DNA of 31,112 bases from a virus (IMGVR_UViG_3300033149_007507:1-31112), one strand, 5' to 3'; positions 1-31,112 are shown, counted from the stretch's first letter. The notes: generated from the sequence alone by a model not told the origin. Translations and numbers: made by a program.

Positions 1-114
1 AAGATCTCTAAGTTTTTTCAACAACGCAACATTCCCAGAAACAGGATGTAAATTTTTATAAAAATTATCAACAACCTTCTTAGCTGCCGGAGATTTAGTT
101 TTGATTTCAATACT
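1..114. repeat. Terminal direct repeat, left copy
   Basis: These 114 bases are identical to the last 114 bases of the window (30999-31112). Joining the two ends keeps the portal reading frame open, so this is either the overlap left by assembling a circular or circularly permuted molecule or a short true terminal repeat. The sequence alone cannot tell these apart. The unit length without the repeat is 30,998 bp. Confidence 0.97.
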
Positions 115-318
115 GGGAAGCGTCAAAGTGGCCCTTAATTTAGTAGCATGAAAAACAGCGGGATGCCTTCTATAAATTGTATAAAGCATCTTCTTTCCTT
201 TAGTTGTTTGAAAATCAATATTTTCTAAATTAATGGATTCCTGCGACTGCGCAGATGGAACAGATTTCGATTTTGCTGAAAATATTTCAGCTAATTTTGC
301 AATGAATTTGTTTGCCAT
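1..318 (-). CDS. Portal protein, N-terminal part (continues at 30998 across the join)
   Basis: This is the first 106 codons of the portal gene. The ATG at 316-318 opens MANKFIAKLAEIFSAKSK and the frame runs off position 1 into the main portal frame ending at 29784, giving about 510 aa in all. Portal forms the dodecameric ring at the capsid vertex through which DNA is packaged and which binds TerL and the connector. The N-terminal part holds the conserved RRHPAVFHATKLRA stretch, like the first helices of portal proteins. No Shine-Dalgarno is seen; a TATA box about 48 nt upstream gives a short leader. Confidence 0.9.
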   Translation of the reverse strand, partial: MANKFIAKLAEIFSAKSKSVPSAQSQESINLENIDFQTTKGKKMLYTIYRRHPAVFHATKLRATLTLPSIEIKTKSPAAKKVVDNFYKNLHPVSGNVALLKKLRDL

Positions 319-354
319 TTTAAATGTGAATTTTTTCTTAATTTTTTAACGTGG

Positions 355-372
355 TTTGTGTATAAATATTTT
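355..372 (-). promoter_or_regulatory. Archaeal promoter for the portal operon
   Basis: On the minus strand it reads GAAAAATATTTATA, an A-rich BRE followed by a TATA box (361-369). The predicted start site about 26 nt downstream leaves roughly 20 nt of leader before the portal ATG at 318. Nearly the same 14-mer recurs before the TerL cluster (3622-3637), which suggests co-regulation of the two morphogenesis operons. Confidence 0.65.
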
Positions 373-449
373 TCTATCTCCTAACTAGCACAAAAGGAGC
401 TCCAAATTCGCATTCTAAAGCTCCCTGAACGCCAGAAATAAAAGACTTC

Positions 450-469
450 ATTAGGATTTGCATCCTAAT
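450..469. other. 8-bp stem-loop upstream of the portal promoter
   Basis: ATTAGGAT and ATCCTAAT form a perfect 8-bp stem around a 4-nt loop that is GCAA (GNRA type) on the minus strand. It lies in the 261-bp gene-free gap 319-579, between the T-tract terminator and the portal promoter. A second, weaker inverted pair (GGAGCT/AGCTCC near 397-419) sits between it and the TATA box. Either could be an operator or a leader hairpin of read-through transcripts. Confidence 0.45.
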
Positions 470-504
470 TTAAGGGAATATGATTAACCTTTTCTTCTGG
501 TTTC

Positions 505-589
505 CTGCTTTAATTTAAATTTAAAAAATAAAAAAAATAAAAAATGTTTAGCTAATTATAGCTTCTTTATAAATTTCAATTATAAAGAA
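505..589 (-). terminator. Terminator after the acidic membrane protein gene
   Basis: A perfect 10-bp A/T stem (TTCTTTATAA/TTATAAAGAA, 563-589) overlaps the stop codon of the upstream gene. It is followed on the minus strand by long T tracts (TTTTTTATTTTTTTTATTTTTT, about 520-545). Archaeal RNA polymerase stops at such T runs. The same T-tract style follows the genes ending at 3834, 5741, 7738, 11298 and 26416. Confidence 0.6.
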
Positions 590-1191
590 TAAACTAATTC
601 AGCGTCTGGATCTTCATCATCATCAATGAAATATCTTGCATTAAGTTTTATTGTCTTTTTGATGTTATCATCAACACCTTCTTCAAGATCATACTTAACT
701 TTTATTTCAATATATACTTCAACTTCTTCATCATCCTCATCATCTAAACCTAAATTGATAATTGTAATTTCTGTTTCATCATCATCGATGTTAGCGTATT
801 TTATTTCATCAATTTCTATAAGTAGTTCAGATTCTAAGAAGTCTTGTATGTCATCTTCATCAATCTCATCCACAATATAATCGTATGCTTCTTCTTCTAA
901 AGCTTCGATCTCTTCTGAATAAAGATTTTCCCACATATCCTTAACTTTTTGATTGTCTAAATCTTTTGGTTGTTCAGGAGTAGGCACAATAACACCTTTA
1001 GCTATATCTTCTGCACTTGGCATAGACCCTACGCCAGCGATAACAATACTTGCTATGTCTGCAGCTGAAGGCACTTTTACTTTTTCTGGCTCTTGTGGAA
1101 CCATCCATGTAAAAGACCCTACAATTAAGATAACAGCTAAAATTAGAGTTGCATATTGGATCCAATTAGCTTTTACAACTTGATCTGTCAT
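580..1191 (-). CDS. Membrane-anchored acidic protein of unknown function
   Basis: The protein has 203 aa. Residues about 12-28 form one hydrophobic segment (YATLILAVILIVGSFTWMV), so it is probably N-anchored with a large outside domain. Two PSAxDIAxxV repeats follow (about residues 42-65), then a very acidic Asp/Glu-rich domain with alternating beta-like stretches. I chose the ATG at 1191 over a TTG at 1197 because the strong TGAAAGGGGGTT motif (1199-1210) then sits 8 nt upstream. This lay-out of short anchor, PSA repeats and acidic tail resembles uncharacterised DPANN proteins; the function is unknown. It sits between TerL and portal, so a role in assembly or exit is possible. Confidence 0.85.
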   Translation of the reverse strand: MTDQVVKANWIQYATLILAVILIVGSFTWMVPQEPEKVKVPSAADIASIVIAGVGSMPSAEDIAKGVIVPTPEQPKDLDNQKVKDMWENLYSEEIEALEEEAYDYIVDEIDEDDIQDFLESELLIEIDEIKYANIDDDETEITIINLGLDDEDDEEVEVYIEIKVKYDLEEGVDDNIKKTIKLNARYFIDDDEDPDAELVYSL

Positions 1192-1193
1192 GT

Positions 1194-1235
1194 TCAAAAC
1201 CCCCTTTCAATTCTTATAAAAATTAAAAAAGGCAT
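1194..1235 (-). CDS. 13-aa leaderless mini-ORF carrying the next gene's Shine-Dalgarno
   Basis: ATG at 1235 reads MPFLIFIRIERGF and stops 2 nt before the ATG of the next gene. A TATA box centred 25-26 nt upstream puts the transcription start on this ATG. The ERG codons are the Shine-Dalgarno of the following gene. On its own it would be too short to call, but three other clusters (5245, 7122, 8297) have the same arrangement. It is more likely a translational relay than a functional peptide. Confidence 0.45.
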   Translation of the reverse strand: MPFLIFIRIERGF

Positions 1236-1251
1236 GAAAAAATTAAGGAAG

Positions 1252-1270
1252 GCTGCTTTATAAATTTTTG
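1252..1270 (-). promoter_or_regulatory. Promoter of the 1191/1235 transcript
   Basis: On the minus strand AAATTTATAAAGC contains TTTATAAA (1257-1264), centred about 25.5 nt before the ATG at 1235. The box is also the left arm of a possible 8-bp stem with 1288-1295 (GCTGCTTT/AAAGCAGC), which could link promoter access to a regulator. Confidence 0.5.
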
Positions 1271-1462
1271 GATTTTGATTTAGCTGGAAAGCAGCTGAAA
1301 AACAAAACGCGTGTTTTTTCTTCGGCTCATTAAAATAAAGAGCACTTTAAATTTTGGCTTTTTTTCTTCGGCGCGAGAGGTGGCCAGAAACTATATTTAG
1401 ACCCCTCTAAATTGGAATTATAACTATAACTTCATGAGTAATAACAATAGCTACAACAATGA
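1271..1462. other. Gene-free spacer below TerL with stem-loops
   Basis: No gene is supported here. A perfect 7-bp stem with a CCCC loop lies at 1395-1412 (ATTTAGA/TCTAAAT). Two copies of TTTTTTCTTCGGC-like sequence occur near 1313 and 1350. Together they probably cover the 3' end of the TerL message and the control region of the next transcript. Confidence 0.4.
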
Positions 1463-2881
1463 TCACATGATATTATCATTCATGTTTGTCACAACAAGAG
1501 AAGGAAAGTTTTCTTTATCATTTGTAGGAAGATCATTGCTTACTGTATGGTATGTTATCTGCGATGAAGGAATAATAAATAATGCTAAGACTAAAGCCAT
1601 CACATAATCATCGTGTCCGATGTGAGTATATGATCCATAAGTTTTCATCTTTGCACTTGGAGATTTTGTTGCTTCGAATCTAATGTTCTTTAATTGTCTA
1701 ATCAACTTTTTATCTAAAGGGAAATGTATTTCTTTTCTTTCAAACTTTAATAATAAAGAATTAACTAATCCTTCTTTACCATTTTTTAATCTTCTAGTGA
1801 AATCAACTCCTTGAACAGCACACATCACATTGTTCTTTGCTAATTTATCTGTGAGTTCTTGAGTTGGCATATCTCCTATTCCTGTTTGATCTATTGCTAC
1901 ATTTAATATTTTAAACTTCTTAACATAAAATTCAACATCATCTAAAACTTTAGTCCAAAAGTTTCCAGTGTAAGTGTTAGGAATTTCTTTTATTAAATCA
2001 ACAAACAAATGATTATTTTCTGCATGACAAATACATAAAACAGTTGCATCTTTTCTTCTTCCTAAATCTACACCCATCACATAATCTTTATCTTTCTCAG
2101 GGTCAGATAAGAATGTTGAATTCCAACTTGTAGCTGCATCTATTAATGTTTGAGGAAATACTGAATATCTATCATCAATAAAGTCTGCTTCATATTCTTG
2201 TTTGAATTCTGATTCAGTTAAAAGTTTAGCATCTTCCATAACTTCTTTTTTATCAACTAAAGAATTATTCCAAACTGGAAGCTGATAGCTTTCATACATA
2301 TCTGAATGAAAAGCTTTATAGAAATGATTATGTCCTAAAGGAGTTGATGCTAGATATTCTCTTGTTTCTTTTCCCATCATCTTTTCTCTAATTGGCCTAA
2401 TTGATTTTAAAATATCATCAGGAATAAAAGCGGCTTCATCTAACATTAAAATATCAACTCCATGACCTCTCATACTTCTAGATGTTTTAGTTGCAGATCT
2501 TGAGATTATGGTTGTGTTTTCTATACTCACTTCATATTTCTTTCTTATATCTAAACTAACATTTTCTTTTAACCAACTATCAGCTTCTTCAATTAAATCT
2601 TTAATTGCATCTATAAATATTTCACATTGTTCCCAGCTGTAAGCAAACAATCCTATATTTTTAACTTGATGAGTTACAGCATTCCATATTGCTATTGCTG
2701 CTAAAGTTGTTGTCTTTCCCCATCTTCTTCCAGCAGCTAAACAAATTCTTTTAGATTTAGATCTTAATATTTGTCTATGTTCTTCTGAAACTGTTTTTAA
2801 TCCTAATATTTTTTCATAAAATAAAACTGGATCCATTAAGATTTCTTTTTTCTTATTATCACTTAATTCTTCAAAATTCAT
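1463..2881 (-). CDS. terL: Terminase large subunit
   Basis: This is the packaging motor: an ATPase that pumps DNA through the portal and a nuclease that cuts the concatemer. In 472 aa the ATPase half shows Walker A GRRWGKTT (residues 51-58), Walker B ILMLDEAAF (144-152, D148/E149) and the coupling motif STPLG (178-182). The RNase H-like nuclease half shows its three acidic sites at D271 (MGVDLGRRKD), D330 (VAIDQTG) and D423/D424 (GHDDYVMAL). The length is normal for the family. Its ATG overlaps the stop of the preceding gene by 4 nt, so translation is probably coupled. Confidence 0.97.
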   Translation of the reverse strand: MNFEELSDNKKKEILMDPVLFYEKILGLKTVSEEHRQILRSKSKRICLAAGRRWGKTTTLAAIAIWNAVTHQVKNIGLFAYSWEQCEIFIDAIKDLIEEADSWLKENVSLDIRKKYEVSIENTTIISRSATKTSRSMRGHGVDILMLDEAAFIPDDILKSIRPIREKMMGKETREYLASTPLGHNHFYKAFHSDMYESYQLPVWNNSLVDKKEVMEDAKLLTESEFKQEYEADFIDDRYSVFPQTLIDAATSWNSTFLSDPEKDKDYVMGVDLGRRKDATVLCICHAENNHLFVDLIKEIPNTYTGNFWTKVLDDVEFYVKKFKILNVAIDQTGIGDMPTQELTDKLAKNNVMCAVQGVDFTRRLKNGKEGLVNSLLLKFERKEIHFPLDKKLIRQLKNIRFEATKSPSAKMKTYGSYTHIGHDDYVMALVLALFIIPSSQITYHTVSNDLPTNDKENFPSLVVTNMNDNIM

Positions 2882-3180
2882 TTTATATTTTCTCCTTTAT
2901 ATTTTTGTTTAATTGCTTTTAACATTTTCCTTTTTGTTGATATTTTAAGCTCAACTCTTTGCCAATCTAATTGAGGATATTTTGTCATGATAAAATATAA
3001 TTCTCTTATTGTATAATTTCTTTTTAAACAACATAATTCTTTAAAAGGTTTTCCTATTTTAGGGATCTTCAAATACTCAGCTTCTAAACAAGAATATTCA
3101 AACGCAGCTTCTTCTAAAATTTCAAAAGCTTCTTCTCCTAAAGAATTCATAACAATTTCATCTATAGCTTTTTGTTTCAT
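2878..3180 (-). CDS. Small protein before TerL, possible small-terminase analogue
   Basis: A 100-aa mostly helical protein with an acidic N-terminal half (EEAFEILEEAAFEYSCLEAEY) and a basic C-terminal tail (STKRKMLKAIKQKYKG). It overlaps TerL by ATGA. Position and size fit a small terminase subunit, which binds the packaging site and hands DNA to TerL. However, I see no clear helix-turn-helix, so this role is inferred from context only. Confidence 0.75.
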   Translation of the reverse strand: MKQKAIDEIVMNSLGEEAFEILEEAAFEYSCLEAEYLKIPKIGKPFKELCCLKRNYTIRELYFIMTKYPQLDWQRVELKISTKRKMLKAIKQKYKGENIK

Positions 3181-3359
3181 CTTAACCTTAGATATTTACA
3201 ATAAGATCTCCCATGATTACCTATATAACAATTTTTATTTATAATTGTTTGTTTATCTAGATAACTTTTATGCTTTGTGCAATATGGTGATTCATTATGA
3301 TCTATTAAGAATAACAATCTTGACTTTCTATTTCTAATTTTTATTGTTTTCTTACTCAT
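3177..3359 (-). CDS. Small basic Cys/His protein
   Basis: A 60-aa, strongly basic protein. C27, H30, C44 and C54 (SPYCTKHKSYL, NKNCYIGN, RSYCKYL) could bind one zinc ion. The arrangement suggests a small nucleic-acid-binding finger but matches no family I can name. It overlaps the genes on both sides, so it belongs to the TerL operon. Confidence 0.7.
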   Translation of the reverse strand: MSKKTIKIRNRKSRLLFLIDHNESPYCTKHKSYLDKQTIINKNCYIGNHGRSYCKYLRLR

Positions 3360-3603
3360 GTCTTCTTCCTAAAAGTCGTTTGGCTTTTTCAATTAGATTT
3401 TCCGGATTTTCTATTACGTCATGGATAATAAATAAATCTTCATCTAATTCTTTTTGTTTATAAATAAAAATAACTTTATTTGATGTGTGAAAATAATAAT
3501 CTCTAAGAACACATTTTCCTTCTGGATATTCTTTTAATCTGTAATAGGTAGCATTCATACTTTCTAATTCAGATCTTTTAATTGGATCTTCTATCTTTCT
3601 CAT
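3352..3603 (-). CDS. First gene of the TerL operon, unknown function
   Basis: An 83-aa charged protein with a beta-rich middle (KCVLRDYYFHTSNKVIFIYKQ) and a helical C-terminus. I recognise no family. The ATG at 3603 lies 25-26 nt from the TATA box at 3626-3633, so its message is probably leaderless. It overlaps the next gene by 8 nt. Confidence 0.75.
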   Translation of the reverse strand: MRKIEDPIKRSELESMNATYYRLKEYPEGKCVLRDYYFHTSNKVIFIYKQKELDEDLFIIHDVIENPENLIEKAKRLLGRRHE

Positions 3604-3654
3604 GTTTTAATTAAAGCTTATGATTATAAATATTTTTCTTTTTCTTAGTTTTTT
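3604..3654. promoter_or_regulatory. Bidirectional promoter: TerL operon (-) and structured RNA (+)
   Basis: A single TATAAATA (3626-3633) is nearly palindromic. Read to the left it gives GAAAAATATTTATA and a start on the ATG at 3603. Read to the right, the predicted start falls at about 3655, two bases before the first helix of the structured element at 3657. The minus-strand version matches the portal promoter. The plus-strand use is an inference. Confidence 0.5.
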
Positions 3655-3811
3655 AAAAGCGAGGCTTTGAAAAAGCCGAGCTTCTAAACCGCGCGACTGA
3701 GCTTGCGAAGGAGCGCGGCTATCTTCGGGAAAGCGTGAAAACCGGAAAGGTTTTCACCGCAAAACTTAAAATGAGCAAGGAGCTCTGCGAGTTGCGATTT
3801 TTATGTTTTGC
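3655..3811 (+). ncRNA. Structured RNA element, copy 1
   Basis: This GC-richer stretch has no ORF. Hairpin P0 (3657-3683) pairs AAGC-GA-GGCTT with AAGCC-GA-GCTT. P1 (3689-3718) pairs CCGCGC-GA-CT-GA-G around CUUG with the exact partner. P2 (3735-3757) has nine pairs and a GGAAA loop. P3 closes with GCAAAAC/GTTTTGC (3759-3811). The mismatches are symmetrical GA/GA pairs, which are stable on the plus strand but would be UC/UC on the minus strand. The P1-P2-P3 order returns at 5520 and 7390. The product is probably a folded RNA of about 155 nt; its function is unknown. Confidence 0.55.
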
Positions 3812-3833
3812 GCTACAATAAAAAAAATAATAA

Positions 3834-3968
3834 TTAATCAGTTGTAATCATAAATTCAACTTCTTTGGCAAACTCTTCAAATTCTTTTTCAGAATATAAA
3901 TCATCAACATTTAGCTGACTAAAAAAGTAAGCTGTTATTTCTCTTGCTTTATCTATGTCTTCTAACAT
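3834..3968 (-). CDS. 44-aa acidic protein
   Basis: Starts MLEDIDKAREITAYFF and ends EVEFMITTD. It is acidic and probably all-helical, with no recognised family. It is the last gene of a chain of tiny genes and starts 2 nt after the preceding stop. A T-run follows it (about 3818-3833 on the minus strand). Confidence 0.6.
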   Translation of the reverse strand: MLEDIDKAREITAYFFSQLNVDDLYSEKEFEEFAKEVEFMITTD

Positions 3969-3970
3969 TC

Positions 3971-4132
3971 TTATTTTATCCTATCTATAAGGTGGTTTAT
4001 TATTCTTTGCCATTTCTGGCTTTCCATCTCATAGTGATTTTCTTCATATTCTTTTACTGCTTCTCTTAAAATTCCTGCTTCTTCAATACTAAAACTTATG
4101 TTTTTTAAACTTCTCATTTGTGATGTTACCAT
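3971..4132 (-). CDS. 53-aa helical protein
   Basis: Starts MVTSQMRSLKNISFSIEEAG and ends INHLIDRIK. A single amphipathic, Glu/Lys-rich helix is likely. The ATG at 4132 overlaps the end of the upstream gene (ATGGTAA), which supports coupled translation. An internal ATG at codon 6 is an alternative start. Function unknown. Confidence 0.6.
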   Translation of the reverse strand: MVTSQMRSLKNISFSIEEAGILREAVKEYEENHYEMESQKWQRIINHLIDRIK

Positions 4133-4335
4133 GAGCCTATTCCTTTAAGATATTTTTTATAACTTGCAACAGCTTTAAAGAATTTCTTTACTTTCTTTTT
4201 TTCCATGATTAAAACATTAGAAAAATTATGTAATTCTAATTCTTCATAGACTTCTGAAATTTCTTTATCACTTTCAAAATCATACATTTGAATTTCATCA
4301 TCTAAAGAATTCCACTCTAAAATATGGTATCTCAT
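4126..4335 (-). CDS. 69-aa protein of unknown function
   Basis: Starts MRYHILEWNSLDDEIQMYDF and has a basic C-terminus (KKKVKKFFKAVASYKKYLKG). The beta-rich start and the spacing of aromatic residues resemble the small protein at 4772-4954 (MSKTHIVSWNED), so the two may be distant relatives. It overlaps both neighbours. Confidence 0.7.
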   Translation of the reverse strand: MRYHILEWNSLDDEIQMYDFESDKEISEVYEELELHNFSNVLIMEKKKVKKFFKAVASYKKYLKGIGSW

Positions 4336-4490
4336 TTTAAATCAAAAGCCTTAGCTGTTCTTTCCTTGAATAGCTTCATTTGCTCAACACTATTTAAATG
4401 TCCATAAATATTGTTGTGTTTTGTTATGCTTTTACAAGTTATGCAGTCAGGGTCATCCCATCCTAACTGCTCATGATTTTTGCATCTCAT
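4332..4490 (-). CDS. 52-aa Cys/His protein
   Basis: Starts MRCKNHEQLGWDDPDCITCK. C3, H6, C16 and C19 are spaced like a small zinc knuckle, followed by a helical tail. Such fingers often bind nucleic acid, but no family is recognised. It is linked to both neighbours by ATGA overlaps. Confidence 0.65.
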   Translation of the reverse strand: MRCKNHEQLGWDDPDCITCKSITKHNNIYGHLNSVEQMKLFKERTAKAFDLK

Positions 4491-4642
4491 TTTATATTAA
4501 GTAAGTTTAGCATAACAAAATCAGCTCTTTCTTGTTTTGTTATTTTTCCAATAGAAACGCTTTCTTTTTCAACAATTTCAATTCCTAAGAATTCTAAGAC
4601 TTTGTCAAATATCTTAAATGCTTGTTCTTCTGTTAAATTCAT
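4487..4642 (-). CDS. 51-aa protein of unknown function
   Basis: Starts MNLTEEQAFKIFDKVLEFLG; two short helices are likely. It has ATGA overlaps at both ends, which is the main support for the call. No family is recognised. Confidence 0.6.
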   Translation of the reverse strand: MNLTEEQAFKIFDKVLEFLGIEIVEKESVSIGKITKQERADFVMLNLLNIK

Positions 4643-4779
4643 TCTAATTCCTGCTCAACAACTTCGTGGCTGTTTTCTGGATACCATAAATCAAAATTAC
4701 TTTTATCAGCTTCAGCTTCTTCTTTGTTATCATAAGAAGCTATTGTAGTCATTTCTCTTAAAAGATATTGTTTACTCAT
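4639..4779 (-). CDS. 46-aa acidic protein
   Basis: Starts MSKQYLLREMTTIASYDNKE and ends VVEQELE. Its start overlaps the stop of the upstream gene by 8 nt (ATGAGTAA) and its end overlaps the downstream start by 4. The start resembles those of other small proteins in this chain that begin MSK. No family is recognised. Confidence 0.6.
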   Translation of the reverse strand: MSKQYLLREMTTIASYDNKEEAEADKSNFDLWYPENSHEVVEQELE

Positions 4780-4954
4780 TTTCAACTGCTTCATTTACTT
4801 CAAAACCATTAGCGCATATCAAATCTATTTCTAAGTTTGGATTTTTATAACTCATATCTTGTGCAATTTCTAAAGCTTGTTTTTTATTTTTAGCTTTAAC
4901 TCTTGCATAACAAGTTATATCTTCATTCCAACTTACTATGTGGGTTTTACTCAT
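4772..4954 (-). CDS. 60-aa protein of unknown function
   Basis: Starts MSKTHIVSWNEDITCYARVK. A strand-strand-helix pattern (YARVKAKNKKQALEIAQDM) is the common shape of small phage proteins in which AKNKKQALEIA forms the helix. Function unknown. The gene lies 1 nt after the preceding stop. Confidence 0.65.
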   Translation of the reverse strand: MSKTHIVSWNEDITCYARVKAKNKKQALEIAQDMSYKNPNLEIDLICANGFEVNEAVENE

Positions 4955-4955
4955 C

Positions 4956-5243
4956 TTAAATCAATTCGTAAAATAATTCAGCTATATATTCTGCTGTTTC
5001 TACTTTTTCAACAAGAACACAAACATATCCTTCACAACTTATATCATTAAAAAATTCTTTTTTAGAATAATATTTATCTTTTGGAAAAGGATTTTGTTTT
5101 AGATATTTTTTTATTTTATCTTCATCTAAAAGCAATTCTTCCCAATGAAGAACGTGTTCAGTTGTTGAAATTTTAAACAAGAATTCTCTTTCATTTTCTC
5201 TATGATGATTATCTTGTTTAACTTCAATTAATCGAATACTCAT
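4956..5243 (-). CDS. 95-aa protein, second gene of its cluster
   Basis: Starts MSIRLIEVKQDNHHRENERE; a mixed alpha/beta protein with no recognised domain. It has a strong Shine-Dalgarno (TGAAAGGGGGT, 5253-5264) that lies inside the end of the upstream 51-aa ORF, so it is probably translated well and coupled to that ORF. Confidence 0.75.
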   Translation of the reverse strand: MSIRLIEVKQDNHHRENEREFLFKISTTEHVLHWEELLLDEDKIKKYLKQNPFPKDKYYSKKEFFNDISCEGYVCVLVEKVETAEYIAELFYELI

Positions 5244-5244
5244 C

Positions 5245-5400
5245 TTACGCAGACCCCCTTTCAGTTATTAATAATTGTAAAGAAAAATCTTTTTGTTCTT
5301 TTAAAAGCATCTCGTATTCTTCTTTTGAATTAACTACATCTAAAAGATAAGAATTCAAACTTATCTGCTTTCTAAGATTTTGTAAATTTTTATTTTCCAT
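5245..5400 (-). CDS. 51-aa leaderless first ORF of cluster 1
   Basis: Starts MENKNLQNLRKQISLNSYLL and contains DVVNSKEEYEMLL, then ends ITERGSA. The VVNSKEEY and ERGxA parts match the ORF at 7122-7271, so the two are paralogues. The TATA box at 5422-5429 is centred 25.5 nt before its ATG, which predicts a leaderless message. The ERG codons are the Shine-Dalgarno of the next gene. It may be a real helical peptide, a translational relay, or both. Confidence 0.65.
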   Translation of the reverse strand: MENKNLQNLRKQISLNSYLLDVVNSKEEYEMLLKEQKDFSLQLLITERGSA

Positions 5401-5519
5401 GAGCGTCTTGAAGAAGTAGGATAGATAAATTTTTAAGAGAATTTCTCAGAGCGGAACCTCGAGAAATTCTCTGACTTCGGAGAAGGAAAAATTTACTAAG
5501 CCTACTTCTTAGCGAATTT
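5401..5519. promoter_or_regulatory. Divergent promoter with nested inverted repeats, copy A
   Basis: The minus-strand box (TTTATCTA, 5422-5429) serves the ATG at 5400. A mirror-image plus-strand box (TTTACTAA, 5492-5499) predicts a start at about 5520. The arms pair throughout: AAGAAGTAGG/CCTACTTCTT (5411-5420/5501-5510), TAAATTTTT/AAAAATTTA (5426-5434/5487-5495) and a 12-bp inner stem (5436-5447/5461-5472). Outside, 13 bp (5386-5398/5520-5532) plus 7 bp (5376-5382/5533-5539) pair across both start sites. The 13-base inner loop contains GAGCGGAACCTC, which is shared with copy B. Confidence 0.6.
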
Positions 5520-5724
5520 GGAAAATAAAAATCAAAATCGTGAAAGCGATAAAGCTTCTTATCTTCTAAGTTAATTCAAAATAGAAGCTTATTGCTTTTT
5601 TTTTGTGAAACCGCGCGACTGCAAGGAGCGCGGGAAACAGCGGGAATTCTTAAAACCGAAGAGGTTTTAAGCGAAAATCATTAAAGCGCAGAATTCGGAG
5701 AATTCTAAGCAATAAGATTTTCGC
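5520..5724 (+). ncRNA. Structured RNA element, copy 2
   Basis: No ORF of note. Going right from the predicted start there is an imperfect stem near 5545-5595 (GCTTCT/AGAAGC core). P1 (5611-5633) is CCGCGC/GCGCGG with a GA mismatch and a GCAA (GNRA) loop. P2 (5649-5671) has nine pairs and a GAAGA loop. P3 (5671-5724) is closed by nine pairs, GCGAAAATC/GATTTTCGC, and holds AGAATT/AATTCT around CGGAG. P3 matches copy 4 (8551-8605) with paired changes in the stems. These loops fit a plus-strand RNA, antisense to no known gene. Function unknown. Confidence 0.6.
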
Positions 5725-5740
5725 GTTAAATAAAAAAAAA

Positions 5741-6286
5741 TTAAGAAACAAGAACGCAACTTCCTGTTCCTTCTTTAAAAAATTCAATACAATTTGAAGC
5801 TTCTTGCTTTGATAACTTGCTTATTTTTTCTTCACTAGCTTTTCCTTTTGCTAATAAAATAAGATAAGTTATTTGCTTTTCAGTTGCATCTCCAGTTAAA
5901 GTTTTTGAATTTAAGTTCATAGTATTTCCTTTAAGATTTACTGCAACTTCAGATTTAATAGCATTGATATAAGCTTGGTTTTGTTCTAAATATTTTAGAT
6001 AAGCTGGCCACATTAAAATAGCAGGCCATCCAAAATACTTTATAGTGATCTCTGAAAATCTTTGCTGAGATTCCATGATTTTAACATGATCATTTAAACC
6101 TTGCCAGTCTTTAGCATTTCTATATGAAAAAGCTGCGAACATAGAAGTTTGCATTCCTTCTTCTAGGATAAACATCATAAAACCTATTGTTCCATGAAGA
6201 GCTATCATAATTCCTAAAATAAAAAGAAAAGCTCTGACTTTTTTACTTTTTCTTTTTGTTAAGTCATGAGCTTTTTTTAAATCCAT
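5741..6286 (-). CDS. Membrane protein, longer paralogue of the 7738 gene
   Basis: A 181-aa protein with one or two hydrophobic segments (about residues 18-41, FLFILGIMIALHGTIGFMMFIL). The core GFMMFILEEGMQTSMFAAF and PAYLKYLEQNQAYI is clearly shared with the 109-aa protein at 7738-8067. It has an extra C-terminal domain (about 130-181), ATEKQITYLILLAKGK then KLSKQEASNCIEFFK, of a type seen at the ends of phage proteins that bind DNA or other partners. The function is unknown; a membrane role such as exclusion or host take-over is a guess. It starts 1 nt after the preceding stop and ends before a T-run. Confidence 0.8.
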   Translation of the reverse strand: MDLKKAHDLTKRKSKKVRAFLFILGIMIALHGTIGFMMFILEEGMQTSMFAAFSYRNAKDWQGLNDHVKIMESQQRFSEITIKYFGWPAILMWPAYLKYLEQNQAYINAIKSEVAVNLKGNTMNLNSKTLTGDATEKQITYLILLAKGKASEEKISKLSKQEASNCIEFFKEGTGSCVLVS

Positions 6287-6287
6287 A

Positions 6288-6632
6288 TTAAATTTTTAAC
6301 TCTTGAAGATCCTGAACAAAATACTTTCCTCTTGGATCACTGTAAGATTTTCTTGTTTTCTGGCCAAAACCATTCTGCCAGACATTTCTTTTTTGATTCC
6401 ATTTAAAACCAGAATCTTTTAAAAACTTTCTAATTTCCTCAGATGGTTTTTTTTCAAATTCACACCATAACCAGCTTCCAACTAAATAGAAATTTTCTTC
6501 TATTTTTGGAAATTTATTTCGAACTTCCAAAATTATCTTTTCAATTTCTATTTCATGCTCTTGAATAGCTTCTGAGATTTCTTGATCTCTGATAAAGTTA
6601 TTAATTTCTTGTTGAATCATTTTAGTATTCAC
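6288..6632 (-). CDS. 114-aa protein with a W-rich GSWLW/GFKWN domain
   Basis: The C-terminal half reads YLVGSWLWCEFEKKPSEE, then LKDSGFKWNQKRNVWQ. I recall this pattern from small phage proteins of unknown function, in which the W and F residues form a compact domain. The N-terminal third is an acidic helix. It overlaps the upstream gene by 11 nt and ends 1 nt before the membrane-protein gene, so it belongs to cluster 2. Confidence 0.75.
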   Translation of the reverse strand: MNTKMIQQEINNFIRDQEISEAIQEHEIEIEKIILEVRNKFPKIEENFYLVGSWLWCEFEKKPSEEIRKFLKDSGFKWNQKRNVWQNGFGQKTRKSYSDPRGKYFVQDLQELKI

Positions 6633-6981
6633 TCTTTAGCAAGAAAGTGTTATCACAAATATAAAACTCGAATTCCTTTAAAGGAAAATCTGTGTATTGA
6701 TATTCCTTTGAGAAAAAAGGTTTTAAATTGCTATCTTCTCTTAAAGTTATTAGAGCTTGTTTATTCTTACTCACTTCTATTTTAACAAGAATAAAAGGTT
6801 TTTGTAACTCTTTTTTTTGTGCTAGTTCAATTCCTAAATCTGAAATTAACCAATAACATTTACAAACTTCAACTAATTTATTAATTCCATCTGTAAAATT
6901 ATAATTACTAAATGGAATTTGAATCCAGTTTTCAGTTCCATGAAAACCTTCTAATTCTTTTAAAATTAATTCAGTTTTCAT
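6622..6981 (-). CDS. 119-aa protein of unknown function
   Basis: The ATG at 6981 was chosen because it overlaps the upstream TGA (ATGA); a TTG two codons earlier is less likely. Alternating strands (WIQIPFSNYNF, CYWLISDLGIEL, PFILVKIEVS) suggest an alpha/beta fold. No family is recognised. Confidence 0.75.
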   Translation of the reverse strand: MKTELILKELEGFHGTENWIQIPFSNYNFTDGINKLVEVCKCYWLISDLGIELAQKKELQKPFILVKIEVSKNKQALITLREDSNLKPFFSKEYQYTDFPLKEFEFYICDNTFLLKSEY

Positions 6982-7118
6982 CTGCAACTAGCTCCACGCC
7001 AGCTTCCTTCTAGGAAACCTGAAGTGCAATGAGAAACATCTATTTTTGTTGCTAAATAGATTGCTGCTATGCAAACTACAACTATAATTGCAATTATCAA
7101 TATTGTAGATACTTTCAT
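6978..7118 (-). CDS. 46-aa single-pass membrane protein
   Basis: Starts MKVSTILIIAIIVVVCIAAI, so residues about 4-24 cross the membrane, followed by a short outside tail with C31 and C45 (VSHCTSG, RGASCR) that could form a disulfide. A strong TGAAAGGGGGTT lies about 11 nt upstream, inside the previous ORF. It corresponds in position to the 78-aa membrane protein at 8064. Confidence 0.7.
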   Translation of the reverse strand: MKVSTILIIAIIVVVCIAAIYLATKIDVSHCTSGFLEGSWRGASCR

Positions 7119-7121
7119 TTT

Positions 7122-7271
7122 TTAAGCTAACCCCCTTTCAATTTTTTGATTATTAAAAAAAGGAGAGATTTCTCTCTCCCTCTCCCTTAATAAGTCATAT
7201 TCTTCTTTGCTATTTACAACTTCTTTGAGCTGTTTAATTAGCTTCAATTCTGTTAAAATTTTATTTTTCAT
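7122..7271 (-). CDS. 49-aa leaderless first ORF of cluster 2
   Basis: Starts MKNKILTELKLIKQLKEVVN, then SKEEYDLLRERERE, and ends KIERGLA. It is a paralogue of the ORF at 5245 (shared VVNSKEEY and ERGxA). A TATA-like TGTAAAAA (7294-7301) is centred 26 nt before the ATG. The ERG codons are the Shine-Dalgarno of the next gene. The protein is probably a single charged helix. Confidence 0.65.
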   Translation of the reverse strand: MKNKILTELKLIKQLKEVVNSKEEYDLLREREREISPFFNNQKIERGLA

Positions 7272-7389
7272 GAAGTGTCTTGAGAAAATTTGATTTTTAC
7301 ATTTTTAGGCGGAGCGACGAGCGGCACCTCTGGAGCGGAGACGACCGCATCAGCGGGAAAAATCTAAAAAGAAAATTTTCTAACGTAAC
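7272..7389. promoter_or_regulatory. Divergent promoter with nested inverted repeats, copy B
   Basis: The minus start is predicted on the ATG at 7271; a plus box (TCTAAAAA, 7363-7370) predicts a start near 7390-7392. The outer arms pair perfectly over 14 bp (7257-7270/7390-7403) and, after a 4-nt bulge, over 8 more (7245-7252/7404-7411). Inside, AGAAAATTT/AAATTTTCT (7283-7291/7373-7381) and GATTTTT/AAAAATC (7292-7298/7358-7364) pair. The centre holds GAGCGGCACCTC, as in copy A. Confidence 0.55.
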
Positions 7390-7670
7390 TGAAAAATAAA
7401 ATTCAGAATTGGAGCGCGAACTTTAGCTCAAAGATAAAATAGCAAAGAAGTAAACTTACTTATTAAACATATATTTTCCAGTATATGCTTTCTAAAGTAT
7501 AGATTTCTTCTGCACAACTTTGCAACATCGCGGCCGAGCTTGCGAGGCCGCGTAATGTTGAGATTCGGAGAATCTCAACGTAACTGCGGAGATTCCTAAG
7601 AACGAAGAGTTCTTAGGCGAAAATCACAATTTGGCAGCTGAGCAAGCGAAGCTGCGTAAGTGATTTTCGC
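7390..7670 (+). ncRNA. Structured RNA element, copy 3
   Basis: The largest copy, with no ORF of note. P1 (7529-7552) is CGCGGCC-GA-G around CUUG with a perfect partner, extended by CAACAT/ATGTTG. A hairpin TTGAGATT/AATCTCAA with CGGAG loop (7558-7578) follows. P2 (7595-7617) has nine pairs and a GAAGA loop. P3 is closed by 11 pairs (GCGAAAATCAC/GTGATTTTCGC, 7617-7670) and encloses GCAGCT-GA-G-CAAG-C-GA-AGCTGC (7634-7655). The 5' part (7411-7520) is less structured. The stretch 7671-7737 holds no gene, only the T-tract of the cluster ending at 7738. Confidence 0.6.
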
Positions 7671-7737
7671 GGTAAAGTATTTTTCACTTTAGAGTAGTTT
7701 CATTTATAGATTAAAAAATAAAAAACAAAAAGAAAGA

Positions 7738-8067
7738 TTAGCTCAGTTTCTTTTTCACAAGATTTTCCTGAGCTTTTATATAGCCTTCATTCACTTTTAA
7801 ATATTCTAAATAAGCTGGCAACATTATAGGATTTGCTAAGCCTATTGTGTGAATTAAAAGACTTGAAGTTTTAGCTGCTGGTTTCATGTAGAGAACAATG
7901 TGATCTCTTAAACCCACGTAATCATCTGCATTTGTATAAGCAAAAGATCCAAACATCGCAGTCTGCATCACTTCTTCACAGATGAACATTGTAAAACCTG
8001 AAGTTGAAAAAATAACAAAATAAATCTTTAGGCAAAACCAAAGTTTCTTTTTTATATCAGCGTTCAT
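7738..8067 (-). CDS. Membrane protein, short paralogue of the 5741 gene
   Basis: A 109-aa protein with a hydrophobic segment at about residues 9-30 (LWFCLKIYFVIFSTSGFTMFIC). It shares GFxMFIxEExMQTxMF, YxNAxD, GLxDH and PAYLxYL with the 181-aa protein at 5741-6286, but lacks that protein's C-terminal extension. It overlaps the upstream gene by ATGA. The pair shows that clusters 2 and 3 arose by duplication. Function unknown. Confidence 0.8.
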   Translation of the reverse strand: MNADIKKKLWFCLKIYFVIFSTSGFTMFICEEVMQTAMFGSFAYTNADDYVGLRDHIVLYMKPAAKTSSLLIHTIGLANPIMLPAYLEYLKVNEGYIKAQENLVKKKLS

Positions 8068-8300
8068 CTTAGATTCTTAGAATTAAGATCAGCGATTATC
8101 TTAGCTAAGCATTGATCTGCTAATTCTGATTCACCAAAATATTCTAACTCAGCACAAGCATTAGACTCTTCAGGCCTAAATCTCATTGCTCTAGCTATAT
8201 CTCTATTTTCTTCAAAATCCGCAATTACGAATTTCATGGCCAAGATCCAAAGCAAAATAAATGCAATTATGATCCCTACAATTAAAATTTTAGTTTTCAT
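8064..8300 (-). CDS. 78-aa single-pass membrane protein
   Basis: Residues about 4-26 (KILIVGIIIAFILLWILAMKF) cross the membrane. The outside part contains C49 and C64 (SNACAELE, ADQCLAK) and is helical. The Shine-Dalgarno TGAAAGGGGGTT (8307-8318) lies inside the upstream 15-aa ORF. It occupies the same place as the 46-aa membrane protein of cluster 2. Confidence 0.8.
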   Translation of the reverse strand: MKTKILIVGIIIAFILLWILAMKFVIADFEENRDIARAMRFRPEESNACAELEYFGESELADQCLAKIIADLNSKNLR

Positions 8301-8344
8301 TTTCTAAACCCCCTTTCAAAATTTGCGTTAAATTTAGTTTTCAT
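8297..8344 (-). CDS. 15-aa leaderless mini-ORF of cluster 3
   Basis: MKTKFNANFERGFRK, ending in an ATGA overlap with the next gene. The TATA box at 8366-8373 (TTTATCTA) is centred 25.5 nt before its ATG. ERG again encodes the Shine-Dalgarno of the next gene. It looks like a worn-down relative of the 49- and 51-aa first ORFs and probably acts as a ribosome relay. Confidence 0.5.
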   Translation of the reverse strand: MKTKFNANFERGFRK

Positions 8345-8422
8345 GGCGCGCTAGCGCTTTTTGGATAGATAAATTTTGATGCAGCGACACAAAATTTACT
8401 AAGACAAAAAGTCTCAGGACCA
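8345..8422. promoter_or_regulatory. Divergent promoter with nested inverted repeats, copy C
   Basis: The minus box TTTATCTA (8366-8373) and plus box TTTACTAA (8395-8402) are mirror images, as in copy A, and predict starts at 8344 and about 8423. Pairs: AAATTTAGTTTTC/GAAAACTAAATTT (8330-8342/8423-8435), CTTTTTG/CAAAAAG (8357-8363/8405-8411) and TAAATTTTG/CAAAATTTA (8370-8378/8390-8398). It is shorter than A and B and lacks the GAGCGG loop. Confidence 0.55.
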
Positions 8423-8605
8423 GAAAACTAAATTTTAATTTTGAATGGGCCAGATTAGAAAACTAAAATTAGATCTTACTCTGTTTTGTAGAGTAAGATC
8501 CAAACTCGCGGCCACGTAATTTTTAATTTTATATTGTGGCCGCGCGCAAACCGAAAATCATTAAAGCGCAGAAATCGGGAGATTTCTAAGTAATAAGATT
8601 TTCGG
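8423..8605 (+). ncRNA. Structured RNA element, copy 4
   Basis: No ORF of note. A perfect 10-bp hairpin (GATCTTACTC/GAGTAAGATC, 8472-8500) is followed by P1 (CGCGGCCAC/GTGGCCGCG, 8507-8544, AT-rich loop) and P3 (CCGAAAATC/GATTTTCGG, 8551-8605) enclosing AGAAATC/GATTTCT around a GGGA (GNRA) tetraloop. The P2 hairpin of the other copies is missing. P3 is the sister of copy 2: the linkers are the same, while the stems have changed in pairs. Confidence 0.6.
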
Positions 8606-8791
8606 TGAAGCGAATTAATCGATTCTTCTTTCAAAATTTGTGCAGCTGCTTTATTTTAAGATAATTACGCAGCTGCGATATTGCGATTTTTAACTTTTTA
8701 AATTTCTGAAACCCCCAATATCAACCTTCTCAGAGCCTCTACCCCCCGATTTTGAAATTTGTCGTCGGGGCAAAAGCTGAAACCCTCAAAT
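8606..8791. other. Gene-free spacer with two stem-loops
   Basis: Two inverted pairs are seen: GCAGCTGC twice (8642-8649/8669-8676) and CCCCGA/TCGGGG (8744-8749/8765-8770). The latter lies just after the stop of the 8792 gene and may end its message. Several CCCCC runs (GGGGG on the minus strand) resemble the Shine-Dalgarno motif but have no ATG nearby. Confidence 0.4.
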
Positions 8792-9091
8792 TTAGGCACC
8801 TGAGGGGCTGTCCTCTAATAATTCTCCAAGAGCGCTCCCGCCTTTTTTGGTCTTTGGCTGACATTTTTCTAATTCCTTTTCTAGCTTTTTTTTTGTCTCT
8901 AAAAGCCTATTTAACAAATTAATCTTCGAAGTAAGCTCTTTATCTTCTATCTCTTCTTCTCGCAAAAACACATTAATTCTCTGGATTTGTGTAACAACTT
9001 TAACAAGGAGTGCTCTCAACTGAAAAGCTGATTTTTTTTTATCTTTAACCATATTATTCGCAGACATCCTTTCATAAGTTTTATATCCCAT
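8792..9091 (-). CDS. 99-aa coiled-coil protein
   Basis: Residues about 25-75 form a long charged helix with heptad-like leucines (LRALLVKVVTQIQRINVFL, LTSKINLLNRLLETKKKLEK). The ends are basic and Gly/Ser-rich. The ATG at 9091 follows the inverted-repeat region. It lies directly downstream of the replication ATPase, so an accessory role in replication is possible but not shown. Confidence 0.65.
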   Translation of the reverse strand: MGYKTYERMSANNMVKDKKKSAFQLRALLVKVVTQIQRINVFLREEEIEDKELTSKINLLNRLLETKKKLEKELEKCQPKTKKGGSALGELLEDSPSGA

Positions 9092-9133
9092 TTTTAATTA
9101 AATTTTTTCCAAAACCCCAATTTTTCGTTCGTC

Positions 9134-9232
9134 TCGCCACTTCTTATATGTAAGTGTATATATCCCTTGGGGTAGTCTTCTTAATTTTTTTATTTTTTAT
9201 ATATATATACACCTTAGTATAGTAGGTGGCGA
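9134..9232. repeat. Long imperfect inverted repeat next to the replication ATPase (candidate origin)
   Basis: The left arm 9134-9163 starts TCGCCACTTCTTATATG; the right arm 9201-9232 read backwards starts TCGCCACCTACTATACT. Both go on through TAAG and TGTATATAT. The centre is A/T-rich with CCCTTGGGG. Arms of about 30 bp around AT-rich DNA, directly after the ATPase stop codon, fit a replication origin or a two-sided operator/promoter. It also contains TATA-like sequence that may serve the 9091 gene. Confidence 0.55.
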
Positions 9233-9234
9233 TA

Positions 9235-10770
9235 CTACTCGTTTTTTGAGCTTTGAGCCAATTCACCCCCTTTCATCTCATTATTTTCAACTTTTCCAGA
9301 ATCTAAGCCCTTTTCCTCGTTTGATTCCTCTTTTTTAACTTTCAGCTGCTCTTGACCCTTCTTTGCTAATTCTTTTTCACCATCACTTAGAGCTCTCTCA
9401 ACATCATCTTTAATTTCTTCTTCAACCTTTTCCGCAGTTTTCTTAGCACTTTTACTAATTGAAGCATTTTTCGCAGCCTCTCTTTCAACAATTAAAGGCT
9501 TAAAATTCTCAATCACTTTACATTGTTCTGGATCAAAATAATAAGTATCTTTAGTTTTTCCATATCCCAATTCTTCAACTTCGTGCATTATCAGGCCCAA
9601 ATTATTCAAAATATTCAGCTCCTTAAACACAGTCTTTTTCCCTAATCTTAAATCTTCTGCAACTCTATAAACACTCATTTTAAACTGAGCTTGTCTTTCT
9701 CTTTCTTGAATTTCCCTAAGATACCTATAAACTCTGCATCTATTTTGCGAACTAGAACTCAATACAATATGCTTTATCACATCAAAAGCCTGCTCTTCAC
9801 TATAACCCTCTTCTAAGCTCATTAGAGCCACATACAGCCTTTTTAATTGCTTGAAGCATCTAGTAGGCTTCTCAACTGAAACATCACTAATAACTTCGCC
9901 TGAAAAATTATCAACATCAGCTGCAGCACGCATATAAGTTAAAAATTCAATATAACGCCAGAGCTTATCAATAATTTTTTCATCAAGAAGTTTCTTTTTT
10001 ATAGTTTTAAATTTCAAAAACTTTTCAGTAATCCCATATAATTCTTCCCGCATTTTCACTTCTTCATTTTCATTCATCAAAACTTTCTTGATCAGAGCAT
10101 CATAATCTCTAATTGCCTCAGTTCTATAAATCAGCTCCCTTGTTCCTAAATCCTGATAAATTAAAATCTGATTATCTATATGTGGAGTTGATCCTGCAAG
10201 CAGAGTAATTCTCAAACCATCATAAAAAACCTTTCCTTTCCCAGATCCAAAATTCTGAGATAAACTTCCATCATATAAATTTCTCAGCTGAGCCCAGACT
10301 TCTGCTTTTTCTTGAACAGGCAATTTTAAAAGCTGAGCCATATCAGGAATTAAAACCATTCTCTCATATTCAGCATAAAATTGCGGAGCTAAATCTTCCA
10401 CTTTTGGAAGGCCAGAAATTAAAGTCTTGCTTGTTAGCCTATCTATTCTGTAAGAAAAATCCTGATCTAAAGCCATGATTTGTTCAGATTTAAAATCCCC
10501 ACTAGGCCCAACAAGTATGATCCAAACTGGCGTGCCTCTCATTTTTCTAGTTAATGCAAGAGCTAGCCCCATATCAATTCTTTTTAGATCCTCAATATGC
10601 AACCATTTCCTATAAGTTTCATGAACTTCTTTAAGCTTTGGAATTTTCCCCATCTTTTGCTGGATTTCTTCTTCAGCTCTCTCCCTCTCATATTTCACTT
10701 CAGGATCTTCATCTACTGGCCGGACATTTTCTCCTTCTTCCTCATCAATTTCTTTATTTTTTTTTGTCAT
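9235..10770 (-). CDS. AAA+ ATPase, probable replicative helicase or initiator
   Basis: 511 aa. The N-terminus is acidic. The ATPase core shows VGPSGDFKSE (residues 87-96) as a deviant Walker A with Phe in place of the last Gly, MVLIPDMAQLL (138-148) as a Walker B with Asp but no Glu next to it, ITLLAGSTPHID (188-199) as sensor 1 and LGTRELIYR (208-216) as the arginine-finger region. Residues about 360-400 (MSVYRVAEDLRLGKKTVFKE) form a winged-helix DNA-binding domain. The last 80 residues are a charged tail. This order resembles the ATPases of phage and plasmid replication modules. No polymerase or primase is present, so it probably recruits host enzymes. Confidence 0.8.
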   Translation of the reverse strand: MTKKNKEIDEEEGENVRPVDEDPEVKYERERAEEEIQQKMGKIPKLKEVHETYRKWLHIEDLKRIDMGLALALTRKMRGTPVWIILVGPSGDFKSEQIMALDQDFSYRIDRLTSKTLISGLPKVEDLAPQFYAEYERMVLIPDMAQLLKLPVQEKAEVWAQLRNLYDGSLSQNFGSGKGKVFYDGLRITLLAGSTPHIDNQILIYQDLGTRELIYRTEAIRDYDALIKKVLMNENEEVKMREELYGITEKFLKFKTIKKKLLDEKIIDKLWRYIEFLTYMRAAADVDNFSGEVISDVSVEKPTRCFKQLKRLYVALMSLEEGYSEEQAFDVIKHIVLSSSSQNRCRVYRYLREIQERERQAQFKMSVYRVAEDLRLGKKTVFKELNILNNLGLIMHEVEELGYGKTKDTYYFDPEQCKVIENFKPLIVEREAAKNASISKSAKKTAEKVEEEIKDDVERALSDGEKELAKKGQEQLKVKKEESNEEKGLDSGKVENNEMKGGELAQSSKNE

Positions 10771-10878
10771 TTTTCTTTATTTTCTCAAAAGTTCTGCTAA
10801 TGGCACTTAGACGAACTCCTTGATTTTTTCTTTGCTCATGAGCCTGTAAGTCAAAAATAGGAGCTAATTGCGACCCCT

Positions 10879-10968
10879 CTCTTAGCACTCACAAGCCCTT
10901 TAAGGATGATGTTTTTGTAGCGTAAACATTCTTTGGGACTGAGCTTAGCCCTCTGGTTTAGCTAAGAG
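10879..10968. other. Structured gene-free segment with two exclusive pairings
   Basis: GCTAAGAG (10961-10968) can pair with CTCTTAGC (10879-10886) to close the whole segment, or its first six bases can pair locally with CTTAGC (10944-10949). A stem ATGTTT/AAACAT (10909-10914/10924-10929) lies inside. On the minus strand this is the leader of the ATPase message or the tail of the gene before it. It is not a tRNA: no T-arm or anticodon arm can be fitted. No gene is seen in 10771-10974. Confidence 0.4.
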
Positions 10969-10974
10969 TATGAT

Positions 10975-11199
10975 TTAATTCTGCACCCCCATTCTTCTTT
11001 TATCTAAAAATTTGATTTCTGCAAAATAAACTGGATGTTCTCCTTGATCTTCAGAATTTAGAATTAGTTGATCTTTTTTTACGTTTATGATGTGGCCTTC
11101 TTTGAATATGCCAACTTTTAATTTTATGTGAACTTCTTCCTCACTTTCGCAATAATGATGTGCTTTTTTCTTTATTATTTCTAAATCTTCCTGTAACAT
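10975..11199 (-). CDS. 74-aa small beta-barrel protein
   Basis: After a short helix, VHIKLKVGIFKEGHIINVKK, then DQLILNSEDQ and PVYFAEIKFLDKRRM follow the five-strand pattern of Sm-like/SH3 barrels (the "IKLK-G-f-G-I--V--D-LIL---GE-PVYF-EI" layout I know from archaeal and phage small proteins). Such barrels often bind RNA or DNA. The assignment rests on pattern only. Confidence 0.7.
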   Translation of the reverse strand: MLQEDLEIIKKKAHHYCESEEEVHIKLKVGIFKEGHIINVKKDQLILNSEDQGEHPVYFAEIKFLDKRRMGVQN

Positions 11200-11240
11200 T
11201 TTTCTCCTGTTTTTTCTTTGACTTTAATTTCTTTTTCTTT

Positions 11241-11265
11241 ATAATTAAAAAAATAAAATAAAAAA
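11241..11265 (-). terminator. T-tract terminator after the 11298 gene
   Basis: On the minus strand it reads TTTTTTATTTTATTTTTTT and AATTATAAAG. The T runs fit an archaeal intrinsic terminator, and the following TTATAAAG about 42 nt before the ATG at 11199 could be a weak promoter for the next gene. Confidence 0.5.
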
Positions 11266-11297
11266 TTGTTTTAGAGTTTTACAACTAAATTTTTAGC

Positions 11298-11648
11298 TCA
11301 CTCTTCATCATCAGATTCTTCAGAATCATCAGCATCTTCTTCAGATTTCTCTTCAGAACTTTCAGCTTCAGATTCTTCAGTTTCTTCTTTTGTATCTTCT
11401 TCTGCCATTTTTAGATCTCCGATTTGTTTAATTAAAGCTTGAATATTCTGTTCAATTCTTTCTATCTCAGATTTTGCTTGTTTAATCTTAATCTTAATAG
11501 CACCCATAACATTTTTCTTATCAAATTCAAGGCCCACTAGCTGACTTTCGGTGTTGATTTTTCTTAATTTAAAATTATCAATCTGATTTTGTAAAGCTTC
11601 TCTTGTTGCAATTTCTTTTTCAGTTTTTGACATTTTTTTTGTTTCCAT
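11298..11648 (-). CDS. 116-aa coiled-coil protein with acidic tail
   Basis: Residues about 8-75 form a long helix (ATREALQNQIDNFKLRKINT, IKQAKSEIERIEQNIQAL); the last 35 residues are almost only E, S and D. A good Shine-Dalgarno GGAGGTT stands 5 nt before the ATG at 11648. The acidic tail resembles that of histone- or DNA-binding-protein chaperones or scaffolds. Function unknown. Confidence 0.75.
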   Translation of the reverse strand: METKKMSKTEKEIATREALQNQIDNFKLRKINTESQLVGLEFDKKNVMGAIKIKIKQAKSEIERIEQNIQALIKQIGDLKMAEEDTKEETEESEAESSEEKSEEDADDSEESDDEE

Positions 11649-11838
11649 TATAACCTCCTTTTTGTTTAATTATCTCAAAATATCTAATGCGATAAGGCCT
11701 TATAAAAGCTTCTCCAAATTTTTTCTTTGATTCAGTTAAGCAGGTTAAAACCGCATCATCTATTTCGTGATCATAATTTTCCTGTAAATCTTCAAGCACG
11801 CCTTCGAGCACTTTCTTAGCTTCTTTTTCATTTAACAT
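11620..11838 (-). CDS. 72-aa protein of unknown function
   Basis: Starts MLNEKEAKKVLEGVLEDLQE; helical and acidic first, then basic (ESKKKFGEAFIRPYRIRYFE). Its end overlaps the start and Shine-Dalgarno of the next gene by 29 nt. No family is recognised. Confidence 0.7.
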   Translation of the reverse strand: MLNEKEAKKVLEGVLEDLQENYDHEIDDAVLTCLTESKKKFGEAFIRPYRIRYFEIIKQKGGYNGNKKNVKN

Positions 11839-11860
11839 TTTTATGAGCTGCTATTCTATT

Positions 11861-12247
11861 TCAGCAGAGCTCTTTAAACTTAACGTGCGTAATCTTTTTA
11901 TATTTTTCTCTATAAGCTAACATGAATTTTGAGCATTTTCCAGCTGCTAATAAGCCTTTTGCTAATCTTTTCTCGTCGCTGTTCATAAGTGTTAAAGGAT
12001 CCTTATATTTTAAACTTGACTTACATTCTACTTCCATAATCTCGAACTCTTGAAACATTTTATCAGGAAGGATCCTATTTTCTGTATTTGGTATTTTTAC
12101 ACCTTCAGTTAATTTCCAACAATGCAAATCTGGAAAAGCAGATCTTCCCCTTCTTATTACATTCCAGCCTTCTTTTTTCAAAATAGCTTTCACTCTATTT
12201 TCAAAATTTGTTCCTTGAATCCTATTCTTTTTTTGTCTTGTTATCAT
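11861..12247 (-). CDS. Hjc-like Holliday junction resolvase / PD-(D/E)XK nuclease
   Basis: 128 aa, close to archaeal Hjc in size and layout. GTNFENRVKAILKKEGWNV (residues 12-30) has the conserved E16, RRGRSAFPD carries D40, and MEVECKSS gives E74-x-K76, so the metal-binding set is complete. Hjc cleaves four-way DNA junctions, which in a virus resolves replication and packaging intermediates. A more general nuclease of the fold remains possible, since the insert at 48-66 is unusual. It overlaps the small membrane-protein gene by ATGA. Confidence 0.8.
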   Translation of the reverse strand: MITRQKKNRIQGTNFENRVKAILKKEGWNVIRRGRSAFPDLHCWKLTEGVKIPNTENRILPDKMFQEFEIMEVECKSSLKYKDPLTLMNSDEKRLAKGLLAAGKCSKFMLAYREKYKKITHVKFKELC

Positions 12248-12348
12248 CTTCCAAAAATTTTCCCAATTATTATGATTGGTAAAAGCATGATCATTAAAAT
12301 TATGCTAAATATAATTTCAGCTAAAGCTTCATTCTTTTTGTTCATCAT
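12244..12348 (-). CDS. 34-aa membrane protein
   Basis: MMNKKNEALAEIIFSIILMI opens the protein and is followed by a second hydrophobic stretch to IGKIFGR, so it is nearly all one transmembrane helix. It is tied to both neighbours by overlaps (ATGA with the nuclease, 20 nt with the gene before). Function unknown. Confidence 0.55.
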   Translation of the reverse strand: MMNKKNEALAEIIFSIILMIMLLPIIIIGKIFGR

Positions 12349-12484
12349 GTAAGTAAATCGCCCCCAATTCTCCATCTTCATATTCAAATGATTCATCAAC
12401 TTCTAAAACTTTTTTTATTGCTTCAGAAGGTCCCTTGCTTGCGCAGATTAAGATCTTCTTTCCAGTGTTATTTATAATTTTCAT
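12329..12484 (-). CDS. 51-aa acidic protein
   Basis: Starts MKIINNTGKKILICASKGPS, with a strand-helix-strand pattern and an acidic end. No family is recognised. The ATG at 12484 overlaps the end of the upstream gene by 4 nt. Confidence 0.6.
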   Translation of the reverse strand: MKIINNTGKKILICASKGPSEAIKKVLEVDESFEYEDGELGAIYLHDEQKE

Positions 12485-12621
12485 TTTTTCTCCAGTGGAT
12501 CTTCTTCAAAAATAAGAAATCCATCTTTAGTCCATAATTGATAAACTAATCTAATTGGATCATCACCAGCTCCTGTTCCTCTTTTTTCATGAGTTTCAAT
12601 TACTTCTATTATTTTTGCCAT
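12481..12621 (-). CDS. 46-aa phage-type small protein
   Basis: I chose the ATG at 12621 (MAKIIEVIETHEKRGTGAGD), which directly follows the upstream stop; the open frame to 12708 has no good start. The body DDPIRLVYQLWTKDGFLIFE follows a pattern I recall from many phages (RGTG--DDPxRxVxQxWTKDG-L), whose function is unknown. Confidence 0.75.
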   Translation of the reverse strand: MAKIIEVIETHEKRGTGAGDDPIRLVYQLWTKDGFLIFEEDPLEKK

Positions 12622-12622
12622 G

Positions 12623-12862
12623 TTAATTACAAAAAGTCTCCTGCCTTCGCGCTTCTTCAACTGGATTAACTTCTTCGTTATGATCCTGTGCAGCTTTATT
12701 GATTTCAATTTTCATATCAACATCTCCGCCGGGATAATTATATTTTTTATGTGAATCAGTTTTTGCTTTTTCTTTTAATTTATCCATTTTTTCTTTGTGA
12801 GCTTTTCTAGCCTCACTTCGTTTCTTTTTCAAATCCTTAGTGATCTTATCATGTTTTTTCAT
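12623..12862 (-). CDS. 79-aa very charged protein
   Basis: The first 40 residues are Lys-rich (DKITKDLKKKRSEARKAHKE), the rest acidic. It could bind nucleic acid or be disordered. It overlaps the gene before by 4 nt and has a G-rich ribosome site (GTGGGGGG) just upstream. Confidence 0.65.
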   Translation of the reverse strand: MKKHDKITKDLKKKRSEARKAHKEKMDKLKEKAKTDSHKKYNYPGGDVDMKIEINKAAQDHNEEVNPVEEARRQETFCN

Positions 12863-13041
12863 CTTTTCCCCCCACTTTCATCAATATCAAATACAACTTG
12901 CACAATAGCTGGATCTCTTGGACTTAAAATTCTAGTTGTTATGATATAATAACCTTTTTGACCGGCTTCTGCATAAAATTCATTAAGAAGTTTCTCTGCT
13001 TCTTTTATATTTTCAGCTTCAAATAATTTAGTTTGTCTCAT
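12859..13041 (-). CDS. 60-aa protein of unknown function
   Basis: Starts MRQTKLFEAENIKEAEKLLN; a helix followed by a beta hairpin (GYYIITTRILSPRDPAIVQV). The shape resembles small sporulation-type or dodecin-like phage proteins. No firm family. Confidence 0.65.
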   Translation of the reverse strand: MRQTKLFEAENIKEAEKLLNEFYAEAGQKGYYIITTRILSPRDPAIVQVVFDIDESGGKR

Positions 13042-13205
13042 TCTTTTATCTCCTTATCGTCGATATTGAATAAACATTTAATTAATTCCAGCTGTGATCC
13101 TATTGCAAGAGCAAGAAATGGCAGATGATTATTTACAGCTTTTTCTCTTTCTTTTTCAAGATAATTATAAAGCATTAAAACTTCATGCGGTTGTTTTGGA
13201 AACAT
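13038..13205 (-). CDS. 55-aa helical protein
   Basis: Starts MFPKQPHEVLMLYNYLEKER and goes on with a mildly hydrophobic helix (LPFLALAIGSQLELIKCL). It begins 1 nt after the nuclease stop and ends in an ATGA overlap. Function unknown. Confidence 0.6.
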   Translation of the reverse strand: MFPKQPHEVLMLYNYLEKEREKAVNNHLPFLALAIGSQLELIKCLFNIDDKEIKE

Positions 13206-13206
13206 T

Positions 13207-13614
13207 TTATATTTTTTCTACCCACTCTTCAAGAGTTAAAATTTTAAATTTTCTTAATTGAGATAAAGGAATATATCTTTTTTCTTTTAGATCTCTTGCT
13301 TTAACAAATCCTAATAATAAAAACTCTTTTTCATGTCTAAGAATAAAAGCAATCCAGATATTTTCATTAAATTGTTTTTTTCTGTTGTCTTCGTCAGTAA
13401 AATCAAATCTTCCTACCCTATAACCTATTTTCTTTTCTTTTTTTTTTTTAACTCCAAGAATGCAACTCTTTACTTCAACTTTATATTTTCCATCAATTAA
13501 AAAATCAAACCAGCAATCTTCATATTTGTATTGGATCCCCAATTTATTAAGAATTGAAGCAAAATAATTTTCTGCTTTTATTCCACATATCTTTGCATAA
13601 TCTTCTATTTTCAT
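13207..13614 (-). CDS. PD-(D/E)XK-fold nuclease
   Basis: 135 aa. GIKAENYFASILNKLG carries E15, DCWFDFLIDG carries D37 and YKVEVKSC gives E47-x-K49, the metal-binding set of restriction-like nucleases. The rest (FDFTDEDNRKKQFNENIWIA) fits the later strands of the fold. It differs from the Hjc-like gene, so the virus has two nucleases of this class. It could serve recombination, host DNA decay or homing. A run of 12 A in the coding strand (KKKK, near 13438-13449) is a possible slip site. Confidence 0.8.
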   Translation of the reverse strand: MKIEDYAKICGIKAENYFASILNKLGIQYKYEDCWFDFLIDGKYKVEVKSCILGVKKKKEKKIGYRVGRFDFTDEDNRKKQFNENIWIAFILRHEKEFLLLGFVKARDLKEKRYIPLSQLRKFKILTLEEWVEKI

Positions 13615-13691
13615 TTTTTATTTTTCTTTCTCTTTAATTTTAACTCATCAATAAAATCATAAGGATGAGCTAATTTTTTATTAGCCCACAC
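13611..13691 (-). CDS. 26-aa possible GTG-started ORF
   Basis: Begins GTG (VWANKKLAHPYDFIDELKLK) with AAGAAGG just upstream and ends in an ATGA overlap with the nuclease. No ATG is available; an upstream part in the same frame (NSEINFFILKK) is open back to a TAG. It may be a real small gene or the remnant of a longer one. Confidence 0.35.
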   Translation of the reverse strand: MWANKKLAHPYDFIDELKLKRKKNKK

Positions 13692-13736
13692 CTTCTTTAA
13701 AATAAAAAAATTTATTTCAGAGTTTTTCTAGATCTC

Positions 13737-14213
13737 TTAAAACGTTAGGTAATCTCTACCATCAGCTTTAGATGTTCTAGTTTGGATTTTTATTTTTATT
13801 TTAGCAGTTCCAGAGATTCTTCTATAAGTTTCGCCAGATTTTTCATCTTTCTTCATCTCATAAGCTTGTGGACTTCCTACAAGATTTTTGTAGTGAGTCA
13901 CTTTGTGCTTTTTTAGGAATAATCCTAAAGCAGATTTTGGACCCCAGCCCCATTTCTTGTTTTCATCTTGCATCAATCCAAAGATCTTTGATGCTCTTAT
14001 CTCTTTTTGGCCTTCATCCACTGGTTTGCTTAAAACTTTTACATAAAATCCATACTGACCTTTTCTTTCTTCAATACTTTCTATAAAGTTATCTTGGCCA
14101 ATGTATTTGCTTACGTCTAATGGTGGTAACTCGATCTCTTCTGCTGAATCCAATTCCCCGAATTCTCCTGATGCAACAGGCTCATCTTCATCTAAATTTT
14201 TCTCAGCTTCCAT
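13737..14213 (-). CDS. 158-aa protein, possible OB-fold DNA-binding protein
   Basis: The first 35 residues are acidic. The rest is beta-rich: GFYVKVLSKPVDE, EIRASKIFGLMQDENKKWGW, then the end TAKIKIKIQTRTSKADGRDY. The mix of strands, aromatics and basic residues, and the place near nucleases and a histone-fold gene, fits a single-strand DNA-binding or similar accessory protein. I cannot name a family. Its Shine-Dalgarno TGAAAGGGGGG lies inside the previous gene. Confidence 0.75.
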   Translation of the reverse strand: MEAEKNLDEDEPVASGEFGELDSAEEIELPPLDVSKYIGQDNFIESIEERKGQYGFYVKVLSKPVDEGQKEIRASKIFGLMQDENKKWGWGPKSALGLFLKKHKVTHYKNLVGSPQAYEMKKDEKSGETYRRISGTAKIKIKIQTRTSKADGRDYLTF

Positions 14214-14397
14214 CTTTCTTCACCCCCCTTTCAGTTATTAGATCATGATCTTCATCTAGCAGCTCCTGCGCAGATTTATCTTTTTCTTTTTGATCTTCGC
14301 AGATTTTAGAAATATTTTTATTAACTAGTGAAGGATTAGAAACTCCTCTAACTTTCCATTCAAGATGTATAAAAGCTCCGCATTCAGGACATTCCAT
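14203..14397 (-). CDS. 64-aa protein with a half zinc ribbon
   Basis: Starts MECPECGAFIHLEWKVRGVS, with one CxxC pair and only one further Cys (C32), so a zinc site would need a partner or dimer. The C-terminal half is an acidic helix. The end DLITERGVKKDG includes the ERG codons that form the next gene's Shine-Dalgarno. Confidence 0.7.
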   Translation of the reverse strand: MECPECGAFIHLEWKVRGVSNPSLVNKNISKICEDQKEKDKSAQELLDEDHDLITERGVKKDGS

Positions 14398-14399
14398 TT

Positions 14400-14594
14400 T
14401 TATCTATGAGTATAATCAAATTCATCCTCAAATTTATCTCTTCCAATATCTTCAAATTTCTGTTTTTCCATCCAGTCTATTTCTCTTTTTAAATTATTTA
14501 TTTTTCTGAATCTCTTTTTATCAAAAAGAAGTCTATCAATTTTCTCTTTAGCTTCATTTAATTCAAATTCATCCATATCTTCAATGTTTTTCAT
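14400..14594 (-). CDS. 64-aa charged helical protein
   Basis: Starts MKNIEDMDEFELNEAKEKID, and continues with basic and acidic stretches, probably one long helix. No family is recognised. It overlaps the upstream gene by 14 nt. Confidence 0.65.
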   Translation of the reverse strand: MKNIEDMDEFELNEAKEKIDRLLFDKKRFRKINNLKREIDWMEKQKFEDIGRDKFEDEFDYTHR

Positions 14595-14838
14595 CTTGCT
14601 CCTTGATTTTTATTTCTGGATATTTTTCTTTAAGCTTTTTTATAGCATAATCAATTCTTTCTATGAGCTCATCAACAGCAGCATTAGTTTTTAATTCTCC
14701 GCCCATCCTAATTTCAGCAGCTACTCCCCCTCTTTGACCAATTCTAATTTCAATTTTATCTCCGGCCTGAAAATAAGGATTTACTCCTTGATCTTGCGAA
14801 AATTGCTGTGTTTCTTTAGGAAACTCTGAATCACCCAT
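14581..14838 (-). CDS. 85-aa protein of unknown function
   Basis: The first 25 residues are probably flexible. Then GDKIEIRIGQRGGVAAEIRM forms a beta hairpin and AVDELIERIDYAIKKLKEKY a helix. It begins 2 nt after the histone-fold gene, so the two are probably made together. Function unknown. Confidence 0.7.
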   Translation of the reverse strand: MGDSEFPKETQQFSQDQGVNPYFQAGDKIEIRIGQRGGVAAEIRMGGELKTNAAVDELIERIDYAIKKLKEKYPEIKIKEQDEKH

Positions 14839-14840
14839 TT

Positions 14841-15017
14841 TTACACATCCTGCCCGAGAAGTGTCCTTCTCCTGCTGTTTAAAGCTCTCTCCTGTGCTTT
14901 TTTCATAAGATCTACTACTGCAGCATCTAAAGCTTCATAGAACTTCTTAGAGACCCTAAATTGATCTTTATTACATTCTTTCCTAACTTGTTCAACTTTT
15001 ACAAATTTATATGCCAT
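14841..15017 (-). CDS. Histone-fold protein
   Basis: 58 aa starting MAYKFVKVEQVRKECNKD. The body FRVSKKFYEALDAAVVDLMK followed by KAQERALNSRRRTLLGQDV has the helix-strand-helix pattern of archaeal-type histones, including the Arg-rich loop and the R-x-T-L-x-x-x-D end ("NGRKTVxPxD" in relatives). Histones wrap or cap DNA. I chose the ATG at 15017 over an upstream TTG because the fold is then complete and a TATA box (15042-15051) stands about 30 nt before it. It could compact viral DNA or mimic host chromatin. Confidence 0.75.
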   Translation of the reverse strand: MAYKFVKVEQVRKECNKDQFRVSKKFYEALDAAVVDLMKKAQERALNSRRRTLLGQDV

Positions 15018-15041
15018 TTTGAGAATTAAACTTCCATCCAA

Positions 15042-15052
15042 ATTTAAAATTT
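15042..15052 (-). promoter_or_regulatory. Promoter of the histone-fold gene
   Basis: The minus strand has AAATTTTAAATTTGG, whose centre lies about 30 nt before the ATG at 15017, leaving only a few bases of leader. An A-rich BRE-like GGAAAAATA precedes it. Confidence 0.5.
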
Positions 15053-15092
15053 ATTTTTCCTTTCATCTTTTCTTTTCCTTTATTATCAGTGA

Positions 15093-15106
15093 GCTGCCGA
15101 AGCAGC
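15093..15106 (-). terminator. UUCG hairpin after the AbrB gene
   Basis: GCTGC/GCAGC enclose TTCG on the minus strand, the very stable C(UUCG)G tetraloop. It lies 26 nt after the AbrB stop and before the histone promoter, so it may end or protect the AbrB message. No T run follows, so it may be a 3'-end stabiliser only. Confidence 0.45.
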
Positions 15107-15131
15107 CCATGCTCGATTTTGCAAAAGAGTA

Positions 15132-15269
15132 TTAAACTTTTGACATTGTTACTCTAACTTTATTTCCAGCTTTCAATCTTAATGTCTTTTTCACCGAAGC
15201 TGGTATATAAACTCTGTAACAGTTTTCTTTAACTCTTCCCACAGTAGCTGTAAAACTTTTCTTTTTCAT
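15132..15269 (-). CDS. AbrB/MazE-type (SpoVT-AbrB) DNA-binding regulator
   Basis: 45 aa starting MKKKSFTATVGRVKENCYRV, then YIPASVKKTLRLKAGNKVRV. This is the swapped-hairpin AbrB fold: a strand, the conserved I-P-x-x-V-x-x-x-L-x-L-x-x-G-x-x-V motif and a last strand. These proteins bind DNA as dimers and act as switch regulators or antitoxins. No toxin is next to it, so a transcription regulator is likelier. A textbook archaeal promoter puts the start site on the ATG. Two 10-bp repeats just upstream (15311-15331) could be its own operator. Confidence 0.85.
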   Translation of the reverse strand: MKKKSFTATVGRVKENCYRVYIPASVKKTLRLKAGNKVRVTMSKV

Positions 15270-15290
15270 AAATAATAGAATACCAATTAG

Positions 15291-15305
15291 TATTTAAATG
15301 TTTCG
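15291..15305 (-). promoter_or_regulatory. Archaeal promoter of the AbrB gene
   Basis: The minus strand reads CGAAACATTTAAATA: a BRE (CGAAAC) directly before TATA (TTTAAATA, 15291-15298), centred 25.5 nt before the ATG at 15269. The message is thus predicted to be leaderless. This is the clearest archaeal promoter in the window. Confidence 0.75.
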
Positions 15306-15310
15306 CTTAC

Positions 15311-15331
15311 CAGCTGTTTAGCAGCTGTTTA
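15311..15331. repeat. Tandem TAAACAGCTG repeat, possible operator
   Basis: The minus strand carries TAAACAGCTG twice, 11 bp apart (15322-15331 and 15311-15320), just upstream of the BRE. Spacing of one helical turn and the CAGCTG palindromes fit a regulator site. The pair can also fold as a CAGCTG hairpin after the stop of the upstream holin-like gene. Confidence 0.5.
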
Positions 15332-15529
15332 CTTATTTTGAACATAGTTCTTGATGAAATAAGAAATCAATGAAATTATCGGGGATAACTTCAATAACAA
15401 AGAAGGCTCCATCCAAGCAGCAGCATTGTTGATCAAATATATTACTGCTGGAATTCCCACTGTGATCAACACATTCTTTATTGACTTCCATACACCAAGT
15501 CCAAGCTTATATTTATTTGCCATGATCAT
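15329..15529 (-). CDS. Holin-like membrane protein
   Basis: 66 aa from the ATG at 15529, which overlaps the upstream TGA; MANKYKLG two codons later is an alternative. Two hydrophobic helices (about 20-38, VLITVGIPAVIYLINNAA, and 45-60, LLLKLSPIISLISYFI) and a basic tail are the usual form of a small holin, which makes holes in the membrane at lysis. It ends the late operon, as holins often do. No lysin is seen beside it. Confidence 0.65.
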   Translation of the reverse strand: MIMANKYKLGLGVWKSIKNVLITVGIPAVIYLINNAAAWMEPSLLLKLSPIISLISYFIKNYVQNK

Positions 15530-15723
15530 GAAAAAAATAGGGTCTTTCCGGCCATCAAAGTAATCAAAGCTGCTATATATCCTATTACTCTTGTTGTCCA
15601 TCTTACATGAACCTCTAATTTAGTTACTCTATGATTAAGAATATTAACTAAGGTTTTAAGATTTGTGTTCATGCTTTTGAAATCTTTCCCTTCAACATAA
15701 TAATTTCCTTTTTTATTTTCCAT
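15526..15723 (-). CDS. XhlA-like coiled-coil membrane protein
   Basis: 65 aa: a soluble helix (KSMNTNLKTLVNILNHRVTK, residues about 17-36) followed by LEVHVRWTTRVIGYIAALIT and one membrane helix at the C-terminus. This matches the layout of haemolysin XhlA-type proteins, which work with a holin in some phages. Pairing with the next holin-like gene supports a lysis or membrane role. Confidence 0.65.
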   Translation of the reverse strand: MENKKGNYYVEGKDFKSMNTNLKTLVNILNHRVTKLEVHVRWTTRVIGYIAALITLMAGKTLFFS

Positions 15724-15724
15724 T

Positions 15725-18700
15725 TTAACTATACTCCCTCACAATATAAACACAATCATTCTTTACATTGGTTGCATTTACAAAGAAATTTATATTTGCT
15801 GAATTAAATGAAACTGCCCTTCTAGAATTAGCACCAATACAAAAATCATAATATTCTTCCGACCAAAAATCCCAACAAGTTAATTTATCTCCATCACTTA
15901 CAGCATTTAAATAAATTCTATAATCTACATTAATATTTGTTGATTTAATTGATTTTTCTTCTCCTGCAAACCCCCAATCACCAGTCATATTTAATTTAAT
16001 TGAAATATTTTGAGTATTCCAATTTTGCCAGCAATTAAACGTGATTTCTATTAAAGTAGGTTCACTAGTTATTGGATGAGATCCTACCTGCTCCCAAACT
16101 CCTAAAGTTGAATTAGAAAAATTAGCAACTCTTGTAGTAACTAAACCAGCAGTTGTTTGATCTGTATGACAAGCTCCATCAGCTCCTAAGTATTGAATTC
16201 CTGAACAGGAAGTAAAACCAGCAATAACTCCAGTAGATCCAATTTCAGCTGCATCGATAGTATTTGCACTGATATTTTGACAAGATAAATTTCCATCAGC
16301 AAAAGCTTGAAATTCTGAATTTGCTTGTGTTGAAGTTCCTAACCATAAATCATCACCAGCTCCTGTTGTATAAAGATCTCCCCCAGTTTTTATATATTGA
16401 CCAGCATCAATGTATAAATCAAAAACTAAAGGTCCCCCAAGAGTAAGTTCATCAGAAATCTGAAACCTATCATTCGCATCATCCCACCTTATAAATTCAT
16501 GTTCTGGAGCACCGCCTTCATAAAAATAAATATAAGAATCTCCTTCGCTATCTCCTAGATATATATTTTCACTAACAGACATATTTTCACCGACATGAAC
16601 AGATCCACCAATAGTTAGATTTTCAGAAATACTAACATTTCCACTAACATCAAGATTAACAAAATATCCTTTTAACCATCTTGCAGCAGCTGTTCCTAAA
16701 TCGAGAACACTATTTGCATAAGGTTTTAAAATTTGAGTCACTCCATTTGTTAAATTCGCAGTCCAATAAGGATCTGTTTCAGTTACAGTCGGAGTAACAC
16801 AAGATAAAGTATCACCTAAACCTTGCACAAATTCATTTCCAGTGCAAGCAGCTGGGTAATTATCAATAGTAGTCCAGTCTGCAGCTTGAACATAAACTCC
16901 TGAAATATCATCGCAGTTTCCTTCTCCATCTAAATATGTTGTTGTTCCTGCGCACTCAGTAGAAGCATTTGTATCTGTAAAAGAATCATAAGTTGCATTG
17001 TAAGTAGAATAAAATAAATCTGAATTCATACAAGATCCATTTCCTAAAAAAACTTCTGAAGTTGAACAATTTACAGAAGCTGAAGTATCAACAGTATAAT
17101 CTAATTCAGAATCATAAGTTATTAAATCACAACTTCCATCAATAGAGCAGTTTCCTATTGTAGTATCAGTATCAACATCATCTCTACATTTTAAACTTCC
17201 ATTAGAATAAATTCCATAGCTATAATTTCCAGCTCCGCAATCTATTTGCATATTTGTAAAATTCGCAGTCCATACAGGATCTGTTTCAGATAATGAAGGA
17301 GAACCACAAATCCAAGATCCATTTCCATAAATATCATATATAAAATCTCCAATCTCACACCCTTCTTGCATATTTGTAAAATTCGCAGCCCAATTAGGAT
17401 CTTGCTCATTGAATAATTCAGTAGGATCAACACACTGAACACCTGAAGAAGTGGTATTTTGAACAACTGTTCCAGCTGAACAATTCGCAGCTGCAGCTTT
17501 ATTTTCATAAGTCACATTATATTTATTTAAGGCCTCACTCCATAAAGAAGCATTTTCAGCTAAAAATATAGGATCTGTTTCAGTTACAGTCGGAGTAATA
17601 CAACTCAAAGTATCTCCTAAACCTTGAACTACATCATTTCCAGTGCAAGCTGAAGGATAATTATCAATAGTAGTCCAATCTGTTCTGCTAACAAAATTTG
17701 CATCTGCATAATCTTCAGCAGGAGTTGTTTGATTATAGGCCCAAGAATCATAAGTAGCATTAAAGGTTGCAAAAAAAGGACTAAGAGGATGACAACTTGA
17801 ATTTCCTAAAAGAACTGAAGCCCCACTACATTCAGTAGAAGCGTTTGTATCTGTAATAGCTAAATAAGCATCATATGTGGAATTAAAAGTAGAGTTGAAG
17901 CCAAGAGCTAATCCTGTTGCAGAAATAGTTTCATTTAATTTAGTATCATTAAAACTTAAAGTAGCTCCATCAAAACTAAGCCAATCTGTAAGAACAGTCC
18001 AGTTAAATTTTCCTTTAAACCAGTTTCCAGTCCAGTTAGAATTAATAAAATTAAAAAGCCATGATCCTGAATCTGAATCTCCAGCAATATCAATATAAGT
18101 ATTTAGATCTGTTTCAATATCAGCATCATCAACATCTATAATTTCAGAAGGAGTTATCCATTCATTTCCTATAATTAAAAAACAAGTTGAATTTCCTAAT
18201 AAAACAGAAGCTCCAGAACAAATTGTAGAAGCATTTGTATCTCCTAATCCTGTTTGATTATAAGACCAAACATCATAAGTAGAATTAAAAGTTGAGAGAT
18301 AAGAAGCATTATTTATTAAACCTGCATAAGTTTCATTATAAGTAGAAAGAAAAATAGCTGTGCTCCAACAAGTTGAATTTCCTAAAAGCACTTCATCTAA
18401 AGAGCAAATTGTTGAAACATTAGTATCAACATCCATATCACTTCTGCATTTCCAAGTCCCATTAGAATAAATTCCATAACTATAATTTCCAGCTCCGCAA
18501 TCTATTTGCATATTTGTAAAATTCGCAGCCCAATTAGGATCTGATTCACTCACATTAGCAATTAAGGCCCCGCCAGAAGTTATTTGATTTCCACCAGACC
18601 AAAAATCTCCAGTGCAATTAACAATTCCACCATCTCCACCAACCCAGCAAGTAGTTGTTGTATCATTTCCAAATTCAGTCGGAGCTCCATATGTTGAATA

Positions 18701-18820
18701 ACCTCGAACCCACAGAGCTCCGAGAAATAAAAGACTAAGGGAAAAAAATATAATAAAAATGTACTTAAGATATTTTTCTCTAGCTTCGATGAACTGCTTT
18801 GTAATATTAAATTTATTCAT
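15725..18820 (-). CDS. Large signal-anchored fibre/spike protein
   Basis: 1031 aa. Residues about 19-39 (YIFIIFFSLSLLFLGALWV) form a signal anchor after a basic start. The body has about six copies of a cysteine-bracketed unit (CSGASVLLGNSTC and relatives), many N-x-S/T sequons and repeated TDTNAST and TFNSTYD blocks. From about 690 comes a fibre-type module (LDLGTAAARWLKGYFVN, then NVSISENLTIGGSVHVGEN), and the end is a Cys-rich globular domain. The LGTAAxRW pattern is typical of phage tail fibres. A host-binding role is likely. The signal anchor is odd for a tail protein and suggests export and glycosylation before assembly, or a display role on the cell. Confidence 0.8.
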   Translation of the reverse strand: MNKFNITKQFIEAREKYLKYIFIIFFSLSLLFLGALWVRGYSTYGAPTEFGNDTTTTCWVGGDGGIVNCTGDFWSGGNQITSGGALIANVSESDPNWAANFTNMQIDCGAGNYSYGIYSNGTWKCRSDMDVDTNVSTICSLDEVLLGNSTCWSTAIFLSTYNETYAGLINNASYLSTFNSTYDVWSYNQTGLGDTNASTICSGASVLLGNSTCFLIIGNEWITPSEIIDVDDADIETDLNTYIDIAGDSDSGSWLFNFINSNWTGNWFKGKFNWTVLTDWLSFDGATLSFNDTKLNETISATGLALGFNSTFNSTYDAYLAITDTNASTECSGASVLLGNSSCHPLSPFFATFNATYDSWAYNQTTPAEDYADANFVSRTDWTTIDNYPSACTGNDVVQGLGDTLSCITPTVTETDPIFLAENASLWSEALNKYNVTYENKAAAANCSAGTVVQNTTSSGVQCVDPTELFNEQDPNWAANFTNMQEGCEIGDFIYDIYGNGSWICGSPSLSETDPVWTANFTNMQIDCGAGNYSYGIYSNGSLKCRDDVDTDTTIGNCSIDGSCDLITYDSELDYTVDTSASVNCSTSEVFLGNGSCMNSDLFYSTYNATYDSFTDTNASTECAGTTTYLDGEGNCDDISGVYVQAADWTTIDNYPAACTGNEFVQGLGDTLSCVTPTVTETDPYWTANLTNGVTQILKPYANSVLDLGTAAARWLKGYFVNLDVSGNVSISENLTIGGSVHVGENMSVSENIYLGDSEGDSYIYFYEGGAPEHEFIRWDDANDRFQISDELTLGGPLVFDLYIDAGQYIKTGGDLYTTGAGDDLWLGTSTQANSEFQAFADGNLSCQNISANTIDAAEIGSTGVIAGFTSCSGIQYLGADGACHTDQTTAGLVTTRVANFSNSTLGVWEQVGSHPITSEPTLIEITFNCWQNWNTQNISIKLNMTGDWGFAGEEKSIKSTNINVDYRIYLNAVSDGDKLTCWDFWSEEYYDFCIGANSRRAVSFNSANINFFVNATNVKNDCVYIVREYS
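17200..17268. repeat. DNA repeat inside the fibre gene (copy 2 at 18460-18528)
   Basis: 68 of 69 bases match 18460-18528, exactly 1260 bp (420 codons) away. A third partial copy of 37 bases (17366-17402) matches 18505-18541. The repeats keep frame, so unequal crossing-over can add or delete whole fibre units. Confidence 0.85.
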
Positions 18821-19191
18821 TCTTTCAAATATCTCCCGCCTATTATAGCATTTTCATTTAGATCTAAAACCAAAATTATATGCCAAGCTGAATCAAAATA
18901 AATCTTTAATTTATCTGAAGTTGTATTAAAAAATAAATCATAATCTTCAGCAACAGAAGGATCTGTCTCACCCCAATCGATTCTAGCTGATCCTGTTGGA
19001 GCAGCTTCTCTCGGAATAGGAAATTTTCTAGGAAGAGTTAATCTTCTTGCAGTCTCAGTTGGTTTAAATCCTGCAGAAGCAAAAGGATCTTCAGAAACAA
19101 CACCAGCACTAAACCTTTTTGCAGATTTCTTTTTATCAGCAAAATGTTTATCTACAATTTCCCTAACCGATTCAGAGAAATTTGATGTCAT
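18817..19191 (-). CDS. 124-aa structural protein with a fibre-tip-like end
   Basis: The N-terminal half is basic and Pro/Ala-rich (KKKSAKRFSAGVVSEDPFAS). The C-terminal half reads YDLFFNTTSDKLKIYFDSAW, close to the "LYYNTTTNKLKVYDGSAW" motif of phage tail-fibre and baseplate proteins. It overlaps the 1031-aa fibre gene by 4 nt, so it may join the fibre to the particle. Confidence 0.7.
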   Translation of the reverse strand: MTSNFSESVREIVDKHFADKKKSAKRFSAGVVSEDPFASAGFKPTETARRLTLPRKFPIPREAAPTGSARIDWGETDPSVAEDYDLFFNTTSDKLKIYFDSAWHIILVLDLNENAIIGGRYLKE

Positions 19192-19192
19192 T

Positions 19193-19543
19193 TTAAAGTC
19201 CCCCTAAATAAGTTGTGATCCTTTCATCTTTTAATAAACCAATACAGAAATCAATAATAGCCCAGTAAATATCTGCACTTAAAGTTGCTTGAGCAGTTGT
19301 TGCATACTCTGTAACATCATAACCTAAAGCCATTGTTGCAGCTAAATATGTTGAAAGAGTTCTCATTATCCCCCATTTTTCAGCATCAAAACTGGTTCTA
19401 AAAGCCTGCGTTCCAGCAATGGATTCTGCAATACTTTCAGCCTGAGTTATAAAAACCCCTAATTCAGTATCATCCAAATCAGCTTCTATTGGTTTTATTG
19501 TTTGCCTAACGATTGTAGCAGTTGTGTAATAAGGTCCAGCCAT
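19193..19543 (-). CDS. Connector-like small structural protein
   Basis: 116 aa, mainly helical: YYTTATIVRQTIKPIEADLD, then GVFITQAESIAESIAGTQAF. The pattern of an N-terminal helix with DDTELxxFIxxAExxI is that of gp6/gp15-like head-tail connector proteins. The neighbour at 19545 has the same kind of start, so the pair probably forms the connector ring below the portal. Confidence 0.6.
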   Translation of the reverse strand: MAGPYYTTATIVRQTIKPIEADLDDTELGVFITQAESIAESIAGTQAFRTSFDAEKWGIMRTLSTYLAATMALGYDVTEYATTAQATLSADIYWAIIDFCIGLLKDERITTYLGGL

Positions 19544-19544
19544 T

Positions 19545-20192
19545 TTAATTTCCTATTGAGGAATCTATTGAATCCCCTTCTGGTCTAACAAGATAAACTT
19601 TATCCTGAAGGCCAAGAGTTTCAAAACATAATTTTAACCAATCAGACCCAACAGTATCAGATCTAATATAAGGAGAAGTTATTCCCTCAAAATTAGGTGT
19701 TTTTCCTCTTAATTTATTTGCGACCATGTAAGCTAAATAATAACATGAAGCTAATTTTAAAATATCATAATCTGTAACTCCTTTAGCAGTATATCTATAT
19801 GTTGCAAAAACTCCTGCTTCAGCTGTTGTTGTTGTAGGAGCTGTAGTCATTGTAATAATTCCTTCATTTGCTTGAATGCTTGTAACTGTTTGAGAAGATC
19901 CCATCTCAACCCAATTAGTTGTATCATCATAAGTTGCATAATAAACAGTTACATCATCTCCATCAACATCTGAATCAGCGTCTGCATCAGCTATTGGTGA
20001 ATGTTTAGTTTTAAAATCAGTATTGTTTCCATCAATATCCCCCTCTAATTGTTCAAGATAAATTTCAGTTGTAGTTAATCTCACAATAGCTCTATCAGCG
20101 TCAGCAATTAAATCAGTTATATCAGTATCAGAAATCTCTTTAGTTGTAAAATTCGAAACTCTTCTAAATTGTGCACTTGTCGCGTAAGCCAT
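19545..20192 (-). CDS. Head-tail connector-like protein
   Basis: 215 aa. MAYATSAQFRRVSNFTTKEI followed by DTDITDLIADADRAIVRLTT is the usual start of gp6-like connector proteins, whose helices dock on the portal. A beta-rich insert with an Asp-rich loop (ADADADSDVDGDDV) may bind calcium. The C-terminal part goes on with helices (DILKLASCYYLAYMVANKLR). It lies in the structural operon after the surface protein. Confidence 0.65.
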   Translation of the reverse strand: MAYATSAQFRRVSNFTTKEISDTDITDLIADADRAIVRLTTTEIYLEQLEGDIDGNNTDFKTKHSPIADADADSDVDGDDVTVYYATYDDTTNWVEMGSSQTVTSIQANEGIITMTTAPTTTTAEAGVFATYRYTAKGVTDYDILKLASCYYLAYMVANKLRGKTPNFEGITSPYIRSDTVGSDWLKLCFETLGLQDKVYLVRPEGDSIDSSIGN

Positions 20193-20196
20193 ATTT

Positions 20197-20379
20197 TTAT
20201 TTTCTCCTGCAGAAAACTACTTCAGCATTGACTCCATCATCAGTCCACCAAATCACATTTCCTGCTTTAACATTATGAGAGCTTAAACTATTTAAAACTT
20301 CTTGTATAGTTCCTCTTAAATAAATCCAAAATACAGCTCCTGAAGGAAGGAAGCCTGTAAATTCTTTTTCTACTGCCAT
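20197..20379 (-). CDS. 60-aa structural protein, paralogue of the 24040 gene
   Basis: Starts MAVEKEFTGFLPSGAVFWIY and shares F/LW-x-x-L-x-GTIQEVL, then AGxxxxW-x-DDGxxAxxVxCR with the 59-aa protein at 24040-24219. I chose the ATG at 20379, next to the upstream stop; the open frame to 20409 only runs over the previous gene. The two copies flank the 1218-aa surface protein. Function unknown. Confidence 0.75.
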   Translation of the reverse strand: MAVEKEFTGFLPSGAVFWIYLRGTIQEVLNSLSSHNVKAGNVIWWTDDGVNAEVVFCRRK

Positions 20380-20380
20380 T

Positions 20381-23300
20381 TTATGATCCTGAAGTTGCAT
20401 TAAACACAAACTTAGCTATCCACTGAGCAGCTGGATTTGAAAGATCAGCTCTACACCAAATCTGCTGAGAAGCACTTACAGCAAGATCAGTAATAATCTG
20501 CTGAAAACTTGTGTTAAGATCTATATGAGGACTAAACAGCGTCGAGTTTGCACACTCCATAGCCCATCCAGTCTGTGTTTGATTTACTTTAATTGAAACA
20601 TTTGTTATGATAGTTCCATTATTAGTGATATTAAACAAGCCAACTGAATTAGTCTGATTAACAGCCCAGACATCTTGTTGATTAGCATACATAGGCCTAA
20701 ACTCGACAGCATAGATTCCTGAACCTAAAGAAACATTAATCTGACTAGCAACAGGCAAATTAAGAATAGTAAAATTATTTGGAGACAGGAAAGACTTTAT
20801 ATCGTTTGGATTATCATCTGCAACAGCAGTAATATTCATCCTATAAATTCCATCTGAAACCAGAGAAGTGTCAAAACTTATATTTAAATCTAAATCACTA
20901 GGAGAGTAGAAACTTGCATTTATTGTATAGGCTATAGTCCCATTAGGATGAGTCAGATAAAGAGAGTGATTTACTGTTCCAAAATCATTAGGATCTATGC
21001 TCACTCCAATTCTTATTGTCATATTTCCTGAATAAGTTTTATTCAAATCTTCATCTTTTCCTAATGCAGAAGAATAATACCACAAAATATCAGGACTTGA
21101 AATAGGAAGATTAACTAGGCCAATATCATCAGTATATAAAGAGTAGTTTGTGTAGTTATTTCCTGCTAAATCTTCAACATAAACACCTACCTGTAGCTGG
21201 TCACCTGAAACTATTCCAGAATACCAAACATCTGGAGTAAACTCAGCCTGAGTCCAACTATTACCATCATCAGTAGAATACCAAGCAACCTCACTATTTT
21301 TAAAACTTACATTTGTGCCTGAGCTTCCATTTACATATTTCATATTATAGGATTTTCCTGCGGGAACCTGACTATAATATCCATAATAAAAAATTTCAGA
21401 AACTCTGACTCCATTGAGAGAATTATTAATTATAGAAAAGCAGCTCTTAGAATAAGAAGAATTTCTTGAAGAGTAATAAGTAGTATCTAAATCAGAAGTT
21501 GTTAGAGAATAAAGATGTACACAATAAGGAGAATCATCAAGCTCTCCTCCGGCTGAAGAGTCATAACTGCTATTGCAATAATAAACTCTCAAAGGAAAAT
21601 TAGGAGCATCTGTATAGTTAATATTTCTAAATGTACACACAGAATAGTTTGTATCATTTCTCATGTACATTAAATCCCACCCTTTAACTAGCAAAGGATT
21701 GTCTTTATAAATCTGATGAGTTTTTTTGTTTTCAGCCTCTATTTTTCCCCTTGACAAATAAACAGAACTTCTGAAAACAGAAGGCTCTACATTCCAACTA
21801 AAATTCAACAAAGCCCAGTCACTGCCATTGGTAATGCTCACTCTTATGCTTGAATTGTCTTGAACAGCGTAACTATAATTATCAGCAAATAAAGCATCAT
21901 ACCATTTTCCATCGAATCTTCCATCTGCTCTCAATATATTCCCTAAATTATGTCCATGCTCATCAACATAAACTTCAGCTTTATCATTTGTAGGAGGTCT
22001 TATGCTCCAGTAATTAGGAACTCCAGCTGCATCTCCTCCTTCTACTGTTTGGGTAATAGTGTATTTACTTATATTTATCCCACTAGTATCAGTACAATTA
22101 ATCAGCACTTCATAAACTCCAGTTGAATTAGACACAATATCAGAAGGAGTAGCAGAGACAACTGAACAAGATGGAGCTGTATAATCCATATAAAATGTCA
22201 CATTATCACTCGCTTCATTTGCAGAAGTATCATTGCACCACAAGAAAGCAGTATTAGATCCTTCTGAAAAACTAACTGATGTAAAATTAGCAGCAGCTGC
22301 AACAGTTGAAGAATTTGTTGATCCTGAATCTAAAGAATACCAACATCGATCACACGCAACATCATCTGAACAAGTATTGTTAATCCATGAAATTTCTTCA
22401 GTATAAGTAAGATTTTGAGGCTCTGTGATATTTATAGTTGGCGGTGTTGAATCTCCAGCTGCAGCTTCTGAAGTGATATTTAATTGTATATAATATTCTT
22501 TCCACGCCGGATTTTGACAAGAACCATCTGGAGCATTAGTTTTATCCCATTTTATTAAAATATGTATAAAATTTCCAATAGCAGTATCATTCACAAAATC
22601 AGTTAAATTTGCAGCATTTACTGAACCGCCCATCCAATAGGCAGTATCAACAGCTGGGGGATTTGAATCATCTAAAAGCTTCCATGTTGTAGCACTTACA
22701 TTTCCAATATACAAACCAGTATCATGTGCAGAAGAGCCGCAACCCCCACTTAATACTGTTAATTCATTTTGAGTTATTATTGATATATTAATTATGTCTT
22801 CAGCTGCTTCAGAGATATTCATACGGAGATGATGACCCATTCTTGCATCAGGACCACCAGCATCAGAATAAGTAGGAGCGACAAATCCTGAAGCAGGATC
22901 TGAAATATCATCCAAATTTGTTGAGGTATAAGCAGCAGCATCACAATCTATCCAGCTCCATAAAGCTGTTGTGCCTGTTTCAGCTTCATAGTGTCCATAA
23001 GTTCCTGAAGTTGTATTTGCATAGTAAGTCACAACTGTAGAATTAAAACCATATTTTAAGGTTTCCCGGAATTTAAAAGGAATAATTAATTGCTGTTCAT
23101 CATTAATAGAATCTAGTTTCATGTTTGTTTTAAATTTGATAACTTCATTATTTGAGCTATTTAGAATAAAAATCTTAATTGGGAGATCTTTATTTAAATT
23201 TTCATTAGATGTTTTAAAACTACCTGTTATAGAAGAATAATTATAATCTATTATTTCTACTGGAAAATTCTTATCTTTTGACATATTAATTTTAATGATA

Positions 23301-24037
23301 GTATTCTTAAAACTAGGAGCTTTTTCTAAAGAAAACCATTTCTTTTTTTGAAAATCATAAACATTTTTCAAGCTAGTGGAATAACTTGAAACACAGGGCA
23401 TATTATATACACATTCTTTAGTAAAATAATAATTCATCTCTTTTGTTCCAACTTTTTCCCATAAAGGATCTAAATCAGTGCTTCCAACTTTTAATCCCCA
23501 CTTCACAGTTTCAAAAGGATCTTTATAACCAAGAATTTTAAGCTGCCAAGTTTCTCCAGCTCCTAAACTTTCCCCTGTAAGATTAAAAGGAAGCCAATAC
23601 TCTCCTTCTTTAGAATAACAAGTTTTCCCTGAAGAAGATAATCTTGAACATTCATAAATATATCCTCGTGAAGGACAGAGATAAATATCATCTCTAATGT
23701 GTTCCCATTCTATATAATTTCTCCATTTATAGCCAGAATCTCTACACATTTTTCCTTTTCCATCTTGATATGTAAGTTTTTCAACATCGAATGTGACTTC
23801 ATCTTCAGAATATAAAATTGAATTTTTAAAGACTAATCTATAATCAGCTGAACTAATATTTACATAAGAAATACAAGGATTATCTTCTGTTCCCCAACAC
23901 ATAATATCAGCTGTCGGACTAATAGAAACCCCATAAGCTTGGAGTGTTAGCAAAAATAAAAGCAGAACACTTAAAGAAGATCCACCATAGATGAAAATCT
24001 TTTTAGTTTTTTCATACTTTCTCTTTGTTAATTCCAT
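20381..24037 (-). CDS. Very large signal-anchored surface protein
   Basis: 1218 aa. A basic start and a hydrophobic helix (about residues 14-34, FIYGGSSLSVLLLFLLTL) form a signal peptide or anchor. The first 330 residues are Cys-rich (CWGTEDNPC, CPSRGYIYEC). At about 530 comes PTINITEPQNLTYTEEISWI then NNTCSDDVACDRCWYSLDSG, the Ig-like repeat style of DPANN archaeal surface proteins, and a second Ig-like unit follows (APSCSVVSATPS). Many sequons are present. No fibre or enzyme motif is seen. It lies between capsid and connector genes, so it should be part of the particle or of the cell surface during infection. The signal again means export. Confidence 0.8.
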   Translation of the reverse strand: MELTKRKYEKTKKIFIYGGSSLSVLLLFLLTLQAYGVSISPTADIMCWGTEDNPCISYVNISSADYRLVFKNSILYSEDEVTFDVEKLTYQDGKGKMCRDSGYKWRNYIEWEHIRDDIYLCPSRGYIYECSRLSSSGKTCYSKEGEYWLPFNLTGESLGAGETWQLKILGYKDPFETVKWGLKVGSTDLDPLWEKVGTKEMNYYFTKECVYNMPCVSSYSTSLKNVYDFQKKKWFSLEKAPSFKNTIIKINMSKDKNFPVEIIDYNYSSITGSFKTSNENLNKDLPIKIFILNSSNNEVIKFKTNMKLDSINDEQQLIIPFKFRETLKYGFNSTVVTYYANTTSGTYGHYEAETGTTALWSWIDCDAAAYTSTNLDDISDPASGFVAPTYSDAGGPDARMGHHLRMNISEAAEDIINISIITQNELTVLSGGCGSSAHDTGLYIGNVSATTWKLLDDSNPPAVDTAYWMGGSVNAANLTDFVNDTAIGNFIHILIKWDKTNAPDGSCQNPAWKEYYIQLNITSEAAAGDSTPPTINITEPQNLTYTEEISWINNTCSDDVACDRCWYSLDSGSTNSSTVAAAANFTSVSFSEGSNTAFLWCNDTSANEASDNVTFYMDYTAPSCSVVSATPSDIVSNSTGVYEVLINCTDTSGINISKYTITQTVEGGDAAGVPNYWSIRPPTNDKAEVYVDEHGHNLGNILRADGRFDGKWYDALFADNYSYAVQDNSSIRVSITNGSDWALLNFSWNVEPSVFRSSVYLSRGKIEAENKKTHQIYKDNPLLVKGWDLMYMRNDTNYSVCTFRNINYTDAPNFPLRVYYCNSSYDSSAGGELDDSPYCVHLYSLTTSDLDTTYYSSRNSSYSKSCFSIINNSLNGVRVSEIFYYGYYSQVPAGKSYNMKYVNGSSGTNVSFKNSEVAWYSTDDGNSWTQAEFTPDVWYSGIVSGDQLQVGVYVEDLAGNNYTNYSLYTDDIGLVNLPISSPDILWYYSSALGKDEDLNKTYSGNMTIRIGVSIDPNDFGTVNHSLYLTHPNGTIAYTINASFYSPSDLDLNISFDTSLVSDGIYRMNITAVADDNPNDIKSFLSPNNFTILNLPVASQINVSLGSGIYAVEFRPMYANQQDVWAVNQTNSVGLFNITNNGTIITNVSIKVNQTQTGWAMECANSTLFSPHIDLNTSFQQIITDLAVSASQQIWCRADLSNPAAQWIAKFVFNATSGS

Positions 24038-24039
24038 TT

Positions 24040-24219
24040 TTATCTCTGCCTACAATAGACAGCTTTAGCATCAGTTCCATCATCAGACCAATAAACGCAG
24101 CTTCCTGCACTTAAATTTTGGCCAGCTGCTTCATCTAGAACTTCTTGTATAGTCCCAGATAGCCTTAACCAAACAGGTTGTCCTGCTGATGTTGCTGCCA
24201 CTGTTACAGTTACAGTCAT
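24040..24219 (-). CDS. 59-aa structural protein, paralogue of the 20197 gene
   Basis: Starts MTVTVTVAATSAGQPVWLRL and shares GTIQEVL, W-x-DDG and the YCR end with the 60-aa protein at 20197. It begins 5 nt after the preceding stop and ends 2 nt before the surface-protein gene. A small beta domain used as a decoration or trimer cap is possible. Confidence 0.75.
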   Translation of the reverse strand: MTVTVTVAATSAGQPVWLRLSGTIQEVLDEAAGQNLSAGSCVYWSDDGTDAKAVYCRQR

Positions 24220-24224
24220 GTTTT

Positions 24225-24656
24225 TTATGCTCCTAAATTTACATTCACAGGTATATCAACACCGATCTTCTTTGCTTCTTTCACAACGTCGTCCATTGTA
24301 GCTCTTTTCTGGCCATACTTAGCATTCAAGACTTTTTCTCTTGCACGCTTGTTCTTTTCTTCCATCCTCTTAACTGGCAACATTTTCAAAAGATTTGCTT
24401 CTTTTGATATTTGTTTTGCAGCTCCACTCTTCGAAGGAAAAAACTCAAAAATTTTCGGATCGAAAATTTCTTTTGCTTTTTCTAATTCACTCCACTCAAA
24501 TGGAATAGGTTGGAATTGACCTTTTTTGATTGCAAAAGCATCTTGGCCTTTTTCATCAATAAGTGTCCTCTTTCCATCGATTCTCCTATACTTTGATCCA
24601 ACGTTCTTGATCTTATCTTTCGGTGCAAACACCTTCAGTTTTATCCATATTGGCAT
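24225..24656 (-). CDS. 143-aa basic structural-operon protein
   Basis: Starts MPIWIKLKVFAPKDKIKNVG. Beta-rich at first, then helical and very basic (MEEKNKRAREKVLNAKYGQK). No family is recognised. A Shine-Dalgarno AAGGGGGG lies 13 nt upstream. A leader with two hairpins and a candidate promoter precede it, so it may be expressed on its own. Confidence 0.75.
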   Translation of the reverse strand: MPIWIKLKVFAPKDKIKNVGSKYRRIDGKRTLIDEKGQDAFAIKKGQFQPIPFEWSELEKAKEIFDPKIFEFFPSKSGAAKQISKEANLLKMLPVKRMEEKNKRAREKVLNAKYGQKRATMDDVVKEAKKIGVDIPVNVNLGA

Positions 24657-24750
24657 TTTCTAAATTTCGCCCCCCTTGCGGATATTTATTTATTGATTGC
24701 TCTTACGAGCTCTCACAAGAAAATAAATGTGAGCAACTTTAAATAAGTTT
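24657..24750 (-). promoter_or_regulatory. Promoter and hairpin leader for the 24225 gene
   Basis: The minus strand has GAAACTTATTTAAAG (TATA 24738-24745), then GCTCACA/TGTGAG and GCTC-GTAA-GAGC hairpins, then GCAAGGGGGGC. The predicted leader is about 60 nt. A second TATA-like run (AATAAATAAATATCC, near 24687) is closer to the gene. Either could be used. Confidence 0.45.
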
Positions 24751-25025
24751 CTATAGAAGTTTCCTTTTGAGCTTTTTAACAATATCATTCCTTAGTGGCA
24801 CTTTATCTTTTTTAAGAGCTTTAATTAGTTTTTTTATGGACTTGAAAGACCTCTTAATATCAAATAAGGTTTCCTTGCCAACTCCACGAATCTTAATAAG
24901 CTCATCTAAATCACTCAAAGTTTTTTTTTTGACACTGGCGCAGCTTTTTTAGCAGCTTTTGTAACAACAGGTTTGGCTTCAGACTTAGCTTCAATATTTT
25001 TGAATCTTGGATGTTTTTCTTCCAT
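24751..25025 (-). CDS. HhH DNA-binding-like protein split by an A10 run (slippage or frameshift)
   Basis: From the ATG at 25025 frame 0 reads MEEKHPRFKNIEAKSEAKPV, continues Lys/Ala-rich and stops at 24915 after 36 aa, just past ten A (24921-24930). Going back one base there opens a further 56 codons: TLSDLDELIKIRGVGKETLF then DIKRSFKSIKKLIKALKKDK, to a TAG at 24751. IRGVGKETLF is a helix-hairpin-helix motif that contacts DNA backbones. The 91-aa fusion makes a sensible histone-H1-like tail plus DNA-binding domain. The run may allow polymerase or ribosome slipping, or be a base-count error. A mutated gene is the third option. Confidence 0.6.
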
Positions 25026-25026
25026 T

Positions 25027-25377
25027 TTAATTTTCTTCTTTAGCTTCAAGGAAAAGATTAAATGCCTTGAAAAGATTTTCATTCATGCCCCATGAAGAAG
25101 GAATATCATTCTCAACTAGACCTTTTAAAAACTCATACTCAGCATCTTCAAGCTGAAGTATTTTAGTTTCTTCTGCTTTTGAAAAAGCTTTTGAGAGTTT
25201 GTTAAAAAGCCTGAATTTATCTAATCCTCTAGGTATTTCTTCTGGTCTCTTAGAACCAATTAAATTATTGAAAGCAATTAAAAGATTTTCATCTTCCTCT
25301 TTAGTCCCAATAATTTTTCCATCATCACTAAATACTGGAACTTCTGCTTTCCAAGTTTTAATCTTTATCTTCCTCAT
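25027..25377 (-). CDS. 116-aa structural-operon protein
   Basis: Starts MRKIKIKTWKAEVPVFSDDG; the beta start and long helical part (DKFRLFNKLSKAFSKAEETK, then LQLEDAEYEFLKGLVENDIP) follow the layout of small phage proteins that are sometimes tail-assembly chaperones. It lies directly before the slip-site gene, where tailed phages often keep a chaperone pair made by a -1 shift. That parallel is suggestive only, as the next frame has an HhH domain. Confidence 0.7.
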   Translation of the reverse strand: MRKIKIKTWKAEVPVFSDDGKIIGTKEEDENLLIAFNNLIGSKRPEEIPRGLDKFRLFNKLSKAFSKAEETKILQLEDAEYEFLKGLVENDIPSSWGMNENLFKAFNLFLEAKEEN

Positions 25378-25379
25378 TT

Positions 25380-25943
25380 TTAACTTGTACTTGGCGTTTG
25401 GTTAGTGCACAAAATCCAATAAGGAGTTCCACCTACAATAATTCTGAGAGCATGACTAGTTGCGGCTGCATCATCAGCTGTGCTTGTAAACAATGCTGTA
25501 TCACTATCTGTACCTATTGTATGATCTGTAGATACCCATAAAAAACTCTGAATTTTTGTAGTTCCATAATCTCTTAAAGCAATATAAGATGAATGAGAAC
25601 CCAACGTTGTAGACCACGAATTCAAAGTTATAACAAACCAATCTGAAACATTAGTATTGCTATTTTTAACCTCAAATTCTGCTGCAGTAAGATAACCATT
25701 AATATTCTTAGTTGTCCCTTGCGTAACATTTACAAAAAGTCCTGCTGCCCATGCACCAGCTGTACCTGAAGTAGTCAGCTTAATGTTATGTGCAACAATA
25801 CCTCCACCAGAAGCCACACTTCCAGTTACTGCTTGATCAACTGCATGTGCTTCACTAGTACCAGCATGGAAAAATGTATCAGTCATAACTATTCCCCTAC
25901 ACCACAATTTTCCGCTATGCCAACCAAATTTTCTACTTACCAT
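25380..25943 (-). CDS. 187-aa structural protein (capsid decoration or tail type)
   Basis: A beta-rich, Thr/Ser/Ala-rich protein. GAWAAGLFVNVTQGTTKNIN, EFEVKNSNTNVSDWFVITLN and HALRIIVGGTPYWILCTNQT follow a pattern I know from phage proteins placed after the capsid gene. The start is uncertain: the ATG at 25943 has GGAGG 17 nt upstream, while MTDTFFHAG (ATG 57 nt in) has AGGGGA at a better distance and a more natural N-terminus. A surface decoration protein is my best reading. Confidence 0.7.
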   Translation of the reverse strand: MVSRKFGWHSGKLWCRGIVMTDTFFHAGTSEAHAVDQAVTGSVASGGGIVAHNIKLTTSGTAGAWAAGLFVNVTQGTTKNINGYLTAAEFEVKNSNTNVSDWFVITLNSWSTTLGSHSSYIALRDYGTTKIQSFLWVSTDHTIGTDSDTALFTSTADDAAATSHALRIIVGGTPYWILCTNQTPSTS

Positions 25944-26002
25944 TTAACTTTTTTATCGAACCTCCTTTCAATTAATTTCAATCCATCCTCTTTAGAGGAA
26001 TC

Positions 26003-26359
26003 TCAACCCAATTTCTCGGGGACATCAAAACCTTTTGAAAGTTTGGATAATATGATTCTGATTTTTTTGAGTTCTTCTGATCTAATCAATCGAACTCTCT
26101 CAATACCAGCAATGAAGCCTTCCCTCCATGCAGACTGAACTAATTTCAAATATTTGTCTTTTAGCTTCGGAAAGCCATTAATTAATCTCAAATTCTCAGC
26201 TCGATGTTCAGCCATCTGCTGAATAACAGGATACTCATTCATTATTAATTTAGGCAACTTTCTAAACTCTTTTAATATTCCCGAAATAAAACCATTCAAG
26301 TTTGTATTATCTTCTTGATTGATTCCTCTATAACCTGTGACTTTTTTTCCAATCTCCAT
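26003..26359 (-). CDS. 118-aa basic helical protein
   Basis: Starts MEIGKKVTGYRGINQEDNTN and is otherwise helical with many Arg and Lys (GIERVRLIRSEELKKIRIIL). It follows the capsid gene and its terminator. No family is recognised; a capsid-related or connector role is possible from place alone. Confidence 0.65.
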   Translation of the reverse strand: MEIGKKVTGYRGINQEDNTNLNGFISGILKEFRKLPKLIMNEYPVIQQMAEHRAENLRLINGFPKLKDKYLKLVQSAWREGFIAGIERVRLIRSEELKKIRIILSKLSKGFDVPEKLG

Positions 26360-26382
26360 TTTTTCTCTTGTTCTACGTAAAA

Positions 26383-26410
26383 TTAAAAAATAAAAAAATA
26401 AAATAAAATT
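26383..26410 (-). terminator. T-tract terminator after the capsid gene
   Basis: Reads TTTTATTTTATTTTTTTATT and TTTTAATT on the minus strand, just after the capsid stop. Partial stopping here would make capsid messages more abundant than those of downstream genes. Confidence 0.55.
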
Positions 26411-26415
26411 TGGTT

Positions 26416-27408
26416 TTATGCGTCTGTTACGTAGATCTCACAAACACCATTATCCTGAACAAGTTCTACATCCCATGCTGCATCAACATAAATGTAGTGA
26501 GTATTTCTTCTCTTCAAAAATTCATAACTATAAGATGGTTTTTCTTTCCAAACAATAGTTGCTGGCCATTGACCTTGTGCGTTCTTACCTAACATAAAAC
26601 AAAGATGACCATCAGCTCCCCATGAGTTTGTAGTAGTTGTCTTAGCATTTACATTAGTTGTAACCATAACTTTAACACCTTCATACTTTCCAATTTCACC
26701 ATTTAGAATTACTTCTCTTCCACCATACTCTGAAGCATTAGTGAATTGAGAGTCTTTCATAATTTGACCTTCTTGTGTAGGGTGAATCGCTAAAACAGCT
26801 GGGATCATATTATCCTCTCTTAAAGCAGTTCTAGCATCAGCAATAACATCAGGAGTTAAAATATCTCCAGTTTCTAAAGTTGCAGCTGATGTTGCATCTC
26901 CACCATAAACAGCATTGTTTGATGAAGTTTCAATCTCAGTAACAATAGCACCTTCAATATCTTTCTCAGTTGCTTGAACAATAGCATATTTTGCATATTG
27001 AACAAGATCCACATGAGATGTTGCAGCTATTTCTTTTGAAATAGCAATAGCACCCATATAAAATGTTACAGCTGCGTCTACAAAACCTAAGTTAGTCATT
27101 TCACTGAAAGTTCTAACATCAGTTTCAGTATGAGTTTGTGTTATGTCAAGAACAGAATTCTCGTAGAAAAGCCTTACTCCATAATCTCTAGTTCCCACAA
27201 GCTGTGTGTTTTGGTTTACAACTTGCTGCAAAAATCTAAAATCTTGGCCAATCTTAGTTAATTCCTCAGTAAACTGAGTTAATCTAAAATCAGTTGCTAA
27301 ATCTGTTCCAGTAGTAGTAGTTGAAGTATCAGTTGCACTTGTTTCAGCAGCTAACTCCATAACCTCTTTCTTTTTTGCACTTGCAGTTAATTCTTGTATT
27401 GATCTCAT
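26416..27408 (-). CDS. Major capsid protein (probably HK97 fold)
   Basis: 330 aa. The place after the protease/scaffold and the size fit a major capsid protein. The N-terminal 40 residues are Thr/Ala-rich, then TDLATDFRLTQFTEELTKIG and FRFLQQVVNQNTQLVGTRDY. The middle (GFVDAAVTFYMGAIAISKEI, then TEKDIEGAIVTEIETSSNNA) fits the long helix and P domain of HK97-type shells. LAIHPTQEGQIMKDSQFTNA, PATIVWKEKPSYSYEFLKRR and YVDAAWDVELV resemble the last strands of the fold. Assignment by pattern and place; no enzyme motifs are seen. It overlaps the scaffold gene by 4 nt. Confidence 0.85.
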   Translation of the reverse strand: MRSIQELTASAKKKEVMELAAETSATDTSTTTTGTDLATDFRLTQFTEELTKIGQDFRFLQQVVNQNTQLVGTRDYGVRLFYENSVLDITQTHTETDVRTFSEMTNLGFVDAAVTFYMGAIAISKEIAATSHVDLVQYAKYAIVQATEKDIEGAIVTEIETSSNNAVYGGDATSAATLETGDILTPDVIADARTALREDNMIPAVLAIHPTQEGQIMKDSQFTNASEYGGREVILNGEIGKYEGVKVMVTTNVNAKTTTTNSWGADGHLCFMLGKNAQGQWPATIVWKEKPSYSYEFLKRRNTHYIYVDAAWDVELVQDNGVCEIYVTDA

Positions 27409-27866
27409 CTTCTCTCTTGGTCTTGCATGAAAGCAAGCATACCTTTGCTTACTTTATTTTGTTTAGACTCAACAGCAGACAACTCTTGTCTAAGATCTTC
27501 TTGATCAGATTTTTCTTCAGATTTCTCTTCAGATTTTTCTTCAGCTGGTTTTTCAGCTTCAGGTTCCGCTTCTTCCTCTAATTTCAATCTCTTGATATAA
27601 GATTCATGAAGTTTCCTAATCTCAGATCTAGATTCAGTAGATAGCTTTTTCAATTCCTCAAGTCTAGTTTCTTTATTAGCTTCAGTTGTAAAACCAATCT
27701 TAGATTCTAGCTCAAGAAGTGAATTACAATCAGCTTCAGATTCTTTAGCTTCAAACTCAGCAAGTTTTTGCTTAGCTTCATCTAAAGATTTTTTAGTTGT
27801 CTCTAGTTCTTGTTTGCTTTTCTCAACTTCCTCAGAAAGTTTTTGAGTTTCCTTTTTCTCTTCCAT
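27405..27866 (-). CDS. Scaffold protein from an internal start
   Basis: Inside the protease gene and in frame with it, the ATG at 27866 has TGAAAGGGGGTT at 9 nt distance, the motif used by other genes of this virus. The 153-aa product MEEKKETQKLSEEVEKSKQE, a long coiled coil plus an EKSEEKSEEKS stretch and basic end, is what a scaffold looks like. Making protease-scaffold and free scaffold from nested starts is known from lambda (C/Nu3). It helps the shell close and is then cut by the protease. Confidence 0.7.
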   Translation of the reverse strand: MEEKKETQKLSEEVEKSKQELETTKKSLDEAKQKLAEFEAKESEADCNSLLELESKIGFTTEANKETRLEELKKLSTESRSEIRKLHESYIKRLKLEEEAEPEAEKPAEEKSEEKSEEKSDQEDLRQELSAVESKQNKVSKGMLAFMQDQERR

Positions 27867-28778
27867 GCTTTCTAACCCCCTTTCACTTAATAAAACATTA
27901 CTTTTTCCAGAACTAGGCCTTTCTAATCTTCTCATTTGACCACCACATTCAGGGCACTTTAATTTAACACAATGTTCATCTGACTTTTTTTGATAACCAC
28001 ATTCTATACATTCACAATTAAACATTCCTTCTTCCATTTCACCAACTTCTATTTTAAATTTTTTAGCAGCTCGCATAATTTTATTTCTTGCTGTAGATTT
28101 TTCAGATGGAGATCTAAAATTTGTCTGATTAAATCTTGCCAGAGCATTCCTCACATGAGCAGCATCAAAAATTGGCAGAGCTGATGCGCTAGGCGGATCT
28201 CTAGGAGCAGCATAAAATTCTGAAGGAGACATTCCTAATTGTTTTCTCTTAGCTTCCATAGCAGTAACTTTAGCTAATTCATCTTCATTTAACATTGTTT
28301 CTCTTACAGCTGGCCTTAAAACTAATGAAGCAGAAATATATTTTGGATCTAATGCAAAAGTCTGACCTTCTCTTATAATCTTTTCAGCTTCTATAGTTGG
28401 AGAAACTCCCCATTTAGCACCATATTTTAATTTTTTAGCAGCAATAGGATCAACAACATGAATATCTGCAAATAAAGAATGTGAACTTTCATCAGTTTGA
28501 ATATTTCTTAAATCTCCTAACCAAGTAGCAGCAGCATCTTCATGATCATAATAAAGTCCTGCACCTTCTAAAGTATCAAGATTTTTTTTCAATTCATCCC
28601 AAGAATAAATAACACCATTATGTTCGCCTTCTCGCATAACTAATTTCTTTTTTAAAACTAAAACATCTTCTTTTTTAGCTAGATCTTCTTTAGAAAAAGT
28701 ATCATAATCATTAGAATTAGGAAGAGCGACTAATCTTTCTCTAAGATTCTTTTGTTGCAATAATGTTTCAGAGGGCAT
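27405..28778 (-). CDS. Prohead maturation protease fused to zinc ribbon and scaffold
   Basis: 457 aa. Residues about 40-160 are a herpes/phage-type (XkdF/U35-like) assembly protease: GLYYDHEDAAATWLGDLRNI with H79, AKWGVSPTIE with S126 and ISASLVLRPA. Residues about 185-240 (SALPIFDAAHVRNALARFNQ, then FRSPSEKSTARNKIMRAAKK) match the DUF6582-type region common in phage proteases. A zinc ribbon follows (CECIECGYQ and CPECGGQM), then the coiled-coil scaffold from M305. It cuts the scaffold and sometimes the capsid protein during head maturation. The zinc ribbon inside the protease is uncommon. Confidence 0.85.
   Translation of the reverse strand: MPSETLLQQKNLRERLVALPNSNDYDTFSKEDLAKKEDVLVLKKKLVMREGEHNGVIYSWDELKKNLDTLEGAGLYYDHEDAAATWLGDLRNIQTDESSHSLFADIHVVDPIAAKKLKYGAKWGVSPTIEAEKIIREGQTFALDPKYISASLVLRPAVRETMLNEDELAKVTAMEAKRKQLGMSPSEFYAAPRDPPSASALPIFDAAHVRNALARFNQTNFRSPSEKSTARNKIMRAAKKFKIEVGEMEEGMFNCECIECGYQKKSDEHCVKLKCPECGGQMRRLERPSSGKSNVLLSERGLESMEEKKETQKLSEEVEKSKQELETTKKSLDEAKQKLAEFEAKESEADCNSLLELESKIGFTTEANKETRLEELKKLSTESRSEIRKLHESYIKRLKLEEEAEPEAEKPAEEKSEEKSEEKSDQEDLRQELSAVESKQNKVSKGMLAFMQDQERR
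27874..27885 (-). promoter_or_regulatory. Internal Shine-Dalgarno for the scaffold start
   Basis: TGAAAGGGGGTT on the minus strand, 9 nt before the ATG at 27866. The same 12-mer precedes the genes starting at 1191, 7118 and 8300 and, with small changes, those at 5243 and 14213. It decides that the internal ATG is a real start. Confidence 0.7.
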
Positions 28779-28804
28779 TTTAACTCAAAAGTAATAAGTT
28801 AAGC

Positions 28805-28820
28805 CTCATATATATAGATT
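28805..28820 (-). promoter_or_regulatory. Promoter of the head-gene operon
   Basis: TATATATA (28809-28816) after GAAATC on the minus strand, centred about 34 nt before the protease ATG at 28778, so the leader would be about 9 nt. It lies just after the HTH-protein gene's stop and would start the capsid operon. Confidence 0.55.
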
Positions 28821-28822
28821 TC

Positions 28823-29410
28823 TTAAAACAATAATCTTCTCTGCCAAGAATAAATAGATCCAACTGGCCTATCTAAAAGCCGAGCAATAGCAGAAATAGA
28901 TGCTTTATTTGCACATAACATAAAAATTGTTCTGATTTCATCCTTCTTAAAAGGTTCACCAAATCCATGATGCAGCTGAAATTTAGTGGGGTTTTTTCCC
29001 TTACATAAAATTTGAATACCTGAATAATTATCTGCAGCTGCTAAGTTCCATTCTCCTTTCAGATTTTTTCCATTGAAAATAATAGAATCTTCTTTTAATT
29101 TGCAGAAGCCATTATCTAATAAAAAGATCTTATTAGATTCAATTTTTTCTAAATTATTTTGAATCACAATTATCTTATCAGATTTAATTGGATCTTGACT
29201 TAAAAATAATTTCTTATTTGATTTTGAAATTTCTAAAGACCATAAAACTTTTGAAACTCCAGAAATTAAATCATCCTTGAATTCAATTCTGCTCAAAGAA
29301 AATTTAGAATCTCCGAATTTATTAATGAGATCGTGAATTTGTGCATGAAAATCAAAAATTTCATCAACACTTAATTTAGAAATATCTAATTTTTTTTTTA
29401 TTTCAGGCAT
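28823..29410 (-). CDS. 195-aa protein with C-terminal helix-turn-helix
   Basis: The first 90 residues start with LSVDEIFDFHAQIHDLINKF, a helix pattern I have seen in phage proteins near the protease. The middle holds DSIIFNGKNLKGEWNLAAAD, which looks a little like the LigD 3'-phosphoesterase strand "F-L-GK-LKG-W-L", but no catalytic His set can be placed. Residues about 160-190 (IFMLCANKASISAIARLLDR, then SIYSWQRR) form a clear helix-turn-helix. It could be a regulator of the late genes or a DNA-handling protein of packaging. Confidence 0.75.
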   Translation of the reverse strand: MPEIKKKLDISKLSVDEIFDFHAQIHDLINKFGDSKFSLSRIEFKDDLISGVSKVLWSLEISKSNKKLFLSQDPIKSDKIIVIQNNLEKIESNKIFLLDNGFCKLKEDSIIFNGKNLKGEWNLAAADNYSGIQILCKGKNPTKFQLHHGFGEPFKKDEIRTIFMLCANKASISAIARLLDRPVGSIYSWQRRLLF

Positions 29411-29778
29411 TATACTAACTCCCCTAAATAAGCTTCCTTTTCAGTAGGAGAAAAGCATTTAGAATAAGAATTTACTTGACCATTTAAAACATCACATTCA
29501 TATAGCTCGCCATTTTCAAAAACTTTTATCTGAGTTGATTCTTCTGGCTCCTGTTCCATAAAATCTGCAAGAGGTTTCCATCCTTCTTTGCAAGTTTTAT
29601 AAGTATTATTGAAATAACATCTAGTTCCTAAACCCATGCTTAAACTATCACACATCCCAACAAGATCTCTACTCTCACAATAATAAGCCTGATCTCCATC
29701 TCCAATAAAATAAGCACCACTAGCTATCAAAGCCATAGTAATAAAAACTCCAATTTCTAACTTAGTTCTAGTTTCCAT
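29410..29778 (-). CDS. 122-aa membrane-anchored Cys-rich protein
   Basis: METRTKLEIGVFITMALIAS opens with a membrane helix (about residues 8-25), followed by an outside domain with YYCESRDLVGMCDSL, GLGTRCYFNNTYKTCKEGW, YECDVLNG and YSKCFSP: six cysteines, probably three disulfides. I chose the ATG at 29778 because AAGGAGTGAT stands before it; a GTG at 29787 overlaps the portal stop. This style is common in DPANN proteins. The function is unknown. Confidence 0.75.
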   Translation of the reverse strand: METRTKLEIGVFITMALIASGAYFIGDGDQAYYCESRDLVGMCDSLSMGLGTRCYFNNTYKTCKEGWKPLADFMEQEPEESTQIKVFENGELYECDVLNGQVNSYSKCFSPTEKEAYLGELV

Positions 29779-29783
29779 AATAA

Positions 29784-31112
29784 TCACTCCTTTTTAATAA
29801 CATCAAATTCATAAATGTAAAAAATTGATTCATCTGGCCAAAGCTGCTTTCTTTCATCATTAGAAATCTTATGAGCATATTCAAGCTGAATAAACTCATT
29901 AGCATCTATCTCTCTAGGTTCCCTAAGTTTAACAACTGCAAGATCACCTGAATCAGAAAAAACTGAAATTTCTTTTCCAATTTTATTCTTCATTTTCCTT
30001 GCTTCACTTTTAGGTAAAACAATAGACCTCTTTTCACCAGAAGAAAACATTTTAGCTTGATTAGGTAATAAATAAATTCCTTTCTTTTTAGATAATTCCT
30101 GCCTCATCTTCTCCGGCTCAATAGGCTCAGATGTTTCAGAAGGTTTAATTTCTCCATCTCCATCCTTATCTTTTTTCTTTTTATCTTTTCCTTCAGCTGC
30201 TGATGAAGCTGCTTCATATTCCACATCTAAAATAGGCCAGTCACCAATAACAACTTCTGGAGTTTCATCAATTCCATTAGCATCCATTAAAGGCTTTAAG
30301 ATCTGCATCTCAACAAAAAGTTTCATATCATCCTGCATTGGCTGAATAACAGGCTTAATCATTTTTAATAAAGATTCTGCACTAGCTCTTGATAATTCCT
30401 TAGCAGTTCCCATCAACATAAATTTAGGCAAACCAGTAGCTGATGCAATATTATCAATAAAATTAATTGTATAATCTCTTCCTTTTCCAAGAGAATAAGC
30501 TTCCATTAACTTAACTTTATAATTTGGGGGATGTATAAATTCAGATTTATAATTTAATCCCTTAACCTGCTCAGCAGCTTTATTGATCTGCTCTTCAGTT
30601 GGAAAGCTATTGGGAGATGATCCTTCAACTGTTATATCATACAGCGGAAAACCATGCCTAAAAATCGCAGTAGCAATTCCTTCTTCAATATTCATAAGTC
30701 TATGAACTGTTTTATAGATTGGCTCTAATGTTGAAATTCCTAAAATCTCATCTCCAATTCTATTATATGTAAAATGCAAAATAGAATCCATAGGCAATTC
30801 AGTTGAGTTAGGATATTCTCCTTGAGACCAAGCTTTAGGATTACCTAATTTATCAAGATCAACTTCACTTCCTTCGCCAGTTTTTCTTTTTAGATCTATT
30901 GAAATTGGATGCAGCTTTTTCAAATGCAAATAATTATCATGCGCTTTATTCCAAATAGGTTCTATAAATCCATTTCCAAAAATATCTGTATCTTCAGAAA
31001 GATCTCTAAGTTTTTTCAACAACGCAACATTCCCAGAAACAGGATGTAAATTTTTATAAAAATTATCAACAACCTTCTTAGCTGCCGGAGATTTAGTTTT
31101 GATTTCAATACT
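29784..31112 (-). CDS. Portal protein, main part (starts at 318 across the join)
   Basis: The frame enters from position 318 through the join; the last 114 bases are the repeat. With the N-terminal part it makes about 510 aa. SEDTDIFGNGFIEPIWNKAH, MDSILHFTYNRIGDEILGIS and PKFMLMGTAKELSRASAESL are portal-type (GxS-x-E near a "stem" helix). After an Asp/Lys-rich linker comes an extra domain (about residues 425-510): SIVLPKSEARKMKNKIGKEI, then EFIQLEYAHKISNDERKQLW and a YIYEFDVI end. This resembles ASCH/PUA-like domains of phage packaging proteins. The fusion is not usual. Confidence 0.9.
   Translation of the reverse strand, partial: SIEIKTKSPAAKKVVDNFYKNLHPVSGNVALLKKLRDLSEDTDIFGNGFIEPIWNKAHDNYLHLKKLHPISIDLKRKTGEGSEVDLDKLGNPKAWSQGEYPNSTELPMDSILHFTYNRIGDEILGISTLEPIYKTVHRLMNIEEGIATAIFRHGFPLYDITVEGSSPNSFPTEEQINKAAEQVKGLNYKSEFIHPPNYKVKLMEAYSLGKGRDYTINFIDNIASATGLPKFMLMGTAKELSRASAESLLKMIKPVIQPMQDDMKLFVEMQILKPLMDANGIDETPEVVIGDWPILDVEYEAASSAAEGKDKKKKDKDGDGEIKPSETSEPIEPEKMRQELSKKKGIYLLPNQAKMFSSGEKRSIVLPKSEARKMKNKIGKEISVFSDSGDLAVVKLREPREIDANEFIQLEYAHKISNDERKQLWPDESIFYIYEFDVIKKE
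30999..31112. repeat. Terminal direct repeat, right copy
   Basis: Identical to positions 1-114, base for base. It lies inside the portal gene, so a physical end here would cut that gene. This favours a circular or circularly permuted molecule over fixed ends. Confidence 0.97.

Follow-up and report, generated by a model that had tools for sequence, protein, structure and literature searches.

Genomic context of the elements

The virus record analysed here, which we refer to as the window, is 31,112 bases long and has a terminal direct repeat of 114 nt. It encodes a terminase, a portal protein and a major head protein, and the minus strand carries all assignable genes as well as the long open reading frames. 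By capsid and portal, the nearest named relative is an Altiarchaeum virus (~30% identity), so the host is likely archaeal. The window was found to contain no tRNA gene.

Four gene-free stretches hold the elements E1-E4 (Table 1). An initial annotation had placed them beside tiny-gene cassettes. The adjacency stands, and the site can be given more exactly: read in the minus sense, each element sits in the gap between two operons, behind the last gene (3′ end) of the one and ahead of the other's head. E1 thus precedes the gene group that ends with the terminase. On the minus strand, cassette 2 is ordered E2, gene B and a run of small genes; cassette 3 is E3, gene B, a small membrane protein, two further genes and gene A; and cassette 4 is E4, a 15-codon remnant of gene B, a small membrane protein and gene A. 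The gene-B copies of cassettes 2 and 3 share 45% identity and the gene-A copies 43%. Gene B of cassette 4 has lost its middle: what survives is the start region, within the palindrome described below, and the opposite end, which carries the next gene's Shine-Dalgarno sequence. The plus strand of E2 ends beside the 3′ end of cassette-2 gene A.

Several features elsewhere in the window were recorded. An imperfect inverted repeat (9131-9235; 33-nt arms, 76%) flanks a TATATATA tract. It immediately precedes, in plus coordinates, a putative replication gene (9235-10770) and is a possible replication origin. Many diverged direct repeats (16745-18554) lie within the gene for a 1031-aa protein, which is probably structural. 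The folds at 361-480 and 18661-18780 are stable and stronger on the minus strand (z about -4), and are candidates for ordinary minus-strand leaders or terminators.

Table 1 Features of the four elements and their surroundings in the window.
Feature	Position	Strand	Remarks
Near-palindromic TATA box (putative)	3622-3635	.	GATTATAAATATTT; by inspection; between E1 (plus) and 83-aa gene (minus)
E1, putative structured RNA	3655-3815	+	module shared with E2-E4
E1 5′ hairpin	3657-3683	+	tandem GA, GAA loop
E1 P1 / P2 / P3	3689-3718 / 3735-3757 / 3758-3812	+	P2 loop GGAAA
Gene B, cassette 2	5245-5400	-	51 aa
Quasi-palindrome, cassette 2	5323-5581	.	E 4e-21; gene-B head (minus) and inverted copy (plus)
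Hairpin H0	5411-5510		centre of cassette-2 quasi-palindrome
E2, putative structured RNA	5519-5728	+	holds decayed gene-B copy and module
E2 decayed gene-B copy	5519-5597	+	A-rich hairpin, H1
E2 P1 / P2 / P3	5611-5633 / 5649-5671 / 5671-5724	+	P2 loop GAAGA
Gene A, cassette 2	5741-6286	-	181 aa, N-terminal stretch hydrophobic
Gene B, cassette 3	7122-7271	-	49 aa
Quasi-palindrome, cassette 3	7187-7466	.	E 2e-19; gene-B head and inverted copy
E3, putative structured RNA	7388-7675	+	holds decayed gene-B copy, H1 and module
E3 decayed gene-B copy	7388-7466	+	
E3 P1 / extra hairpin P1b	7529-7552 / 7555-7581	+	
E3 P2 / P3	7595-7617 / 7617-7670	+	P2 loop GAAGA
Gene A, cassette 3	7738-8067	-	109 aa
Quasi-palindrome, cassette 4	8291-8471	.	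E 4e-15; gene-B remnant and 78-aa gene head
Gene-B remnant, cassette 4	8299-8344	-	MKTKFNANFERGFRK; by sequence inspection
E4, putative structured RNA	8420-8608	+	decayed copy, without P2
E4 H1 / P1 / P3	8472-8500 / 8506-8545 / 8551-8605	+	

A hairpin module is shared by the four elements

The initial annotation described a common hairpin order, P1-P2-P3, in all four stretches. This is borne out: P1 and P3 are present in 4/4 copies, and P2 has the nine pairs and GAAGA or GGAAA loop that were claimed for it and is missing, as stated, from E4. P1 is GC-rich, with a tandem G.A cap in E1-E3, and P3 closes in every copy. What the elements have in common is, more precisely, a 3′ module of ~105-155 nt, and the described layout left out a long hairpin, H0, in the 5′ halves of E2-E4. 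The shared module supports treating the four as one family of structured elements. An extra plus-strand hairpin with GCAGCTGC arms lies just after E4 (8640-8700).

The module is rare by pattern. Perfect hairpins with a 9-bp stem and a 5-nt loop occur four times in the whole window, always within the elements. A descriptor for such a hairpin directly abutting a helix of at least 7 bp that closes 30-55 nt matches E1, E2 and E3 only, all on the plus strand, and has 0 matches in 60 dinucleotide shuffles of the whole window. P3 of E4 is recovered (E=2.9e-5) by a covariance model of the other three copies.

The pairing itself is conserved. The P2+P3 alignment of E1-E3 comprises 17 pairs, with 51/51 cells standard (100% paired). 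Both sides have changed in 7 of the 17, against 2.4 ± 1.3 in shuffled alignments (0/500 shuffles), the sample being three or four paralogues of one genome. Sliding the pairing partner abolishes this signal. P3 of E2 and of E4 share 91% identity over 56 nt and differ by compensating changes and one G-C to G-U change, which stays paired on the plus strand only.

The stretches were also correctly described as richer in GC than their surroundings (0.34-0.48, against 0.32 for the window), and the bare modules reach 0.40-0.50. Whole-element folding energies have z-scores of -2.8 to -9.4, the densest run of structure in a z-score scan falls at 3.6-9.2 kb, and structure extends over ~160-400 nt within the gene-free stretches.

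Loop motifs and purine content favour the plus strand

It had been claimed that the loops make sense only on the plus strand. Folding energy is undecisive here, minus-strand folds being about as stable as plus-strand ones, while GNRNA loops, tandem GA and purine content favour plus. On this strand the P2 loops are GNRNA in 3/3 cases. By a strict rule applied to the window, there are three GA/GA internal 2x2 loops, all within the elements, and no TC/TC internal loop was found. Unpaired bases are 63-73% purine when the plus strand is folded and 27-35% when the minus strand is. The plus-strand purine content of the elements (0.55-0.57, against a genome plus-strand average of 0.44) places them in the top 0.3-1.5% of 300-nt windows.

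In E1-E3, the minus strand has a U tract after the upstream gene's stop codon and before P3. Archaeal termination occurs at U tracts, and minus transcripts of the upstream operon should therefore end before the module in these three elements. On the plus strand, a U tract directly follows P3 in E3 only.

Three elements begin with a mirrored operon head

Upstream of P1, E2, E3 and E4 each repeat, in inverted orientation, the head of the minus-strand operon next to them, a feature that the initial annotation had missed. Each copy spans the promoter region and the opening codons of gene B, in which the start codon is altered. In cassette 2, 5487-5581 matches 5434-5323 (73% over 112 nt, E 2e-11), and in cassette 3, 7358-7466 matches 7306-7187 (71% over 121 nt, E 2e-13). 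The quasi-palindromes of cassettes 2-4 are the only ones in the window with E < 1e-3.

The plus arms share marks: none of the three has an ATG, and in 2/3 ACTAAG replaces ATCTATCC. This suggests that one old duplication founded them. Each plus arm nevertheless resembles its own minus arm (65, 74 and 69%) more than the arms elsewhere (47-63%), from which we conclude that the arms evolve in concert. Template switching is a documented route by which complementary hairpins are made and maintained (PMC8794818).

These arms change how covariation must be read. H0 covaries strongly in E2-E4, but as its arms are inverted duplicates, which may covary by template switching, we do not count this signal as independent evidence for RNA. 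The case for RNA therefore rests on the P1-P2-P3 module, which is also present in E1, where there is no mirrored arm. Short stems could in principle stay paired through template switching as well, so the loop motifs and the strand bias carry much of the weight, and part of the apparent layout of the elements may stem from this process.

Searches for relatives and known families

The initial annotation knew of no described RNA family with this layout, and a search of the window against Rfam 15 agrees, with no match at the gathering score; neither did the GOLLD and ROOL covariance models match. A permissive Rfam scan of 3500-8900 returned sub-threshold matches only, and BLAST of E2 against phage and plasmid records found no homologue.

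Relatives were sought in viral contigs with patterns for TerL, the replication protein, gene A, gene B and the capsid, those for gene A and the capsid also being run on genome contigs. These searches returned only L005, L007 and L008, along with the Altiarchaeum virus by tblastn, and the collections searched held no close relative of the virus. Related virus contigs had been proposed as a place to look for the module, which by covariance model is absent from four distantly related records. Exact 20-mer and P3-pattern scans of IMG/VR gave no homologue. In the 23 P3-pattern matches no P2 precedes the P3, and the covariance model scored no better than E 0.024 across 237 kb; they were rejected as chance, as was a model match in L007 (E 0.42), which looks coding and lies on the gene strand.

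L005 is the only relative of gene A found (44-52% identity). The gap after its gene A (322-771) has a GC content of 0.46 versus 0.36, is structured (z -3.6 to -5.5) and is purine-rich on the strand opposite the genes; it has no sequence similarity to E1-E4, and by analogy of position and composition the parallel with the elements is suggestive. A second long non-coding gap (1030-1560), moderately structured and without an Rfam match, lies ahead of a tiny gene and the terminase.

The Altiarchaeum virus (L006, BK059162) has two giant quasi-palindromes in gene-poor regions, one at 9585-9998 (403-nt alignment, E 2e-41) and another at 15635-15782 (144 nt, E 1e-18). Their arms have mirrored TATA-like motifs that recall E2-E4, without the P1-P3 module.

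Integron attC sites were considered and dropped, there being no core sites by eye, as was a type III toxin-antitoxin system, on the grounds that the strands differ and no pseudoknot repeats were seen.

Interpretation and rival explanations

On balance we think it probable that E1-E4 are paralogous, virus-encoded structured non-coding RNAs of ~160-290 nt, transcribed from the plus strand and fired divergently from operon heads. Each head would fire both ways, leftward into the operon and rightward into the RNA, from putative start sites. E1 would be fired from its near-palindromic TATA box, which lies ~27 nt ahead of the first hairpin and could act in both directions, and E2-E4 from the mirror promoter copies that arose when the gene-B head was duplicated in inverted orientation. 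The working part would be the common 3′ module, with P1, the boxB-like GNRNA pentaloop of P2 and the closed P3. The RNA would act in trans, most likely as a scaffold or decoy; an RNA-binding protein of the virus or the host may hold the P2 loop, and copy number would raise the RNA dose. A protein ligand is suggested by the boxB-like loop, and on this analogy we propose a protein-binding role in trans only tentatively. Several points count against the RNA reading: the plus-strand promoter motifs are AT-rich and weak, with no clear TATA box in E3; only E3 has a plus-strand U tract right behind P3; homologues were found in this genome only; and, the palindrome arms being concerted, complementary change can arise here without selection on RNA.

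The elements could instead be features of the DNA that yield no functional RNA: either quasi-palindromes and small hairpins that replication template switching made and keeps complementary, or DNA hairpins that serve replication or recombination. Such an origin would fit the coincidence of the only three large quasi-palindromes of the window with E2-E4, their concerted arms, the ability of template switching to create and maintain hairpins (PMC8794818) and the giant quasi-palindromes of the related Altiarchaeum virus. Against it, the P1-P3 module lies outside the palindromes and is common to E1, which has none, and a strand-blind process would not predict GNRNA loops, GA tandems and a strong strand bias. 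We consider this explanation unlikely.

A role as minus-strand cis-regulatory leaders is, in our estimation, quite improbable. Here read-through from the upstream operon would fold so that the mirrored arm hides the start of gene B and, in E4, the Shine-Dalgarno sequence of the next gene too, and it would mainly be transcripts from the local promoter that are translated. Every element does immediately precede an operon head when read along the minus strand, its minus fold is about as stable as the plus fold, and the E4 arm can base-pair with both the gene-B remnant and the following gene's head. The U tracts after the upstream stop codons of E1-E3 argue against read-through; moreover, on the minus strand the GA/GA loops become UC/UC, the unpaired bases are two thirds pyrimidine, and the distal P1-P3 module is left without a role.

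An RNA-only oligomer of the ROOL/GOLLD kind, held by loop-loop contacts such as GCUUGC (the P1 loop of E1 and E3) with GCAAGC (the P3 loop of E3), is very hard to credit: the loops could pair over 6 nt, each has GA...GA on its flanks, and phage-borne ROOL and GOLLD do form homo-oligomers (PMC12286853), but each loop can also self-close (GC/GC), which makes a match cheap, E2 and E4 lack it, E1-E4 are several times shorter than ROOL and GOLLD, and the window has neither a tRNA gene nor an Rfam match. We regard the kissing-loop match as a weak lead.

Returning to divergently fired RNAs, a broader proposal, of which we are doubtful, is that in an archaeal virus inverted duplication of operon promoters has repeatedly given rise to divergent units that encode trans-acting structured RNAs of a new class; the promoter arms would stay complementary, and mirror-image heads would fire the operon and the RNA. 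To our knowledge, structured RNAs encoded by archaeal viruses have hardly been described. Four divergent copies in one 31-kb genome provide an internal comparison, and both strand and structure are directly testable. The mirrored operon heads suggest a specific way, open to checking, in which a viral RNA gene may gain a promoter, and with this layout a single gene switch could fire an oppositely directed RNA as well. They also carry a warning: covariation between arms can reflect template switching instead of selection.

Comparison with known systems

GOLLD and ROOL are phage-borne non-coding RNAs that are homo-oligomeric, of unknown function and often near tRNA islands (PMC12286853). They resemble E1-E4 in being virus-borne and non-coding and in their elaborate hairpin architecture, but measure ~600-800 nt or more and come from bacterial phages, whereas E1-E4 are 160-290 nt long, belong to a probably archaeal virus, form four paralogues and have no tRNA nearby and no Rfam match. 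Membership, a kinship that the initial annotation had not claimed, is not supported, as the length and model tests both failed.

The hairpin of the lambda nut site, boxB, is bound by the N protein and has a GNRNA-type pentaloop on a short stem. The loop of P2 is of this type (GAAGA in E2 and E3, GGAAA in E1), and the resemblance is limited to this one loop. boxB lies within the transcript of the genes it controls, whereas P2, on a 9-bp stem, is on the plus strand, opposite the minus-strand genes, and so outside the nascent transcript of a regulated operon. No N-like protein was identified.

In Pyrococcus, bidirectional firing from one TATA box is established, with antisense products considered non-functional (PMC6640164). 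E1-E4 would share with this case the divergent firing of an RNA at an operon head under TATA-box control. There, one TATA box is shared and the product is regarded as noise; here, three heads have a mirrored promoter duplicate with a conserved RNA module behind it.

Hairpins made by template switching (PMC8794818) are likewise reverse-complement copies kept complementary by concerted change; in this virus, however, the copied unit is a promoter and gene start of ~110 nt, in three cassettes of one genome. The family is new as a family of sequence and structure and of a known kind as virus-encoded structured RNA, and its unusual part is the mirrored operon heads.
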